DNA of 64,000 nt from Ferrimicrobium sp. (GCF_027319265.1 NZ_DAHVNP010000076.1:62001-126000); one strand, 5' to 3'. Counted from the first letter of the stretch, positions 1 through 64,000 are shown. The notes: generated by a model not told the origin, from the sequence alone. Translations and numbers: made by a program.

Positions 1-620
1 TGATAGTCGAGATGCTCGGGCGACAGATTCGTGAACACGGCCACTTCAAAACGCATCGAATCAATCCGATGCTGATCGATACCATGCGACGAGACCTCCA
101 TGACTACGGACTGCGTCCCATCCTGGAGCATGTCAGCCAGGAGACGGTGCAGGTCAGGGGCCTCCGGTGTCGTATAAATACTCGGCCGATTGAGCCCGGC
201 AAATCTCGATTCGATCGTTCCGATTAGACCAACGCTGCGCTCGGTCCTATTCAACACCGACTCGATCAGATACGAGGTGGTCGTCTTCCCGTTGGTACCC
301 GTGATCCCAATCACCTCTAGCGACTTCGATGGCTCACCGAAAAAATAACTCGCGACACGGCCGATCGCGTGGCGCACCGAGGGGACAATGAGTTGGGGAA
401 CCTTCACGTTCACCGGATGCGCGACCATCACCGCCGCCGCTCCGGCCTCGATCGCATCATCGATGAAGATATGTCCATCGTAACGACTGCCCCGGGTTGC
501 ACAAAACAGCGACCCAGGGCGAACCGCCCGCGAGTCAAGTGTCAGATCCGTCAACGACACCGATTCGCCAATCAGCTGCGCCGAGGGCAAAAGGTCAGCG
601 AGCTCCGCTAGTCCAGGCAA
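1..620 (-). CDS. murE: UDP-N-acetylmuramoyl-tripeptide synthetase MurE (5' part, runs off window start)
   Basis: This is the N-terminal part (about 206 codons) of a Mur ligase that adds the third stem-peptide residue (usually meso-diaminopimelate) to UDP-MurNAc-L-Ala-D-Glu in the cytoplasm. Visible marks are LTLDSRAVRPGSLFCA at residues 26-41, the ATP-binding loop GTNGKTTT near 108-115, YTTPEAPD, and the MurE signature MEVSSHGIDQHR followed by FTNLSPEHLDYH at the window edge. No ATG or GTG is available: an in-frame TGA lies a few codons upstream, so TTG at 618-620 is the likely start. The third-residue specificity motif is outside the window. The gene is divergent from the glycosyltransferase gene at 701. 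The family call is firm; the start is less so. Confidence 0.93.
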   Translation of the reverse strand, partial: MPGLAELADLLPSAQLIGESVSLTDLTLDSRAVRPGSLFCATRGSRYDGHIFIDDAIEAGAAAVMVAHPVNVKVPQLIVPSVRHAIGRVASYFFGEPSKSLEVIGITGTNGKTTTSYLIESVLNRTERSVGLIGTIESRFAGLNRPSIYTTPEAPDLHRLLADMLQDGTQSVVMEVSSHGIDQHRIDSMRFEVAVFTNLSPEHLDY

Positions 621-700
621 TAGGATCGTCTCGCCGAAAAGCCGTCACTCATGAGATGCTAGGCTAGCAGCCGCAACCATCAACAGAATCCTGGGAGTCA

Positions 701-1570
701 ATGCAAATCTCAGTCATCGTCACCTGCTACAACGCCCACGCTACCCTCGCCGCTGCTCTGACGAGCGTGGCGGTGCAGTCATACCCACCGTCAGAGATCA
801 TCATCGTCGATGATGGCTCCACCGATGATTCTGTAGCGATTGCGCGCAGCGTCATGCCAGCAGCAACGATCATCGAACAGGCCAACCAGGGCGTTTCTGC
901 AGCACGTAACAAAGGTCTAGCCCATGTCAATGGCGACGTTATCGCATTCCTCGACGACGATGACGTCTGGCATCCAACCAAGCTCGAGCGCCAGATCAGA
1001 CTTTTAGAGCTACACCCACACCTCGACCTTATCGCCACCCGCTGGTCGCGAACATCTCCTGTGCCACGCCAGGACTTGTCGATTCGTTGGTTGAGCTATC
1101 GAGACCTCACCTTGATGAATCAGTTCCAGACATCAACGGTCCTCATGCGCAGCCAACTCGCAGCCGAGGTCGGCGGGTTTGACTCAACACTCGACACCGT
1201 GGAAGATTGGGCGTTCTGGATTGCCTGTGCCAAGAAGGGTACCTTGGCCGTTCTTGAACAGGACCTCGTTCTCTACCGTGATTCACCTGACGGCGTCTCT
1301 AAGGACCTGCATCGCTTCTGGACGACTCTCGAACGGATGATCCACACCACTGACGCCATGGCGCTCCTTGACGCCAGTGACCGTGAACGCATCATCGCTT
1401 GGCACGTCCAACGCATGTTTGTCGCTGCACTGTTGCAACGTGACCTATCGCTCCTCACCAAGATCACCTTTCGCGGCCTACGGGTATCGCCAATCGCCCA
1501 GCTGCACGCCACGAGGACACTCACCATCCCCTTCCTCACCGAGCGACTTCGTCGAAGGAGGGAGATCTGA
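701..1570 (+). CDS. Family 2 glycosyltransferase
   Basis: A 289-residue GT-A fold glycosyltransferase. The N-terminus ISVIVTCYNAHATLAAAL is the classic GT2 nucleotide-binding opening. DDGSTDDS lies at residues 38-45, QGVSAARNKGL near 63-73 and the metal-binding acidic stretch DDDD near 85-88; WAFWI in the acceptor half follows VED. There are no transmembrane segments, so it probably works at the cytoplasmic face of the membrane on a cell-envelope or exopolysaccharide acceptor. The ATG has a GGGAG ribosome-binding site a few bases upstream. Donor and acceptor cannot be deduced. It stands alone between divergent murE and convergent dedA, which gives no pathway hint. Confidence 0.88.
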   Translation: MQISVIVTCYNAHATLAAALTSVAVQSYPPSEIIIVDDGSTDDSVAIARSVMPAATIIEQANQGVSAARNKGLAHVNGDVIAFLDDDDVWHPTKLERQIRLLELHPHLDLIATRWSRTSPVPRQDLSIRWLSYRDLTLMNQFQTSTVLMRSQLAAEVGGFDSTLDTVEDWAFWIACAKKGTLAVLEQDLVLYRDSPDGVSKDLHRFWTTLERMIHTTDAMALLDASDRERIIAWHVQRMFVAALLQRDLSLLTKITFRGLRVSPIAQLHATRTLTIPFLTERLRRRREI

Positions 1571-1608
1571 GGTTTCCAACCACTCTCACACTCCCAAAAC
1601 GGCACGCA

Positions 1609-2244
1609 TCAATCCTCAGCAGCAGGATTTGGCTTCCGCAAGGACGGACCAAAGTGTCGATATAGCCCAACACCGAAGAATAAGACAACCACAAGCGCCA
1701 ACACAATCTCACTCGTCAGACTTGCATCCTTCAACACGGATGCATAGTTCGCTCCTGCGACATACCCAAGCCCTGTGTAGAGTCCCGCCCAACAGATGCC
1801 ACCGAGCGCATTAAAGACCAGGAACCGCCGGTAGCGCATCTCGGCAATCCCCGCAGCCCCTGGAATCAGCACACGAAGGACCGTCGTAAACCGGCCAACA
1901 AATACGCCGAGGCCTCCCCGCCGACGCAATAGGTCAATAGCCTTGTCAAGCGACTCTGGCTTTAGCAGTCGGCGCGGAATCTTCTTCATCACCCGCGGCC
2001 CGTATCGAGCGCCGACCCAATACCCAACCGAATCACCAATAATTGCACCCGCAGCCGCAATCCCCCCTACGAGCCATACCGGGAAACGACCTTCAGCGGC
2101 CAGCACGCCCCCCAACACGACAGCAGTCTCACCAGGGAAGATGAAACCCAGGAAAATAGAGGCTTCCAATGCAGGGAATGCGAAAACCAGAACCAACGCC
2201 AGTAACGAAGGAACAGATAATAGCCGGGAGACGAGAAAGTTCAT
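1609..2244 (-). CDS. DedA family membrane protein
   Basis: A 211-residue integral membrane protein of the DedA/SNARE-associated family, whose members act in undecaprenyl-phosphate or lipid flipping and membrane homeostasis. Family marks are FPGET at residues 36-40, a Gly-rich helix with GDSVGYWVGARYG, and the conserved GRFTTVLRVLIPG block from about 117 leading into RFLVFNALGGICWAG. The length matches the family (about 200). Four or more hydrophobic segments are visible. It is divergent from tatA, with only 50 bp between the start codons, so the two probably share a promoter region. The precise lipid substrate is unknown. Confidence 0.9.
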   Translation of the reverse strand: MNFLVSRLLSVPSLLALVLVFAFPALEASIFLGFIFPGETAVVLGGVLAAEGRFPVWLVGGIAAAGAIIGDSVGYWVGARYGPRVMKKIPRRLLKPESLDKAIDLLRRRGGLGVFVGRFTTVLRVLIPGAAGIAEMRYRRFLVFNALGGICWAGLYTGLGYVAGANYASVLKDASLTSEIVLALVVVLFFGVGLYRHFGPSLRKPNPAAED

Positions 2245-2294
2245 TTTGTCTAACCTCTCGTGCTAAGTTAATGGAGAAGTACCGAAGGAGTACC

Positions 2295-2522
2295 ATGTTA
2301 CTAGCAGATATATTCAGTCCTACCGACCTCATTGTTGTCGTCGTCGTGCTCCTCCTCATCTTTGGAGGTAAGCGGCTTCCCGGTCTCGCTCGTTCGATTG
2401 GGTCAGCGACCTCTGAGTTCAAGAAAGGCGTCGACGAAGGCGCCCGCTCCACTGCGGACAAGCCCGACGAGCAGCCACGTGCCGAGGCAACAAAGCCCGA
2501 CGAGAGCACTAACCCAGAGTAG
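2295..2522 (+). CDS. tatA: Sec-independent translocase subunit TatA
   Basis: A 75-residue TatA/TatB-type protein. A single transmembrane helix (about residues 10-24, rich in Val and Leu) is followed by the FGGKRLPGLARSIG hinge and amphipathic helix, then a charged, disordered tail with many Asp, Glu and Pro. This is the pore-forming or membrane-thinning component of the twin-arginine pathway that exports folded proteins. The start at 2295 is set by the GAAGGAG ribosome-binding site at 2284-2290; in-frame ATGs further upstream lie in or next to the divergent dedA gene and lack such a site. TatA is favoured over TatB because of the short length and the FGxxRLP motif. No tatB or tatC is in the window. 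Confidence 0.9.
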   Translation: MLLADIFSPTDLIVVVVVLLLIFGGKRLPGLARSIGSATSEFKKGVDEGARSTADKPDEQPRAEATKPDESTNPE

Positions 2523-2529
2523 CTCGCGT

Positions 2530-2564
2530 CACACCGGGACGTTATCGAGTCCTGTCCCGCTGTG
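2530..2564 (+). terminator. Hairpin after tatA, possible terminator
   Basis: The arms at 2530-2540 (CACACCGGGAC) and 2554-2564 (GTCCCGCTGTG) pair over 11 bp with one mismatch around a 13-nt loop. It begins just after the tatA stop codon. No T-run follows, so it would be an actinobacterial-type terminator lacking the U-tract. Confidence 0.5.
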
Positions 2565-3240
2565 AACTCACCGGAACCCCGGGGATGCCGCGATACCGCA
2601 CACACGGTAACGCACCGAGCATCCCTGGAGGTGCCGACGTCCTACCGGTCCTGTATGCCACGGGGGAGAACCCACTCGATCATGGCAGTCTTGGACTCCC
2701 GCAACTGCAACCGAGTATTTCTACTCCGTGGTTTTCATCTACACGACCGCTGCCCGACAATCGCACCTTCGTCGGCCCCCTTCCAAGAGTCCACGATGGC
2801 CTCGACACCCGCCACAGCCCCGGTGATAGACCAAAGCATGGCGGACCAGTGCCTACCAATACTCACATAGCGCAAACGACCACTTCGAAGGTATCGCGCA
2901 ACGGCTCACATCCCGATCGACAACCTGTTCCGCACCCCCGTAGCTCCCAGCGGTGAGGCAAGAACCGCACAACTCCCGCAACGGCACTGCCAGTCGCATG
3001 AATGGCGCCCCGACTACCGAGATTGACGCAGGGAATATAGAAGCCTGCCTTCATCTCGCCTTTGACCGTGACCAACGGCTAAGCAACCGGACCCCGGCGC
3101 ACTAGCCCCAACCGCCACCTAGCAGGATCCCCCAGAGTTGCGCTATTGCCAATCTGAGGCAGGGCATACGCCGGTATGAACTCGAACCTGGCAACGACGA
3201 GCGTTCATGAAACTAGTCGCCCAAGAAAGAACGACAGGTC
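2565..3240. other. Gene-poor interval of about 0.68 kb
   Basis: No open frame here has a ribosome-binding site and a recognisable protein motif. Frames up to about 120 codons exist on the plus strand (for example 2585-2956), but they are rich in Pro, Arg, Ser and Thr with no family signature, as expected of random frames in medium-high GC DNA. The interval lies downstream of both tatA and the respiratory operon that ends at 3241. It may be a decayed gene. I could not identify a parent family in any frame. Confidence 0.5.
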
Positions 3241-3654
3241 TCAGGAATGGTGCACATTCTCCACTTCGGAGTAGGACGCCCGTTTGGACTCCTGCGTCGC
3301 CCCGATTGCAGCACCGAAGACAAAACCCATGCCGATGATGGCGAACCACAGCCCGAAGACAAAGGCCAATCCAACCAACCACACACCGACTCCGAGCGTG
3401 AACGGGAATATTGTATTCTCAGGAAACTGGCCGATCACCCCGGTGATATCCTTTGGTTCTACCTCGGTATCCTCAAGTCGTGGCTGCATCCTCCGAGACC
3501 ACCAGCCCAAATAAAGACCAGGCATCAGGCCGAGGCCGGCACTCGCCAAGAGCAGCACAGAACCAGTTGATTCATGGCTCCACAGGAAATAGATGATCAG
3601 AACAACGACAAAGAAGCTACCAATACCGAGATAGACTCGCGACTCATTCCGCAC
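3241..3654 (-). CDS. ctaF: Actinobacterial cytochrome c oxidase subunit IV (CtaF)
   Basis: A 137-residue protein with four hydrophobic segments in two pairs, about 8-24 and 32-50, then 88-106 and 109-127, separated by a charged loop with the sequence [18 protein letters not shown]. This matches the small actinobacterial subunit IV (Cyt_c_ox_IV) that packs against CtaC and CtaD in the aa3 oxidase. The GTG start at 3654 is chosen because AGGAGG at 3662-3667 sits ideally upstream; a longer reading to 3687 would bury 44 bp in ctaD. With GTG the overlap with the ctaD stop is 11 nt, which suggests translational coupling. It is the last gene of the ctaE-qcrCAB-ctaCDF operon. Confidence 0.9.
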
Positions 3655-5329
3655 TTTCGTCACCTCCTGTAAGAACTGGGACCGCATCAGCGTGCTCGGG
3701 ATGATTCATATCCCACGTCGGACGAGCCGATCGAATGGCCGGAAGGGAGTGGAAGTTGTGCGGAGGCGGCGGAGAGCTTGTCGCCCACTCCAACGTAAAG
3801 CCATCCCAAGGGTTATCTCCTGCGGGGCGTGGACGGCGCCAAGAGACGATGAAGTTCAGCAGGAACAGGAACATACCAATGCCCATCATGTAGGCACCCA
3901 CAGTCGACATCCGATTCAGGAAGGTGAAACCATCAGCTGGCGAGTAGATGGCGATCCGTCGTGGCATCCCTCGGAGACCGAGCAGGTATTGGGGCATAAA
4001 GGTTAGCCAGAATCCGATGAAGGTCACCCAGAAGTTCCACTTGCCGAGCCCCTCATGCATAAACCGGCCGGTCAGCTTGGGGTACCAGTAATAAATTCCG
4101 GCGAAGCCAGCGAAGACCGTGGTGGCGATCAACACCTGATGGAAGTGAGCGACAACGAAGTAGGTATCGTGGGTGTAGAAGTCAATCGGCGGCGATGCCA
4201 ACATCACTCCAGTGATCCCGCCCATCACGAAGGCAAAGATGAAACCGACCGCGAACAACATTGAGGTATTGAACTTAATCTGCCCACCCCACATGGTGGC
4301 AATCCACGTAAAGACCTTGATGCCGGTTGGAACCGCGATCAACAGCGACATCGCGGAGAAGAAGGGGAGCAACACGGTACCGGTAGTGAACATGTGGTGC
4401 GCCCAAACACCAGTGGAGAGACCAGCGATCGCGAGGGTCGCAAAAACCATACCCTTGTAGCCGAAGATCGGCTTCTTCGAAAACACTGGGATCAGCTCCG
4501 AGACGATTCCGAAGAAGGGCAAGGCCAGGATATAGACCTCCGGGTGGCCAAAGAACCAAAACAGGTTCTGCCACATCACCGGCACGCCGCCCCCGGCGAC
4601 ACTAAAGAAATGCGCACCAAAGTGTCGGTCCGCGTACAACAGGACCAGAGCCGCGGTCAACACTGGAAAGGCGATCAAGATAAGCACTCCGGTGACGAGC
4701 ATGCTCCAGCTGAACAACGGCATACGGAACATCGTCATGCCCGGCGCACGGAGATAGAAGATGGTCGTCACCAAGTTGACGGCTGTAAAGATACCAGAGA
4801 AACCCACCATCGCGATCGAGACGATCCAAAGATCGGGACCGGGACCGGGAGAGTACGGCGCTGTCGAGAGCGGTGCATAGGCGACCCATCCGAAAGCCGC
4901 TGCACCCGAAGCGGTGAAGAAACCAAACAGCATCGTGACGCCCCCCAAGAGGAAGAGCCAATACGAGAGGTTGTTCAGCCGTGGGAACGCCATATCTGGC
5001 GCCCCAATCTGGAGCGGAACGATGAAGTTTGCGAATCCACCGAAAGCAAAAGGCCCTGCAAACAGGTACAGCATCATCGAACCATGGATCGTAAACAGCT
5101 CATTGTAGGTCTGTAGTGAGACCACATGACCATTCGGATTAAAGAGCTGAGTGCGTATCAACAGAGCCATCGCACCAGCAATGAACATGAACGCCAACGC
5201 CGTATACATGTAGTTCTTGCCAATGACCTTATGGTCAACCGAGGTGATCCACTTATAGAACCCGCCGGGAGCCTTCTGCTCGTGCAGAACAGCCCCAGTT
5301 TGAACCTGCGGCTCCTGAAGAATCGTCAT
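3644..5329 (-). CDS. ctaD: Cytochrome c oxidase subunit I (aa3 type)
   Basis: The 561-residue catalytic subunit of the haem-copper oxidase. It reduces O2 to water and pumps protons. Visible ligands are His82 in the FTIHGSMM segment (low-spin haem), His262 with the cross-linked Tyr266 in GHPEVY (which also carries the D-channel Glu264), the CuB pair His311-His312 in WAHHMFTTG, and His395/His397 in VVAHFHQVL for the high-spin and low-spin haems. The D-channel glutamate makes it an A1-type oxidase. Twelve hydrophobic helices fit the family and the length is usual. An AAGGTGG ribosome-binding site precedes the ATG. It lies between ctaC (39 bp upstream) and ctaF (11-nt overlap). Confidence 0.97.
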
Positions 5330-5368
5330 TGTTCCACCTTAACCCTTATCTTGCATATATAACTCATC

Positions 5369-6184
5369 CTAAGCTCCCTGGTGTGCATGGATCCACGACT
5401 GGAACTGACTCGGGGAGACCACATGAACATAGAACAACATATCGGCATGGTACAGACCGCAGAACTGCGAACAGCGCCCAAGGAAGTTCGCCGTGTGCTG
5501 CGGCGTGAAGTCGAAATAGTTGGTGACGCCTGGGAGTGCATACCTTGAGAAATCAAACTCCGGCATATAAAACCCATGGACCACATCGTTGGAGACCAAA
5601 CGGAACGTAGCGGTCTCGCCGACCGGCAACTCAAGTGTGGGATACAGATCGACGCCTTTGGTGATGGTGGTCACCCCATACTTGGGGTAGTAGAACTTCC
5701 AACCCCACTGAAACCCAGTCACGTCGACCCGCAAGTTGGGGTTACGAGCCACCGTATCCACCTTGTTCTCGACGCGAACCGTGAAGAAGTAGAGCACGGC
5801 AACGATGAGCACGGGGACAACAGTATAAAACACCTCGAGCTTGGTGTTGCCATGAATCTGCTTAGGGATAATCGAATCTCCCTTTCGCCGAAAACGAATG
5901 ATCGCCAATGCCAAGAGAATGAAGGTGATGCCACCCACAAAGATCGAAGCCACAAAGAAACCTTGAAAGAGATGATAGGTGCTATTCCCTTGCACCGTGT
6001 TGCCCTTAAAGGCCCCGAAACTCGGGAGGTTACACGCGGACAACACCAAACCCGCTCCCAACACGCCCGCGACGGGTGCCAGCAGCCTCGCCACCCTTGG
6101 TGCAAGGCCACCTTGTCGGCGACGACCGTGGAGAAGACGCTGCATCAATCCCTGCTGATTAGACCTATCCACACTCCACCTCAA
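5369..6184 (-). CDS. ctaC: Cytochrome c oxidase subunit II (lipoprotein, CuA)
   Basis: A 271-residue subunit II. A signal region ends in the lipobox LSAC (Cys51). Two membrane helices follow near residues 75-97 and 119-136, then the external CuA domain. CuA ligands are visible as His203 (VVHGFYMPEF), Cys238, Cys242, His246 and Met249 in GRCSQFCGLYHADM. The residue between the cysteines that is usually Glu is Gln here; since that ligand is a backbone carbonyl, CuA should still form. There is no fused haem c domain, consistent with electrons arriving from dihaem QcrC. The TTG start overlaps the qcrB stop as TTGA, matching the coupling seen upstream. An ATG at 6145 is the main alternative and also retains the signal peptide. 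Confidence 0.95.
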   Translation of the reverse strand: MRWSVDRSNQQGLMQRLLHGRRRQGGLAPRVARLLAPVAGVLGAGLVLSACNLPSFGAFKGNTVQGNSTYHLFQGFFVASIFVGGITFILLALAIIRFRRKGDSIIPKQIHGNTKLEVFYTVVPVLIVAVLYFFTVRVENKVDTVARNPNLRVDVTGFQWGWKFYYPKYGVTTITKGVDLYPTLELPVGETATFRLVSNDVVHGFYMPEFDFSRYALPGVTNYFDFTPQHTANFLGRCSQFCGLYHADMLFYVHVVSPSQFQSWIHAHQGA

Positions 6185-7749
6185 TCCCTCGGAACCTCAA
6201 AGACACCATGGTCATCTTCGACCCCAGATGTCTCCGCCGAACTATCTCCTGGGGCTGCATCATGAGAACTCATCGAATGACCATTACCACCCACCAAACT
6301 ACGGTAAGCGACCTCTTCGGGCAGTTCTCGGATCTCCTCCTCCTCCCCGTGGATACTCAGCTCAGCCAAGGTAAACGATCCGTCGAAGTCACGCCGAATC
6401 TCTACTGGAATCTTGGGATCGCCAATCGTCGGGATCGCCGCCATCTCTCGCAACAGAAGGTAGGTGACGAGACCAGCCACCAACGGAAGCACAAAGAGCA
6501 TGATGCGTAGAGTCCAAAGCACCAGATTCAGTGAAGTCTGGAAGGTGTTCGCCAGAACATCGGTAGCGCTTGCGAGGAACAACACGATGTAGAACATCAA
6601 GATACCAACGCCAACCGAGGTCCGCACGGGATGCTCTCTTGGACGATCACAGATATTGTGCTCACGATCATCCTTGGTGAATCTCTTCTCAATCCACGGC
6701 CATGCAAACAACAAGCCAAAGGTGACGCCCGGGAGCAGAACCGCCGGGAAGAAGACATTTGGGATCATATGGCCCCCGTAGGTTGGCCCAAAGACCGCCT
6801 CCCAACTCGGCATCAAACGCAAGGCGCCATCCAGCCAACCCATATACCAGTCCGGCTGTACCGCGTAGGAGACCTTGTAAGGAATATAGGAGCCATAGAG
6901 CCAAATGGGGTTGATCTGGACAAAGCCACCGAGCGCGGCGATCACGGCTGAGGTGATGAAGAAAAAACCACCAGCTTGAAGCGCGTACGCGGGCCAGAAC
7001 GGAATACCAACGACATTGCGGTTCGTTCGTCCCCGCCCTGGGTACTGGGTGTGCTTCTGGTGCCACATAATGGCGAGATGTGCCCCAATCAGACCTGCGA
7101 TGATGGCAGGGAGGATCAAGACGTGAATAATGAAGAACCTTGGAATGATGGAGGTTCCAGGGAAGTTCGAGCCAAAGACAAAGAAGGCCAGATAGCTCCC
7201 GATCACGGGGATCGAGAGAATGATGGAAAAGGCGATACGAATACCGGTACCAGAGATCAAGTCATCGGGCAGGGAGTACCCGATAAACCCATTCACGATA
7301 GCGAGGATCAGCAAAGAACTCCCAATAATCCAGTTCAGCTCGCGAGGCTTGCGGTAGGAGCCGGTGAAGAAGATCCTCAGCAGATGGACCACGATCGCGG
7401 CGATGAAGACATCCGCGGCCCAGTGGTGGATTTGGCGCATGACCAGACCCGCACGGACGTTGAAGGAGATATTGAGCGTCGAGGCATAGGCCTCTGATAC
7501 CTTCTGGCCGCGTAGTGGTGCGTACGATCCATGATAAGTGATCAAATGCTGGGATGGCACATAGAACAGCGTGAGAAAAACACCAGTAAAGATCAGGATC
7601 ACAAAGGAGTACATCGCGATCTCGCCCAACATGAACGACCAGTGATCAGGGAAGATCTTGTTGAACGAGCTCCGTGCAAATTTCGCAACCCCTAAGCGCT
7701 CATCAGCAAAATCAGCGGCCTCAACCGCCCTTTCTTCTAGCGTACTCAC
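6181..7749 (-). CDS. qcrB: Cytochrome bc1 complex cytochrome b subunit
   Basis: A 522-residue cytochrome b of the menaquinol:cytochrome c reductase. The N-terminal half shows the helix-B and helix-D histidine pairs (RQIHHWAADVF with VVHLLRIF, and HVLILPAIIAGLIGAHL). The quinol-site loop carries PDWY (QPDWYMGWLDG), the variant of PEWY common in Gram-positive and actinobacterial enzymes. The C-terminus has an acidic, disordered tail typical of actinobacterial QcrB. The GTG start at 7749 overlaps the qcrA stop as GTGA, with GGGAG upstream. A longer TTG/GTG reading to 7764 would overlap qcrA by 19 nt. It is fully embedded in the bcc-aa3 operon. Confidence 0.96.
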   Translation of the reverse strand: MSTLEERAVEAADFADERLGVAKFARSSFNKIFPDHWSFMLGEIAMYSFVILIFTGVFLTLFYVPSQHLITYHGSYAPLRGQKVSEAYASTLNISFNVRAGLVMRQIHHWAADVFIAAIVVHLLRIFFTGSYRKPRELNWIIGSSLLILAIVNGFIGYSLPDDLISGTGIRIAFSIILSIPVIGSYLAFFVFGSNFPGTSIIPRFFIIHVLILPAIIAGLIGAHLAIMWHQKHTQYPGRGRTNRNVVGIPFWPAYALQAGGFFFITSAVIAALGGFVQINPIWLYGSYIPYKVSYAVQPDWYMGWLDGALRLMPSWEAVFGPTYGGHMIPNVFFPAVLLPGVTFGLLFAWPWIEKRFTKDDREHNICDRPREHPVRTSVGVGILMFYIVLFLASATDVLANTFQTSLNLVLWTLRIMLFVLPLVAGLVTYLLLREMAAIPTIGDPKIPVEIRRDFDGSFTLAELSIHGEEEEIRELPEEVAYRSLVGGNGHSMSSHDAAPGDSSAETSGVEDDHGVFEVPRD

Positions 7750-8642
7750 GCTCCACGCTCCCAAAATCCAGGACCAATCGGTTCATCAAAGCCAGACTGT
7801 GATCGCAACACCCCGTCAGTCCCGACATAGAGCGGCAACTGCGGTAACGGTCGCGGAGCCGGGCCAAACACATTTGTCGCGCCAGTGAGGACATCGAACA
7901 GGCTCTGGTGACAGGGGCAGAGGAGTTGCTGGGTCAACTCTTGGTATAACCCCACCGGACAGCCCGCATGAGTACAGACCTTTGAGAACGCGAGGTACCC
8001 CTGTGGTCCCCATGTCTCCCTCCCCGGCCGAGTGACTAAGTCGTAATCAGCAGCCCGGACCAAAATGACCTGATCGATCGCGTTTGATGGCTCGCCTTCG
8101 AACCCCTTGGGGAAAACGGTCATCACGCCACCGACCTCAAGATCGCTCGCTAGCACCGTTCGGCCATCAGCAGTCACAAGCTCTGAGCCATGCTTCCAGT
8201 TGGTCACAAAGAGCGACTTCCCAGGAACTGGACCGAGCGAGCGAAGGAAAGGGAATAGGTTGATAATGCCAAAGACGCCCACCGCTCCACCGAGGAGGCG
8301 CAGCAGGAATTTTCTCCGACCCACTTGCCCCAGCCCTCGTGACAACGATGCGTGCATCGCATCCAGATCTTCAGGAGCACTCCTCATCTCATGGCGCTCT
8401 TGCACGTAGGGCCCCTGTGGGACGAGATACTTGCCCCAAGAGACGATACCGACCCCGATACCGCCGAGTGCAAGAAACAAGAAACCACCTTCAACCTGAG
8501 GTTGGCCCCCGACCCAATAAGTCACCCCAAGGCCAATGGTGCCGACGACGGAGACGATAAAGCTGATCGCCACGACTTTCTCCATCAAAGGACGTCGAAT
8601 CTCCTCATCTCCGGCACCCTCAAAGAGTTGGGTATCGCTCAT
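7746..8642 (-). CDS. qcrA: Cytochrome bc1 complex Rieske iron-sulfur subunit
   Basis: A 298-residue Rieske protein with three hydrophobic helices (about 22-44, 51-69, 112-134), the actinobacterial architecture rather than the single anchor of proteobacteria. The [2Fe-2S] ligands are in CTHAGC (Cys223, His225) and CPCHQS (Cys242, His245), with disulfide partners Cys228 and Cys244. It accepts electrons from menaquinol at the QcrB site and passes them to QcrC. The ATG at 8642 overlaps the qcrC stop as ATGA; an in-frame start further upstream (8663) would intrude into qcrC. The basic stretch GRRKFLLRLLGG before the third helix resembles a Tat signal, as is known for actinobacterial Rieske proteins. 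Confidence 0.96.
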   Translation of the reverse strand: MSDTQLFEGAGDEEIRRPLMEKVVAISFIVSVVGTIGLGVTYWVGGQPQVEGGFLFLALGGIGVGIVSWGKYLVPQGPYVQERHEMRSAPEDLDAMHASLSRGLGQVGRRKFLLRLLGGAVGVFGIINLFPFLRSLGPVPGKSLFVTNWKHGSELVTADGRTVLASDLEVGGVMTVFPKGFEGEPSNAIDQVILVRAADYDLVTRPGRETWGPQGYLAFSKVCTHAGCPVGLYQELTQQLLCPCHQSLFDVLTGATNVFGPAPRPLPQLPLYVGTDGVLRSQSGFDEPIGPGFWERGA

Positions 8643-9523
8643 TGCGCCCGTCCCCCAATCCAATAACCCGCCACCATCAACGAACCCAATCCAATGAGAA
8701 TGGCTACAAAACCTTCAGCCACCGGACCAACACCGCCCAGTGCCAGCCCACCCCGATCATTGGGGTGCTGGATGTAGGTGACATAGCGGACGATATCATC
8801 AACCTCCTGGTTCGAAAAGGTACCCGGACCAAAACGCGGCATATTGCCAGGTCCTGTTCGTATGGCCTCGGCCACTTCCGTCGGCGTTGCCGCCCAGAGC
8901 GACGGCGCATAGATATTGTTTGCCAATGCATCACCAGCTCCCGTGATGGTATGGCACGCCGCACAGTTCTCGGCAAAGAGTGACTCTCCTTTTGGCAAGT
9001 TCGCCAATCCGAGATTCGGAGAGGGGATAGCAGGACCCCCTGGAGCCAGCGACGCCACATAGGCCGACACCGCCAACTGCTGCTCATGCGACAACCGCGG
9101 CGGCTTGATCGCCGCCTGCTCCGTCGGATCTGCCAACGGCATCCGCCCAGTCGCTACCCAAAAGTCGACAGTCGCCGCCCCAAGTCCCTGCAGGTTAGGA
9201 GCTCGCACCGAACCCTCAGCGTCAGGACCATGACAGGTCTGGCAGTCCTCAGCGAAAAGCTCCCTACCCTGTGGAATCAGACTTCTAGGTGGATTTTTGT
9301 AGACAATCGGTTGTTGTGATGCGGTACCATGAGCCACTGGCTTGGCCCCAACTTTGGCGTGCGACGCCACTTTGGCGCTCGTCAGCGCCTCCGTATGCCC
9401 TTGATGGGGATATAACGCAATCGTAGCGAGCGCAAGCACCGCCGCACCGGATGCCACGGAACCCACTGCCCATTTGAGCTGAGACTGTCTCTTGCTCTTA
9501 CGCCTCTTGTGATCGTTCACCAC
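8639..9523 (-). CDS. qcrC: Dihaem cytochrome c subunit of the bcc complex
   Basis: A 294-residue membrane-bound dihaem cytochrome c. A basic N-terminus (KRRKSKRQ) and a helix near 18-37 anchor it. The haem attachment motifs are CQTCH (94-98) and CAACH (187-191). A second membrane helix lies at the C-terminus (VAEGFVAILIGLGSLMVAGYW). In Actinobacteria this protein replaces soluble cytochrome c and feeds CuA of CtaC directly inside a bcc-aa3 supercomplex; the absence of a haem c domain in CtaC fits that. The GTG start at 9523 has a GAGGGG ribosome-binding site. The gene begins 39 bp after ctaE and ends in an ATGA overlap with qcrA. Confidence 0.96.
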   Translation of the reverse strand: MVNDHKRRKSKRQSQLKWAVGSVASGAAVLALATIALYPHQGHTEALTSAKVASHAKVGAKPVAHGTASQQPIVYKNPPRSLIPQGRELFAEDCQTCHGPDAEGSVRAPNLQGLGAATVDFWVATGRMPLADPTEQAAIKPPRLSHEQQLAVSAYVASLAPGGPAIPSPNLGLANLPKGESLFAENCAACHTITGAGDALANNIYAPSLWAATPTEVAEAIRTGPGNMPRFGPGTFSNQEVDDIVRYVTYIQHPNDRGGLALGGVGPVAEGFVAILIGLGSLMVAGYWIGGRAQ

Positions 9524-9562
9524 ACCAACCCCTCATCATCAACCACCTCAAATACCGCACAC

Positions 9563-10159
9563 TCAGTGCACCAGAAACAGACAGGCATAGAGCGCAACCC
9601 ACACAATGTCAACGAAGTGCCAGTAGTAGGACAATGCCTGCAGGCCTGGCAAGTGACGGGAGCCGCCCTTGATGCCCTTGAGCCGAAAAAGAAGAAACAG
9701 CATGGCCACCAAACCAAGAATCACGTGCAGGCCATGAACTCCGGACATGACATAAAACAATGAACCATAGGCATTGGTCTGCGGACCAAACTTCAACGTG
9801 GACCACTCAACCGCTTGGTTCGCAATGAACGATCCTCCCATGATGAAGGTCAACACGATCCACCACATCGCGCTCCTGGGACGATCATGCTCAGCCTCAA
9901 AAACTGCCTTCTGCATCGTCACACTCGACATCACCAAGATGGCGGTGAAGATGCCTGCCTGCACGGTATCGAGGTGGGTTCCCGCTGGTGGCCAAGGCGA
10001 ACCATCATGGGCCCGGATAGTAAAATAGGCAGCAAAGAGACCGCTGAAAAACATTAGCTCTGAGCCAAGCCAGACAATGGTACCTAACCCGAGTATGGAT
10101 GGCTTTGAGAATCGGATCGGTTCTCGTCTCGTCGGCGCTGCGACAGTCGTCTCAGCCAT
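9563..10159 (-). CDS. ctaE: Cytochrome c oxidase subunit III
   Basis: A 198-residue subunit III with five hydrophobic helices. Family marks are GTIVWLGSELMFFSGLFAAY with the conserved Glu of the first helix, and GVHGLHVILGLVAMLF in the fourth, followed by SYYWHFVDIVWVALYACLF at the C-terminus. The subunit stabilises the oxidase and its D-channel proton uptake. The length is the short five-helix form typical of Actinobacteria. It is the first gene of the seven-gene minus-strand respiratory operon. A tandem 14-bp repeat lies directly upstream of its start (10187-10214) and helD lies beyond that. Confidence 0.96.
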   Translation of the reverse strand: MAETTVAAPTRREPIRFSKPSILGLGTIVWLGSELMFFSGLFAAYFTIRAHDGSPWPPAGTHLDTVQAGIFTAILVMSSVTMQKAVFEAEHDRPRSAMWWIVLTFIMGGSFIANQAVEWSTLKFGPQTNAYGSLFYVMSGVHGLHVILGLVAMLFLLFRLKGIKGGSRHLPGLQALSYYWHFVDIVWVALYACLFLVH

Positions 10160-10186
10160 TGTTACCCATCACTCCCAGCACTCCTT

Positions 10187-10214
10187 TGTCAGACCAACCT
10201 TGTCAGACCAACCC
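10187..10214. repeat. Tandem 14-bp repeat upstream of ctaE
   Basis: Two near-identical units, 10187-10200 and 10201-10214 (TGTCAGACCAACC followed by T or C), sit head to tail in the 76-bp interval between helD and ctaE. They are 28 bp upstream of the ctaE start codon. Read on the coding strand they are GGTTGGTCTGACA direct repeats, which could be a binding site for an activator or repressor of the respiratory operon, or a chance duplication. Confidence 0.75.
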
Positions 10215-10235
10215 TGACGCCACTATATCGCTCCA

Positions 10236-12401
10236 TCACACAAGCATGGACTCGACCCATCCAGGTATCGAGTTGAGGAAAACCATCGAGACAGAGCGAG
10301 TCGCGCGAGTAAGGGCCACATACATCGACCGTCGAAGAAGATCACCCTCCTCCGGCACATCGAACCCAACAAGCGCTACTGAATCGAACTCCATCCCTTT
10401 GACCCCGGACACACTAGCTACGAACACTCTAGCGACATCGACTTTGCAATTGCAAATCAATTGGAGCAACTCCGGGACCTCATCTGGAACGACGAGCGCG
10501 ACCGTACCCTCGGCCTCGGCCAGCCAAGTACGAACCTGGTCCTCGAGGTGCTGAACGAGGCTGGCATGATCGATCACAGTGGTCGTAAGTGTCCCGACAA
10601 GCGTCCGGACCGGGACCTCCTGAAGTGCCTGATCGCCCAGTATACGACGTCGAAGACGGTCCGCTACCCTGGCAAGCAGCCGTGGAGAACGGTAGTTCAT
10701 CGGGAGTCGTATGAGCTCGAACTCAGATACCCCAAAAGGACCCATCACCTCCCTCCACGATCTCCCGCGATAGGGGCCAACCGCCTGTGCGAGGTCACCG
10801 AGCACCGTAAGAGAGTCCTTAGAAGTTCGTCGACGGATCACTCTCGCAGCCATCGGCGATATGTCTTGAGCCTCATCGACTATAACATGACCGAATATCT
10901 TCGGTTGAGGTACCCCAACGAGCGTGTCAATCTCGTCGAGAAGCATGATATCTTCGTCGGTCCATTGCACCTCTGCCAGTACCAGATCTGGTGGTAACGA
11001 CAAGGCAGCCACCTCATCTTCACGAAGGGTCGATCTGGCGGCAAGCTGCAGCAACGGACGATGGGTGAAGAGATCGAAAAGCAGCTCCTCCGCCTTGAGC
11101 GCTGGCCAAATCCGCTCAACGATCCGTTGAAAGCGCTCTACCCGGCGGAGTTGGAGTACCACATCACCAATGATGTCCTCCTCGGTGTCCTCGGGAAGTC
11201 GCAACGGCAGATCGAGGTCATCATCGAAGAGGTTGATGACATTCTCACTTAAATCAGCAGGACTCATGGAGAGTTGCCCGCCACGAAGAAATTCGATGGC
11301 CAGTTCCCTTGCAAGATAGGCCTCAACCGCTTTACGCCGCTGATTATGACGCCCCTTGGCCGCAGCTCCAGCCAGGACCGCTCGCTGCGTGAGCTCCGGT
11401 GACACCACAAGAATTCTGGACCCAAAGGGTATACTTGCAGTCTGCTTCAGTGGCCGCTCGCGGTCCTTGACCGCCTGTCGTAGTACACGGGCCATGCGAG
11501 GGTCACCCTTCAACCGTGCTACCAAGGCATCACGGGTGGGGGCCGAGTTCATGCGCGGTTCGCGCAACCCAGCGATGGATCGCACCTCCACACCACTCTC
11601 ACCCAAGGAAGGCAGGACGGCACGAACATAACGAACAAACGACTCGGAGGGACCAAGCACGAGTACACCTTGGCGTTCTAGCCTCCAACGGTACGTGTAG
11701 ACGAGGTAGGCTGCTCGGTGTAGCGCCACCGCCGTCTTGCCGGTTCCGGGCGATCCCTCGATCACAATGGTCCGATTCAGTGGCCTTCGAATCAGCTCAT
11801 CTTGATCGGCCTGAATCGTCTCGACGATGTTGGCCATCTCCAGTGTGCGTGGACGCTCCAGGGCAGAGTAGAGCGATGCTCGCCCCACCAACGCATCTTC
11901 CCGGTCTCCTCGATCCGAGGCGACCAAATCCTCACACTCCAGACCGACAAGGCTTCGCTGTGCAATCGCGAGATGCCATCGTCGCTGCAGCCCCATCGGG
12001 TGGAGTGCAGTCGCTCGATAAAATGCTTCGGCGACTGGTGCTCGCCAGTCAACCACCAGCGGGTCGCCGGTATCATCGGAGAGAGAAATGCGTCCAATGT
12101 GGTACGACGCTGGGCCCTCGACGTCGTCGAGGTCGATTCGCCCGAAGAGTAGAGGATGCGCACCCACCTCTAGTCGTCCAAGACGGGTGAGGGAGGTCTC
12201 GATCGTCACATCGCGCTCAAGCCGCGCCTGGGGAGTCCCCCCTCTGGGGAGTTCCAGTGCCTGATGCATAGATCCTTGGATCCTTGACTTGAGCTCATCG
12301 AGTGTCCGATACGCCCGTTCAACATAGGCCCGCTCTAGCTCAAAGGCGTCCAGCTCAGCACCGACAGCGTGCTCCTGTTGGTCAGGCGTCATCGGATTCA
12401 A
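10236..12401 (-). CDS. helD: HelD-like superfamily 1 helicase / RNA polymerase recycling factor
   Basis: A 721-residue UvrD/Rep-like ATPase of the HelD family, which removes RNA polymerase from stalled or post-termination complexes. The N-terminal coiled-coil arm (residues 10-50) precedes a region with VVDWRAPVAEAFY, characteristic of HelD. Walker A is EGSPGTGKT at 215-223. Walker B and the DEAQD motif are in VIVDEAQDISPMAARV. Motif V/VI-like sequences appear near the C-terminus (SVSGVKGMEFD, YVALTRATRSV). The length suits the actinobacterial class II form. It is co-directional with the respiratory operon, 76 bp upstream, but a functional link is unlikely. It is a HelD rather than UvrD because of the N-terminal arm and the WRAP region. 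Confidence 0.85.
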   Translation of the reverse strand: MNPMTPDQQEHAVGAELDAFELERAYVERAYRTLDELKSRIQGSMHQALELPRGGTPQARLERDVTIETSLTRLGRLEVGAHPLLFGRIDLDDVEGPASYHIGRISLSDDTGDPLVVDWRAPVAEAFYRATALHPMGLQRRWHLAIAQRSLVGLECEDLVASDRGDREDALVGRASLYSALERPRTLEMANIVETIQADQDELIRRPLNRTIVIEGSPGTGKTAVALHRAAYLVYTYRWRLERQGVLVLGPSESFVRYVRAVLPSLGESGVEVRSIAGLREPRMNSAPTRDALVARLKGDPRMARVLRQAVKDRERPLKQTASIPFGSRILVVSPELTQRAVLAGAAAKGRHNQRRKAVEAYLARELAIEFLRGGQLSMSPADLSENVINLFDDDLDLPLRLPEDTEEDIIGDVVLQLRRVERFQRIVERIWPALKAEELLFDLFTHRPLLQLAARSTLREDEVAALSLPPDLVLAEVQWTDEDIMLLDEIDTLVGVPQPKIFGHVIVDEAQDISPMAARVIRRRTSKDSLTVLGDLAQAVGPYRGRSWREVMGPFGVSEFELIRLPMNYRSPRLLARVADRLRRRILGDQALQEVPVRTLVGTLTTTVIDHASLVQHLEDQVRTWLAEAEGTVALVVPDEVPELLQLICNCKVDVARVFVASVSGVKGMEFDSVALVGFDVPEEGDLLRRSMYVALTRATRSVSMVFLNSIPGWVESMLV

Positions 12402-12581
12402 CCAACTTCAAGGTGACCATTCGCCACTCGATTACATATCCCAAACTACACCTATCGCCATTGGTGACCTTCGCACACGTTTTGCCTATCCCGACCATCC
12501 ACTCTACCCGGTCCCCAGACATAGGTTCACAAGAGCCATCGTGGGCGTCACTCGACATCGATAGCTGACCCTTCAGGTGTC

Positions 12582-13712
12582 GTGCCAGTAGACTCGATGA
12601 GTAGCTCTATGAATACACAGACCACCGACCTCAGCTCCTCCGTGCTCCTCAAAGCACTCCACCAGGAGACAACAGAACGAACGCCCGTCTGGTTTATGCG
12701 CCAAGCTGGCCGTTCGTTGCCAGAGTATCGGAAGGTGCGCGGGGTGGAATCGATCCTCAAAGTGCTACAGTCTCCAGAGTTGGCCGCGGAGATCACGCTA
12801 CAGCCTGTGCGACGTTACCAAGTTGATGCCGCAATACTTTACTCCGACATCATGGCCCCACTGGCGAACCTGGGGATCGGGATTGATATTGTCGCTGGAG
12901 TGGGACCAGTCATCGAAGAGCCCATGCGGTCGATGCGCGATGTCGAGCGGCTCAGGGCAGTTGACCCTTCGATCGACCTAGCACCAATGGCGGCCGCCGT
13001 CGCGCTCTGTGTCCAGGAGCTCACTGTTCCGTTGATCGGATTCTGTGGTGGGCCGTTCACCATCGCAAGCTACCTCGTCGAAGGACGTCCATCACGGACA
13101 CACGCCACCATCAAGACACTGATGCTCCAAGAGCCTGAGGTCTTCCATGAACTCGCCTCACGTCTGGTGGATATCGCTATTGCTACCCTCACCGTCCAGG
13201 TTGATCAGGGGGCCAGCGTGGTACAAATATTCGATTCATGGATCGGAACGCTGAGCCCGTGGATGTTTCGCACGTGGGTGCGACCGCATCTCCAACGCCT
13301 CGCAGAGGCGTCCGCACGACTGGGAGTACCAGTGATCTATTTCGGGGTCGAAACCGCAGGGCTGCTTGAGGACCTTGCCGATCTCGGTTTCCCGGCGTTA
13401 GGACTCGACTGGCGCATCGACCTCGGGAACGCAGCGACACGATTGGGCTCACAGGTGGCCTTGCAGGGCAACCTTGATCCGTCGATCCTCCTCGCGCCCA
13501 CGGAGACGGTGCTGGCGGCAACCGAAAATGTGCTGACCGCTTCCGCAAAGGCCAAGGGATATATCTTCAATCTTGGCCACGGAGTCCTGCCTGAGACAAA
13601 TCCCGACACGCTCGCCGCCATCGTGGAGCTTGTCCATCAACGTGGGGCAAGCCTACGTGGTGCAGCTGGTCTGCCAGCCACACCCGACCGAGCGGCCGGA
13701 GCCAGCCGATGA
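12582..13712 (+). CDS. hemE: Uroporphyrinogen decarboxylase
   Basis: A 376-residue enzyme converting uroporphyrinogen III to coproporphyrinogen III in the cytoplasm. Signatures are PVWFMRQAGRSLPEYR near the N-terminus, LYSDIMAPLANLGIG with the catalytic Asp, GFCGGPFTIASYLVEG, and FNLGHGVLPETNPD near the C-terminus. The start is uncertain: the GTG at 12582 gives the longest form, while ATG codons at 12597 and 12609 are alternatives; none has a strong ribosome-binding site and the conserved region begins only around residue 20. It overlaps cgoX by 4 nt (ATGA), forming a two-gene haem operon that, with hemQ at 22.8 kb, fits the coproporphyrin-dependent route. Confidence 0.96.
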   Translation: MPVDSMSSSMNTQTTDLSSSVLLKALHQETTERTPVWFMRQAGRSLPEYRKVRGVESILKVLQSPELAAEITLQPVRRYQVDAAILYSDIMAPLANLGIGIDIVAGVGPVIEEPMRSMRDVERLRAVDPSIDLAPMAAAVALCVQELTVPLIGFCGGPFTIASYLVEGRPSRTHATIKTLMLQEPEVFHELASRLVDIAIATLTVQVDQGASVVQIFDSWIGTLSPWMFRTWVRPHLQRLAEASARLGVPVIYFGVETAGLLEDLADLGFPALGLDWRIDLGNAATRLGSQVALQGNLDPSILLAPTETVLAATENVLTASAKAKGYIFNLGHGVLPETNPDTLAAIVELVHQRGASLRGAAGLPATPDRAAGASR

Positions 13713-15043
13713 AGGTCGCCATCGTTGGCGGTGGCATCAGCGGGCTTGGGGCCGCCTGGGAGCTCATGCAACACGGCCACGAAGTAACGGTCTTTGAGCA
13801 AGAAGAGCGACTTGGCGGTAAGTTACAGACGACCACCATCGACACGGTTCAGGTAGAGCTGGGGCCCGACTCCTATCTGCGTCGAAACCCGTCTGCGAAC
13901 GAGCTCCTCGATCACTTAGCCCTCTCCGAGATCTCTCCAGCAGCCAGCAAAGCACTCCTCTATACGTCTACCGGGACCGAGCCCATTCCAGCGGGTCTCA
14001 ATCTGGGCACTCCACTGCGACCGCAGCAGGCGATGGCCAATCACCTGGTGCCACCCTCCGCTCGTCTACGAGCCGCTATCGGGGCGCTCATGCCCTCGCT
14101 TTGGCCTTCTGGTCCCAGCGACGACCTCGGTGCTATCGTCGCGAACCGTTATGGACGTCGATGGGCGGACGCAAATGTTGAACCCCTCGTCGGAGGTATC
14201 AACGCCAACACCATCTACGGACTGAGCGCCCAAACCAGCGCACCAAGCATTCTGCATGCCCCTCCACCTGCACCGTCGTCGGGAGCAGCAGCCACACCAG
14301 CCTTTGGAGCACCGTCAGGGGGACTGTCCATACTCATCAACCAGCTGCAGGACGCATTGCTAGCTGGAGGGTGTACGATCGTCACCGGCTCCCCGGTACA
14401 GTCGATCGAACGACGTGGCCCATCCGATGTGCTCATCACGACTCCGGCGGCATCCTACGCAAGCCAACGGCTGCTCCTCGCCCTGCCTGCCGACCAAAGC
14501 GCTTCACTGCTCGGTCCCCTCTTCAACGAAGGGCACAGTCTGTTGAGCACCATCCACTACTCATCAGTTTCCATGCTCATCAGCTACTCCAAGGAGGTAT
14601 TGCCATCACGCCTTCTCGAGGTCAGCGGCATCTTAGTAGCGCGTGACCTCGGCCTTCTCACCACTGCGGTGTCAATTGCCTCGAACAAGTGGCCAGGTTG
14701 GACCGCTCAGGCTGGAACCCTTTTGCGGATATCAACCGGTTCGCTCTATGATCGCCGCCACCTACGCATGGCAGATACCGAGCTACTGGAGGCACTGACC
14801 CTTGAGGCGAATCAAATCCTCGACCATCAATTGCCCACGACGTGGAACCGTATCGTCCGTTGGAACCGTTCCTTCCCGCATTTTCGCCCCTACCATGCAC
14901 AGTTGATCGCCAAGTTGGATGCCGATCTATTCGATCGGTTTCATGGGGATATTGGCGTCACTGGTGCCTACATCAATGGCTCAGGTATCCCAACGTGTAT
15001 CGCCACCGCCAGGTCACGTGCACAACAGCTGGTGTCAGCGTAG
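13709..15043 (+). CDS. cgoX: Protoporphyrinogen/coproporphyrinogen oxidase (HemY/CgoX type)
   Basis: A 444-residue FAD-dependent oxidase. The dinucleotide fold AIVGGGISGLGAAWEL opens the protein (about residues 4-19), followed by FEQEERLGGKLQTT. The C-terminus has GVTGAYINGSGIPTCIATA, the second FAD contact typical of HemY-type enzymes. Because HemQ is also in the window, the physiological substrate is probably coproporphyrinogen III (oxidised to coproporphyrin III) rather than protoporphyrinogen IX. The ATG overlaps the hemE stop codon by 4 nt. A hairpin follows the stop codon. The name hemY or hemG would also be used by annotators. Confidence 0.92.
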   Translation: MKVAIVGGGISGLGAAWELMQHGHEVTVFEQEERLGGKLQTTTIDTVQVELGPDSYLRRNPSANELLDHLALSEISPAASKALLYTSTGTEPIPAGLNLGTPLRPQQAMANHLVPPSARLRAAIGALMPSLWPSGPSDDLGAIVANRYGRRWADANVEPLVGGINANTIYGLSAQTSAPSILHAPPPAPSSGAAATPAFGAPSGGLSILINQLQDALLAGGCTIVTGSPVQSIERRGPSDVLITTPAASYASQRLLLALPADQSASLLGPLFNEGHSLLSTIHYSSVSMLISYSKEVLPSRLLEVSGILVARDLGLLTTAVSIASNKWPGWTAQAGTLLRISTGSLYDRRHLRMADTELLEALTLEANQILDHQLPTTWNRIVRWNRSFPHFRPYHAQLIAKLDADLFDRFHGDIGVTGAYINGSGIPTCIATARSRAQQLVSA

Positions 15044-15054
15044 CTACCGGTTGT

Positions 15055-15074
15055 TCGCGGCTGACTGGCCGCGA
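15055..15074. terminator. Hairpin between convergent cgoX and cobT
   Basis: TCGCGGC (15055-15061) pairs perfectly with GCCGCGA (15068-15074) around a 6-nt loop. The position between two convergent stop codons and the CTTTTT run just beyond it on the plus strand suggest a bidirectional terminator. Confidence 0.6.
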
Positions 15075-15085
15075 CCACTGGTTCA

Positions 15086-16138
15086 CTAACCTTTTTCCGT
15101 TACGCCTGCGGCATCGAAGGTAGCCATTTCAGCGAGTACCCGGGCGGCTGCTCGAACCATCGGAACCGCCAGCACGGCCCCTGTTCCCTCCCCCAAGCGC
15201 AGATGAAGATCGAGCAAAGGTTCCAGCCCAAGATGTGCCAACCCAACCGAGGCGCCTGGCTCAACCGAACGATGCCCGGCGATAAGGTAGTCAACGACCG
15301 CTTGGTCCTCCGCGGCAGCCATCAATGCGGCAGCGATGGCGATAACGCCATCGAGGATCACCGGCACTCGTGCCTCCGCTGCACCAAGGATCAGACCGGC
15401 AAGAAAGGCATGTTCGAATCCACCCATGCGCGCTAGAAGTTGCACGGCATTCGATCGATCACCATGGTACGAATCGACGACCTGGGTGACGATGGCCGTC
15501 TTTTTTGCGAGCGTATGATCATCAACTCCAGTGCCACGGCCTGTCACATCGACGGCACTCACGCTACAGACGGTTGCGATCAGTGCCGCTGAAGGTGTGG
15601 TGTTGCCTATCCCCATATCTCCTGTTACGAAGAGATCGATGCCTTGCGATGCCTGTTGGGCGGCAAAGTGTCTGCCCTCCTCGATCAGGGCAGCAGCAAC
15701 AGCCTCTGTCATCGCCGGTTCGATATGGATGTTGCCCGTGACCTGCGCTCGCTTAACGCTGTACAACATGGGGGTTGGCGTAAACTCCGCGTGGACACCA
15801 CAATCAACGACGACGACCTGGGCACCAACTTCATCGGCAAGCACATTAATGGCAGCGCCTCCGGCAAGAAAGTTGTGGATCATCTGTGTCGTGACCTCCT
15901 GCGGCCATGGGGACACTCCTTCAACCAATACGCCATGATCACCAGCCGCGATCACGACCATCGGTTTGCTTGGGATACGAGGAGGGCAGGCACCACTGAT
16001 GCCGGCTAGCTGTACACCCAGATCCTCCAGACGACCCAGTGATCCGGCCGGCTTCGTGAGTCGACCCTGCAGCTGTAACGCCGCCTCCATCGCATCGCGG
16101 TCGAGGAACCGACTCGCTTCCTCTCCAGGTGGGTTCAT
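15086..16138 (-). CDS. cobT: Nicotinate-nucleotide-dimethylbenzimidazole phosphoribosyltransferase CobT
   Basis: A 350-residue enzyme that transfers ribose phosphate from nicotinate mononucleotide to 5,6-dimethylbenzimidazole, making alpha-ribazole phosphate for the lower ligand of cobalamin. Family marks are LTKPAGSLGRLEDL near the N-terminus, VVIAAGDHGVLVEGVSPWP, FVTGDMGIGNTTPSAA and the catalytic glutamate in LRLGEGTGAVLA. The length matches CobT (about 350). Its ATG overlaps the stop codon of the upstream GtrA gene as ATGA, so it is translationally coupled to an unrelated membrane protein. The dimethylbenzimidazole synthase BluB is encoded 27 kb away at 43070. Confidence 0.95.
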   Translation of the reverse strand: MNPPGEEASRFLDRDAMEAALQLQGRLTKPAGSLGRLEDLGVQLAGISGACPPRIPSKPMVVIAAGDHGVLVEGVSPWPQEVTTQMIHNFLAGGAAINVLADEVGAQVVVVDCGVHAEFTPTPMLYSVKRAQVTGNIHIEPAMTEAVAAALIEEGRHFAAQQASQGIDLFVTGDMGIGNTTPSAALIATVCSVSAVDVTGRGTGVDDHTLAKKTAIVTQVVDSYHGDRSNAVQLLARMGGFEHAFLAGLILGAAEARVPVILDGVIAIAAALMAAAEDQAVVDYLIAGHRSVEPGASVGLAHLGLEPLLDLHLRLGEGTGAVLAVPMVRAAARVLAEMATFDAAGVTEKG

Positions 16139-16632
16139 AGTGGCTCTACCTCACTGTTTGCTGTCTCACTGTTTGCTGTCTCTACAAAGAGCCAGATATT
16201 GAAGATGAAAAACTTGCCGACCCAGACTACGCCGAATGCCACCAGCGATGCAAAGTTCACAAAGAGGGCATCGGTGAGGTGCGAGAGGTGATGGGTCTGT
16301 GCAAACGATTGCGCCAAACCAACCGTCACGAGAGAGAGGGCGAGCCCGATAAACGCAAGCGTCCAAAAGGGAACGATCTCGCGGAGAAAATGGGACTTGC
16401 CAGACTTGCCCCACGCCCAATTCCGGTTGAGGTAGTACGAAGGCACGGCCGCGACGGCGGTAGCCACGATATTGGATACCTCGGCGGAGAAGAGCCGAAA
16501 AGCGCCGAAGACCAAAAAAAGTACGACTTCGGTGACGATCACCGAGACCACTGAAGCAAGTGCATACTTAATGGCTTTGAGACCGACCTTGCCGACCAAC
16601 CAGCCATAGAATGTGCGATAGAGAGACTGCAC
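16135..16632 (-). CDS. GtrA-like membrane protein
   Basis: A 165-residue GtrA-family protein with four hydrophobic helices, about 22-44, 50-67, 84-106 and 122-145. GtrA proteins are thought to help move polyprenyl-linked sugars across the membrane or anchor glycosyltransferases. Visible family features are LKAIKYALASVVSVIVTEVV at the first helix and PSYYLNRNWAWG before the third. The C-terminal tail holds a duplicated pentapeptide ETANS-ETANS caused by a 15-bp tandem repeat (16151-16180). It ends in an ATGA overlap with cobT. The partner glycosyltransferase is not next to it. Confidence 0.85.
   Translation of the reverse strand: MQSLYRTFYGWLVGKVGLKAIKYALASVVSVIVTEVVLFLVFGAFRLFSAEVSNIVATAVAAVPSYYLNRNWAWGKSGKSHFLREIVPFWTLAFIGLALSLVTVGLAQSFAQTHHLSHLTDALFVNFASLVAFGVVWVGKFFIFNIWLFVETANSETANSEVEPL
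16151..16180. repeat. 15-bp tandem duplication in the gtrA-like gene
   Basis: The unit TCACTGTTTGCTGTC occurs twice head to tail (16151-16165 and 16166-16180) with no mismatch. Being a multiple of three it adds five residues without breaking the frame, so copy-number change would be tolerated. Confidence 0.9.
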
Positions 16633-16699
16633 GGGACAATCCTAGTCGTTTTGCAGCGGTTGATAACCATAGCCCTTGGCAGAGGGCATAGATAGGAGA

Positions 16700-17554
16700 A
16701 TGGTGTCAAAAGCCCTTGATGATCTCATCACCCTGCTCGATCTCGAATCGATCGAAGTCAACATCTTTCGCGGGCAAAGCCCGCGAGAGGACCGCCAACG
16801 AGTCTTCGGTGGCCAAGTTGCCGGACAAGCACTCGTGGCCGCCGGGAGAACGGTTGCCAGCGATCGAGCCGTGCACAGCCTTCACGCCTATTTCATCCGA
16901 CCCGGAGATCCAAACATTCCCCTCCTCTATGAGGTAGAACGCATCCGCGATGGAAAGAGCTTCAGCACACGCCGCGTGCTTGCGATCCAACACGGCAAGC
17001 CCATCTTCAACCTCTCCGCGTCGTTTCAAGTCGAAGAGGAAGGGCTCGAGCACCAAATCGAGGCGCCCCAAGTCCCTGACCCACTCAGCCTCCCTGATTT
17101 CGAAGAGACGATGGCACCATGGGCAGAGCTGATGGGAGAGTGGTACGACCGGCCACGGCCCTTCGATATTCGCTATGTCTTGCCACCCACTATGGCAAAA
17201 CTGCCACAACCCCGGAAACCCCAGCAGATGATCTGGCTGCGAGCCGATGGTCAACTTCCAGACTCTCCCCTACTCCACGCATGTCTGTTTGCCTATGCCT
17301 CAGATATGACCTTGCTCGACAGCACGCTGCTCCCCCATCAGCTGTCTTGGATGGACCAGAGAATCTTTGCTGCCAGCCTGGACCATGCGATGTGGTTTCA
17401 CCGCAGTGCCAGAGCCGATGACTGGTTTCTCTATGACATGATCAGCCCCACCACCCAACACTCCCGAGGCTTAGCCCAGGGGAGGATGTATGATCAAGCA
17501 GGCCGACTACTCCTGTCGGTCGCCCAAGAGGGCCTCATCAGGGTGAAGCCCTGA
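16700..17554 (+). CDS. tesB: Acyl-CoA thioesterase II
   Basis: A 284-residue double hot-dog thioesterase hydrolysing acyl-CoA to free acid and CoA. Family features are RVFGGQVAGQALVAAGRTV near the N-terminus, HSLHAYFIRPGDPNIPLLY, and in the second hot-dog LHACLFAYASDMTLLDS with the catalytic Asp, then DHAMWFHR, plus DWFLYDMISPTTQHSRGLA near the C-terminus. The length equals that of TesB (about 286). ATG at 16700 or GTG at 16703 is preferred because AGGAG lies just upstream; a TTG at 16676 is possible but has no site. It likely balances acyl-CoA pools. It is convergent with gltA. Confidence 0.93.
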   Translation: MVSKALDDLITLLDLESIEVNIFRGQSPREDRQRVFGGQVAGQALVAAGRTVASDRAVHSLHAYFIRPGDPNIPLLYEVERIRDGKSFSTRRVLAIQHGKPIFNLSASFQVEEEGLEHQIEAPQVPDPLSLPDFEETMAPWAELMGEWYDRPRPFDIRYVLPPTMAKLPQPRKPQQMIWLRADGQLPDSPLLHACLFAYASDMTLLDSTLLPHQLSWMDQRIFAASLDHAMWFHRSARADDWFLYDMISPTTQHSRGLAQGRMYDQAGRLLLSVAQEGLIRVKP

Positions 17555-17556
17555 TG

Positions 17557-17593
17557 GCTTGCTGCTCTACTGCTTCGCTAGAGAGCAGCAAGC
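17557..17593. terminator. 12-bp perfect hairpin between tesB and gltA
   Basis: GCTTGCTGCTCT (17557-17568) and AGAGCAGCAAGC (17582-17593) are perfect complements around a 13-nt loop. It lies between the convergent stop codons of tesB and gltA, so it probably terminates both. No long T-run is present. Confidence 0.75.
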
Positions 17594-17606
17594 TGTCGGT
17601 GACTAT

Positions 17607-18875
17607 CTATCGATCTGCAATCGGCACGAAGTCGCGCTTGTCGGCACCAATATAGCGCTGGCGAGGTCGGGCGATCTTGGCGTCCTGATCGAGCAACTCC
17701 TGCCAGTGCGCGAGCCAGCCGGACATGCGAGGGATCGCGAACAATACCGGGAACATGTCCACCGGGAAGCCCATAGCCTGATAGATCAGCCCGGAGTAGA
17801 AATCGACGTTCGGATAGAGCTTACGCGAGATGAAGTACTCATCCGAGAGTGCCACCTCCTCCAGTTTCAAGGCGATATCGAGGAGTGGATTCTTGCCAGT
17901 CACATCAAATACGTCATAGGCAACGTTCTTAATGATCTTGGCACGAGGATCATAATTTTTATAGACCCGATGACCAAAACCCTGCAGCCGTCCGTGGCCC
18001 TCTTTGACTGAGCGAACAAAATCTGGAACATTCTCAATACTGCCGATCTCGGTCAGCATCTTCACTACCGCCTCGTTCGCACCGCCGTGACGTGGTCCAT
18101 AGAGAGCCGCACAGGCAGCGGCAGCTGAGGAGTAGGGATCGGAGTGAGCAGAACCAACCACCCGCATCGCCGTTGTTGAACAGTTCTGTTCATGATCAGC
18201 GTGGAGAATGAAGAGAACATCGACCGCTCGGATCAGCCTAGGATCTGCCTCATACCGAGGCTCAGCGATCTTCCACATCATGGAGAGGAAGTTCTCAGGG
18301 AAGCTTAGCGCATTATCAGGATAGACAAAAGGCATGCCCTGGGAGAAACGATAGGCAGCAGCCGCTAACGTCGGCATCTTCGCAATCAATCGTACGATCT
18401 GGCGATGACGAGCCTCGGGGTCGAAGATCTCCTTGGCGTCCAGATAGAAGGTAGAGAGCGCCGCAACCGCTGAGACCAGGATGCCCATCGGGTGAGCATC
18501 GTAGTGAAAACCCTCAAGAAAACGCTTACGCACGTTCTCATGGATGAAGGTGTGGTGGGTAACCTCGTCGACCCAAGCCGACAGCTGCTGTTCGGTCGGC
18601 AGTTCGCCATTCAAGAGGAGATAGGCGACCTCAAGATAGGTCGATTTCTCGGCGAGTTGCTCGATTGGGTAACCGCGATAGCGGAGGATCCCCGCCTCCC
18701 CGTCAAGATACGAAATACTACTCTCTGACATCGCTGTCGTCGCGAGAGCCGGATCAAGGAACCAGATACCAGGCAAATGCTTGTTCCACTGTTCCGCGGA
18801 CACCGTCCCGTCAACGATCGGGACCTCGAACGCCTCGCCCGTACGGTTGTCTGTGATCGTAATTGAATCAGCCAT
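17607..18875 (-). CDS. gltA: Citrate synthase
   Basis: A 422-residue type II citrate synthase condensing oxaloacetate and acetyl-CoA at entry to the TCA cycle. Active-site marks are LHADHEQNCSTTAMR (first catalytic His), GPRHGGANEAV (second His) and GFGHRVYKNYDPRA with the downstream catalytic Asp in the FDVTG-KNPLLDIALKLEE region. The N-terminal beta domain (ITITDNRTGEAFEVPIVDG) marks the longer hexameric form. GAGGAGAAA directly precedes the ATG. With isocitrate dehydrogenase at 35.9 kb it supplies 2-oxoglutarate, which links to the glutamate dehydrogenase at 38.3 kb. Confidence 0.96.
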   Translation of the reverse strand: MADSITITDNRTGEAFEVPIVDGTVSAEQWNKHLPGIWFLDPALATTAMSESSISYLDGEAGILRYRGYPIEQLAEKSTYLEVAYLLLNGELPTEQQLSAWVDEVTHHTFIHENVRKRFLEGFHYDAHPMGILVSAVAALSTFYLDAKEIFDPEARHRQIVRLIAKMPTLAAAAYRFSQGMPFVYPDNALSFPENFLSMMWKIAEPRYEADPRLIRAVDVLFILHADHEQNCSTTAMRVVGSAHSDPYSSAAAACAALYGPRHGGANEAVVKMLTEIGSIENVPDFVRSVKEGHGRLQGFGHRVYKNYDPRAKIIKNVAYDVFDVTGKNPLLDIALKLEEVALSDEYFISRKLYPNVDFYSGLIYQAMGFPVDMFPVLFAIPRMSGWLAHWQELLDQDAKIARPRQRYIGADKRDFVPIADR

Positions 18876-18901
18876 TTTCTCCTCTTCTTGTCTCGTGGCT
18901 T

Positions 18902-19360
18902 TTAACTTGCCTCCACTACAAAACGGTACACACTTGTGTCGCGAACTACAAACCCAACCGACTCATACAGGCCATGAGCAGCGACCCTGCTGGCCCTTGA
19001 CGTCAGGTCGACGGTCGCTACGCCGAGTTCCTCCGCGGCTCGTAGGGCTCGTTGGGTCAGCAACCGACCCAGCCCCTTTCCTCGCAAGGAGGTATCTACC
19101 ACCACATCCTCTACCCATGCCCGCTGCCCGGTCAGTATCGGGAAAACAACCAGGGTCAACATGGCGCCGATCTGACCCTGCCGGTTAACGGCAACGAAGA
19201 GATGCGACGAAGGCGCGGCGAGGACTTCGTCGAGCCGTTCCAGTGTGAGCGACCCAGCTCGCTGCGAAAGCTGTGGTAAGAGCAGATTGATTGCCTGGAG
19301 GAGCTCGAAGTTTCCCTCCTTCGGTTGTATGACTTGCCACTCGTCCACAGCCATCATCAA
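18902..19360 (-). CDS. GNAT family N-acetyltransferase
   Basis: A 152-residue GCN5-related acetyltransferase. The acetyl-CoA binding motif A is visible as VVDTSLRGKGLGRLLTQRAL, with the RGKGLG loop near the middle, preceded by the beta strand AWVEDVVV. The C-terminal GLYESVGFVVRDTSVYRF is typical of the fold. The substrate (small molecule or protein N-terminus) cannot be told. It is followed 26 bp later by gltA on the same strand, so the two may be co-transcribed. Confidence 0.85.
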   Translation of the reverse strand: MMMAVDEWQVIQPKEGNFELLQAINLLLPQLSQRAGSLTLERLDEVLAAPSSHLFVAVNRQGQIGAMLTLVVFPILTGQRAWVEDVVVDTSLRGKGLGRLLTQRALRAAEELGVATVDLTSRASRVAAHGLYESVGFVVRDTSVYRFVVEAS

Positions 19361-19412
19361 AACTCCTCTCGTTTACCTTCAGTTTTCACCTTTGGCAACT
19401 AGCATAGATACG

Positions 19413-20267
19413 ATGAGAGATATCGTCTGGCATAGGCGGGTAGGCCAACGCCGAAAGCCCGCGACGCTCATCGCGGCGCTTTCTGGGTGGACCGATGCAG
19501 GTGATGCCGCAACAATTGCCTATAATCAGATCAGTACGGCTCTTGGACTCGTCGATCTTGCGTATCTCGATCCAGAGAAGTTCTATGACTTTTCCATGGT
19601 CCGACCCATGGTAACCATTGACCACCGCGGCATCTCCGAGCTACGTTGGAGTACGCTCGTCATCGGCGAGGCGACCACAAAGCGCTATGGACCGGTCTTC
19701 TTCCTCTTTGGACCCGAGCCACAGTTTCGGTGGAAGACCGCATCGGCAGAACTGCTTGCGGTAGCTAACCTGCTGGCTGTTGACCGGGTCATTACCCTTG
19801 GTTCGCTCCTCGCGCCTGCACCGCACACGAAACCACCACGGCTGTTTGGTTATGCGAGTACTCCAGACGTCGCCGACCTGCTCCAACTCGACAGTCCTCG
19901 CTACGAGGGGCCCACTGGCTTTCTGAGTGTGCTCCAGTCAGCCTCAGTGAGCTATGGCACGGAGATCGTTTCCCTCTGGGTCGAAGTGCCGCACTATCTC
20001 AGCCAGTTTCCGGCGCAACGCTCAGCACTTGCCCTCCTACGTCAACTTGAGATCCTCCTCGGCATGGAAGAGGACTTCCGCGAGCTCAGAGAGGACCTTG
20101 GCGACACTGATCAAGAAGTGAAGGACTTCGTCTCTCGGGACCCCGATCTCGTCGCCTATATCTCGTCGCTGGAGTCCAACTACGAACAGGAACTCAACGT
20201 ACGATCATCGATCGATACCATCGCCATTGAGGCGGAACGCTTTCTTCGCAGACAGCAGGGAGAGTAA
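19413..20267 (+). CDS. PAC2 family protein
   Basis: A 284-residue member of the PAC2 (proteasome-assembly-chaperone-like) family common in Actinobacteria. The opening ATLIAALSGWTDAGDAA is the conserved strand-loop, followed by FYDFSMVRPMV and the repeated alpha/beta core with LEILLGMEEDFRE near the C-terminus and a charged helix at the end. Actinobacterial members are suspected to relate to proteasome assembly or to act as ATP-grasp-adjacent factors, but the function is unsettled. The ATG at 19413 is preferred; an open frame continues upstream to 19245 across the divergent GNAT gene and is not believed. Confidence 0.85.
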   Translation: MRDIVWHRRVGQRRKPATLIAALSGWTDAGDAATIAYNQISTALGLVDLAYLDPEKFYDFSMVRPMVTIDHRGISELRWSTLVIGEATTKRYGPVFFLFGPEPQFRWKTASAELLAVANLLAVDRVITLGSLLAPAPHTKPPRLFGYASTPDVADLLQLDSPRYEGPTGFLSVLQSASVSYGTEIVSLWVEVPHYLSQFPAQRSALALLRQLEILLGMEEDFRELREDLGDTDQEVKDFVSRDPDLVAYISSLESNYEQELNVRSSIDTIAIEAERFLRRQQGE

Positions 20268-20297
20268 CCAAAGAAGGTGCAACCCTATCCCTCGACA

Positions 20298-20327
20298 CAG
20301 TAGGACTCAGAGGCAGTAGGACTCAGA
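20298..20327. repeat. Short direct repeat at the end of the Nudix gene
   Basis: CAGTAGGACTCAGA occurs at 20298-20311 and again at 20314-20327. The second copy overlaps the last codons of the minus-strand Nudix gene. It is a probable local duplication with no obvious function. Confidence 0.7.
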
Positions 20328-21030
20328 CGTGATCAGCCCGTACAGGGTCAAAGTACGTAGTGAGTGGTGGCTCCTCGCCGTCTCGGATCCAACTCAACCA
20401 TGGTAGTTCCAATAACGCTTCGAGACGAGGTGGCAGTCGATCGATAGCAAACCAGTCCGCTCCCGATGTTTCGAGCGGGTGCGGTCGCAGTTCACCACCG
20501 TCGGCTTGACAGAGGAAGATTGAGCTATACATTGCGACCCGGGTGAACCCCAGTCGCATGCCATCAAGGACCGCGAGTAGACGCGTCGGCGTGCAGCGAA
20601 TCCCCGTCTCTTCCTGGACCTCCTTCACGACCACCTCAGCTGGCGAGTATCCAACGTCGGCCCAACCTGTGGGGTAAAGCCAGACTCCACTATCTGCTCG
20701 GCGAACGAGGAGCATGCGCTGCGATGAATCGAGTACAATGGCGCCAACCGCGGTCTTTGGCGTCACATAGCCTGGAACCCCTCGTGGCCCCTCCTCCGTC
20801 AACACTGATGCATCAACTCCGGCGTTTTGGGAGAGACCTGCCTGTTGCATTCGGCCGACCACCTTAAGGATTTCGTCGTAACGTTCACGCTCATAGAGTG
20901 AATCACTGAATGCTAGCCCCGTCTGAGCAATGGCGGCCAGCGACAGGATCCACTGCGCCAGCTCGTTCACTGATGCTGGACCTCGAGGGTCGTCTGTCGC
21001 CCCCTGACTACCTCGGTCGATTTCACCCAC
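20323..21030 (-). CDS. Nudix hydrolase with N-terminal NUDIX_N domain
   Basis: A 235-residue two-domain protein. The first 75 residues (LAQWILSLAAIAQTGLAFSD, then YERERYDEILKVVGRM) form the helical N-terminal domain seen in a group of Nudix hydrolases. The catalytic domain begins with VGAIVLDSSQRMLLVRR. Its Nudix box runs from GWADVG to KEVQEETGI, with the usual Arg before the first Glu replaced by Lys, a conservative change. It hydrolyses some nucleoside diphosphate derivative; ADP-ribose or a CDP-alcohol are possible, and nothing in the sequence settles the substrate. Confidence 0.85.
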   Translation of the reverse strand: MGEIDRGSQGATDDPRGPASVNELAQWILSLAAIAQTGLAFSDSLYERERYDEILKVVGRMQQAGLSQNAGVDASVLTEEGPRGVPGYVTPKTAVGAIVLDSSQRMLLVRRADSGVWLYPTGWADVGYSPAEVVVKEVQEETGIRCTPTRLLAVLDGMRLGFTRVAMYSSIFLCQADGGELRPHPLETSGADWFAIDRLPPRLEALLELPWLSWIRDGEEPPLTTYFDPVRADHV

Positions 21031-21080
21031 TCAACATATTCCTTCGCTCACCATAAGCCTAGGACTGGTACGCTACAGGG

Positions 21081-21269
21081 GTGGCCATTCAAGAGACCTG
21101 CAAACACTATGTTCTACAAACACTCCCTTCAGGAGAGCGCATTCAAAGGTGCAGGCTCAAAGCCAACCTTGATCTCCCGTTCGCCTGTCCACCTGATTGC
21201 CTCTTCTATGAGGCCCGTACGCGAGTGACCAAAATTGGCTGGGAGATCCCAAAACGCAAGGATGATTAG
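21081..21269 (+). CDS. Small Cys-containing protein, unknown function
   Basis: A 62-residue protein starting at GTG with an AGGGG site immediately upstream. It contains four cysteines, in ETCKHYV, QRCRLK and FACPPDCLFYEA. The spacing could bind zinc or an iron-sulfur cluster. The many basic residues at the C-terminus (EIPKRKDD) give a mixed charge. No family is recognised. It ends by overlapping the stop of the convergent gene at 21266 by 4 nt. Confidence 0.65.
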   Translation: MAIQETCKHYVLQTLPSGERIQRCRLKANLDLPFACPPDCLFYEARTRVTKIGWEIPKRKDD

Positions 21270-21691
21270 CCGCGCGTCGGTTCTTCAGTCAGGGCGCGCA
21301 ATCTGCGGGCCTTGGCTACGCCCCAGGCGAGGTGCAACGCGGACAGATCCGAATCGATATCCACTGCACTAGCAGGCAGGAGGCCACGCCGCTGCAGGGC
21401 TGGCGTGCTCGCAGCACAACCGTTTTCGGCCAGCCCTTCCATGATCCGACGGCGAATCAGCCCCACCGGGGGCTCTCGCTGTGTCTCTGCCGGCGCTCCA
21501 AGGAGCAGCGCCAACTCCGACTCAACTTGGCGCTGCAGCTCCGTGAGCCAGTCGAGATCGACCTCACCTTCGCGCACCAACTCTGCCTCGACTCTCGCGA
21601 AGTACGCCGGCATCGCCATCGTGAGACCATCAAGGAATGCTGCTGAAATTCTCCCAAACTCCTCTTGGGTCACCGGTTCACTGAGCGTCAT
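21266..21691 (-). CDS. Uncharacterised protein downstream of the NIL gene
   Basis: A 141-residue soluble protein of unknown family. It is mostly helical by composition, with an acidic region (EAELVREGEVDLDWLTELQ) and a C-terminus rich in Arg and Ala. ATG at 21691 is chosen because GAGGGGG lies 4 nt upstream; it overlaps the NIL gene stop by 14 nt. Position as the third gene of an overlapping larE-NIL-unknown operon implies a role related to sulfur insertion or its regulation, but nothing in the sequence proves that. Confidence 0.6.
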   Translation of the reverse strand: MTLSEPVTQEEFGRISAAFLDGLTMAMPAYFARVEAELVREGEVDLDWLTELQRQVESELALLLGAPAETQREPPVGLIRRRIMEGLAENGCAASTPALQRRGLLPASAVDIDSDLSALHLAWGVAKARRLRALTEEPTRG

Positions 21692-21917
21692 CGTCCCCCT
21701 CAATCATCTCCACCTCAACTCCAACAGATGTCAGCCAATCAGTCGCAGCAGCCACTGAGTTCTCATGGCCCTCCAACGTGCAAACGATCCACCCGAGATC
21801 GTCTTCAACGTTTGCCCGCTTGATATTGGCAATCACGCCGTAGTTCTCCACCAGTTCCGCAATAATGGGCTGACCGATGAGCGCGCCCTCATACCACAGC
21901 TTGACGATCACCTTCAT
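21678..21917 (-). CDS. NIL-domain protein
   Basis: A 79-residue protein that appears to be a free-standing NIL (ferredoxin-fold, ACT-like) domain. The pattern QPIIAELVENYGVIANIKRA followed by GWIVCTLEG and a terminal VGVEVEMIE strand matches the domain, known from the C-terminus of methionine ABC transporter ATPases and from small ferredoxin-associated proteins involved in sulfur assimilation. It overlaps larE upstream by 29 nt and the unknown gene downstream by 14 nt. It probably binds a small sulfur compound or regulates the LarE-like enzyme. Confidence 0.8.
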   Translation of the reverse strand: MKVIVKLWYEGALIGQPIIAELVENYGVIANIKRANVEDDLGWIVCTLEGHENSVAAATDWLTSVGVEVEMIEGDDDAQ

Positions 21918-22758
21918 CGCCGCTTGCCCCCTTGAGCACCCGGTTCAACGAACCGCTCCGGAATCCTCCTAAATCGAGCGTACTATAGACAAATCCGAGT
22001 CGCTCGGCTTCGGCGACAATTTGCTCACGATTGGCCAACATCCGCTGGAACATCTCCGGGGGTAGCTCGATTCTCGCGATGTCGCCATGGTGGCGTACCC
22101 TAACGACCGAGAGGCCAAGACGATGAAGAAATCGCTCAAGGCGCTCCACAGCACTCAGCCGCTGGATCGTGACGGGCACCCCATAGGGAATGCGTGAGGC
22201 TAGACAAGCCGAAGCTGGCTTATCCGCAAGCTCCCCGAGCCCTAACGAGCGAGCTATCGACCGGATCATGGACTTGTCTACCCCACACTCCACAAAGGGC
22301 GAAGCGACTCCAAACTCATCCGCAGCTCGCAGGCCCGGACGGTAGTCACCCAGATCGTCAAGGTTGGTCCCGACGACAATCGTCGCCTTCCGATGAAGCG
22401 CAATGGGCAAAAGCTCCTCAAAAAGATGACTTTTGCAGACGTAGCATCGGTCTGGTGCATTCTGGACATAGTTCGGGTCTTGGATCTCATCAGTGTGAAC
22501 CTCCATGAAGTTCAACGACTCTCGCTGCACAAAGCCTCGAACGCCTTCGAGTTCTTCTTGCGATAACGACGGAGAAACCGCCGTCACCGCCAACGCGTGA
22601 TCACCGAGCGACCTGTTCGCCATCGCCGCAAGGACAGCAGAATCGACCCCACCAGAGAGGGCCACCACCACGTTGCCGACACCTAAAAACCAGCGTCGAA
22701 CTTCGCTGATTTTATCATCGACCAAGGACGTGTCTACATCCACCGCCATGCTCGGCAT
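21889..22758 (-). CDS. larE: LarE-like ATP-dependent sulfurtransferase
   Basis: A 289-residue PP-loop ATPase. SGGVDS is at residues 35-40, a CYVCK pair at 105-109, and the LarE block PASACLASRIPYG with Cys185, equivalent to the cysteine that donates sulfur in Lactobacillus LarE. In the lactate racemase system LarE adds sulfur to pyridinium dicarboxylate mononucleotide to build the nickel-pincer cofactor. No larA, larB or larC is visible here, so the product could serve a distant LarA or another sulfur-insertion reaction. The C-terminal domain (RVRHHGDIARIELPPE) is also family-typical. It is first in a three-gene overlapping operon. Confidence 0.88.
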   Translation of the reverse strand: MPSMAVDVDTSLVDDKISEVRRWFLGVGNVVVALSGGVDSAVLAAMANRSLGDHALAVTAVSPSLSQEELEGVRGFVQRESLNFMEVHTDEIQDPNYVQNAPDRCYVCKSHLFEELLPIALHRKATIVVGTNLDDLGDYRPGLRAADEFGVASPFVECGVDKSMIRSIARSLGLGELADKPASACLASRIPYGVPVTIQRLSAVERLERFLHRLGLSVVRVRHHGDIARIELPPEMFQRMLANREQIVAEAERLGFVYSTLDLGGFRSGSLNRVLKGASGDEGDRQAVV

Positions 22759-22791
22759 CCTCCTTCCAGCGCTTTCGCGTGCCCCAAAGGA

Positions 22792-23538
22792 CTAATTTTC
22801 AGCAAAGAGGGAGGAGAAGACTACCTCAGGATCCTGGAGAACTCCGACGTAGAACGGACCAAACTCTGCATACACCGCCGACACCTCGTCGTAGCGCATC
22901 GTATAGACCACGTCCTTCAAATCATCTGGGTGGCGAGCAAATAGCGTCACACCCCACTCCCAATCACTCACGCCGGTCGCACCGGTCACCAACTGGGTGA
23001 CACGGCCAGCGAATTTTCTCCCCGACGAACCGTGCTCTCCCATGAGGTGCTCGCGCTCATCAAAGCCAAGTGCATACCAATTTTGATCAACGTTGCGACG
23101 CTTAGCCATTGGGTAGAAACACCACGCATCCTTACCTTTGGGCGGCAATTTTGGGTACAGACGCGGTCGCTTACGCTCCTCGGTGATATTACGTGCATAC
23201 TCAGAGACTTCGGTGATGGAGAAAAATGAATCGCTAAAGACCAGGCCAGCACGTCGTAAATCCAACTGAAGACGTCGTAGCCCGAGAAGATCCCGATCGA
23301 GTGCCATGATGGCGACCTCACAACGATGGCCCAATGTAGCAACCGTCAATACCTGGGTGCCGCGCTCTATGGCCTGCTTGACCCTCGCTGTCGCAAGTTC
23401 CGGATCGAAATCCTTGGTAGCGTCCCCAAAGAGATGCAAAACGTTGAGCCCTTCGGTAACCTCCGAACACGGAACCTCCAGTTCATCCGCTCCTTGGCTG
23501 AGCTCCTCTGGCTGCATCATTTCCTCATCCCTTACCAT
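22792..23538 (-). CDS. hemQ: Coproheme decarboxylase HemQ
   Basis: A 248-residue chlorite-dismutase-fold protein that oxidatively decarboxylates coproheme to haem b. Marks are YPMAKRR in the substrate-binding loop, WYALGFDEREHLMGEHG with the region of the proximal histidine, SDWEWGVTLFARHPDDLKDV, and AEFGPFYVG near the C-terminus. It lacks the distal Arg context of true chlorite dismutases, as far as can be read, and Actinobacteria use HemQ. ATG at 23538 has GGAGAGG upstream and is preferred over a longer frame to 23586. It completes the coproporphyrin pathway with hemE and cgoX. Confidence 0.92.
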   Translation of the reverse strand: MVRDEEMMQPEELSQGADELEVPCSEVTEGLNVLHLFGDATKDFDPELATARVKQAIERGTQVLTVATLGHRCEVAIMALDRDLLGLRRLQLDLRRAGLVFSDSFFSITEVSEYARNITEERKRPRLYPKLPPKGKDAWCFYPMAKRRNVDQNWYALGFDEREHLMGEHGSSGRKFAGRVTQLVTGATGVSDWEWGVTLFARHPDDLKDVVYTMRYDEVSAVYAEFGPFYVGVLQDPEVVFSSLFAEN

Positions 23539-23730
23539 GCTATCCTCTCCTTGTGTGTCCAACCGCGCACTGCCCAGCCACCACACCTGCGGGGCAAATT
23601 CGCTACTTCTACCTTAGGGACCCCACCGGCGGTAGCAACAATCGCTCGCTGGCCAACCTGTCTACAGCTGGGCAGAAAACAGCAATGGGCGACACGTAGT
23701 GTGCCGCCCATTGCCTTAAAGAACTCGCAA

Positions 23731-25404
<1,674 letters not shown>

Positions 25405-25409
<5 letters not shown>

Positions 25410-25431
25410 ACTCTACATACGAGAGTGCTAA
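25405..25431 (-). promoter_or_regulatory. CIRCE operator of groEL (HrcA site)
   Basis: The arms CTAGCACTC (25405-25413) and GAGTGCTAA (25423-25431) are separated by exactly 9 bp. This is the consensus TTAGCACTC-N9-GAGTGCTAA with one change in one arm. On the minus strand a -10-like TAGGAT lies directly upstream (25434-25439), so HrcA bound here would cover the transcription start of groEL. hrcA itself is not in the window. Confidence 0.95.
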
Positions 25432-25636
25432 CAATCCTAGCCAGACTGCGCACCATTCACGCACGCTCTGCTCCTCAAAATTCCGTTCAACCGCGGGGAA
25501 CTCACCGGCCCTCGTCTGACATCCTCGTTTCGGTCCGCTTTGCGACTGCGGAAAAACCACGAACTTGGGCCTCGGCAAGCCAGGACTCAGACACCGTCTG
25601 CGCATAGGGCCACACAAACTTCTAGGATGATACGTC

Positions 25637-26398
25637 GTGGTCGTCAAAAACTCCCTGAGCCCAAGGAACACCGTGGCGCTCATCATACCAGCTCGAAATG
25701 AGGCTCCACGACTCTCGCATGTGCTCGATATCGTCACCTCTGATCAAGCCGCTCTTTTTGACGAGATCATCGTTGTAGACGATGGTTCCACTGACGCCAC
25801 CCAAGAGGTGGCCCATGAGTTCCCACAGGTACGCGTTGTCGCTATTCGCGACGGGAGGCCCGGCAAGGGTAAGGCGCTGCGGGCCGGTTGGGAACGGTCC
25901 ATGGCCGACATTGTCGTGACCTGTGATGCGGACTTAGGCTCGCTGCAGCACGAACAGTTGAGTCGTCTTGTTTGGACGCTCACAAGCCAACGACAGTTGC
26001 GGCTCACGAAAGCAGCGTACGGTAACTCTGCTGATGACAGTGGACGGGTGACTGAACTCACTGCAAAGCCACTACTGGAGGTTTTCTTCCCGTCGTGTGC
26101 CGACTTGCAGTCTCCACTCAGCGGCGAGATGGCGTTCTATCGTGACGACGCCATCTCTCTGGATCTTCCAGATGACTACGGTATCGACATCGCCATTCTG
26201 TTAGAACTTGCGCAGCGTTATGGGCGCAGCGCCATCGCCGAAGTCCCCTTTGGCATGAAAGATCACCCGCACCAACCGCTTTCGTCGCTCGGCATTCAAT
26301 CGCGACAGGTCATCCGTGCGCTCCTCGAGCGCGTCGAGCGGCTCCAGATAGATGCGCAGGAGCCGATCCCAGAATCTCTGATCACACAACTCCTCTAG
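25637..26398 (+). CDS. GpgS-like glycosyltransferase (GT81 type), probable glucosyl-3-phosphoglycerate synthase
   Basis: A 253-residue GT-A enzyme. ALIIPARNEAPRLSHVLD and IIVVDDGSTDAT open the nucleotide-binding half, GRPGKGKALRAG and VTCDADLGS (metal-binding acidic motif) follow. GRVTELTAKPLL, then SPLSGEMAFYRD, PDDYGIDIAILLE and KDHPHQPLSSLG reproduce in order the acceptor-half motifs of GpgS, which joins glucose from a nucleotide sugar to 3-phosphoglycerate. The GTG start has only weak AGGAT upstream. It sits next to glycerate kinase, otsA and otsB, which supports compatible-solute synthesis. A generic GT2 role cannot be excluded. Confidence 0.75.
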   Translation: MVVKNSLSPRNTVALIIPARNEAPRLSHVLDIVTSDQAALFDEIIVVDDGSTDATQEVAHEFPQVRVVAIRDGRPGKGKALRAGWERSMADIVVTCDADLGSLQHEQLSRLVWTLTSQRQLRLTKAAYGNSADDSGRVTELTAKPLLEVFFPSCADLQSPLSGEMAFYRDDAISLDLPDDYGIDIAILLELAQRYGRSAIAEVPFGMKDHPHQPLSSLGIQSRQVIRALLERVERLQIDAQEPIPESLITQLL

Positions 26399-26408
26399 CC
26401 TGATTCAC

Positions 26409-27422
26409 TTAGTCCTCGCTTACCGCCGTGGCTAGCTGAGTAAGCAGCCCGAGCGGGTTGGCCAACGCCATATCGAGACCAAAAAGCTCACTCAACACCG
26501 ATACCCGGTGTCCTCGCTGGCGCACGGCCCGTACCGTCTCGGGTGCCGCAGAGCCGACAACCACCCAAACTGGCGTACCTTGACTCTCAGCAAGCCTGAG
26601 AACACCGCCTACCACCTTCCCACCAAGCGACGTATCGTCGAGCCGGCCCTCGCCAGTAACAACCAGATCAGCATCGCCGATCTGGCGCGCCAGTTGGACT
26701 CGGCCGGCCACCTCATCAAACCCAGAGGTGAGCTCGGCTCCGATCGCCAACAAGGCCCCCGACAAGCCTCCTGCCGCCCCAGTACCAACAAAATGGTCAA
26801 GATCGATCCCGTACCAACGCTGATACCAGCTTCGCGCAGCGCCGAGCCTCATCGTGAGTAGTCTTACCGCTTCCACACTCGCTCCCTTTTGAGGGCCAAA
26901 GACGGCAGCAGCGTCACTAAACCGAGTCTGCACATCGAGCGCAACCCTCAACAACCTGGGATCAGGTGCAAGACGACGCTGTCGCACCCTTCGGATAAAA
27001 CCAAGTCCACCATCGGTAACCGCAGAACCGCCGCAACCAATAAGAATCCGGTGTGGTTCCGATCTTCGTAGCGCCTCTTCAAGCAGAATCGCAACGCCGG
27101 TCGAGTCCGCACGTATCGGATCATTGTTCGCAGCGCCACCGATACGCGTTAATCCGATCGTCTCCGCCGTCTCAAGGATCACCTCAACGTTGTCCTGATC
27201 GAAGGCCCGATAACCAAGACGCGCACGACATGGACGACCAAGAGCATCGACGGTCGCCACCTGTTCCCATCGGTCCGCGAGGACTTCAAGAAAGCCATCA
27301 CCACCATCAGAGAGGGGGCACTCTCTTACCTCGTCGGCGCGAAGTGCTCGCGCAAGGGTATGGGAGACCTCTCGTGCCGACGCCGTACCCTTAAAGCTGT
27401 CAAAAGCGGCTAGAACCTTCAC
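26409..27422 (-). CDS. Glycerate kinase
   Basis: A 337-residue kinase of the GlxK/GarK family (PF02595-type). LAAFDSFKGTASAREV at the N-terminus, PLSDGGDGFLEVL, IGCGGSAVTDGGLGF, GTGAAGGLSGALLA and VTGEGRLDDTSLGGK are the ordered signatures. It phosphorylates D-glycerate to 2- or 3-phosphoglycerate. GTG at 27422 is the better start (conserved region begins there and GCGGGG lies upstream). The gene is convergent with the GpgS-like gene (10 bp apart) and divergent from otsA (47 bp apart). The context suggests it may recycle or supply phosphoglycerate for glucosylglycerate. Confidence 0.93.
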   Translation of the reverse strand: MKVLAAFDSFKGTASAREVSHTLARALRADEVRECPLSDGGDGFLEVLADRWEQVATVDALGRPCRARLGYRAFDQDNVEVILETAETIGLTRIGGAANNDPIRADSTGVAILLEEALRRSEPHRILIGCGGSAVTDGGLGFIRRVRQRRLAPDPRLLRVALDVQTRFSDAAAVFGPQKGASVEAVRLLTMRLGAARSWYQRWYGIDLDHFVGTGAAGGLSGALLAIGAELTSGFDEVAGRVQLARQIGDADLVVTGEGRLDDTSLGGKVVGGVLRLAESQGTPVWVVVGSAAPETVRAVRQRGHRVSVLSELFGLDMALANPLGLLTQLATAVSED

Positions 27423-27469
27423 GCACCCCGCCTTACCACTTGACACTACACTAAAACGCGACACCCATT

Positions 27470-28828
27470 ATGCAGCAAAAGTCACGATATCTTTTTGTCA
27501 CCAATAGAGGACCGATGCAGGTCGGTGCCGACGGCCATACCCTTATCCGCTCGGGAGGTGGACTCGCGAGTGGCTTGCTTGGACTGATGGACCAACCGGG
27601 GCACGACGAAATTCGATGGTTGTTTCCTATCTCCTCCGAAGCTGAAGTAATCGCGGCGCGCGAGCATCGATATGAGGCCATCCAGCCAGGTTTCTGCCCT
27701 GCTCCCGTCGACGAGCAAGACCACAGGGTCGCCTATCAAGTGATCGCCAACGAATACTTTTGGTATCTTTTCCATGGGCTCTTTGACCTCAGCTTCGAGC
27801 CAATCTTTGACCAGGCCTTTTTTGACGCCTACGATCAGTATCGTCGTTTCAATGACCAGATGGCCAACGCAGTATCGAAACTTGATCTGACCGCTACCAC
27901 AATCATTATTAACGATTATCACCTGATGCTGATGCCCCAACTCTTACGCGATCGCGGATTCAGTGGTTCGATCGTTCTGTTCTTTCATACTCCAATCTGC
28001 ACGGCGGCAGAATCCGAACTCATCCCGTCAATCATCCGCGACGAACTGCTCCGTAACTTCGCTGCCGCTAACGTGATCGGTCTCCATGCTCATCATTGGG
28101 AGCAATTTTTTATCGATTCCTTCGGCCACCGCGGGTTCCGGCTGCCCCCAACGGTAGTGGCTCCCCTCCCGGCCGACACGCTTGGCATGGTGAACTCACT
28201 CTCCGACGAAGGGGTCGCCTATGAGCGTGATCGGCTCGAACCGCTTGCCATGGGGCTCCCCACAATCCTGAGAGTCGACCGAATTGAACCGTCGAAAAAC
28301 CTCCTACGGGGCGTCTACGCCATCGACAGCATGCTGCGCCAGAACCCGAAGACACGCGGCAATTTCCGAGCCCTCCTCTTTGCCTACCCATCGCGAAGCA
28401 CCATTCCCAAGTATCGCCGTTTGACCGTTGAACTCGAGACGCTCGTCAAAGAGGTCAATGAACGCTGGTTTCATCAAGGCTGGAACCCCATTTACCTCGA
28501 CCTCTCCGACCATCCCGCCAGAAGCCTTGCAAGTTACCAGCTTTTTGATACCCTCTTGGTCAACCCGCTGCGCGACGGCCTCAATCTCGTCGTCTTTGAA
28601 GCCGCTCTCGTCGCCAAGCCGACTGCACAAATTGTGCTCTCTACCGAAGCTGGCGCCGCCGAGCACGTTGGCCAATGGCTTGAACTCATCAACCCGCTCG
28701 ACATCGCTGGCACGGCGGGAGCACTCGACCGAGCGCTCGAGGGTGGCGATCTTGACCCTGTCCGATCATGGACCAACCAGAATACGTGGACAAGGTGGTT
28801 GGAGACCATCAACCGTGCTCTTCGCTGA
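27470..28828 (+). CDS. otsA: Trehalose-6-phosphate synthase-like glycosyltransferase (GT20)
   Basis: A 452-residue GT20 enzyme. FVTNRGP and SGGGLASGL at the N-terminus form the donor-binding loops; YHLMLMPQLLR and FFHTPI (usually FWHIPFP) follow. The C-terminal domain has RVDRIEPSKNLLRG and NPLRDGLNLVVFEAAL, the nucleotide-sugar site. It would transfer glucose from UDP- or GDP-glucose to glucose 6-phosphate. Several acceptor-side motifs diverge from E. coli OtsA, so a related acceptor is possible. It is followed by otsB with a 14-nt overlap. No ribosome-binding site is seen before the ATG; the transcript may be leaderless. Confidence 0.85.
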   Translation: MQQKSRYLFVTNRGPMQVGADGHTLIRSGGGLASGLLGLMDQPGHDEIRWLFPISSEAEVIAAREHRYEAIQPGFCPAPVDEQDHRVAYQVIANEYFWYLFHGLFDLSFEPIFDQAFFDAYDQYRRFNDQMANAVSKLDLTATTIIINDYHLMLMPQLLRDRGFSGSIVLFFHTPICTAAESELIPSIIRDELLRNFAAANVIGLHAHHWEQFFIDSFGHRGFRLPPTVVAPLPADTLGMVNSLSDEGVAYERDRLEPLAMGLPTILRVDRIEPSKNLLRGVYAIDSMLRQNPKTRGNFRALLFAYPSRSTIPKYRRLTVELETLVKEVNERWFHQGWNPIYLDLSDHPARSLASYQLFDTLLVNPLRDGLNLVVFEAALVAKPTAQIVLSTEAGAAEHVGQWLELINPLDIAGTAGALDRALEGGDLDPVRSWTNQNTWTRWLETINRALR

Positions 28829-29546
28829 GTTTCGCCAGGTCTATCTCCAGCACCCCACGACTGCCCTGCTTGTCTTCGACTTCGATGGAACGCTTGCTCC
28901 CATCGTGTCAACGCCTGGCCAAGCCCGCCTTGATGTCCAGCTGCGTCAACCTCTAGAGAGGCTGAGCAACCAAACAAACGTTATCATCATCTCCGGTCGT
29001 CCAACTGACTATCTTGAGGAGCAATTCGCTGGTATTGGGATCCATCTCATCGGCAACTACGGCCGTCCAGAAACGCTGGAACCAACGGACCAAACGCTGC
29101 TCGAAGCGCTCGTTAGACGTGCTCGCCAAGAGTTGCCCACCGCCATTTTGGTGGAGGAAAAGCCGAGTTCGCTCGCGCTGCATTATCGTCGCGCTCCCGA
29201 TCGAGCATCTGAGGTCCTGGCCTGGAGTCGTCGACAAGAGCGTGAGTACGACGTCGCCCTCGACTTTGGAAAATCTGTGGTGGAAGTGAGCGTCGGTGAT
29301 CGCTCCGACAAAGGAACGGTACTGCGTCGACTAGCTGGAGGCCATTCCGCTGTGTTGTACGCGGGTGACGATGTAGGTGATATCCCGGCCATGAAGGCAC
29401 TCCAAGAGTTCGACATGCCGACGTGTGGACTTGCCATCGCCTCCGAACAGTCTCCAACTGAGCTATCTGTCCTCGCCGACGAGAGTATCTCCCGATCGCA
29501 ATTTGTCCATTATCTCGTCTCGTTGACCTCTGTTCCCACTACCTGA
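28815..29546 (+). CDS. otsB: Trehalose-6-phosphate phosphatase
   Basis: A 243-residue HAD-superfamily phosphatase. Motif I is FDFDGTLAPI with the nucleophile Asp, motif II is IISGRPTDYL, the cap domain follows, and motif IV is AGDDVGDIPAM. The sequence VSVGDRSDKGTVLRRL before motif IV is the conserved Lys region of trehalose phosphatases. It dephosphorylates trehalose 6-phosphate to trehalose. The GTG start at 28815 overlaps the otsA stop by 14 nt with a GGAG upstream; an open frame extends far upstream antiparallel to no homology and is a frame shadow of otsA. Confidence 0.88.
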   Translation: MLFAEFRQVYLQHPTTALLVFDFDGTLAPIVSTPGQARLDVQLRQPLERLSNQTNVIIISGRPTDYLEEQFAGIGIHLIGNYGRPETLEPTDQTLLEALVRRARQELPTAILVEEKPSSLALHYRRAPDRASEVLAWSRRQEREYDVALDFGKSVVEVSVGDRSDKGTVLRRLAGGHSAVLYAGDDVGDIPAMKALQEFDMPTCGLAIASEQSPTELSVLADESISRSQFVHYLVSLTSVPTT

Positions 29547-29572
29547 GGATCACGCGCACGCGCGAGAAAGTT

Positions 29573-29614
29573 TAGAATCGACAAATCGCTCCGATACCTT
29601 CTTGCAACTTGCAA
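29573..29614 (+). promoter_or_regulatory. Possible promoter and operator of the TetR-family gene
   Basis: A -10-like TAGAAT (29573-29578) is followed by two palindromic TTGCAA hexamers (29602-29607 and 29609-29614) 7 bp apart, just before the ribosome-binding site. This arrangement would suit autoregulation by the downstream TetR protein, but it is inferred from position only. Confidence 0.35.
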
Positions 29615-29628
29615 AGGTGGATCAGATC

Positions 29629-30117
29629 ATGGGAAATGTTCAAGAAACCTGGCGCGAACGCAGAGAGCAGATCCTGCGAGCAGCTATGGATGTTCTCGTC
29701 AACGACGGAGCTAGCAGCCTAACGATTCGTAGTGTCGCAAAAGCCGCTGGTGTGGACCCTGCGTTGATCTATCACTACTTTAGCTCGAAGGCGGATCTGC
29801 TCCAGGAGGTGACCTATATACCGTTGGAGGTAGAGGCCGAACTGGCAGATCCCTCTCGTGATCTGATGTGGAAGCTCTCCATCTTTGACCGACCATCGGC
29901 GGCACTATGGATCACGGCACTCATGATCTGTATGGTCGACGCTAGGGAGCGAGGCGCTGAGCAGTTTGGCCACCTTCTCGATCTCTTGCTCCCCAACGGC
30001 GATCGAGCCAAACGAACGATGGTGGTGGGCTTGCTCTTCGAACGACATCTTCTGCACTCAGCGGCGTGCGAGGATGCGGCCCTGAGACGCTATACAGATC
30101 TTGTAGAAGCGGTCTAA
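29629..30117 (+). CDS. TetR family transcriptional regulator
   Basis: A 162-residue repressor. The N-terminal helix-turn-helix is clear: RREQILRAAMDVLVNDGASS, then TIRSVAKAAGVDPALIYHYF and SSKADLLQEV. The ligand-binding half is short and has no recognisable effector signature. ATG at 29629 follows AAGGTGG and starts closer to the HTH than the TTG at 29602. The targets are unknown; otsB just upstream and the MobA-like gene (4-nt convergent overlap) are neighbours but not obvious operon partners. Confidence 0.88.
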   Translation: MGNVQETWRERREQILRAAMDVLVNDGASSLTIRSVAKAAGVDPALIYHYFSSKADLLQEVTYIPLEVEAELADPSRDLMWKLSIFDRPSAALWITALMICMVDARERGAEQFGHLLDLLLPNGDRAKRTMVVGLLFERHLLHSAACEDAALRRYTDLVEAV

Positions 30118-30647
30118 GGTGCTGAAACGGTCGTAGGCAGCTCCCATGGATAGTCACTATCACGAAACTGTTCCTCCAGCGGCAGCGGAACCCGAAGAGG
30201 TCGTAGTTGTGACGTCAGTGCGCGCAACGACCCATCTTGTGGTCTGCGTAGCAAGATCTCCACAGGCGCCCCAAAAGTTACCCAACTTGGGGTCTGGTCA
30301 ACAACGAGCACGCTTGGCATACGCAGGCTTTCGCGCACAAACCAGCGAAGACCCGTTGCCTCGAGACGATAGAGATCGATTGGGAGCACGATAACTGTTC
30401 CGGAGTGCCCAAGTGCCCCTGCTCGTGCTGCCTCGTGGAGCGCGAAAGCTGGCCCGAGGCCTGCATCGAGATACGCATCCCCGTGTGTCCACGTACCGCC
30501 CACTTCAATCACCCGAGGACCAACCGCTTGCCTGACCAACAGTGAGAGCCAGATCGCCTGTGTCGCGCAATCACGATATAAGCCAGCCTTATCCTTCCCC
30601 ATCCGACGCGAGCGTCCGCCAGTCAGAAGACATACCAGCGGGGTCAT
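30114..30647 (-). CDS. MobA-like NTP transferase
   Basis: A 177-residue nucleotidyltransferase. The opening CLLTGGRSRRMGKDKAGL is the MobA pattern LxGGxSxRMGxDKA that binds GTP. The later DAGLGPAFALHEAARA corresponds to the GPLAG-type loop, and the metal-site Asp may be that in LPIDLYRL. It would convert molybdopterin to its guanine dinucleotide form, but the second half is divergent and the protein is slightly short, so another NTP transferase role (for example MobA/CofC-related) remains possible. moaA and moaC lie immediately beyond on the opposite strand, which favours molybdenum cofactor work. Confidence 0.75.
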   Translation of the reverse strand: MTPLVCLLTGGRSRRMGKDKAGLYRDCATQAIWLSLLVRQAVGPRVIEVGGTWTHGDAYLDAGLGPAFALHEAARAGALGHSGTVIVLPIDLYRLEATGLRWFVRESLRMPSVLVVDQTPSWVTFGAPVEILLRRPQDGSLRALTSQLRPLRVPLPLEEQFRDSDYPWELPTTVSAP

Positions 30648-30699
30648 GTACCCAACCTAAAGGTTTCACCATTGCCCACTGTCACTACGCTACTAGAGT

Positions 30700-31707
30700 A
30701 TGGATCCTCGGAAGCACTTGATAGATAGCTACGGTCGTGAGATTCGAGACCTTCGCATCTCCATCACTGACCGGTGCAATTTCCGCTGCACCTATTGTTT
30801 ACCGGCGGAGGGAATCGAGTGGCTTCCGCGCAGTGAACTGCTGACCTTCGAGGAGATCACGGCGATCAGTCGAATTTTCGTAGAGCGCTTCTATATCGAC
30901 TCCATCAGGCTCACCGGTGGGGAACCAACGGTTCGAGCACAGTTGCCACGTCTTGTTGCAATGCTCGCCTCATTAACCACCCACGAAGGGAGCAAGGTCA
31001 ACCTCTCTATGACGACCAATGGAGTGACACTCCCGTTGATCGCTGAACCGTTGCGTGATGCCGGTCTTGACCGCATCAATATCTCCCTCGACACCCTTCG
31101 AGCGGATCGCTTTCTCCAAATCACCAAACGTCCCCAATTTGAACGAGTACTCGAAGGCATCGAAGCCGCACAGTCTGCGGGCTTTCACCCGCTGAAGCTC
31201 AATGTGGTCGCGATGAAGGGCATCAATGACGACGAGATCGTTGATTTTGCCGCCTTTGGCCGCGAACATGACCTACAAGTACGGTTTATTGAATTTATGC
31301 CACTCGACGGGGCAAATGCCTGGGAACGGGCGGACGTGCTTACCGCCGACGAGATTCTTGCCCAGATCGCGAGCGTCTACCCTGTCGATCCGATCGAGCG
31401 GACCCATGCTCCCGCTACGACCTACCGGTACAGAGATGGTAAGGGATCATTCGGAATCATTCCTTCCGTCACGAAACCATTTTGCGGCGACTGTGACCGT
31501 GTGCGCTTGAGCGCTGAGGGAAAGATTCGAACCTGCCTCTTCGCCCTCGATGAGCACGACCTCCGCGGCCTTGTCCGAGACAATGCCACCCCGGAACAAC
31601 TCACCACCGAGATCGAGGCAATCATCGCCACAAAGTGGGCCGGACACTCCATTGGCCGGGTGAACTTCATCCGACCACGAAAATCCATGAGTCAAATCGG
31701 CGGGTAA
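30700..31707 (+). CDS. moaA: GTP 3',8-cyclase MoaA
   Basis: A 335-residue radical SAM enzyme making the first intermediate of molybdenum cofactor from GTP. The N-terminal cluster motif is CNFRCTYC (after RDLRISITDR), followed by LLTFEEITAI and the SAM site LTGGEPTVR. The C-terminal second cluster is in CGDCDRVRLSAEGKIRTCLF. The protein ends in GG, the conserved C-terminal tail needed for activity. The length is usual. It is followed 47 bp later by moaC on the same strand. Confidence 0.97.
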   Translation: MDPRKHLIDSYGREIRDLRISITDRCNFRCTYCLPAEGIEWLPRSELLTFEEITAISRIFVERFYIDSIRLTGGEPTVRAQLPRLVAMLASLTTHEGSKVNLSMTTNGVTLPLIAEPLRDAGLDRINISLDTLRADRFLQITKRPQFERVLEGIEAAQSAGFHPLKLNVVAMKGINDDEIVDFAAFGREHDLQVRFIEFMPLDGANAWERADVLTADEILAQIASVYPVDPIERTHAPATTYRYRDGKGSFGIIPSVTKPFCGDCDRVRLSAEGKIRTCLFALDEHDLRGLVRDNATPEQLTTEIEAIIATKWAGHSIGRVNFIRPRKSMSQIGG

Positions 31708-31754
31708 TCAAAAAACTGCCGCCACGCGGTGAGAGAGTCACCTAAAGTGTAGGG

Positions 31755-32240
31755 ATGGCAGATCGAGAGTTCACCCACCTCGACCCACTGGGTCGGGCAA
31801 GAATGGTTGATGTCACCCCCAAAGAGCCAACACACCGGCGCGCACTTGCGCGCTGTAAGGTTTTTATGAAGCCAGAGACCACAGCGCTGGTGGCAAACAA
31901 CGCCGTCAACAAAGGCGATGTGCTCGGAGCTGCGCGAATCGCCGGCATCCAGGCATCGAAACGTACGCCAGATCTCATACCGCTATGTCATCCTCTTTTG
32001 ATTGGATCGGTCTACATTAACTTCACCCTGGGGGACACCTTCGTTGAAGTCGAGGCCCAGGTTGAGACGGTGGATCGAACTGGTGTAGAGATGGAGGCTC
32101 TCACTGCAGCATCGATTGCCGCCTTGACGATCTACGATATGTGCAAGTCATACGATCGGTCGATGGTCATCGGTGAACTCGCACTGTGGGAGAAAACCGG
32201 AGGGAAGTCAGGTAGTTGGCGACGCGAAGAGGGGAAATGA
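31755..32240 (+). CDS. moaC: Cyclic pyranopterin monophosphate synthase MoaC
   Basis: A 161-residue enzyme converting the MoaA product to cyclic pyranopterin monophosphate. Key motifs are MVDVTPKEPTHRRALA, GIQASKRTPDLIPLCHPL with the active-site His, and GVEMEALTAASIAALTIYDM then CKSYDRSMVI with the catalytic Lys. The length equals the family. With moaA it forms the core of molybdenum-cofactor synthesis; moaB, moaD and moaE are not visible in the window. Confidence 0.96.
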   Translation: MADREFTHLDPLGRARMVDVTPKEPTHRRALARCKVFMKPETTALVANNAVNKGDVLGAARIAGIQASKRTPDLIPLCHPLLIGSVYINFTLGDTFVEVEAQVETVDRTGVEMEALTAASIAALTIYDMCKSYDRSMVIGELALWEKTGGKSGSWRREEGK

Positions 32241-32244
32241 GCGT

Positions 32245-32706
32245 ATGCAGGCTGGAGTAGTGGCGATTCTCATCGTCGGTTGGTCCTTGGTGCTAATGCA
32301 ACCTTTCTTCAGCGCTCGAAGGCGCAAAGACTACCTCCGATCTATTGTGACCTTTCGCCAACAGCTGTGGGCGCTTGAGACCGGCATCCAGAGTCGGCCG
32401 CTTGTTCAGCAAAGAAGCACAGATCGTCCGACACGCCCCTCGACGGCTGCTTCAGTACCGCCGTATCGTCGAAGGCAGAGAACGCTTGCTTCTCTTGGTG
32501 GTTCACTGCTTATTGGGCTTTTGTTGATCGTCGTCGCAGCGCCGATCGGGTTGCTGCTCACCACCATCAGCCTGGTTTCAATAGCGGTTTTCCTCACCCT
32601 TGCGAGAGCAAGCCACAATGCGACTCGTGCTCGTCCGACCTATGCCACGTCACGACAGGGCTTGGCGAGTTCTCGTGGCACCACATCAGAGCGAGCGATC
32701 GCCTGA
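32245..32706 (+). CDS. Small membrane protein, unknown function
   Basis: A 153-residue protein with an N-terminal hydrophobic helix (GVVAILIVGWSLVLMQPFF, residues 3-21), a basic linker (RRRKDYLRSIVTF), a Ser/Thr/Arg/Pro-rich region, and a second membrane segment made of LLIGLLLIVVAAPIGLLLTT and following residues. The tail is rich in Arg and Ser. Start ATG at 32245 follows GAGGGG; the moaC stop is only 4 bp upstream, so it is co-transcribed with moaC. No family is recognised and no link to molybdopterin is visible. Confidence 0.6.
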   Translation: MQAGVVAILIVGWSLVLMQPFFSARRRKDYLRSIVTFRQQLWALETGIQSRPLVQQRSTDRPTRPSTAASVPPYRRRQRTLASLGGSLLIGLLLIVVAAPIGLLLTTISLVSIAVFLTLARASHNATRARPTYATSRQGLASSRGTTSERAIA

Positions 32707-32729
32707 GAACCGGATAGACTGGTGCACGC

Positions 32730-32802
32730 GGGGGTGTAGCTCAGCTGGTAGAGCGCTACGTTCGCAATGTAGAGGCCGAGGGTTCGAGTCCCTTCACCTC
32801 CA
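32730..32802 (+). tRNA. tRNA-Ala (anticodon CGC)
   Basis: A 73-nt cloverleaf fits: acceptor GGGGGTG/CACCTCC with discriminator A, D arm GCTC-AGCTGGTA-GAGC, anticodon stem CTACG/TGTAG around loop TTCGCAA, and T arm GAGGG-TTCGAGT-CCCTT. The anticodon is CGC, decoding GCG alanine. The third acceptor pair is a G-T wobble, the G3:U70 identity element of alanyl-tRNA synthetase. The 3' CCA is not encoded. Confidence 0.96.
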
Positions 32803-33779
32803 CTCGTCGTGTCCGACCGAAATACTACGAGTAGCCCGCCTGCCTATCATCCTTTAGGCAAGATACGAACCTGCCGCCTAGTTGCGGGCCACCGTCCTCG
32901 ACCATGCATGATTGTTCGCGTCGCCATTCGCCTCTGCCCAACAGCAACCATCCCATCATGCTCACGCAGGTGAGCCCAGCACCCGCCTTTATCGTCGTGG
33001 GGTCGGCTCCGACTCAACGACGCGGCGGCCAACGTCGCTCATCTGCCATGAAGACTCTTGTTGGGCAAATCTTGTCACCCGTCGCCGCACAATTCGCGAC
33101 GTCGCCAGCATCGCCCTCGCGAGGCCGTGGGCCAGATCGTTCTGCTCACAATAACTCACCCGCTATCGGACGTGTAGTTGGGCTGCTCCGCACACGGCTC
33201 GCAAGCGGTCAGGTCTTCGTAGAAATCATTCCTGGCGATACTCAGTTGCACGGAGAACGTGCAGCTGGAGTGCCTATGGTCTCCCAATGGAGGTGCCGCT
33301 GAGTCAGCGCACCTCGCACATGCTTGATGAGCTCTATCACGACCGACGAGGAGGCCATTCCCGTTCGATAGTGCACCCCGTCGCCAACTCACTTGCCCGA
33401 AAGCAATCCCGTCATTGAATCCATCTGCGACCTATCCGCACCTTCTATGCGTCCAGGGCATGCTCGCCCATCAAGTGATCTCTACACGCAAGCATCTAGA
33501 AGCGCCCGGTGCTGTAAGACGGGGGACCAGGCGATGGGAGACAAACCACGCGACCATTATCGCCGCCGACCAAGGTCGCCCATGCATGGCCATCGACTCA
33601 TTGGATCACTGCTCGCTGGGAAAAGTGAACAGCCACGATGCTCTGTATTCCTACGGGGTGCACGGAGAAAGGGTTACTCTAGTACAGGCCAAACGATGGA
33701 AACTTCACATCAGCTAGGTGCATGATAGAATCGTGCCTAGGTCATGTTGAGCGATGGAAGTGATCTTCTTGGGAGGCCA
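32803..33779. other. Gene-poor interval of about 0.98 kb after tRNA-Ala
   Basis: The longest frames (about 100-130 codons, for example 33415-33717 plus) have no ribosome-binding site, no known motif and a skewed composition rich in Arg, Ser and His. I could not match them to a transposase, integrase or phage family. No copy of the tRNA 3' end is visible downstream, so there is no evidence of an attachment site. It is possibly a decayed gene or a region holding an unseen RNA. Confidence 0.5.
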
Positions 33780-34445
33780 ATGGTGCGTACAAGCAATCAG
33801 GTAGACCGAGAAAAGCAGCTTGCAGCTGAGGCCGCTGCAGATCTTGTCGAAGACGGTATGACCGTTGGTCTTGGGACGGGTTCAACCGTCGCTTTTCTCT
33901 TGCCGGCACTCGCACGCCGCCATCGCAACATCCGCTGCGTTGCGACCTCCCCTCATACCGCCGATCTCGCGCAACAGCTCGGCATCGATGTGGCACCATT
34001 CACAGAGCTCGCCATCCTCGATCTAGCAATCGACGGCACCGATCAAATCACCCCAGATGGCTGGCTTGTCAAAGGAGGAGGAGCCGCCCACACTCGCGAA
34101 AAACTCGTTGCCATCACCGCCAATCGCTTTATCGTGATCGCTGATTCGACGAAACCGGTTGCTGTGCTCAAAGGCCCGATCCCGATCGAGCTGCTCGCCT
34201 TTGGTCTTGGCTCGACTCTTCGCCGTTTGGGCGACGTCACCCTCAGAGCGGTGCCATCTAGCCCTGATGGCGGCATCATCGCCGATTACCATGGACCACT
34301 GGTGAATCCAAGAGAGACAGCTGCTCGACTTTCTGGCACCCCTGGCCTCATCGAACACGGTCTCTTTCCCCCAGAGATGGTGACTACAGCGATCATCGGA
34401 CGAGGAGACCAAGTCGAGGTGATCGATTACCGAGGCGGCAAGTGA
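33780..34445 (+). CDS. rpiA: Ribose-5-phosphate isomerase A
   Basis: A 221-residue enzyme interconverting ribose 5-phosphate and ribulose 5-phosphate. Marks are GLGTGSTVAFLL, the catalytic region DGTDQITPDGWLVKGGG (usual DGADE becomes DGTDQ; both Asp are kept), AAHTREKLV with the catalytic Glu, and GLIEHGLFPPEM at the C-terminus. ATG at 33780 is chosen since GGGAGG lies just upstream; an in-frame ATG at 33744 lacks a site. It is convergent with the class I aldolase gene. It serves the pentose phosphate pathway. Confidence 0.93.
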   Translation: MVRTSNQVDREKQLAAEAAADLVEDGMTVGLGTGSTVAFLLPALARRHRNIRCVATSPHTADLAQQLGIDVAPFTELAILDLAIDGTDQITPDGWLVKGGGAAHTREKLVAITANRFIVIADSTKPVAVLKGPIPIELLAFGLGSTLRRLGDVTLRAVPSSPDGGIIADYHGPLVNPRETAARLSGTPGLIEHGLFPPEMVTTAIIGRGDQVEVIDYRGGK

Positions 34446-34469
34446 CCATCACGAGACACAAGGAACTTT

Positions 34470-35357
34470 TTAGCTAATCGAGGCAGTGTAAATCTGTTCA
34501 ATCGCGCTCTTGAGTTCCGCAGTAAACGCCTCGTCACTCATGTCGACGTGGAGGCCCTCGGTAAGTGCTCGTGAGAAACTCGCGATCATCTTATGGTTGT
34601 GGACGAGTCGTTCGATCGCCTGTTGGCGGGTGTACCCTCCAGAGAGCGCCACGACGCGCACCACCTTAGGATGCTCTATCAGTGAGGCATAGTAATCATC
34701 ACGCTCGGGTAGCGTAAGCTTGAGCATGACCAACTGATCATCATCTAACGCATCAAGTCCCTTCAGAAGAGCGTCTCGAAGCAGGCTCTCGGCCACTTGC
34801 TTGTCCGGGCTAGTGATATCGATCTCGGGCTCAAGAATAGGGATGAGGCCCTTGGCAAGAATGCTCGTGGCGATCTCGAACTGCTGATCCACCACCGCCT
34901 GTACGCCAACAGGATCCCCCAACTGGATAAACGACCGCATTTTTGTCCCGAAGACTCCCTTTGTGATCGCCTTGTCCAACAGGGCATTCAAGCCGGGCAT
35001 CGGGTTCATACAGCGAGCCCCATTGGCCTCAGGTGCCAGACCCTTATCGACCTTCACGAAGGGAACCACCTGCTTGTGGTCCCACAGGTAGGTCGCGGCA
35101 TCGACCCCTGCAAACTGTCGATCGAGCGTGTCCTCAAAGAGGATAGCTCCGAGGATATGATCACCGCCGAAACTCGGATTGGTGACGATTCTCGTCCGCA
35201 TGGCGTGCATCAGCGATAGCATCTGTTCATCCGAATCGTAGGACTCGCGAGGAATGCCATAGAGCTCGAGGGCGCCAGGCGTACTTCCACCACTTTGATC
35301 GAGCGCGGCTATAAAGCCAGCGCCATGGGTCATCTGTTCAAGCTGTTCCGTGTTCAT
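34470..35357 (-). CDS. fda: Class I fructose-bisphosphate aldolase
   Basis: A 295-residue Schiff-base aldolase of the short bacterial class I type. MNTEQLEQMTHGAGFIAALD followed by QSGGSTP is close to the N-terminus of staphylococcal Fda. Catalytic lysines are in VMLKLTLPERDDYYASL and VPFVKVDKGLAPE. ATG at 35357 is chosen because GGAG lies 6 nt upstream and the conserved region begins there; a frame runs 10 codons further. It cleaves fructose 1,6-bisphosphate or works in gluconeogenesis. It is convergent with rpiA. Confidence 0.95.
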   Translation of the reverse strand: MNTEQLEQMTHGAGFIAALDQSGGSTPGALELYGIPRESYDSDEQMLSLMHAMRTRIVTNPSFGGDHILGAILFEDTLDRQFAGVDAATYLWDHKQVVPFVKVDKGLAPEANGARCMNPMPGLNALLDKAITKGVFGTKMRSFIQLGDPVGVQAVVDQQFEIATSILAKGLIPILEPEIDITSPDKQVAESLLRDALLKGLDALDDDQLVMLKLTLPERDDYYASLIEHPKVVRVVALSGGYTRQQAIERLVHNHKMIASFSRALTEGLHVDMSDEAFTAELKSAIEQIYTASIS

Positions 35358-35928
35358 ACCTGTCTCCGATCTGATGAGATTCGTCAAGCTTGGATCCTCC
35401 CGCTAAGGCTAACACGGACCCAATTCAATCGATCCGCCCTCCCGTAATCGATACCTTCACTGCGTCAGCACGACTATCACAAGACACCTGGAATGAGCGC
35501 ACTCACCGACCTCACCTCTGGCGTGAGCCCACGTTACGGCACCCCAAGGGGGGTGACAACTGTGGGTGCGAGACGTTAGGGAGGATCAGCCTGAGTGGTT
35601 TCGGACACTACGATCCATACATATCTGACAGTGCATTCGTTCCAGCACCGCCCAGGCTGATCTAGGGACATGTGCGGTCGGGCATCGCAATTGACCACCC
35701 ATGGTTCGCGGCAAGATCCATCTTGGCCCCAGGATCTGGGTCCGCACCCGTCTGGGATGCTCCTCAGCCACCTCGCGCGAGCCAGTCATCAGGCATCGAG
35801 ATGCTCCCATTTGGTGGCCCATGACACTGTCGTCTACAATCTGTTTGTCGCGACAATGACCGCTCTCTCTTGAGATACCCGAATAGACCGGTCTTGGCGA
35901 TGGATCAACGAGTTGGCGAGGAGCGGAC
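35358..35928. other. Gene-poor divergent interval between fda and icd
   Basis: It holds the promoter regions of fda (minus) and icd (plus). Small frames, including a plus one at 35670-35873 starting MCGRASQ, lack ribosome-binding sites and continuing homology. A long inverted repeat is at 35584-35662 (separate entry). Nothing else is recognised. Confidence 0.5.
35584..35662. repeat. Spaced inverted repeat between fda and icd
   Basis: The arms GATCAGCCTG (35584-35593) and CAGGCTGATC (35653-35662) are perfect complements. Pairing continues inward past one mismatch to about 16 bp (arms 35584-35599 and 35647-35662). The 47-bp centre contains no gene. It is between divergent genes, so it is not a terminator for either. 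A small mobile element, a recombination site or an RNA hairpin are possible. Confidence 0.8.
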
Positions 35929-37380
35929 GTGACCATTGAAAGTAGAAGACGCATCACTGTGGCTCAAGGGGACGGGATCGGCCCAGAGATCATGGAGGCG
36001 ACCCTGCGGATTCTCGCCGAGGCGGGGGCGGATCTCGAGATCGAACGGATCAAGGTTGGAGCACAGGTCTTTGACCAAGGGATTACGTCTGGGATCGAAC
36101 CAAAGGCATGGGATTCGCTGCGGCGCACCAAGGTTCTCCTAAAGGCGCCGATCACGACTCCACAAGGTGGTGGATTCAAAAGCGTCAACGTCACCATTCG
36201 CAAAACTTTTGGCCTCTACGCCAACATTCGACCCTGCATCTCCTACTCTCCTTTTATACCCACCCAACATCCGGGAATGGATCTCGTCATCGTCCGTGAA
36301 AATGAAGAGGACCTCTATGGCGGCATCGAGCATCGTCAGACCCAAGATGTGTTTCAAACCCTCAAACTCATCACTCGACCCGGCAGCGAACGCATTATTC
36401 GCTATGCCTTCGAATACGCGCGCCGTTACCATCGCCACAAGGTGACAAGCTTCACCAAAGACAACATCATGAAGCTCTCTGACGGCACCTTCCACAAGAT
36501 CTTCGACGAGGTGGCGGCCGAGTATCCGGAGATAGAGGCCGAGCACTGGATCATCGATATTGGCACGGCGAAACTTGCCACCGCACCCGAGCAGTTCGAT
36601 GTCCTCGTCCTGCCAAACCTCTACGGCGACATTTTATCTGACGTAGCCGCCGAGATCACCGGCTCCGTCGGGCTGGCCGGTAGCGCCAATATCGGCGATG
36701 AGATCGCCATGTTCGAGGCTATTCATGGCTCGGCACCCCCACTAGCTGGCCAAAACATCGCCAACCCCTCTGGTCTTCTAATGGGCGCCGTGCTGATGCT
36801 GGTACATCTGGGGCTCGGGTCAATCGCGACTCGGGTCCATAACGCATGGCTCTGCACGATCGAAGACGGCATTCACACCCCTGACATCTATACCGATGGG
36901 GTATCGGCAAAGAAGGTGGGCACCGATGCCTTCGCAGATGCCGTCATCGAGCGACTGGGCCAGACGCCGGAGCGACTCCCCGCCGCTCACTACCCAGCAT
37001 CAGAGGAGCCGATCATCGTCAAGCTCAAGGAACGTCCAATAGAGATCAAGACGCTTGAGGGAATCGATATTTTTCTGGAGTATCGGGGTGACGTGAACCA
37101 GCTTGGACAGCAGATCGAAGCGCACCTCAACCCGAACCTCACGTTGGTCATGATCAGCAATCGTGGACAAAAAGTCTATCCAAATGGAGCTGCTGAGACG
37201 TTTTGCGTCGATCACTGGCGCTGTCGGTTCCAGGCTCGTGTGCCTGGAGCTACCATCACGACAGCGGATCTGATCGACCAGCTGAATCGACTCGACACAG
37301 CAGGGCTCCCGTTCATCAAGACGGAGGGGCTCTACGCCTTTAACGGCGTACCAGGGTATTCCCTGAGCCAAGGGCAATAG
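35929..37380 (+). CDS. icd: Isocitrate dehydrogenase (NADP-type, long form)
   Basis: A 483-residue decarboxylating dehydrogenase. The opening TVAQGDGIGPEIMEATLRIL, SVNVTIRKTFGLYANIRPC (substrate Ser/Arg), VIVRENEEDLYGGIEH, FTKDNIMKLSDGTFHKIF, PNLYGDILSDVAAEITGSVG and EAIHGSAPPLAGQNIANPSG follow the usual order. The extra C-terminal domain of about 140 residues (GIDIFLEYRGDVNQLG onward) matches the longer Thermus and Rickettsia-like subfamily. The GTG start has GAGGAG 6 nt upstream. It makes 2-oxoglutarate, feeding the glutamate dehydrogenase encoded next on the same strand. Confidence 0.93.
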   Translation: MTIESRRRITVAQGDGIGPEIMEATLRILAEAGADLEIERIKVGAQVFDQGITSGIEPKAWDSLRRTKVLLKAPITTPQGGGFKSVNVTIRKTFGLYANIRPCISYSPFIPTQHPGMDLVIVRENEEDLYGGIEHRQTQDVFQTLKLITRPGSERIIRYAFEYARRYHRHKVTSFTKDNIMKLSDGTFHKIFDEVAAEYPEIEAEHWIIDIGTAKLATAPEQFDVLVLPNLYGDILSDVAAEITGSVGLAGSANIGDEIAMFEAIHGSAPPLAGQNIANPSGLLMGAVLMLVHLGLGSIATRVHNAWLCTIEDGIHTPDIYTDGVSAKKVGTDAFADAVIERLGQTPERLPAAHYPASEEPIIVKLKERPIEIKTLEGIDIFLEYRGDVNQLGQQIEAHLNPNLTLVMISNRGQKVYPNGAAETFCVDHWRCRFQARVPGATITTADLIDQLNRLDTAGLPFIKTEGLYAFNGVPGYSLSQGQ

Positions 37381-37422
37381 ACACACAGGGTGTCGGCTAG
37401 GAGGTCAGTGCTAGCGCACCCA

Positions 37423-38109
37423 TTAGATCGAAGCCAAGAGCACCGCCAGGAGCCCCGTCAAGAAGATCCCATCAAAGGTCCCCGCGCCGCCTATGGAGAC
37501 GATGGATGCGCCAAGCGTCCTCGTCTTGCTGAGATTCGAGAGGTCAGCGCCGATAAGAACACCCATCACACCGATGATGTAGGCCAGTGCGGCGAGGTAG
37601 TGAATCGTTAGCAACGAGGCCAGGATGACCGCCATTAGGGCTGGCAGGAGGATCGGGACCGCGATACCTACGCCACGGATAGGACGAGCAACGAATCGGA
37701 CCACGACTGCTGCAATAACGACCCCGATGAGCGCCAGCAGCTCGAGATGGTCGTGCACGGCTAAGTAGATCGAAAGGACCGTTGGGATAACCGCGCCACC
37801 TACATTGACCGCAATCGAGGTCTCGCTTGGGCGGGGCGGAGTCGGGATGACATAGCGGATACCGAGGAAACTGATCGAACGCTCCACCGGTTCCTCGATC
37901 GGGTTTTGAAGTCTCGCCACCGGAATATTGATAAAACTCCCGAGAATCGTCGCGACAAGAATGAGCAGCAGCCAACCGGGCGCGATGCCAATCCGCTGAT
38001 ACGCAAATCTGAGAAGATCGAGACCAAGGAGTGCGACTAGCACAACGAAGAGCAGAGCGAGGGCAAGATAGAACGGCCACGCCAAGGCCCAGTAGACGGA
38101 TCGACGCAT
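37423..38109 (-). CDS. DUF1614 family membrane protein
   Basis: A 228-residue protein with about seven hydrophobic segments. The recognisable DUF1614 sequences are ETSIAVNVGGAVIPTVLSIY in the middle and SIGGAGTFDGIFLTGLLAVL at the C-terminus. The family has no established function; the Gly/Ala-rich paired motifs resemble small transporters. An ATG beginning MRRSVYWALAWPF is likely, with a basic N-terminus. It is convergent with icd (42 bp between stops) and its start is 209 bp from the divergent glutamate dehydrogenase gene. Confidence 0.85.
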   Translation of the reverse strand: MRRSVYWALAWPFYLALALLFVVLVALLGLDLLRFAYQRIGIAPGWLLLILVATILGSFINIPVARLQNPIEEPVERSISFLGIRYVIPTPPRPSETSIAVNVGGAVIPTVLSIYLAVHDHLELLALIGVVIAAVVVRFVARPIRGVGIAVPILLPALMAVILASLLTIHYLAALAYIIGVMGVLIGADLSNLSKTRTLGASIVSIGGAGTFDGIFLTGLLAVLLASI

Positions 38110-38318
38110 AACTTACAGTCCTTCCTCCCCCCCAACCTAACACCGTTAGCGCGCACACGCCCAGCATCGGCATCAAGTCTTCGAGATTTTGTGCCGAAAC
38201 ACTACGGCAGACAGGCCCACCACAACCTCAAAGAACAAGTCCAGAACTCTTGAACGTGACGATCTCAGTCTAGAACGCGCTAAATTAGAGGGAGATCTAC
38301 TCGACAAAGGAGTCGAAG

Positions 38319-41300
38319 TTGACACTTACAACGAAGAAGCTTGGAAAAAATCCGGTCTTTAGCGGATTGAAGGAACGTCTACGAGAACTCGAATCTCAAT
38401 TGGGTTCGCCTGAGAAACGCAAAGCTTTTCTCGGATTCGCTCGCTCGTTCACCGCACACATCGATCCCGAGGAAGAGACGGCCTTTTCTACCGATTTTGT
38501 CATCGCGGCCCTCACGGCCCAGCTCCATACCTTGGACACCGTTACGGCCGAGGATATGTGTGTGATGGAGATTGTCCGTGGGTCAGATGTCCTGCGCATA
38601 CGCTGTCGACCTGAGGGAGTCTCTGAGCTCGAATCCGTCTTTTCGACGATGCGCGCCCCAGGCACCATGATCTCCATCGTCAGTAACGACATGGAGTTCC
38701 TTGTCGACACCTTCCTTCAGACCATCCGTGAGAAATCCGATCGGCTCACCACGATTCACCCCATCCTCGAGCGCGCCGATCTCGCCCGTTGTGGGTGCAA
38801 CGTTGCCTCAGCACAGTCAACCGAGCTCGTCTCGTTTTTCGCCGCCCAGATCCCGATGACGGTGACCAAGGTTGAGGCCGAGCAACTTTTGCGCACGCTG
38901 GCCAAACGCTATCAACAACTCCACCACTTCAACAGAGACCGGGATCGTATGCTCTCTGATCTCCTTCACCTCATCGAGGAGCAGGAGTTTCCTATCAACG
39001 GCAAGACTGAGATTCCCATCAGCAGCTCTGCCTTTTCTCACTTTTTACCATTTGCCGAGATTCGACGTCCAAAGAAAGGGCAACGGCTTGACCTCGGCAT
39101 TACCCGTGAGGACGTCGCCATCGATCGCCACTGGCCACGTAATATCGGCACGAACTATCACATCCAGGTGCTTCCGGCACGATCCGAGATTCTCGACTTT
39201 TCGCAGCTCCGCGCCGTCTCCTTCAAGGCGCCTGAAGGAGAGGTTGATTTTGTCGGGATTTTCCGCCCCCAACGAACTGGGTCTATTGGGCTCGCCGTCC
39301 CAGAGGTCGCTGACCGTCTCGAAACCGCCCGCAAGCGACTGAATCTCCTCCCCACAAGTCACTCCTACCGTGTCCTGCAGGACTTTGTCACCTCGCTCAA
39401 CATCGACACGGTGCTGGCGTTACCGATGAACGACTTTCTTGAACTCGCGCGAGCGGGCCTCTTGGTCGAAGAGGTCTCACGCACCCAGGTCTTCTTGAGC
39501 CAAACACCGACAGGTCCGCGTCGCCTGCTCGTCTTGGTTCCAGGTGACAGAGTCGAGTTTGGCATTGAGGATCGCATCGACGACACGCTCGCGAACTTCT
39601 GTGACGGCGTCCCGAAGCAAATCGGCCGGTTCTTCTCCGAACGCCGCCTCGTCTTAGAGTACATCCTTCTTGGCTCAATGACTCCTGAGGGGCTCGACAA
39701 GCTCGCCGAAGAGCTTGACCGAATCACGACCCCGTGGAGGACAAGAATCCGCACGAAACTTCGCCAGGAGGTTGACCAAGACGTATTGCCGCGCGTACTC
39801 GGTGCCTTAGACCTGGTCGCTGAATCCGTCGAGGAGAGCTATCAACAGGAAGAAAACGACGATTTCATCATCTCCGACCTCACCGCCATCGCTGAACTCT
39901 TAGAGTCCGATCGCCGACTGTCGACGCGGCTCCTCGTCGATGTCAATGGAGAGCTACGACTCCACTTAATTCTGATAGGGAGTCGACTCTCGCTGTCGCA
40001 GATATTACCGGTCATCGAGAATTTCGGGCTGAAGGTCTCGGATGAACAGCCATACCGAGGCCGGACCGGGAACCGAGAGCTCTGGATCATCGATCTAGGT
40101 CTTGTCGTCGAAAGCGATGAGGCACTGCAACGTCTTGGCCATGGACGGGTCCGCGAACGGGTAGAGCAGTCGCTGGCTGCTATTTGGCGCGGCGATGAAG
40201 AAAACGATCAGCTCAATCAGCTTGCCATTACCGCTGAACTCAAACCAGATGAGATCGCGGTCACAAGGGCGCTAGCGAGCTACATGAGGCTCACCAACTT
40301 GGGATATTCCGAAACCTACTGCCAACAGGCTCTGGTAAATCAGCCGACGCTCGCGCGCACATTGGTGCGTCTGTTCTACACCCGCTTTGACCCCGAGATC
40401 TCCGAGCTTGACCGCGACGAGTCCAGTGAACGTTTGATCGCCTCACTGGAGGAAGAATTGAGCAATGTGAGTTCGCTCGATCAGGACAAAGTCTTGCGAG
40501 GCATGGAGGAACTCATTCGTGCGATGCTTCGCACCAACCTCTTCCAAGCAGAACGCAAAGCCGTAGCCTTCAAGATCGACCCCCGACACCTCAGCTTCCT
40601 TCCTGATCCAAAGCCACGCTACGAAATCTATCTACGGAACGAGACCACCGAGGCCGTGCACCTGCGTGGTGGACCGGTGGCACGAGGTGGTATCAGATTT
40701 TCTGACCGCATGGAGGACTTTAGGACCGAGATCTTAGGTCTCATGAAGGCGCAAACGGTGAAGAACGCGGTCATCGTGCCAGTCGGGTCCAAGGGTGGCT
40801 TTATCGTGAAAGACCTCGATCCGAAGAGTCGTAATGCCGCCAAGATCGAGCGTTCGTATCGCATCTTCATGGAGACGTTGCTCTCGCTGACCGACAACCT
40901 TGTGGCCGGCAAAATCGTTCCTCCCCAGGACACGGTATGCCACGATGGGCCTGACCACTATCTCGTCGTCGCCGCCGATAAGGGAACGGCGACCTTCTCC
41001 GATATCGCGAACGAAATCGCCGTAGCTCATGGCTACTGGCTCGGAGATGCCTTTGCCTCGGGTGGTTCTCATGGCTTTGACCACAAAGAAATGGGCATCA
41101 CCGCCAAGGGCGCCTGGGTCTCGGTAGAGCATCTCTTCGACGCCGTCGGCATCGACATCGCACGGACTCCGATTCGAGTCGTAGGGGTTGGCGATCTCTC
41201 TGGTGATGTCTTTGGCAACGGGACACTACGTTCCCACCAGCTCAAGCTCATCGCAGCATTCGATCACCGCCATATCTTCCTCGACCCCGATCCAGAGCCA

Positions 41301-42986
41301 GAGGTCTCGTGGCAGGCACGCTCCGCCATCTTTTCACAGGGGGCTGGCACCACGTGGGAGGACTACCCTGAATCCGCCATCTCCACCGGCGGCGGTGTCT
41401 ATCCGCGCAACGTCAAAGGTATCAAAATATCAGCCCAGGCCGCAGAGGCCTTTGGAATACCAGTAGCCACCTACGAGCCCAATCAGCTCATCAGGCATAT
41501 CCTCCAAGCGCCGGTCGATCTCCTCTTCAACGGAGGCATCGGCACCTATGTCAAAGCCACATCGGAGGCCAATGTAGAGGTCGCCGACAAGGCAAATGAT
41601 GCAGTCCGTGTCAACGGCAATGAGGTCCGTGCTCGAGTCATCGGTGAAGGCGGCAACCTCGGGATGACCCAACTCGGTCGCATCGAATACTGTCTGAGCG
41701 GCGGTCGGTGTAACACCGACTCCATCGACAACTCCGCTGGCGTCGATACCTCCGACCACGAGGTGAACATCAAGATCGCATTGGATGCGCTCGTGCATGA
41801 GGGTGCGCTCACCGTCGACCAGCGCAACGAGATACTAACCCAATGTGTCTCTGAAGTTGAGACGCAGGTGCTTGCCGATAACGTCTACCAGAACTGGGCA
41901 CTCTCAGCCGCTGAGGCGCGCTACGACCATTCCTGGGGCGAGATCACCCGACTACTTGGTCATCTTGTGCAGTCCGCGGGCCTTGCTCCAGCGGTTGAAC
42001 ACCTACCCGATCCTTCGGTCATCGCGGCCAATCCACCGACGAGGAAGTTGACAAGGGCCGAGTTGTCCATCATCATCTCGTATGTAAAGTTGGACCTCAA
42101 CCAACAACTCATGGAGAGTTCCCTGTTAGACCATCCGTTAACCGATGGCCTCTATGAGGAGTACTTCCCATTGCCGGTTCGACAGCGCATCAAACAGCTC
42201 TCGCTTCGGCACCCACTGCGGCGCGAGCTGATCGCTACCACGATCGCCAACGTCATCGTCAACCATGTCGGAGTCTTTGGTGTCCAAGCCATCGCTGCGG
42301 CCGCAAACATCTCGATCGTGAAGGCCGCCGAATACGTCTACTTGGCACTCCTGCTCACGGATGCTCGTACGACCGTGCGTCGGCTCTTGTGGTCCACTGG
42401 AACCTCTTTTGACGCACGGATGTCGGCCTATCTCGGGTTCCAGGATCTGGTTTGCACCTCTGCCCTCGAACTGCGGCTCGTCGTCGGTGAGCCAGAAGGT
42501 CTCTTCGACGCCGATAATCTCAGTTCACTGGTCGCCGATGTCAAGACGGTGGCACACCAATTAAGCCTACGCGATGACCTGCCTACGAGTTGGCAAGAGC
42601 GACGAGCTTGGATGTCCGAGTCGGAGCTCGATACCCAAGCAACCGACCTCCTTGTTCCCGGACGAGCGCTGGCGCTCTACCTCTCGCTGCTCGTCGATCA
42701 GGAACACACGGTGGACGACCTTGAGAGCTTCGCAGATCGGCTTTACCGTCTGGAGCTCGACAGTGGGATCATCAACACCCGCGAATTACTCTCCAATGTT
42801 GCTACCTCTGACCTCGCTTCGGTACTCGCACAGCAGCAGGTACAGGATCGCTTGAACAACCTCTCGCGCAGTATCTTTCTGGGGCAACCGCTCGATGCAA
42901 CCATTACGGAGGCGGTGGCGCACGTCGCTGACAACCTTGAGCGAGGGGAGATGCTTCAGGCCCTCCTGGAAAGTCTGAAGTTTTAA
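38319..42986 (+). CDS. gdhB: NAD-specific glutamate dehydrogenase (large GDH2 type)
   Basis: A 1555-residue enzyme of the giant NAD-GDH class (Streptomyces and Pseudomonas type) that deaminates glutamate to 2-oxoglutarate for catabolism. Long N-terminal ACT-like regulatory regions (residues 1-700) precede the catalytic part. GGPVARGGIRFSDRMEDFRT, PVGSKGGFIVKDLDP (catalytic Lys), CHDGPDHYLVVAADKGTATF with the catalytic Asp, and GGIGTYVKATSEAN with RARVIGEGGNLGMTQLG are visible. TTG at 38319 is preceded by AAAGGAG and gives the full N-terminus. No introduced stop is seen. It is the largest gene in the window. Confidence 0.95.
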   Translation: MTLTTKKLGKNPVFSGLKERLRELESQLGSPEKRKAFLGFARSFTAHIDPEEETAFSTDFVIAALTAQLHTLDTVTAEDMCVMEIVRGSDVLRIRCRPEGVSELESVFSTMRAPGTMISIVSNDMEFLVDTFLQTIREKSDRLTTIHPILERADLARCGCNVASAQSTELVSFFAAQIPMTVTKVEAEQLLRTLAKRYQQLHHFNRDRDRMLSDLLHLIEEQEFPINGKTEIPISSSAFSHFLPFAEIRRPKKGQRLDLGITREDVAIDRHWPRNIGTNYHIQVLPARSEILDFSQLRAVSFKAPEGEVDFVGIFRPQRTGSIGLAVPEVADRLETARKRLNLLPTSHSYRVLQDFVTSLNIDTVLALPMNDFLELARAGLLVEEVSRTQVFLSQTPTGPRRLLVLVPGDRVEFGIEDRIDDTLANFCDGVPKQIGRFFSERRLVLEYILLGSMTPEGLDKLAEELDRITTPWRTRIRTKLRQEVDQDVLPRVLGALDLVAESVEESYQQEENDDFIISDLTAIAELLESDRRLSTRLLVDVNGELRLHLILIGSRLSLSQILPVIENFGLKVSDEQPYRGRTGNRELWIIDLGLVVESDEALQRLGHGRVRERVEQSLAAIWRGDEENDQLNQLAITAELKPDEIAVTRALASYMRLTNLGYSETYCQQALVNQPTLARTLVRLFYTRFDPEISELDRDESSERLIASLEEELSNVSSLDQDKVLRGMEELIRAMLRTNLFQAERKAVAFKIDPRHLSFLPDPKPRYEIYLRNETTEAVHLRGGPVARGGIRFSDRMEDFRTEILGLMKAQTVKNAVIVPVGSKGGFIVKDLDPKSRNAAKIERSYRIFMETLLSLTDNLVAGKIVPPQDTVCHDGPDHYLVVAADKGTATFSDIANEIAVAHGYWLGDAFASGGSHGFDHKEMGITAKGAWVSVEHLFDAVGIDIARTPIRVVGVGDLSGDVFGNGTLRSHQLKLIAAFDHRHIFLDPDPEPEVSWQARSAIFSQGAGTTWEDYPESAISTGGGVYPRNVKGIKISAQAAEAFGIPVATYEPNQLIRHILQAPVDLLFNGGIGTYVKATSEANVEVADKANDAVRVNGNEVRARVIGEGGNLGMTQLGRIEYCLSGGRCNTDSIDNSAGVDTSDHEVNIKIALDALVHEGALTVDQRNEILTQCVSEVETQVLADNVYQNWALSAAEARYDHSWGEITRLLGHLVQSAGLAPAVEHLPDPSVIAANPPTRKLTRAELSIIISYVKLDLNQQLMESSLLDHPLTDGLYEEYFPLPVRQRIKQLSLRHPLRRELIATTIANVIVNHVGVFGVQAIAAAANISIVKAAEYVYLALLLTDARTTVRRLLWSTGTSFDARMSAYLGFQDLVCTSALELRLVVGEPEGLFDADNLSSLVADVKTVAHQLSLRDDLPTSWQERRAWMSESELDTQATDLLVPGRALALYLSLLVDQEHTVDDLESFADRLYRLELDSGIINTRELLSNVATSDLASVLAQQQVQDRLNNLSRSIFLGQPLDATITEAVAHVADNLERGEMLQALLESLKF

Positions 42987-43069
42987 CAACCATAGTACTG
43001 TCATCGGGATCGTTGAGTGAACGGTGGCTACGCCGATGGTGCGAGCCTGCTCTTCGGAGTATCTGCGTC

Positions 43070-43747
43070 TCAGTCGGCCCCATCTCGGGGCACCGCAGCA
43101 AGACGTTCAGAACCTGACTGGCTGCCAAATCGATCGACATGCACGTAAGGCAACAGGGGACGTCGCGCCTGCCAATCCAGTCTTTCGAGGTCAGGCACCT
43201 GTTCAAAGTGCGTGACCGGACCAATACAGAGCCAAGCGATTGGCCGCACGCCAGCAGGGAGCCCAACAAGATCGGCGAGAAACTCCTCGCGATAGAAGGA
43301 GACCCACCCGACGCCAATCCTCTCCGCAGTTGCAGCAAGCCAAAGGTTCTCAATCGCTAGGCACACAGAGTAGAGTCCCGCATCAGCGATCGCATGGCGC
43401 CCAAGGACGTGAGGAGAGCCACGCTCTGGATCGTAGGTTACCACGATACCGAGGCTGGCATCGAGGATCCCTTCGATCTTGATTCCACGGAAACGCGCTT
43501 GCGAATCGCCGTCAAGACTCGCCGCGAAAATAGCCCGTTCATTCTCAACATGAGCATGGAAGGCCTGGCGAGTCTCGTCCGCCTCGACCAAGACAAAATC
43601 CCAGGGTTGTGACATCCCAACGCTCGGTGCGCTATGCGCTGCCGTCAAGATCCGCCCGAGCACCTTGGGATCCATCGCCTCCCCATTGAACTGCCCCCGG
43701 ACGTCCCGACGCCCGAAGACTACCTCGTAGAAGCTGTCCTTGTCCAT
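43070..43747 (-). CDS. bluB: 5,6-Dimethylbenzimidazole synthase BluB
   Basis: A 225-residue flavin enzyme of the nitroreductase fold that fragments FMNH2 to dimethylbenzimidazole, the cobalamin lower ligand. The sequence RRDVRGQFNGEAMD, then LTAAHSAPSVGMSQPWDFVL is the BluB-specific opening, followed by FRGIKIEGILDASLGIVVTY and GVGWVSFYREEFLADLVGLP. Ordinary nitroreductases lack the RRDVRGxF and AHSAPSVG context. It is convergent with the glutamate dehydrogenase gene and divergent from the ABC transporter gene. CobT at 15086 is the next enzyme in lower-ligand activation. Confidence 0.93.
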   Translation of the reverse strand: MDKDSFYEVVFGRRDVRGQFNGEAMDPKVLGRILTAAHSAPSVGMSQPWDFVLVEADETRQAFHAHVENERAIFAASLDGDSQARFRGIKIEGILDASLGIVVTYDPERGSPHVLGRHAIADAGLYSVCLAIENLWLAATAERIGVGWVSFYREEFLADLVGLPAGVRPIAWLCIGPVTHFEQVPDLERLDWQARRPLLPYVHVDRFGSQSGSERLAAVPRDGAD

Positions 43748-43821
43748 GAATATCCCTTCTTTTCACAAACCTCGCCCAAGGCTACTAGCCTTTTTGGTGT
43801 GCAGACAATCAGACGACGCCG

Positions 43822-45708
43822 GTGAATACGATGCGCGGCCTTCGGAACAGGACTTCAAATCCTGTATCAGCGAAGGATATCGATAGCAGGACACTCGGTC
43901 GTGCGTGGCAGGTGACTAAGGAGTTTCGCTTTGGCATCGTCGCCTACCTTGTGGCGATTCTGCTCGGCGCACTCTTTGGTTCCCTCACCCCTCTGCTCTT
44001 TAAAGACCTCATCAACAATGCCATCCCCCGAGGTTCACTGCACCTGTTGATCATCTACACGGTCATCCTCGGCGCCCTAACGCTCGCCCAGACGGGAGTC
44101 GGAGTGCTGAGCCGCTACCTTCAGTCCGTGATCGGAGAGGGGATTATTTACCGGTTGAGAATCCGTCTCTTTGAGCACATGCAAACTCTCTCCCTCAGCT
44201 TCTTCACCCATTCGCAGACCGGCTCGATCATCTCGCGGGTGAACAACGATGTCGTAGCCTCACAGCAGGTTGTTGGCACACTCGGTTCGCTGGTCTCGGA
44301 CGTCGCCACCCTCGTGTTTACGCTCTTTTTCATGTTCGAACTCTCACCAGAGGTGACCGCTCTCGCATTGCTGATCGTACCCGTACTGATCCTCCTCGAT
44401 CGCCTACTCGGCAAGCGTCTCACCCAGTATGCACGGGTTCAGATGCAGGCGAATGCGGAGATGACCGCCTTCGAACAGGAACGTTTCAACGTCTCTGGAT
44501 CGTTACTGGTCTCATTATTCGGCAATCGGAACCGGGAATCGCAGCAATTTCGGACCCAGGCAGCCGATGTCCGAGAGGCTGGCATCCGTTTTGCACTTTT
44601 TGGACGGCTGTACTATAGCACCTTGGCACTCATGGGTGGCATCGGGACGATAGCGGTGTACGCCATCGGTGGAGACGAGGCGTTACACCATGCGCTCACG
44701 CTTGGTGCTCTGGTGGCCTTAGCACAGTACGTGACGAAGCTCTTCGCGCCCCTCACCGATCTCTCCTCGGCCCGTGTCAACCTTCTTCAGGCGCTTGTGA
44801 GCTTTGACCGGGTCTACGAGGTGCTCGACCTCACGCCCGAGGTGCAGAACCCGACCCATCCCATCCATCTTGCCCATCCAAGGGGACGCATCGTCTTCGA
44901 CCATGTCAGTTTTCGCTACCCAAGCGCAACCCCGTTGGCGAGTCTTGCCAAGAACCCGACATTGACCAAGGCCGCCACTGAGGAGTATGCGCTGTCTGAC
45001 ATCACCATCACCCTGGCCGAAGGGACGATGACAGCGCTCGTGGGACACTCAGGCGCTGGCAAAACCACCGTGACGAACCTGATCACTCGACTCTATGACC
45101 CAATCGATGGGTCAATCACCCTCGACGGTGTTGATCTACGCCAGCTCGATCTGGAGGAGTTACGAGCACTCGTCGGTGTCGTCTCCCAGGACCCTTTTCT
45201 CTTCCATGACACCGTACGCTCTAACCTCTTGTATGCCAACATCCACGCGACCACCCAAGATCTCCTTCACGCGGTCGAAGCGAGCCAACTAGCCGAACTC
45301 ATCGACCGTCTTCCCCAAGGGCTCGACACGCTGGTAGGCGAACGGGGTTATCGGCTCTCAGGTGGCGAGAAGCAACGCCTGTCGATCGCCCGAGTCCTGT
45401 TGAAGGACCCGAGAGTCGTCGTCCTCGATGAAGCCACCTCGAGCCTGGACTCCACCAACGAGGCGCTCATCCAGGGGGCAATTCAACGTACCCTGCGAGG
45501 CAGGACGTCGCTCGTCATCGCCCACCGACTCTCCACGGTTTTGGACGCCGATACGATCGTGGTCCTCGATCACGGCCGGGTCGCTGAGGTCGGTTCGCAC
45601 CAGGACTTACTGAGTCAGCAAGGACTCTACGCAAGTGTCTTCGAGCGGCAGTTTCGATCCCCAGCGGCTACCGACCTACCGATGCCTACTCCTGAAAGGA
45701 TCGACTAG
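43822..45708 (+). CDS. ABC transporter, fused permease/ATPase (exporter type)
   Basis: A 628-residue half-transporter with six membrane helices (residues about 30-330) followed by a nucleotide-binding domain. Walker A is GHSGAGKTT, the ABC signature LSGGEKQRLSIARVLL, Walker B VVVLDEATSSLDS, and the switch His is in IAHRLSTV. The Q-loop is in GVVSQDPFLFHDTV. It probably forms a homodimeric exporter of lipid, peptide or drug. The start is uncertain: GTG at 43822 or ATG at 43831; no strong ribosome-binding site is seen. Substrate cannot be inferred from neighbours. Confidence 0.92.
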   Translation: MNTMRGLRNRTSNPVSAKDIDSRTLGRAWQVTKEFRFGIVAYLVAILLGALFGSLTPLLFKDLINNAIPRGSLHLLIIYTVILGALTLAQTGVGVLSRYLQSVIGEGIIYRLRIRLFEHMQTLSLSFFTHSQTGSIISRVNNDVVASQQVVGTLGSLVSDVATLVFTLFFMFELSPEVTALALLIVPVLILLDRLLGKRLTQYARVQMQANAEMTAFEQERFNVSGSLLVSLFGNRNRESQQFRTQAADVREAGIRFALFGRLYYSTLALMGGIGTIAVYAIGGDEALHHALTLGALVALAQYVTKLFAPLTDLSSARVNLLQALVSFDRVYEVLDLTPEVQNPTHPIHLAHPRGRIVFDHVSFRYPSATPLASLAKNPTLTKAATEEYALSDITITLAEGTMTALVGHSGAGKTTVTNLITRLYDPIDGSITLDGVDLRQLDLEELRALVGVVSQDPFLFHDTVRSNLLYANIHATTQDLLHAVEASQLAELIDRLPQGLDTLVGERGYRLSGGEKQRLSIARVLLKDPRVVVLDEATSSLDSTNEALIQGAIQRTLRGRTSLVIAHRLSTVLDADTIVVLDHGRVAEVGSHQDLLSQQGLYASVFERQFRSPAATDLPMPTPERID

Positions 45709-45906
45709 CGCCGTTGGGTGCCGCAGCGCCTGGCATCTCGACTCCTAACCGGAGCCCACCAACCTGGAAACGTCACAAATTTAACAAAACTGTCGACCTC
45801 TCCCTTCGAATGGTACTAGGTTTAGCACAATCGAAGTCCACAATGGCTTCGAGGGCTAACGACAAGGCCAGAGACAACAAAATGGGAAGTCAGGGGGACC
45901 TACTCA

Positions 45907-47556
45907 ATGCAAATAAACAAAACTACCGAAGGAGGGCGCTTACGACGCGAGATGTCGTATATCGACCTCAGCTTCGCTGGGCTCGGTGCGATCATCGGGT
46001 CTGGGTGGCTCTTCGGTGTGCTCTACGCAGCAAACTACGCTGGTCCAGCCGCCATCTTGGCGTGGATCATCGCAGCGATCATCGTCACCTTCATCGCGCT
46101 CGTCTACGCCGAGCTCTCTGGCATGTTGCCCGAGGCCGGTGGAATCACGAGATTTCCGCACTTCTCCCACGGTTCGCTCGTCGGCTTCATCATGAGCTGG
46201 GGTGCATTCCTGGGATACGCGGCAGTACCGGCTATCGAGGCAGAAGCGGTCGTCCAGTACGCCGAGCACTACATCACCTCGTTTCAGAACAACAAGACCT
46301 TAGACTTCGTCGTCGAGGCCATCATTCTCCTCATCTTCTACGCGATCAATATCTACGGGGTCAAGGTCTTTGCCAAGATCAATAGCGTGGTTACGTTCCT
46401 CAAGTTCATCACACCGACACTGACGATCATCGTGATTCTCTTCGTCGCAAAGCACTGGGGCAACTACACGGCGACCACGGCCCATGGATCGGGCTTCATG
46501 CCCTATGGTACCGCTGGTGTCTTCATCGCCATCTCCTCCGGAGGCATCATCTTCTCCTTGCTCGGCTTCCGGCAGGCGGTCGATATGGCTGGTGAGGCAA
46601 AGAATCCACAGCGCGACGTACCACGTGCCATCCTCACCGCGATCCTGCTTGGGGCGCTGGTCTACACCCTCGTCCAGGTGGTGTTCATCGCCGCTCTTCC
46701 ACCGAACGCGATTGCCAAGGGTTGGGCTGCGTTAGCCTACACCTCACCATTCGCCCAGGTAGCGACCATCATTGGCCTGGGATGGCTTGCATCGATCCTC
46801 TACGCCGATGCCGTGCTCTCACCGTCAGGAACCGGATTGGTCTACCTCTCCTCTGGTGGACGCGTGGTGCTCGGCTCCGCTCGTAATAACTACCTCGGCA
46901 ACAAGTTCCGTAGCGTCTCCGAACGTTTCGGCGTCCCAATCTGGGCCATGTCCATCACCGTGCTCTTTGCCATTATCTTCTTGCTGCCCTTCCCAAGCTG
47001 GCAGAGCCTAGTGGGGGTCATCTCCTCGGCGACTGCCTTCACTTACGTGATGGGTCCAGTCTCGCTCGCGGTCTTCCGCAAGTACCACAACGACAAGCAC
47101 CGTCCCTTCCGGTTGGGTGGAGCCAAAGTCTTTGGCCTGCTAGCCTTCATCGGTGGCACCCTCATCATCTACTGGTCAGGTTGGGGAGTCGATTGGAAGC
47201 TCGTCGTCGGTATTCTCGGTGGAACCGCTATCTACCTCATCGCCTCTGCCGTGGGAGCGCCTGTCGAAAAAATCACGCGTGAGGACTGGAAGTCCGGCAT
47301 CTGGTTGCCGGTCTATCTCCTCTCCATGCTCGCCATCGCCTATTTTGGTGCGGCACGGTTTGGAGCTCCATTCAACCATAACAAGGGATTCATCCACTAC
47401 CCCTATGACATCGTCGTCGATATCATCGTCGCCATTGTCTTCTACACCTGGGCCGTTGCCTCGGGTCGTAACAGCGAGGACACTGAGCAGGCCTTCGCCC
47501 GGGCAGCTGAGCTCCGTCGCGGAGTCCAAAATGGTGAAGCGAGTCTCGCCGACTAG
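45907..47556 (+). CDS. Amino-acid permease (APC superfamily)
   Basis: A 549-residue transporter with 12 to 14 membrane helices. SFAGLGAIIGSGWLFGVLYA in the first helix is the unwound GAIIGSGW substrate motif of the APC family. Further marks are LVYAELSGMLPEAGGITRFP and a FSLLGFRQAVDMAGEAKNPQRDVPRAI region that corresponds to the conserved helix 6 and the following loop. It imports amino acid or polyamine, with substrate unknown. A GGGGGA stretch lies upstream of the ATG. The strong hairpin at 47620-47655 follows. Confidence 0.93.
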   Translation: MQINKTTEGGRLRREMSYIDLSFAGLGAIIGSGWLFGVLYAANYAGPAAILAWIIAAIIVTFIALVYAELSGMLPEAGGITRFPHFSHGSLVGFIMSWGAFLGYAAVPAIEAEAVVQYAEHYITSFQNNKTLDFVVEAIILLIFYAINIYGVKVFAKINSVVTFLKFITPTLTIIVILFVAKHWGNYTATTAHGSGFMPYGTAGVFIAISSGGIIFSLLGFRQAVDMAGEAKNPQRDVPRAILTAILLGALVYTLVQVVFIAALPPNAIAKGWAALAYTSPFAQVATIIGLGWLASILYADAVLSPSGTGLVYLSSGGRVVLGSARNNYLGNKFRSVSERFGVPIWAMSITVLFAIIFLLPFPSWQSLVGVISSATAFTYVMGPVSLAVFRKYHNDKHRPFRLGGAKVFGLLAFIGGTLIIYWSGWGVDWKLVVGILGGTAIYLIASAVGAPVEKITREDWKSGIWLPVYLLSMLAIAYFGAARFGAPFNHNKGFIHYPYDIVVDIIVAIVFYTWAVASGRNSEDTEQAFARAAELRRGVQNGEASLAD

Positions 47557-47619
47557 CTAATCGGGAGAAGTCCTTGGCCCGTTGGGAGACCGAGGACTTC
47601 GAGCCCACAACCGATCAAG

Positions 47620-47655
47620 GAGAAGAGGGCGGTGCAACAGCACCGCCCTCTTCTC
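47620..47655. terminator. 16-bp perfect hairpin, bidirectional terminator
   Basis: GAGAAGAGGGCGGTGC (47620-47635) pairs perfectly with GCACCGCCCTCTTCTC (47640-47655) around an AACA tetraloop. It lies 64 bp after the permease stop and 35 bp before the end of the convergent cysteine-synthase-like gene. No T-run is present, but the stem is very stable. Confidence 0.9.
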
Positions 47656-47689
47656 ATCCTCGCCACAATCACATCAATGATGGTGGACG

Positions 47690-48598
47690 CTACTGACCTA
47701 GGTAGTACTCGCTCAAGTACTTCTCACCCTCATCGCAGAGGACTGTGACGATCGTTCCAAACTCGGGATGGCGCTCCTTCAACCGTCTGGCCGCCACGAG
47801 ATTGGCACCAGAACTCGGACCAACCAAATAACCCCGCTGCGCAAGTGCATACATCTCCGTGATGGCATCCAAACTGGTCACCGCCACCAACTCGTTCACC
47901 TCATCATGGTGGCGCGCAAAGATGCCGGGGACAAAACCATCGGCGATACCCTCGATCTTGTGGTGATGAACCTCGCCACAGAGGATTGTGCACGACTCAT
48001 CGGGCTCCATGCCGACCACCCAACAGGCTGGATTGGCGGCATGCAGGCATTGCCCGACTCCGATCAAGGTACCACCCGTGCCAACACCCATGACAAAGGC
48101 GTCTGGTAGGCGTCCGTCACCGAGATCGGCAAGGATCTCAGGTCCAAAAATCTCTCGATTCTCCTCTACATTGAGCTCAGAGTCGAACTGCCCTGGGCAA
48201 AAAAACCCCGGTTGCGCTCCAAGCAGTCGCGCCTCCTCGAGTGCATTGTTGACATGAAAGTCCCCGATCTCACGGACCTGAGCTCCAAAAGCCTTAGATA
48301 TCGCTACTCGCTCACTGCTAAGACCCTCTGGCATGATCACCAGCATCTTGTAGCCTTTGACCGCCGCCACCATACTGAGCGCGTTACCGGTGTTCCCGCT
48401 TGAAGCTTCGACGATGGTCATCCCGGGCTCCAACAGGCCTTGTTCCTCTGCCCGCTCGATCATGTACTTCGCGATGCGTGCCTTGATCGAGCCCGATGGA
48501 TTGAGATACTCAAGCTTGGCAAAAATCCCCTCCTCTACCTGCACCAGCGGAGTCGATCCAATGTGCGCGAGAAGATCAGAACCGAGTTGTGTCACCAT
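47690..48598 (-). CDS. Cysteine synthase family PLP enzyme
   Basis: A 302-residue fold-type II PLP enzyme. IGSTPLVQVEEGIFAKLEYL, then NPSGSIKARIA (PLP Lys), EASSGNTGNALSMVA, VMGVGTGGTLIGVGQCL (phosphate loop) and YLVGPSSGANLVAARRL are all in place, with CDEGEKYLSEYY at the C-terminus. It fits O-acetylserine sulfhydrylase or cystathionine beta-synthase-like enzymes; the usual Asp after the PLP Lys is Ala here, so the exact substrate is open. It is followed by the PIG-L gene upstream at 21 bp on the same strand. Confidence 0.9.
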   Translation of the reverse strand: MVTQLGSDLLAHIGSTPLVQVEEGIFAKLEYLNPSGSIKARIAKYMIERAEEQGLLEPGMTIVEASSGNTGNALSMVAAVKGYKMLVIMPEGLSSERVAISKAFGAQVREIGDFHVNNALEEARLLGAQPGFFCPGQFDSELNVEENREIFGPEILADLGDGRLPDAFVMGVGTGGTLIGVGQCLHAANPACWVVGMEPDESCTILCGEVHHHKIEGIADGFVPGIFARHHDEVNELVAVTSLDAITEMYALAQRGYLVGPSSGANLVAARRLKERHPEFGTIVTVLCDEGEKYLSEYYLGQ

Positions 48599-48618
48599 TG
48601 ACCCCTACCCCCTTGTAA

Positions 48619-49341
48619 TTACGCAGTCTTTACCAGAAAGAATAGCTCCGCCAAGCGCCCCTCCGCGAGACCCGCGGTGGCAGCACCCATGGCGAGCCAG
48701 CCTCGAACCATCGTACGCATCCCCTCGGGATCGGGTAGCTGACTCTTGTGTTGTTCAATTGCCTCAAGCTTGGCATCGAAGGTATCGGTCACATCCACGT
48801 AGTGCGTCGGGTCAGGGTACGCCATCAGCGCCACATCGAGCACCGTATGCGCCTCAAGGCCCTGTTCTAAGAGGTCACGATGGGTAAAAGGGTTACGAGC
48901 ATCCGGATAGACCGCGCAGAGCGCCGCTTCACCAGCCGCGAGATGGTCGGGGTGTGATGAACCGATGCGAGCAAAATTGCGCGTCGGAGATTGGCAGAGC
49001 ACCCGTTCGGGCCGAAACTGTCGGATCATCGCGGTGATGTCGTGTCGCAACGGCATCGACACCTCGAGCGATCCATCGTGATAGCCGAGAAATTCAACCG
49101 TGTCGACGCCGACCACCTTCGCGGCAGCCCGCTGTTCACGTCGACGAATCGCAGGTATCTCCGAACGAGCGATACTCGGATCGAAACCGCCCGCATCACC
49201 GTCGGTGACGATACAGTAGGCGATCTCCGTACCTTGTTTGCGCCATGCCGCAATCGTACCAGCGATACCGAAATCGACGTCGTCTGGGTGAGCGGTAATG
49301 ACCAAAACCGACTTTACCGGCTCGAGTGGCGTTAGGGACAT
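48619..49341 (-). CDS. PIG-L/LmbE family deacetylase
   Basis: A 240-residue metal-dependent N-deacetylase. The zinc ligands are in AHPDDVDFGIAG near the N-terminus and HPDH in SSHPDHLAAGEAAL; the fold ends in a region typical of MshB and mycothiol S-conjugate amidases. It would remove an acetyl group from GlcNAc-inositol or act on a mycothiol conjugate. The start ATG is followed by SLTPLEPVKSVLVI. It is probably co-transcribed with the cysteine-synthase-like gene (21 bp apart). Mycothiol function is plausible but not proven. Confidence 0.88.
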   Translation of the reverse strand: MSLTPLEPVKSVLVITAHPDDVDFGIAGTIAAWRKQGTEIAYCIVTDGDAGGFDPSIARSEIPAIRRREQRAAAKVVGVDTVEFLGYHDGSLEVSMPLRHDITAMIRQFRPERVLCQSPTRNFARIGSSHPDHLAAGEAALCAVYPDARNPFTHRDLLEQGLEAHTVLDVALMAYPDPTHYVDVTDTFDAKLEAIEQHKSQLPDPEGMRTMVRGWLAMGAATAGLAEGRLAELFFLVKTA

Positions 49342-49367
49342 AGATAACCTCCGTTTGTTCTCCCTCT

Positions 49368-49409
49368 AGCCTACCTCCAGGGTGGAGACTCCCCTGATCG
49401 AGGTAGGCT
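49368..49409. repeat. Spaced inverted repeat upstream of the PIG-L gene
   Basis: AGCCTACCTC (49368-49377) and GAGGTAGGCT (49400-49409) are perfect complements. Inside, CAGGG and CCCTG can extend the stem past a 3-nt bulge. It lies just upstream of the PIG-L gene and downstream of the membrane protein gene, so it could be a terminator of the latter or an operator. Confidence 0.7.
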
Positions 49410-49579
49410 CCCCACAGAGCCCCCGACGAAGGCACTTGCTGGTGTGGAAGAAAAAAGTAGACGCGCCCGCGCGAGGTCAGCTACTCACCATCACGCCTGT
49501 TACGCGGTGAACAGACTCCCGACACCCATGCAGCTCGCGCGGCCGCCTGCCGTCATCGTGTCACGCCCTCGATACGCAC

Positions 49580-50098
49580 TCATCTGTTGCGCAACGCAAG
49601 CGCATACTCGTAGGATCTGATCAGCCTTGGCACTCTTCCTCTCGCGACCCCCGGAGAGGTGCGGCGCAACTGATGCCACCGCCATAGCGCCCAAAGACAG
49701 GAGAACGACAAGCCCATGAGCGGGCCGACGATCGCTAGCGTTCGGTCGCCATTGGATCCAGACACTACCAGCATGAGGCCTAGCATTTCGACCCCAAGGA
49801 CGACCATCATCACCGGCTGCATTCGCCGCAAAGACTCCAGTCGCATCTTCTCCGCGAGGAGAAAGGTCGTCGGCACTTCATCGATCGTCAACCCTGGCTG
49901 CGGCAGCGGTGCTGCATCGAGAACACCCTGGCGATGCAGTTGCTTCACCGTTTTGCGCCATCGACGTTGTTGAGCGGGGGGATACTCGCGCAAAACTTGG
50001 GCATAGCTCGTTCTCTTACGACGATTATCGATGCCCAGGATCACAGCGACGGCGAGCCCCACCATCACCATGCCGCTGATCCAGGAGACGAAGACCAT
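49580..50098 (-). CDS. Membrane protein of unknown function
   Basis: A 172-residue protein. A first membrane helix (FVSWISGMVMVGLAVAVIL, residues 3-21) is followed by a basic region (RRKRTSYAQVLREYPPAQQ), a soluble middle, and two further helices (MMVVLGVEMLGLMLVV and GPLMGLSFSCLWALW). A basic tail follows. ATG at 50098 is preferred because the frame upstream (to 50185) has no signal; support is modest. No family is recognised. It is divergent from the bcp gene at 50258. Confidence 0.5.
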   Translation of the reverse strand: MVFVSWISGMVMVGLAVAVILGIDNRRKRTSYAQVLREYPPAQQRRWRKTVKQLHRQGVLDAAPLPQPGLTIDEVPTTFLLAEKMRLESLRRMQPVMMVVLGVEMLGLMLVVSGSNGDRTLAIVGPLMGLSFSCLWALWRWHQLRRTSPGVARGRVPRLIRSYEYALALRNR

Positions 50099-50257
50099 GC
50101 CCGCGAGTATAACAGATTCTGACGAACGATGGACCAAGTACGGCTCCGAGCATCGCGGCCGGTCCACATGGCTCATCTCGGTCACCAGATTGCGGGACGC
50201 ATCACCACACCCGGTCCCCGACTACCGGAGTGGCTCGATATGCGCTAGCCTGGAGGA

Positions 50258-50746
50258 ATGACCGACTCCGTGAGACTTGCCTCGGGCGACAAGGCACCGT
50301 CATTTTGTCTACCAAACCAGTACTCAACACAGCGATGCCTTGAGTCACTCGCTGGCAAGGTCAGTATCGTCTACTTCTACCCCAAGGACATGACGCCCGG
50401 ATGTACCCTTGAGGCAACCGACCTCAATGAGATGGGTGATCGGCTGAGGGAGCTCAACATTGAGCTCGTCGGCATCTCTCCCGACACCGTCGAGAGTCAC
50501 TTGAACTTTGCTGAACGCTTTCATCTGGGGTTCGATCTTCTCTCTGACCCCAGCAAGGGTGTCATGGCCGCTTGGGGTGCCTACGGAGAAAAGATGAACT
50601 ACGGTCGCAAAGTCGTTGGCGTCATTCGATCCACCTTCATCCTCAACCCAGATCTCACGATCGCTCATGCCCTCTATGCGGTCAAGGCCACCGGGCATGC
50701 CACACGCATCCTGCGCCTCTGCGAGGCGATGGCCCCATCACGCTAG
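50258..50746 (+). CDS. bcp: Peroxiredoxin, Bcp/PrxQ family
   Basis: A 162-residue thioredoxin-fold peroxidase that reduces hydroperoxides. The active-site peptide YFYPKDMTPGCTLEATDL holds the peroxidatic Cys49. The resolving Cys five residues later in most PrxQ proteins is Thr54 here, so the enzyme must use another partner, for example Cys17, Cys27 or a low-molecular-weight thiol. STFILNPDLTI is the conserved strand with the C-terminal half. ATG at 50258 is the start. It is not in an operon with the neighbours but lies near the PIG-L gene. Confidence 0.92.
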   Translation: MTDSVRLASGDKAPSFCLPNQYSTQRCLESLAGKVSIVYFYPKDMTPGCTLEATDLNEMGDRLRELNIELVGISPDTVESHLNFAERFHLGFDLLSDPSKGVMAAWGAYGEKMNYGRKVVGVIRSTFILNPDLTIAHALYAVKATGHATRILRLCEAMAPSR

Positions 50747-50861
50747 CTCCACGACGCCGATGACGATGACTACGACAGTCACGCTTTGCTACATTGGGGT
50801 CACTTTGGAGGTAGCTACCTAGCTTTGTACGTCAAAGAAATTACACAAAGGAGAATCGAAA

Positions 50862-52025
50862 ATGTCCGAAGCCGTCATTGTTGCCGCTGTGCGTACCCCT
50901 ATTGGCCGGGCCTTTAAAGGTTCGTTGATCAACGAACGACCCGATGACCTCTCGGGTCTCGTGATCGCCGAGCTGATGCGGAGACTGCCATCACTTGATC
51001 CGAGTCGCGTCGACGACGTGATCTGGGGCGCCGCTCTCCAGCACGGGGAACAGAGCATGAACCTCGGGCGCAACGTCGCCGGGCTTGGAGGTCTCCCTGA
51101 GAGCGTGCCAGGAACCACCGTCAACCGTTTCTGTGCCTCCTCGCTCCAGGCGATCCGAATGGCCTTCCATGCGATCAAAGCCGGGGAGGGAGACGTTTTT
51201 GTCGCCGGCGGTGTCGAGAGCACGACCCGGTGTTCACTCAAAGGGTTCGATCCCGAGGACATGAACCCGCGCTTTACCGATACGACCCGCGCCGACTACA
51301 TCGACGAGATGTACATCCCCATGGGCCTCACCGCCGAGAACGTTGCAAAGCAGTTTGGAGTCACTCGCGAGGCGATGGATGCGTACGCAAAGCTCTCTCA
51401 GGATCGCGCGAGTGCCGCCATCAACTCCGGCTTTTTCGCAAGAGAGATCCTGCCAGTCACGCGAGCGGATCAGAGCGTGATCAGCCAGGACGATGGCCCT
51501 CGTCCGAATACCACCATCGAAAAACTCGCCGAACTCAAGCCCGTCTTCTTGCCAGAGGGAACCGTCACTGCGGGCAACTCGTGTCCTCTCAACGACGGTG
51601 CCGCCGGCGTGGTGGTGATGTCAGACCGACTCGCCAATGAGCTCGGGCTCACTCCGCTTGCTCGCATCGTTGGGAGTGCGGTAACCGGAATCGCACCAGA
51701 GATCATGGGCGTTGGGCCTATCGAGGCGATCAAAAAAGTCCTCGCGCTCACCGGTCTCACCATCGAGCAGATGGACATCGTCGAATTGAACGAGGCCTTC
51801 GCCGCTCAGGTGCTACCGGTGGCGCGCGAGACCCACATCTCGATTGAGGATCAACTCAATCCACACGGTGGGGCGATCGCGCTAGGTCACCCATTCGGCA
51901 TGACCGGTGCTCGCATCATGACGACCCTGCTGAATGGTCTCGCCAGCACGAAGGGCCGCTATGGCCTTGAGACCATGTGCGTTGGGGGCGGGCAGGGCAT
52001 GGCAATGATCGTCGAAAGGCTCTAG
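50862..52025 (+). CDS. Acetyl-CoA acyltransferase (thiolase)
   Basis: A 387-residue thiolase condensing or cleaving acyl-CoA. The active-site nucleophile Cys91 is in TTVNRFCASSLQ, preceded by QHGEQSMNLGRNVAGLG. The C-terminus shows GGAIALGHPFGMTGARI and CVGGGQGMAMIVE with the second catalytic Cys. It resembles FadA-type beta-oxidation enzymes more than biosynthetic acetoacetyl-CoA thiolases. AAAGGAG precedes the ATG. The histidine phosphatase gene starts 4 bp after its stop. Its partner fadB is not in the window; etfBA nearby would accept electrons from acyl-CoA dehydrogenases. Confidence 0.94.
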   Translation: MSEAVIVAAVRTPIGRAFKGSLINERPDDLSGLVIAELMRRLPSLDPSRVDDVIWGAALQHGEQSMNLGRNVAGLGGLPESVPGTTVNRFCASSLQAIRMAFHAIKAGEGDVFVAGGVESTTRCSLKGFDPEDMNPRFTDTTRADYIDEMYIPMGLTAENVAKQFGVTREAMDAYAKLSQDRASAAINSGFFAREILPVTRADQSVISQDDGPRPNTTIEKLAELKPVFLPEGTVTAGNSCPLNDGAAGVVVMSDRLANELGLTPLARIVGSAVTGIAPEIMGVGPIEAIKKVLALTGLTIEQMDIVELNEAFAAQVLPVARETHISIEDQLNPHGGAIALGHPFGMTGARIMTTLLNGLASTKGRYGLETMCVGGGQGMAMIVERL

Positions 52026-52029
52026 GAAC

Positions 52030-52659
52030 CTGGCTACCACCCCCACTCGACTCATTCTGGTCCGCCACGGCACCACTCCGACCACCGGCAAAATCCTCCC
52101 CGGCAGGGCCGAGGGTCTCCACCTATCCACACATGGCCTCCAACAGGCCAACGCGGTCAGCGAGCAACTCGGCCCAAGGTACGGGGCGGTTGATGTCGTT
52201 CTCGCATCACCACTCGAACGAGCTCGCGAGACGGCGGAACCACTGATCAGACACCTCGACCAACCACTCGTCGTCGAGGAACGGCTGATCGAATGTGACT
52301 TCGGCGAGTGGACGGGAGCGACGTTGACCAAACTCTACCGCAAACCCGCCTGGCGTGACCTCATGGCTCAAGCTGGGAACTTTCGCTTCCCCGGCGGCGA
52401 GTCTATCCGGGAGGTCCTCGACCGTATGCTCGATCTCGTGAACGAGATTCGCCGCCAGCACAGCGGAGAGACCGTGGTTGGATTCACCCATGCCGATCCC
52501 ATCAAGATCCTTGCCACCGAAGCTCTGGGCATGCATCTCGACCAGATGCATCGCATCTCCGTCGCTACCGCATCGATGACGGTCATTGTTATCGGGGAGT
52601 CGGGCATAAACTTGGACTCTCTCAACACCGGAGTGATGATTGGAGGAGCACCAGTTTGA
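52030..52659 (+). CDS. Histidine phosphatase superfamily protein (MSMEG_4193 type), non-canonical start
   Basis: A 209-residue phosphoglycerate-mutase-like phosphatase. LILVRHGTTPTTGK (catalytic His in RHG) lies at codons 9-22, followed by ASPLERARETAEPL, ECDFGEWTG and GFTHADPIKILATEAL with the second His. No ATG, GTG or TTG occurs in frame before codon 99 (TTG at 52324), which lies beyond the catalytic motif. An in-frame stop sits just upstream (TGA at 52007-52009). CTG at 52030 best fits the family N-terminus, with weak GAAAGG upstream. This is the first gene of the actinobacterial three-gene module with DUF3090 and the SCO1664-like protein. Confidence 0.85.
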   Translation: MATTPTRLILVRHGTTPTTGKILPGRAEGLHLSTHGLQQANAVSEQLGPRYGAVDVVLASPLERARETAEPLIRHLDQPLVVEERLIECDFGEWTGATLTKLYRKPAWRDLMAQAGNFRFPGGESIREVLDRMLDLVNEIRRQHSGETVVGFTHADPIKILATEALGMHLDQMHRISVATASMTVIVIGESGINLDSLNTGVMIGGAPV

Positions 52660-53153
52660 GCGAATTGATCGATTTTGGTTCAGTGACCCACTTCACGGTG
52701 GGAACCCAAGGTGAGCCCGGCCATCGCGTCTTCCTCCTGCAGGTCGGCTCGGGCCTCTTTCTGCTAACAGTCAAGGTCGAGAAGACGCAGGTACTCGCGC
52801 TCGTTCAAGGGCTCACTACCGCGCTGGAGGAGCTCTCGCGTCCCCACGAACTCAGTGGTGACCAGTCACTCCTTGGCGACCTGACCCCAGCGTGGGCCGT
52901 CGGTTCCATCGAGATCGAGGTCGATGCAACCACCGAGCTGATCGAGATCGAGCTCCAAGAGCTCGCCGCCGAAGGCGCCGAGTCCGCGTCGGCACGTTTC
53001 ATCATCACCCGAGAACAAGCGGCACAGTTCGCGATCACCGCCACCAGGCTGGTGGAGCAGGGACGCCCACCATGTCCACTGTGCGGTTACCCACTCGATC
53101 CACAAGGACACGCATGCCCGAGAACCAACGGCCACCGAGCTCCGAGCCTCTAG
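52656..53153 (+). CDS. DUF3090 family protein
   Basis: A 165-residue protein. SELIDFGSVTHFTVGTQGEP and GHRVFLLQVGSGLFLLTVKV are the conserved opening strands of the DUF3090 family, followed by PAWAVGSIEIEVD. The C-terminus has a CPLCGYPLDPQGHACPR zinc-ribbon-like pair of Cys motifs. The TTG start overlaps the preceding stop, with GGAGGAG upstream. Function is unknown; members of this family almost always adjoin the phosphatase and SCO1664-like genes in Actinobacteria, so they act together. Confidence 0.9.
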   Translation: MSELIDFGSVTHFTVGTQGEPGHRVFLLQVGSGLFLLTVKVEKTQVLALVQGLTTALEELSRPHELSGDQSLLGDLTPAWAVGSIEIEVDATTELIEIELQELAAEGAESASARFIITREQAAQFAITATRLVEQGRPPCPLCGYPLDPQGHACPRTNGHRAPSL

Positions 53154-53836
53154 CAACCGAAGCAGAACTCACAACCGGCGAGGTAACCATCCTCGGAAGA
53201 ATCGAGGCGAGTTCGAATGGAGCGCTCCTCGTCGAACTCGAGAGCGGCCACCTTGGGGTCTACAAACCTGCATCCCTAGAGCGACCGCTGTGGGACTTCA
53301 CCGCTGGGCTTTTTCGACGAGAACGAGCGAGTTATGTGCTCGCTCGCCAGCTCGGGCTCGATTTCATTCCACCGATCGTCATCCGCGATGACCTTCCACT
53401 CGGGAGAGGATCGCTGCAGAGTTTCATCGATGCCGACTTTGACCTGCACTACTTTGAGCTCTACGACGAGCCTGACCTGCGTGATCGGTTCATCGAGGTC
53501 GCCGCCTTTGACCTCGTCGCTAACAACGCTGATCGCAAGGCCGGCCATCTTCTACTCGATCAAGGTCGACACCTCTGGGGCATCGACAACGCCCTCTGTT
53601 TCCACGCCGAGCCAAAGCTGCGGACGGTGATTTGGGAGTTTGGTGGCGCTCCAATCCCCCAGGAACTACTCGACGCCATGACCCATACAGCAGACGATTT
53701 GAACCCCGAGTTCACCCAGCTGCTCAGCCAGCGCGAGCGAAGAACGCTGGTGCATCGGCTGCGCGTGGTGGCATCGATGCGCGCACTCATCGATCTCGAC
53801 GTCGACGAACGGCCCTACCCATGGCCGCTGATCTGA
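53114..53836 (+). CDS. SCO1664 family protein (PI3/PI4-kinase-like fold)
   Basis: A 240-residue protein of the actinobacterial SCO1664 family. GEVTILGRIEASSNGALLVE, GVYKPASLERPLWDF (the Lys-containing region) and DLVANNADRKAGHLLLD with WGIDNALCF are kinase-like active-site elements, as seen in the phosphatidylinositol 3/4-kinase-like and HipA-like folds. ATG at 53114 has AAGGA upstream and the open frame further upstream is a shadow. It overlaps DUF3090 by 40 nt. The module's substrate is unknown; a link to mycothiol or another actinobacterial small molecule is inference. Confidence 0.88.
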   Translation: MPENQRPPSSEPLATEAELTTGEVTILGRIEASSNGALLVELESGHLGVYKPASLERPLWDFTAGLFRRERASYVLARQLGLDFIPPIVIRDDLPLGRGSLQSFIDADFDLHYFELYDEPDLRDRFIEVAAFDLVANNADRKAGHLLLDQGRHLWGIDNALCFHAEPKLRTVIWEFGGAPIPQELLDAMTHTADDLNPEFTQLLSQRERRTLVHRLRVVASMRALIDLDVDERPYPWPLI

Positions 53837-53947
53837 AAGCAGCCACTGGTCTGAAAGCGGTGAGGTCATTTCATGAGCGATCCCATCCATCGACCCCTCC
53901 GAACGACGCGGGCATCATCTCACCGGCGCCGGACCGGCAGGTTTCGG

Positions 53948-54271
53948 TTACCCCACCGGCGTTGCGACGACGGCCGTGCCGTAGGCGCAGATCTCCGTCC
54001 AATCACCACCCATCTCCGAGGTATCGAATCGGAAGGCAACCACAGCATTCGCTCCGAGTTCTGTAGCCCTTTCCTGCATCCGCTCAATAACCTGCGCTCG
54101 TGAGTCCTCAAGGTTCTTTGTCATGCCTTTGAGTTCACCACCAAACATTGCCTTGAGTCCCGCGCCAGCCTGGGAAAAGGCATTCCTCGATCGGACAGTC
54201 AGACCAAAAACTGGTCCAACCACCCGATCGATACGATAGCCGGGCAGCTCACACGTGGTCGATACGATCAT
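53948..54271 (-). CDS. YbjQ/UPF0145 family protein
   Basis: A 107-residue protein. The family pattern MIVSTTCELPGYRIDRVVGP, then GLTVRSRNAFSQAGAGLKAM, LEDSRAQVIERMQERATELG and ANAVVAFRFDTSEMGG is intact. UPF0145/YbjQ proteins form pentamers and have been suggested to bind heavy metals or ligands, but the role is not established. AAGGAG precedes the ATG at 54271. It is adjacent to and co-directional with etfA, 100 bp away. Confidence 0.9.
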   Translation of the reverse strand: MIVSTTCELPGYRIDRVVGPVFGLTVRSRNAFSQAGAGLKAMFGGELKGMTKNLEDSRAQVIERMQERATELGANAVVAFRFDTSEMGGDWTEICAYGTAVVATPVG

Positions 54272-54371
54272 CACAACTCCTTGTCTTCGTTGCTGTTGCG
54301 ATCCTATCATCATTTCACCGACTCTGTCGGACACGCTCTTCGAAAACTCCGATGGCGGCCGATCTTCTGTG

Positions 54372-55343
54372 TTAGGCGCCAACCCTTTGGCGAATCGCTT
54401 CGATCAGTCGCGGCAACAACTTCTGCGCATCACCGACCACGCCAAGATCGGCGATCTGGAGGATAGGAGCGTCCTTATCCTTGTTGATAGCGATGATGTT
54501 TTTTGCCCCCTTCATGCCGACCATATGCTGGGTCGCGCCTGAGATACCGATGGCAAGATAGAGGTTGGGCTTCACCGTCTTGCCGGTCTGTCCTACCTGA
54601 TAGGCATAGGGAACCCAGCCCGCGTCCACGATCGCACGAGAGGCTCCAGTCGCTCCATGCAACAATCCCGCTAGCTCCTCCACGTAGCGGTAGTTCTCCG
54701 CGCTTCCAAGCCCTCTACCACCGGAGACCACTACCTCGGCTTCGTCCAGCTTCGGTCCCTGTCGCTCCTCCACATGGCTCGACACGATCACGGCTCGGTC
54801 TGCCTGGGTATTCGAGCTGACCGATCCATCGGTGACGGCTGGATTAGCTGGCACCGCAGCTGCCTCGCTGGCGATACTCTTGGGGCGAATCGCTAGCAAC
54901 TGGACCGGAGCAGTGATCTTCGATGAGACCACCTTTTCACCACCGAAGACCAGGTTATCTGCGACGATAGCACCATCGACCTCCCGGACCATCACCGCGT
55001 TCGTGAGCACCGGAGCGTCGAGCAGGACCGAAAGCCGGGCGAGGACGTCTCGTCCCGTGTACGATTGAGCGACCAAAACCGCCTGGGCGCCCACGCTGCT
55101 GACCACCTCACGCATCGCATCAGCGACAGGGACGCCAGGCAGATGCGAGTCGGTGGATCCAAGTGAGATGATCGCGGTGACCCCGTAGAATCCAAGCGTC
55201 GTTGCAGCCTCCTGGCTGTCGACGTCATAGATGACCGCCGTCACCTGCTCAGACAGGCTCCGGGCCAAGGTAGCGAGCTCAAGAGCAACCGGCGCTACTG
55301 CCCCTCCTTGGGGCTCAGCGAGAATCACGCAGTTTGTTAACAT
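54372..55343 (-). CDS. etfA: Electron transfer flavoprotein alpha subunit
   Basis: A 323-residue FAD-binding subunit. The C-terminal FAD signature is [15 protein letters not shown] and [20 protein letters not shown], with [20 protein letters not shown] and [14 protein letters not shown]. The N-terminal half has the nucleotide-fold [13 protein letters not shown]. With EtfB it carries electrons from acyl-CoA dehydrogenases to the quinone pool through an ETF dehydrogenase that is not in the window. It begins 9 bp after etfB in the same operon. Confidence 0.95.
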
Positions 55344-55352
55344 TTCTTCTCC

Positions 55353-56114
55353 TTAGAGTACTTTGATCTGAGCAAGGTAATTGATAATCTCGGTCTCAGC
55401 GGACCCGTCGTCCTCGACAATTTGGCCAGCAGCACGAGCCTCTGCGTCTTCGACAGCCACGACCTGTTCGCGGATCTCGACCGAGAGGCCCAAATCAGCG
55501 AGTGTGAGCTGCTCAACGGGCTTTGACTTAGCACTCATAATTCCCTTAAAGGATGGGTACCGGGGTTCGACAACCCCTGCCGTCACACTCACCACCGCAG
55601 GAAGATCTGCCTCCACCACGTCGTAACCATCTTCGGTCTGGCGCTGGATCGATACCGTCGTCCCTCGTAACTCGATCTGCTTAGCAAAGGTCAACGCTGG
55701 CCATTCGAGGAGAGCAGCGATCTGAGCGGGAACTGTACCCGTATACCCATCCGTCGACTCAGTCGCCGCAATCACCAGATCGGCACCGACGCGCTGCGCC
55801 GCCGAAGCGAGCACCTTCGCCGTCGTCAACGCATCCGCACCCGCAAGTGCTGGGTCGCTGATCACGACGGCACTCGTCGCTCCCATGGCGAGCCCGGTCC
55901 TGACCCCTTGGACCTCCTGATTGGGTGCCATTGAGACCAGGATCACCTCCGCACCTCCAGCCGCCTCCGCGAGGCGCAATGCAATCTCAACGCCATAGGC
56001 GTCAGAATCGTCCAAAATTGCCTTGGCACCCCGAGTCAGGCGCATCGAAGCCGGATCGATCCTCTGTGGCTCCGACGGATCGGAAATCTGCTTAACGCAC
56101 ACCACAACTTTCAT
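55353..56114 (-). CDS. etfB: Electron transfer flavoprotein beta subunit
   Basis: A 253-residue subunit with AMP-binding site. MKVVVCVKQISDPSEPQRID and TRGAKAILDDSDAYGVEIAL at the N-terminus, then ATESTDGYTGTVPAQIAALL, are the family signatures. The C-terminal arm (AEARAAGQIVEDDGSAE) wraps the alpha subunit. It precedes etfA with a 9-bp gap. The pair fits the thiolase gene nearby in fatty-acid or amino-acid catabolism. Confidence 0.95.
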   Translation of the reverse strand: MKVVVCVKQISDPSEPQRIDPASMRLTRGAKAILDDSDAYGVEIALRLAEAAGGAEVILVSMAPNQEVQGVRTGLAMGATSAVVISDPALAGADALTTAKVLASAAQRVGADLVIAATESTDGYTGTVPAQIAALLEWPALTFAKQIELRGTTVSIQRQTEDGYDVVEADLPAVVSVTAGVVEPRYPSFKGIMSAKSKPVEQLTLADLGLSVEIREQVVAVEDAEARAAGQIVEDDGSAETEIINYLAQIKVL

Positions 56115-56181
56115 GCGTGTACCTACCCTTCTGCAACGCTTACAACGTACTAGCCTATCGCTCGTTTGCAGATTGGTGGAA

Positions 56182-57630
56182 TCAGGAACGGGAGTTTGTC
56201 AGCACCGGTATGCGAAGACGAACGAGCGCACCACCCCGCCGTGAATGATCAAAGGTGATCGTACCATCAAGCTGGGTCGTGACAAGGTCACGCACAATGG
56301 CGAGGCCGAGCGACTTTGCGCTCGCTGCAACGAGATCCTCCGGGAAACCGACGCCATCATCACTGATCTCCACCCACAGATCCTTTGGGTGCCGTTCGAG
56401 GACTACCCGAACGTTGAGTGCCTTGCGGTCGTCGCCATAGCCATGCTCAAGCGAGTTCTGAATCAACTCCGCGAGCACGATCGCCAACGGCGTTACTCGC
56501 TGAGCATCGATCCGTTCGGCAGAACCCTCCAGGACCACATCGAGTTCTCGCCCTGGCAACTTCGACTCACGCGCGAGCCGAATCAGCGCCTCAATCACCT
56601 CATCGATCTCCACCTCTTCGGAGATGTCTCGCGAGAGAAACTCATGCACCACAGCAATGGACCGGATGCGGCGTTCTGCCTCGCCGAGCGCCGTCTTAGC
56701 CTCACTATTGGAGAGGCGTCGAGCCTGAAGACTGAGGAGGCTCGAGATGGTCTGCAGGTTATTCTTCACGCGGTGATGCACTTCGCGAATCGTCGCATCC
56801 TTGGAGGCCAGAAGGCGATCCCGTTGACGGAGGTCGGTCACATCGCGCAATAGCAGTACATACCCATTCCCGACGTCACCACGATACAGCGGGAGACAGT
56901 AGAAGGTGACCGTCACCCCGCGCGACTTTTCAACCTCCTCAAAGACTGGCGCTCCAAGTATGTCGGCGCGCTGCAGCGCCTGAATACGGAGCCCTAGTTC
57001 CTCAAGATTCATTCCTACCCGTACACTTGGACACCCGAGCCGGTGCAGCGCGCTCAGCGCGTTCGGTGAAAGAAACCGAATCCGTTCATGGGCATCGAGC
57101 ACGCACACCCCGTCACCAACCCGGGGGGCCTCCTCGACCTCGCTCGGCGGGTAGGGGAAACGGCCATTGATCAACATCGCCATGAACTGATCGAACAGGC
57201 TCAGGTAGGTCGATTCCAACTCTCCTGGGTTGCGATGTCGCTCGCTGAGTTGGTCGCGGATCATCACGCCGAAGACCTCGCCATCCTGGAGCAGGGGGAT
57301 GAACCAGGAGGTGATGTGACGTCCGCTTCGAGGATCGGAACGCGTCTCATGAACGATCTCCCCTCGGTGAAAGCAGCGATAGATTGGCGATCCTTCGGTG
57401 AGGTCAAACTGCATCCCGATCAAATCCCCAGGATGTGCCGTCTGGGAGGTGGCAGGACGCACCTGAGAGACGATGGTGTAGCGCGAGCGCCGACCCTCTT
57501 GGTTTTCGATGGGAAGTGCAATGCTCAGATCGCTGAAACCAAGATCAGCAAGGAACCCCCAAAAGCGCAAGAGCTCGCCGAGATAGGTACGCCGCGAGTC
57601 GATCAGCGAGGCTGCATCCCTCTCCAGCAT
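56182..57630 (-). CDS. pdtaS: Sensor histidine kinase of the PdtaS type
   Basis: A 482-residue soluble kinase. An N-terminal GAF-like domain (about residues 20-150) is followed by a PAS-like domain (about 175-270). The HisKA_2 dimerisation helix REVHHRVKNNLQTISSLLS contains the phosphorylatable His285. The ATP site has LAELIQNSLEHGYG and DDGVGFP. The organisation is that of Mycobacterium PdtaS, which signals to the antiterminator PdtaR. No pdtaR lies in the window. Lack of membrane helices indicates a cytoplasmic sensor. It is followed on the complementary side by the PHP-type gene 2 bp away. Confidence 0.88.
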   Translation of the reverse strand: MLERDAASLIDSRRTYLGELLRFWGFLADLGFSDLSIALPIENQEGRRSRYTIVSQVRPATSQTAHPGDLIGMQFDLTEGSPIYRCFHRGEIVHETRSDPRSGRHITSWFIPLLQDGEVFGVMIRDQLSERHRNPGELESTYLSLFDQFMAMLINGRFPYPPSEVEEAPRVGDGVCVLDAHERIRFLSPNALSALHRLGCPSVRVGMNLEELGLRIQALQRADILGAPVFEEVEKSRGVTVTFYCLPLYRGDVGNGYVLLLRDVTDLRQRDRLLASKDATIREVHHRVKNNLQTISSLLSLQARRLSNSEAKTALGEAERRIRSIAVVHEFLSRDISEEVEIDEVIEALIRLARESKLPGRELDVVLEGSAERIDAQRVTPLAIVLAELIQNSLEHGYGDDRKALNVRVVLERHPKDLWVEISDDGVGFPEDLVAASAKSLGLAIVRDLVTTQLDGTITFDHSRRGGALVRLRIPVLTNSRS

Positions 57631-57632
57631 GG

Positions 57633-58499
57633 CTAGAGCGCTACCTCGGTGCCCACTCGACCCTCAAAACGGCGTAACGTCGTCACCCCATGGGCCACCA
57701 ACAGCTCTTTGATCTCAGGTGCACGATCAGCGACGTCACCAAGACCGTGGGCATCTGATGCAGTGGTGAGCGGCACCTCGAGCTCAAGAAACCGTCGCAG
57801 CAGCCCGGGAGCGGGATAGAACTCTCTTACCGGTTTGCGCATACCCGCCGAGGAGACCTCCGCGGCTACCCCCGCCGTGGCCGCCGCCTCAGCCATGCGG
57901 TCGAAGTACTCCTGGGGCACCTTTGGTCGGTGACCAGCCACCTTCACGAGATCAGGATGCGCGAGTACATCCACGGTATGGGTCGCCGCCAGTTCCTCGA
58001 GTGCTCGTGTATAGGCCGCCCAAGCCGGTTCCACACCTACGCGCTCCCACTCCGCCATCACCACTGGGTCATCGATATGATCGAAGGGCCAGGTCTCAAT
58101 CCAGTGGACGGAGCCGAGCAAGACATCAAAGGGGTATCCGAGCAACATCGCCTGTACCCGGTGCATCGCCTCGGGATAGTAGTCCACCTCAAGACCCATC
58201 ACGACAGGGAGGCCCGCAGCCTTCGCCTCCAGCGCAACAGCGACGTATTGGTCGAGATCGGCAGTAGCATTTTGCTCCCAGTACTGCTCCATGAGATCAC
58301 GCATCGGGCTCTCGGGATAGCGTCGGAAGTAGCCAGACAGAATCGAACGCGCCTGCGAGAAGCGGTAAAAATGCTCCGTCACCGCGATCTCCGACACTCC
58401 CTGCGCGGCCGCATGTTCACAGTACGCCGCCAGCTCTTCGAGTACGACCGGCTTATCTTTGGAGCCATGAGACCAGAGATGGAGATGGTAGTCGATCAT
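57633..58499 (-). CDS. PHP domain metallohydrolase
   Basis: A 288-residue PHP protein. DYHLHLWSHG at the N-terminus and AVTEHFYRF are metal-binding motifs, GLEVDYYPEA and VLAHPDLVKVAG follow, and SDAHGLGDVADR near the C-terminus completes the metal site. This resembles histidinol-phosphate phosphatase of the PHP type, or a nucleic-acid or sugar phosphatase. The gene ends 2 bp before pdtaS begins, so the two are likely co-transcribed. Substrate is unproven. Confidence 0.88.
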   Translation of the reverse strand: MIDYHLHLWSHGSKDKPVVLEELAAYCEHAAAQGVSEIAVTEHFYRFSQARSILSGYFRRYPESPMRDLMEQYWEQNATADLDQYVAVALEAKAAGLPVVMGLEVDYYPEAMHRVQAMLLGYPFDVLLGSVHWIETWPFDHIDDPVVMAEWERVGVEPAWAAYTRALEELAATHTVDVLAHPDLVKVAGHRPKVPQEYFDRMAEAAATAGVAAEVSSAGMRKPVREFYPAPGLLRRFLELEVPLTTASDAHGLGDVADRAPEIKELLVAHGVTTLRRFEGRVGTEVAL

Positions 58500-58679
58500 G
58501 CGTCCAGCCTAGCTCCCGGCCTGTAGCCATCACTGACTCCCGTGGCGAAACCACTGAGATACTATCTCTTCGAAGGGACTCCGACCACCCAGCGGTCGCG
58601 CGCTGGCGTACCTTCAGCACACACAACCCACTGATCACGATCCGACAACGGAGGCGATGGTCCGCTTCAAGAAGGTACT

Positions 58680-59828
58680 TCAGCCACCCGCTGAATCAAC
58701 CACCGTCGTCGAACGGACCAGTTCCGCCAACGCAATGGGTGAATCTAACGCCAGCTCCGAGATCGGAACTTCGAAAAGATCGATACCCACATCCTGGAGG
58801 GCATCAACGAGTTCACGAGCACGGGCATTGGTGAGTTGCTGGTGCGTGAAGGCCAATTCGGAGGTCGCACGAAGAATGGCACCGGCCACCACCGGCTTCT
58901 CCTCAAAACGAGCCGCCAAGACGCCAGGTGCCTCCTGCTCGAGCCACGCGCGCGCCTGTTCCGCTTGCGGGGTAAAAAGCCGTCCAGGCAGAGAGCGATT
59001 CACGATGAAGGCGAGTGCATGCAAATGACGAGTTTCGAGTGCCCGAAGGAGGCGGTGCGCCTCATCGACTGAAGGGCCGTAAGGAGATGCGATCGCAATA
59101 AACCCGGTTGTCGGCGAGGTCAGGAGCTCCGAAAATGACCTGCTCTGTTCCACCAATCCAGGGCCGAGTTTGGCAAAATCCGCGAAGAAATCCGTCAGAT
59201 CCGTCAAGAAAGCGGAACCGAGCACCATGTCAGCAACGATATAGAAGGGGCGGGTGGCGGCAGAGAAGAGACGCGTCCTCCTCGGGAGGGTCAAGAGCGC
59301 GAGCAGTGGAGAGGAGAAAAACTCACGGAGTCGCGCCGGTGCATCCAAGAAATCAAGGGCATTACGCGACGGAGGAGTGTCGACGAAGACAAGATCATAG
59401 CGATCATCCGCGGTGAGCGCAGCGAGTACCTGCACGGCGGCATAGTCATACGAGCCGATGAACTTCGCTGAGAGGTTGTGATAGATGGGACTCGCTAGGA
59501 TCCTCTCCGATGTTGCGTGGTCCGGGGAGAACTGATGTACAAGATCGTCCCAAGCGCTCTTCATATCGACTGAGGCAGCCCACAACCTTCCCTTGGGAGC
59601 GAGTCCCGGCAGTTCAACCTCACGAGGCGCATTGGCAAGAGCTGCCACCCCAAGGGTGCCAGCCAGCCGCTTCGCTGGGTCGACGGTCACGACCAAGACA
59701 TTGAGTTCTTGCTCAAGCGCAGCGGTGATCGCTAGCGACGCCGCGAGGGTCGTCTTGCCGACGCCACCGCTCCCAACGACAAAAACCCGCTCCCTGGTCA
59801 TCAAGCTCTCAAGGAGCCTTGTCACCAT
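58680..59828 (-). CDS. ArsA/GET3-like ATPase (variant P-loop)
   Basis: A 382-residue ATPase of the ArsA/Get3 family. The P-loop is GSGGVGKTT at 19-27: the deviant Walker A signature lysine (the first K in GKGGVGKT) is replaced by Ser, whereas the partner protein keeps it. VVTVDPAKRLAGTLGV (switch I), FVDTPPSRNALDFL (switch II) and the final AFIVNRSLPG are present. Similar actinobacterial pairs are annotated as anion-transporting ATPases, with no known role in arsenic here (no arsB). The start overlaps the partner's stop by 7 nt (ATGGTGA). Confidence 0.85.
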   Translation of the reverse strand: MVTRLLESLMTRERVFVVGSGGVGKTTLAASLAITAALEQELNVLVVTVDPAKRLAGTLGVAALANAPREVELPGLAPKGRLWAASVDMKSAWDDLVHQFSPDHATSERILASPIYHNLSAKFIGSYDYAAVQVLAALTADDRYDLVFVDTPPSRNALDFLDAPARLREFFSSPLLALLTLPRRTRLFSAATRPFYIVADMVLGSAFLTDLTDFFADFAKLGPGLVEQSRSFSELLTSPTTGFIAIASPYGPSVDEAHRLLRALETRHLHALAFIVNRSLPGRLFTPQAEQARAWLEQEAPGVLAARFEEKPVVAGAILRATSELAFTHQQLTNARARELVDALQDVGIDLFEVPISELALDSPIALAELVRSTTVVDSAGG

Positions 59829-60748
59829 AGCTCCACCTCGAGCACCTCAGCGACCTCGTCGACGAGCTCACGTGTCTCGAGCGCTCCAAAGTACTCTCCT
59901 ACGGTTGCCACCCGTAACGACGGCCCCAATTGATCGACGAAGACTCGGAGGTTACGATCATGCCGATCGCTGATTCTCGCAAAAAGGTCAGAGGCGGCGA
60001 GCACCTCATTCAGGCCAGCGATCGAGTCGCCGAAGGTGCGGATCGCCTCGACTACCTCAGTTTCGACACCCGCCATCGGACCGACAAATCGCCGATTGAC
60101 GACGGCACCTTCAAGACGCACCGGCGTCTCAGCTCGCAACCGTCCAGCGAGATCGAGCGCCTCTTCGATCGGGGTCTCCTCCGGCGTGGCCACCAGCAGC
60201 GCCACCGAACGTTCTGGGTCAGCCAAAATCTCCAGCATCCACTCGGTCTGATTCTTCACGAGTCCAAGCTGGATCAGTTGACCAACGTCACCGGCCACCC
60301 CGAGCTGCGAGATAACGTGTCCGCTGGCAGGAGGGTCAACGACGATCAGATCGTAGGTATCCTGTCGTACCTCATAGCAGAGTTTCCCGATCACCAGAAT
60401 CTCACGCACCCCAGGAGCCGCTGTGGAGACGAAGTCAAAGATCTTGCCGAGTCCGGGAAACTTTGAGATGAACGGCACCTTGACGTAGATACGTAGATAT
60501 TCTGCCAAGGCGGCTTCGGTATCCATCTCCATGACCCAAAGATTCTCTGCGGCGCGCTGTGGCGTGAACGAGGTCTCGGTCAGGCCCAACATCGATCCAA
60601 CGTCGCCCTTGCCATCCACCTCAACGATCAACACCCTCAGGCCTCGGCGTGCGCCTAAGGACCCAAGCGCGGCCGCGATGGTGCTCTTGCCAACACCACC
60701 CTTGCCGGTCACGAAGATCAATCTCTTATGAAGCAACTCCTCAATCAT
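59822..60748 (-). CDS. ArsA/GET3-like ATPase (canonical deviant P-loop)
   Basis: A 308-residue partner of the adjacent ATPase. FVTGKGGVGKSTIAAALG holds the full deviant Walker A (residues 15-23). VEVDGKGDVGSML is the switch I region and VVDPPASGHVI the switch II region. Unlike eukaryotic Get3 it has no CxxC zinc motif visible. The two may form a heterodimer in which this subunit supplies the signature lysine. It lies 3 bp from DUF3107 and is thereby linked to mrp. Confidence 0.88.
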   Translation of the reverse strand: MIEELLHKRLIFVTGKGGVGKSTIAAALGSLGARRGLRVLIVEVDGKGDVGSMLGLTETSFTPQRAAENLWVMEMDTEAALAEYLRIYVKVPFISKFPGLGKIFDFVSTAAPGVREILVIGKLCYEVRQDTYDLIVVDPPASGHVISQLGVAGDVGQLIQLGLVKNQTEWMLEILADPERSVALLVATPEETPIEEALDLAGRLRAETPVRLEGAVVNRRFVGPMAGVETEVVEAIRTFGDSIAGLNEVLAASDLFARISDRHDRNLRVFVDQLGPSLRVATVGEYFGALETRELVDEVAEVLEVELW

Positions 60749-60751
60749 GCG

Positions 60752-60985
60752 CTAGGCGCTAAAGCCAACCTTGCGCTGTTCCTTGTTTGGACCAACCTCG
60801 ATAAAGAGGATCTTGTTGACCGGTACCCCGACCTTCTTGCCCTTACGGTCCGTCAACCACCAGAGTGACTCGCTCCCCGACTGCGCCTTCGCGAACTCCT
60901 CGATCACCTTGGCCTGGTCGGTTCCATCGTCCATCTCTAATTCAATCTCACGCATGGCATCACCGAGCCCAATACGAATCTCCAC
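60752..60985 (-). CDS. DUF3107 family protein
   Basis: A 77-residue protein. EIRIGLGDAMREIELEMDDG at the N-terminus and LWWLTDRKGKKVGVPVNKIL with FIEVGPNKEQRKVGF at the C-terminus match DUF3107, a small actinobacterial protein of unknown role. It is 3 bp from the ArsA-like gene downstream and 9 bp from mrp upstream, so all four genes form one operon. It may bind the ATPases or their cargo. Confidence 0.88.
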   Translation of the reverse strand: MEIRIGLGDAMREIELEMDDGTDQAKVIEEFAKAQSGSESLWWLTDRKGKKVGVPVNKILFIEVGPNKEQRKVGFSA

Positions 60986-60994
60986 TAGTACCTC

Positions 60995-62116
60995 CTACTT
61001 CGCTTGGACCTTGAGATCACTCCGATACCGTCTCACTGGACCTAGACTCTCTAGCCTATCAACGAGTTCGCGCAAACTTTCGCTCGCAAGGTCAGAAGCC
61101 GCCCCAATCACCGCTGGAATCCCTTGATCCCCGCCCTCGCGAAGTGCCATCGTCAAAGGCACCTCTCCAAGCAACTCCACCCCGAGGTCTCCAGCGAGTC
61201 GCGCGCCCCCACCAGAACCAAAGATCGCATAGCGCTCGCCCTCTGGCGTCACAAATGCCGACATGTTCTCGATGACGCCGCGTACCGGCAGCTTGAGCTT
61301 TTTGGCAGCCAGTGCTGACCGCTGTGCGACACGAACCGCCGCCGACTGCGGGGTGGTGACCACAAAAATCTCGGACCGCGGAAGAAACTGCTGGAGGCTG
61401 AGGGCAACATCACCAGTCCCTGGCGGCATGTCGACCAACAGGTAGTCAAGCTCGCCCCAGAGCACGTCGACCAGAAACTGCTCAATCGTCTTATGCAGCA
61501 TCGGGCCTCGCCAGATGACAGGCGTATCCTCCTCGACAAAGAACCCCAACGACATCACCTTCACCCCAAAGGCCTTCGGTGGCAAAATGAGATCGTCGAT
61601 CACCCGAGGCATGCTGGTGAGTCCAAGGAGCTTTGGAATCGAAAAACCATAGACATCAGCGTCCAAGATGCCAACGCGACGCCCTCTTCGTGCGAGTTCA
61701 GCCGCCATATTCGCCGTCACTGACGATTTCCCAACGCCACCCTTCCCCGAGGAAACGCCGATGACGCGCGCCGTCGAACCAGGCAACGAAAAGACGGGCG
61801 TCCGAGTCGTTCGTGCCTCGAGCATCTCCGGTGTCATAAGCCGTTCACGGAGCTGTGCCTGGCCGGCAGGATCCAACGGTAGCAGTTCAACTGTGACTGA
61901 AGAACCGAGTTCGGCAACCGCAGCGTCCGCCTCTGCCTGCAGTCGTTGGGCGACTTCAGGTGCACCACCCACATAGTAAAGTTGTGCGCTGACCCGTCGG
62001 AGCCGCGAACTCACTGGCCCCACGAGACCGAGCTCTTGGAGACTCGCCCCCAGCTCATCATCGATGAGCGATCCCAAACGCTCTAGGACTTGTTCCTGGA
62101 TATCCTTGGCCATCAT
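60995..62116 (-). CDS. mrp: Mrp/NBP35-type iron-sulfur carrier ATPase
   Basis: A 373-residue P-loop ATPase. An N-terminal MIP18-like domain (residues 1-85) is followed by GVSSGKGGVGKSSVTANMA with the deviant Walker A, DADVYGFSIPKLLGL, and LVDMPPGTGDVALSLQQFLP. The usual metal-binding CxxC pair after GVIENMSAFV is absent: the sequence there is TPEGERYAIFGSGG. It may therefore bind a cluster with other residues or act as a non-cluster ATPase. Tandem ATGs start at 62116; AGGAG lies just upstream. It heads the ATPase operon and is divergent from the SufR-like gene. Confidence 0.92.
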   Translation of the reverse strand: MMAKDIQEQVLERLGSLIDDELGASLQELGLVGPVSSRLRRVSAQLYYVGGAPEVAQRLQAEADAAVAELGSSVTVELLPLDPAGQAQLRERLMTPEMLEARTTRTPVFSLPGSTARVIGVSSGKGGVGKSSVTANMAAELARRGRRVGILDADVYGFSIPKLLGLTSMPRVIDDLILPPKAFGVKVMSLGFFVEEDTPVIWRGPMLHKTIEQFLVDVLWGELDYLLVDMPPGTGDVALSLQQFLPRSEIFVVTTPQSAAVRVAQRSALAAKKLKLPVRGVIENMSAFVTPEGERYAIFGSGGGARLAGDLGVELLGEVPLTMALREGGDQGIPAVIGAASDLASESLRELVDRLESLGPVRRYRSDLKVQAK

Positions 62117-62213
62117 TCTCTCCTACCTTGTACCCCAGCACCTCGCACTGAACCTCTCATGACTAAACTAGTGGAACAATACCGCTACCGTCTTGGTGGA
62201 GGGGAAGGCGTCC

Positions 62214-63104
62214 ATGGAAACGACAACACAGTCGACGAAACAAACACCATCATCCACACGTCCACTGGCAAATGTAGATCAGACCGGACCGACGACGGGA
62301 CGACCGCTGCGCGACGACAAGCCGGATCGCGGTCACCGGGAGGCGAAGGACCCACTCTCGAGTTCTTTTACGGGCGCAGTACAGGCACTCTCCCAGGCGC
62401 TTGGGGACCCCACTCGACGCGAAATCTACCTCTACGTACGCGAGCACGGGTCGGTGACTGCCCAGGAGATCGGTCGCCAATTCCAACTACACCCGAACGT
62501 TGCTCGACATCATCTTGACCGACTCGCCGCAAGCGGCTACGTCGAGGCGGGGGTTGACCGCGATGCGACACCGCAAGTCGGGAGGCCCTCGAAACGCTAC
62601 CGAAGCACTGGAGCCCCACTGCTGGTTGACGGTATCGGGGAGCAGGCCGCCCTCCTTGGAAGATTGCTTGCACGTGCACTGGAGATGCTGGATAACCAAA
62701 GCGTCGAACGGCTCGCCTATGAAGTAGGATTCGATTACGGTCATGAGATCGGCCTGCAGATGAATGGTCAGGCCGCCACCAAGAGCATCGCTGCAAGTCT
62801 CAAGTTGGTCGCCGATGCGCTCACCAGAAATGGGTTCTCCTCAAGCGAAGACTCTCGCGACGATTCGCTCGGCCTCAAAAACAGGTCCTGTCCCTTTGGC
62901 AGCCTGGTCGCCGACCATCCTGTCCTCTGTGTTACGGAGAGCGGCATCATCGAGGGATTGCTCGAAAGCCTCGCCATCGATGGGGACCTCGCCCGCGCTG
63001 AGCCAGTCCGAGGTGGCATGAAGGGCTGCGAAGTGCGCATCTACCCGACAACGGAGACCATTGTCAGTATTCAACCACGCCCGGAGCGGACGCCGCCAAG
63101 CTAA
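62214..63104 (+). CDS. SufR-like HTH regulator with C-terminal cysteines
   Basis: A 296-residue regulator. The first 50 residues are polar and disordered (many Thr, Ser, Pro, Asp). The winged helix-turn-helix includes LGDPTRREIYLYVREHGSVT and AQEIGRQFQLHPNVARHHLD. Cysteines are at about 226, 239 and 272: CPFGSLVADHPVLC is a Cys-x12-Cys pair and GGMKGCEVRIY supplies a third. This resembles the Fe-S sensing SufR family. ATG at 62214 follows GGAGGGGAAGG. It is divergent from mrp (97 bp apart) and convergent with the molybdoenzyme (4-nt overlap), and may control the ATPase operon. Confidence 0.82.
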   Translation: METTTQSTKQTPSSTRPLANVDQTGPTTGRPLRDDKPDRGHREAKDPLSSSFTGAVQALSQALGDPTRREIYLYVREHGSVTAQEIGRQFQLHPNVARHHLDRLAASGYVEAGVDRDATPQVGRPSKRYRSTGAPLLVDGIGEQAALLGRLLARALEMLDNQSVERLAYEVGFDYGHEIGLQMNGQAATKSIAASLKLVADALTRNGFSSSEDSRDDSLGLKNRSCPFGSLVADHPVLCVTESGIIEGLLESLAIDGDLARAEPVRGGMKGCEVRIYPTTETIVSIQPRPERTPPS

Positions 63105-63727
63105 CTCCCCCAGTAGCGCTGCTCTTGCCATGGATCGCCGTAGTTATGGTAGCCATTTCGCTCCCAGAATCCGGGGGCATCTGCATCCCGAAACTCAAGA
63201 CCGCGAAGCCACTTCGCCGACTTCCAGAAGTACAGATGGGGTAACAGGAATCGGACCGGATAACCGTGCTCGGGATCGAGCGGCTCGCCGTCGAAGGCGA
63301 CCGCCAACATGCAGATGGGGTCATCCAACGCATCTTGATACGGGATATTGGTAGTAAAACCATACTCCGCATGGGCAATGAGATGGGTGACAGATGACTG
63401 AGGTCGAACCAGATCGATGATCTTGGTGATTGGAATCCCGCGCCAAACGGTGTCAAACTTCGACCATTTGGTCACACAGTGGATATCCGTCGTGCGCTCC
63501 TCGACTCCAAGGTCGACCAGCTCATCATAGCTGAGCTCGACAGGATGCTCAACCAATCCGAAGACGCGCAACGACCATTGGCTTAAATCCGAGTACTGAG
63601 GCACCTCTCCCGCGTGCAACACGGGAAATCGGTCGGTCATGTACTGGCCGGGTGGAAGGCGATCAGGTGCGATGCCCCGTCGTTCCAGCTCCTTCCGATT
63701 GCGATCAAAAAAACTCAAGCGTACCAC
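63101..63727 (-). CDS. Sulfite-oxidase-like molybdopterin oxidoreductase
   Basis: A 208-residue protein of the YedY/sulfite oxidase fold. Cys84 in TDIHCVTKWSKFDTVWRG is the molybdenum ligand. YSDLSQWSLRVFGLVEHPVE opens the fold, then IAHAEYGFTTNIPYQ and YPVRFLLPHLYFWKSAKWL. It carries no signal peptide, so it is probably cytoplasmic or not exported by Tat. Substrate unknown: related proteins reduce oxidised methionine or sulfoxides. It uses molybdopterin without the guanine nucleotide, so MoaA and MoaC at 31 kb, not MobA, supply it directly. Confidence 0.87.
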   Translation of the reverse strand: MVRLSFFDRNRKELERRGIAPDRLPPGQYMTDRFPVLHAGEVPQYSDLSQWSLRVFGLVEHPVELSYDELVDLGVEERTTDIHCVTKWSKFDTVWRGIPITKIIDLVRPQSSVTHLIAHAEYGFTTNIPYQDALDDPICMLAVAFDGEPLDPEHGYPVRFLLPHLYFWKSAKWLRGLEFRDADAPGFWERNGYHNYGDPWQEQRYWGS

Positions 63728-63754
63728 TCCTCATCAAGATCTAAAGAGTTCAAC

Positions 63755-64000
63755 CTAAAAGGTATTGGGAATCTTCCGATGCGCTGCGAGGTAGGCGGGT
63801 TTCGCAAGGCGATAGGCCTGCACAACCAGTGACTTGCTCGGGTGCGTCGCCAGAAAACGGTCGAGATGATCGACCGCAGCACGCGGTTTGTCCTCCCCAT
63901 AGTACAACGCCAAACCGTAATAGAGCTGCGCACTGGCGTCATAGGCGCCAAGCGTTGCCGCGTGAGCAAGCACACCGATCGCCTCAGCTTTGGTGCTCTT
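63755..64000 (-). CDS. TPR-like protein, partial (runs off window end)
   Basis: The last 81 codons of a gene that begins beyond the window. The sequence ASAQLYYGLALYYGEDKPRA and HLDRFLATHPSKSLVVQAY shows the alternating small and large residues of tetratricopeptide repeats, with YLAAHRKIPNTF at the C-terminus. The reading frame is open to 64000 with no stop. The function cannot be told from this piece. It is 27 bp upstream of the molybdoenzyme gene on the same strand. Confidence 0.7.
   Translation of the reverse strand, partial: KSTKAEAIGVLAHAATLGAYDASAQLYYGLALYYGEDKPRAAVDHLDRFLATHPSKSLVVQAYRLAKPAYLAAHRKIPNTF

Follow-up and report, generated by a model that had tools for sequence, protein, structure and literature searches.

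Get3/TRC40, the tail-anchored targeting factor, carries a Zn-binding CxxC at its homodimer interface, and in dimers of deviant-Walker ATPases the nucleotide of one subunit is acted on by the signature lysine of its partner. In M. tuberculosis, the Rv3679/Rv3680 heterodimer has been named BagAB, and the phenotypes reported for mycobacterial bagAB concern glycerol, nitric oxide (NO toxicity) and citrate (PMC10597346). In the Mrp proteins studied so far, a bridging cluster is bound by the CXXC, which is required in vivo (PMC6345978). SufR acts as the suf repressor in the species studied so far (PMC6034842, PMC11995493); the M. tuberculosis protein binds an Fe-S cluster and needs C203, C216 and C244 for function (PMC6034842), and the S. 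avermitilis SufR site reads CAAC-N6-GTTG (PMC11995493). M. tuberculosis PdtaS, finally, is a sensor of NO and copper (PMC8131098). Here, we describe a locus at which genes of these kinds are neighbours and which is probably an Fe-S-homeostasis neighbourhood in the form it takes in Acidimicrobiia, combining a SufR-type regulon with an ATPase operon whose products would include a BagAB2 heterodimer.

The locus lies in a window of 64,000 nucleotides (the whole stretch of DNA that was analysed) from a 2.88-Mb draft genome and comprises the following features:

56182..57630, minus strand: PdtaS-like histidine kinase (PF12282 GAF_PdtaS and HisKA_2), the conserved downstream partner
57633..58499, minus strand: PHP-domain, histidinol-phosphatase-like gene, downstream, in the same position in part of the relatives
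58680..59828, minus strand: bagB-like Get3/ArsA-fold ATPase, 382 aa, Pfam ArsA_ATPase 78.9 bits
59822..60748, minus strand: bagA-like Get3/ArsA-fold ATPase, 308 aa, Pfam ArsA_ATPase 87.9 bits
60752..60985, minus strand: DUF3107 protein, 77 aa, PF11305 60 bits (cut-off 27)
60995..62116, minus strand: mrp, Mrp/ApbC-like P-loop ATPase, 373 aa, PF10609 289.8 bits
62117..62213, no strand: divergent mrp/regulator spacer, defined on the sequence
62160..62174, no strand: TGACTAAACTAGTGG, a degenerate, N3-spaced operator candidate with the same letters in two close relatives
62214..63104, plus strand: SufR-like winged-HTH regulator (HTH_20 and MetOD1) with three cysteines

The bagB-like and bagA-like genes overlap by 7 nt, the bagA-like gene and DUF3107 are 3 bp apart and DUF3107 and mrp 9 bp, and the ArsA_ATPase (both ATPases), DUF3107 and Mrp/NUBPL matches all passed their Pfam cut-offs. 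A preliminary description of this DNA had presented mrp, DUF3107 and two ArsA/GET3-like genes as contiguous and divergent from a winged-HTH gene, and its coordinates and gaps were right. The regulator likely starts at ATG 62214 rather than at TTG 62193, given the SD-like GGAGGGGAAGG ahead of the former, which is largely kept in two close relatives. Scans for sigma-70-like promoters and terminators returned nothing above shuffles. Beyond the regulator, a molybdopterin-binding oxidoreductase gene (window 63101-63727) runs convergent with it and overlaps it by 4 bp; some other members of the order likewise have such a gene next to the regulator. At the opposite end, the PdtaS-like kinase (56182-57630) has a single cysteine (C86) in its GAF region, so that the dicysteine motif of M. 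tuberculosis PdtaS seems to be absent here.

Across the class Acidimicrobiia, this gene arrangement is found far beyond chance. By coordinate comparison, DUF3107 adjoins a bagB-like gene in 43 of 109 class genomes, with DUF3107 present in 78 and a bagB match in 79 of the 109 searched. The gene order was found again in 45 fetched loci, and pdtaS follows bagB, directly or past the PHP gene, in 42 of 45 (57 fetched). Among the 57 loci, the regulator is divergent from mrp in 38, DUF3107-BagA-BagB occurs in 38, a NifS/IscS-type cysteine desulfurase follows the regulator in 30, and a WhiB gene stands on the opposite strand after pdtaS in most. The prevailing order has the regulator, with the cysteine desulfurase behind it, reading away from mrp, DUF3107, bagA, bagB, an occasional PHP gene and pdtaS. 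A few members of the order show an inversion of mrp and the regulator, which puts the regulator at the head of the operon. Besides, one family (f18; L039, L040, L055, L060) keeps mrp-bagA-bagB-pdtaS with no DUF3107 detected between mrp and bagA. DUF3107 loci sampled outside the class had no bagAB or mrp neighbours. Synteny is thus kept across Acidimicrobiia, and a random distribution in relatives, one of the refuting outcomes named in the preliminary description, is excluded. In 10 genomes, bagAB is absent and DUF3107 is directly followed by (PHP-)pdtaS, the locus being otherwise intact, from which it follows that bagAB is an optional insert between DUF3107 and the PdtaS kinase and, being optional, no core part of the regulon.

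The two ATPases each match one chain of a single heterodimer solved from M. tuberculosis: the best PDB match of the bagA-like protein was 6bs3_A, that is, Rv3679 (E 2.5e-23), and that of the bagB-like protein was 6bs3_B, the partner of Rv3679 (E 2.8e-42). As had been noticed at the outset, one partner keeps the signature P-loop lysine (bagA-like, GKGGVGKST) and the other lacks it (bagB-like, GSGGVGKTT); it is also absent from the M. tuberculosis B chain (GAGGVGKTT). Motif counts over class sequences gave the signature lysine in 0 of 61 and the Walker lysine in 61 of 61 BagB, with DPA and DTPP switch motifs among the motif strings listed, while for BagA (46 class sequences taken in) the readable sequences had the signature lysine in 44 of 44 and the Walker lysine in 41 of 44. 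Because the signature lysine works in trans, this complementary conservation predicts one competent ATPase site, located in BagB and completed by BagA, and the finding that three BagA lack the Walker lysine and none the signature lysine fits a single BagB site. At three loci (L081, L083, L090), a second-type BagA has its Walker lysine replaced (KGGVGSS, KGGTGRS) and its signature lysine kept, and may represent a natural ATPase-dead BagA. The earlier claim was of an obligate heterodimer; homology to the Rv3679-Rv3680 complex and complementary motif conservation together lend good support to heterodimer formation as such.

Both ATPases scored below the NCBIfam equivalog cut-offs NF053621 and NF053622 (220.6 of 521 and 132.5 of 400 bits), which makes the window pair a relative or paralogue rather than an equivalog. 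Many class genomes hold two kinds of BagB, as found in the class search. In a BagB tree with several long branches, and with the M. tuberculosis sequence entered as a segment from a PDB alignment, the DUF3107-linked BagB make up one side of a branch (support 98/88) and M. tuberculosis BagB groups with a second, WhiB-adjacent set (100/99). The genes of this second kind are located at another site, and in several genomes a WhiB gene reads away from them. On phylogenetic grounds, we assign the window pair (BagA2 and BagB2 hereafter) to a separate, DUF3107-linked paralogue clade, with the M. tuberculosis type found elsewhere in the genome. In the source genome, a second bagAB pair of M. tuberculosis type sits at G000:C49:101326-102396 (L077). 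Behind it come genes for a response regulator and a NUDIX-like protein, and its divergent neighbour falls into a cluster (c24) of which the member scanned is a WhiB. The closest named match of the window BagB came from a Ferrimicrobium MAG (82% identical), and a contig scan with this protein returned two close relatives only, one of them labelled Ferrimicrobium; the source is therefore probably a Ferrimicrobium-like organism within Acidimicrobiaceae.

These data bear on whether bagAB2 has anything to do with its neighbours beyond sharing their regulation. It might encode a general Get3-like ATPase, e.g. for membrane proteins or the envelope, that was inserted by chance into a SufR-regulated operon and has no Fe-S role. 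This would agree with the optional nature of the insert (the 10 loci without bagAB), with the other BagAB locus elsewhere beside WhiB, and with the glycerol, nitric oxide and citrate phenotypes of mycobacterial bagAB (PMC10597346). However, the place between DUF3107 and PdtaS is held across many families, and this kept position, along with the linked BagB forming one side of a supported branch, suggests selection for position. We consider a purely co-regulated, unrelated ATPase possible, though on the unlikely side. An ArsA-type arsenite pump pair, as the Pfam ArsA_ATPase matches in both proteins might imply, is hardly credible, with BagA and BagB as best matches and none of the annotated neighbours being an ars gene; we rejected it since the metal-site cysteines are missing (no cysteine in the bagB-like and one in the bagA-like window protein). 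A CxxC is absent from the window pair and was found in 0 of 46 BagA and 3 of 61 BagB of the class.

The preliminary description had further proposed that the whole set forms a metal or Fe-S targeting system, and the sequences lend this part no support. The Walker A of the window Mrp (GKGGVGKSS) fits the deviant GKGGhGK[ST] pattern; the protein contains zero cysteines and no CXXC, and upon alignment to a solved Fe-S carrier, the cysteine-bearing stretch of the carrier corresponds to TPE-G in the window. A CxxC was flagged in 0 of 51 class Mrp, some of these being partial or unreadable in the usual segment. The window DUF3107 has no cysteine either; its PDB matches were 7RUR (TB9.4), 7RUS and 9NIP, the last of which was deposited as Small RNA-Binding protein, a label taken from the PDB molecule name alone, and no function was found in papers on DUF3107. 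A dedicated machine in which Mrp, DUF3107 and the two ATPases bind and hand over metal or Fe-S clusters could draw on the homology of Mrp to Fe-S carriers and on the cysteine desulfurase and SufR-like regulator adjoining in relatives. Yet it would have to operate with cysteine-free Mrp, BagB and DUF3107 and a single cysteine in BagA, although studied Mrp proteins need their CXXC (PMC6345978), with a DUF3107 that resembles a protein deposited as RNA-binding, and with a BagAB that is dispensable in 10 genomes. Such a machine appears improbable.

The regulator scored 39.8 bits with HTH_20, marking an ArsR-like winged HTH. Its AF2 model matched ArsR/MarR folds at weak E-values and in the wHTH part only, and the fold search with this model matched nothing to the cysteine domain. 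The Cys-x12-Cys pair seen initially is real (C233 and C246, counted from TTG 62193), but a third invariant cysteine, C279, had been overlooked; all three are invariant in 34 of 34 class homologues, in the pattern C-x12/13-C-x~32-C. The homologues examined in other classes likewise keep all three cysteines, and some lie directly beside sufB. Those heading a suf operon in large actinobacterial genomes scored lower, at 50-69 bits, than a set of homologues from another class that read away from sufB (about 150 bits). The cut-off of the SufR model TIGR02702, which is cyanobacterial, was missed (21.9 of 178.8 bits). The source genome has one copy of the regulator at E <= 0.01, and within 18 kb around its suf genes (L110) no SufR-like gene was found beside them. 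Three-Cys HTH homologues that are more distant (L203, L204, L208) occur outside Acidimicrobiia, again in divergent orientation to an Mrp-like gene.

A conserved dyad, ACTA/CCTA-N6-TAGT, occurs in the divergent spacers of the regulator. In 23 of 34 loci, the regulator-mrp spacer contains TATTNTACCTA-N6-TAGNGGAAAT, with 14 or more of the 19 specified bases and up to 19 of 19 matching, where shuffles reach 15 of 19 at most. When up to 3 mismatches were allowed in 20 genomes, 36 matches were obtained versus 1 for the reversed pattern; those outside mrp spacers that were fetched lay immediately before sufB or sufC-sufS-sufU. Because these genomes also supplied the motif, its matches in mrp spacers arise by construction and the suf matches alone are independent. 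Counting overlapping variant matches twice, the core pattern gave 67 versus 5 in 20 genomes of which nearly all have the regulator; in 20 genomes that lack it the figures were 10 versus 19, hence no enrichment. G027, which has a distant regulator homologue only, yielded no operator match. In the source genome, 3 of 4 core matches precede sufB, sufD and sufC and are candidate operators. Among the matches examined, one other (L161) was near no suf or locus gene. The suf cluster is split there (G000:C30:49000-67000, L110), sufB being set apart from sufD-sufC by a two-component pair, a trypsin-like protease and an enoyl-CoA hydratase-like gene, all apparently unrelated, and each suf segment has a separate candidate operator. 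We found no earlier description of a SufR operator or regulon for Acidimicrobiia in a literature search. The WhiB gene at the far end of the locus might raise the idea that another factor, of the Rrf2 or WhiB type and unrelated to the regulator, binds the dyad. This is very unlikely: the dyad lies in the spacer of the regulator itself, shows enrichment where the regulator is present and none where it is absent, does not occur in G027, and shares its N6 spacing with the S. avermitilis SufR site (PMC11995493).

The window's own mrp spacer contains no intact N6 operator, its best class-matrix score equalling the shuffled median. It does hold TGACTAAACTAGTGG (ACTA-N3-TAGT), which has no class-matrix score and is unchanged in two close relatives, weak evidence because these relatives are so close. 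Control by cluster status, as originally suggested, is thus supported at the class level by the three-Cys signature and by candidate operators at suf promoters, including those of the source genome, but the dyad in the window's mrp spacer is degenerate and shorter-spaced. With no intact site there, this very operon is no more than a possible member of the regulon.

The Fe-S-homeostasis neighbourhood that we favour builds on sequence features, namely gene families, motif complementarity, synteny, the three cysteines and operator distribution, from which we infer heterodimer formation in this species, cluster binding, the direction of regulation and a chaperone role. In this model, a SufR-type repressor, with an ArsR-like winged helix and three cysteines as putative Fe-S cluster ligands, would face the operon mrp-DUF3107-bagA2-bagB2-(PHP)-pdtaS. 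With clusters in sufficient supply, the holo-repressor would occupy the ACTA/CCTA-N6-TAGT dyad at suf promoters and, in most of the class, also at the promoters of mrp and of its own gene; once clusters became scarce or damaged, joint derepression would ensue. The heterodimer of BagA2 and BagB2 would be asymmetric, a single ATPase site being competent: BagB2 would contribute its Walker lysine, switch-I Asp (DPA) and switch-II (DTPP), while the signature lysine would come in trans from BagA2. Under Fe-S, oxidative or nitrosative stress, BagAB2 most likely serves as a chaperone for clients or as a targeting ATPase, in the manner of Get3, and not as a cluster carrier; we favour such a stress role with moderate confidence, given that M. 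tuberculosis PdtaS senses NO and copper and that mycobacterial bagAB is tied to glycerol and NO toxicity. In the simplest terms, the locus reads as a SufR-type regulon that also takes in an operon of ATPases, a kinase of PdtaS type and what may be an RNA-binding protein. It is unlikely, by our estimate, that BagAB2 works as a half-of-sites heterodimer of the Get3 type, directly controlled by SufR, which, together with a cysteine-free Mrp and a PdtaS/WhiB circuit, protects or delivers Fe-S-dependent or stress-labile clients; if true, this would be a previously undescribed Fe-S/NO-stress protein-targeting pathway. A BagAB sister pair in one operon with a SufR-type regulator and PdtaS offers a lead to Fe-S or nitrosative stress and, the role of mycobacterial BagAB being unsettled, a first testable lead on such ATPase pairs. 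Likewise, a candidate SufR operator and regulon can now be proposed for Acidimicrobiia, acid-loving relatives of mycobacteria.

Compared with known systems, the window pair shares with M. tuberculosis BagA-BagB (Rv3679-Rv3680; 6BS3, 6BS4, 6BS5) adjacent genes, the same fold family and an A partner with and a B partner without the signature lysine, but differs in having its own BagB clade tied to DUF3107/PdtaS. From Get3/TRC40 it is set apart by the absence of the Zn-binding CxxC. The cysteine-free window Mrp has the deviant Walker A ATPase domain of the Mrp/ApbC/Nbp35 Fe-S carriers and lacks their CXXC. Its DUF3107 neighbour is a family member above cut-off (TB9.4/Rv3208A; 7RUR, 7RUS, 9NIP), yet stands beside bagAB and mrp, unlike the loci sampled outside the class. 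With the SufR proteins of Synechocystis, M. tuberculosis (Rv1460), S. avermitilis and C. glutamicum, the regulator has in common an ArsR-like HTH, three cysteines and, at suf promoters, an N6-spaced candidate dyad. However, the class regulator adjoins mrp, from which it is divergent, and no suf gene; its candidate half-site is ACTA/CCTA instead of CAAC, about 32 rather than 27 residues separate its second and third cysteines, and its candidate regulon is wider, taking in mrp-DUF3107-bagAB-pdtaS.
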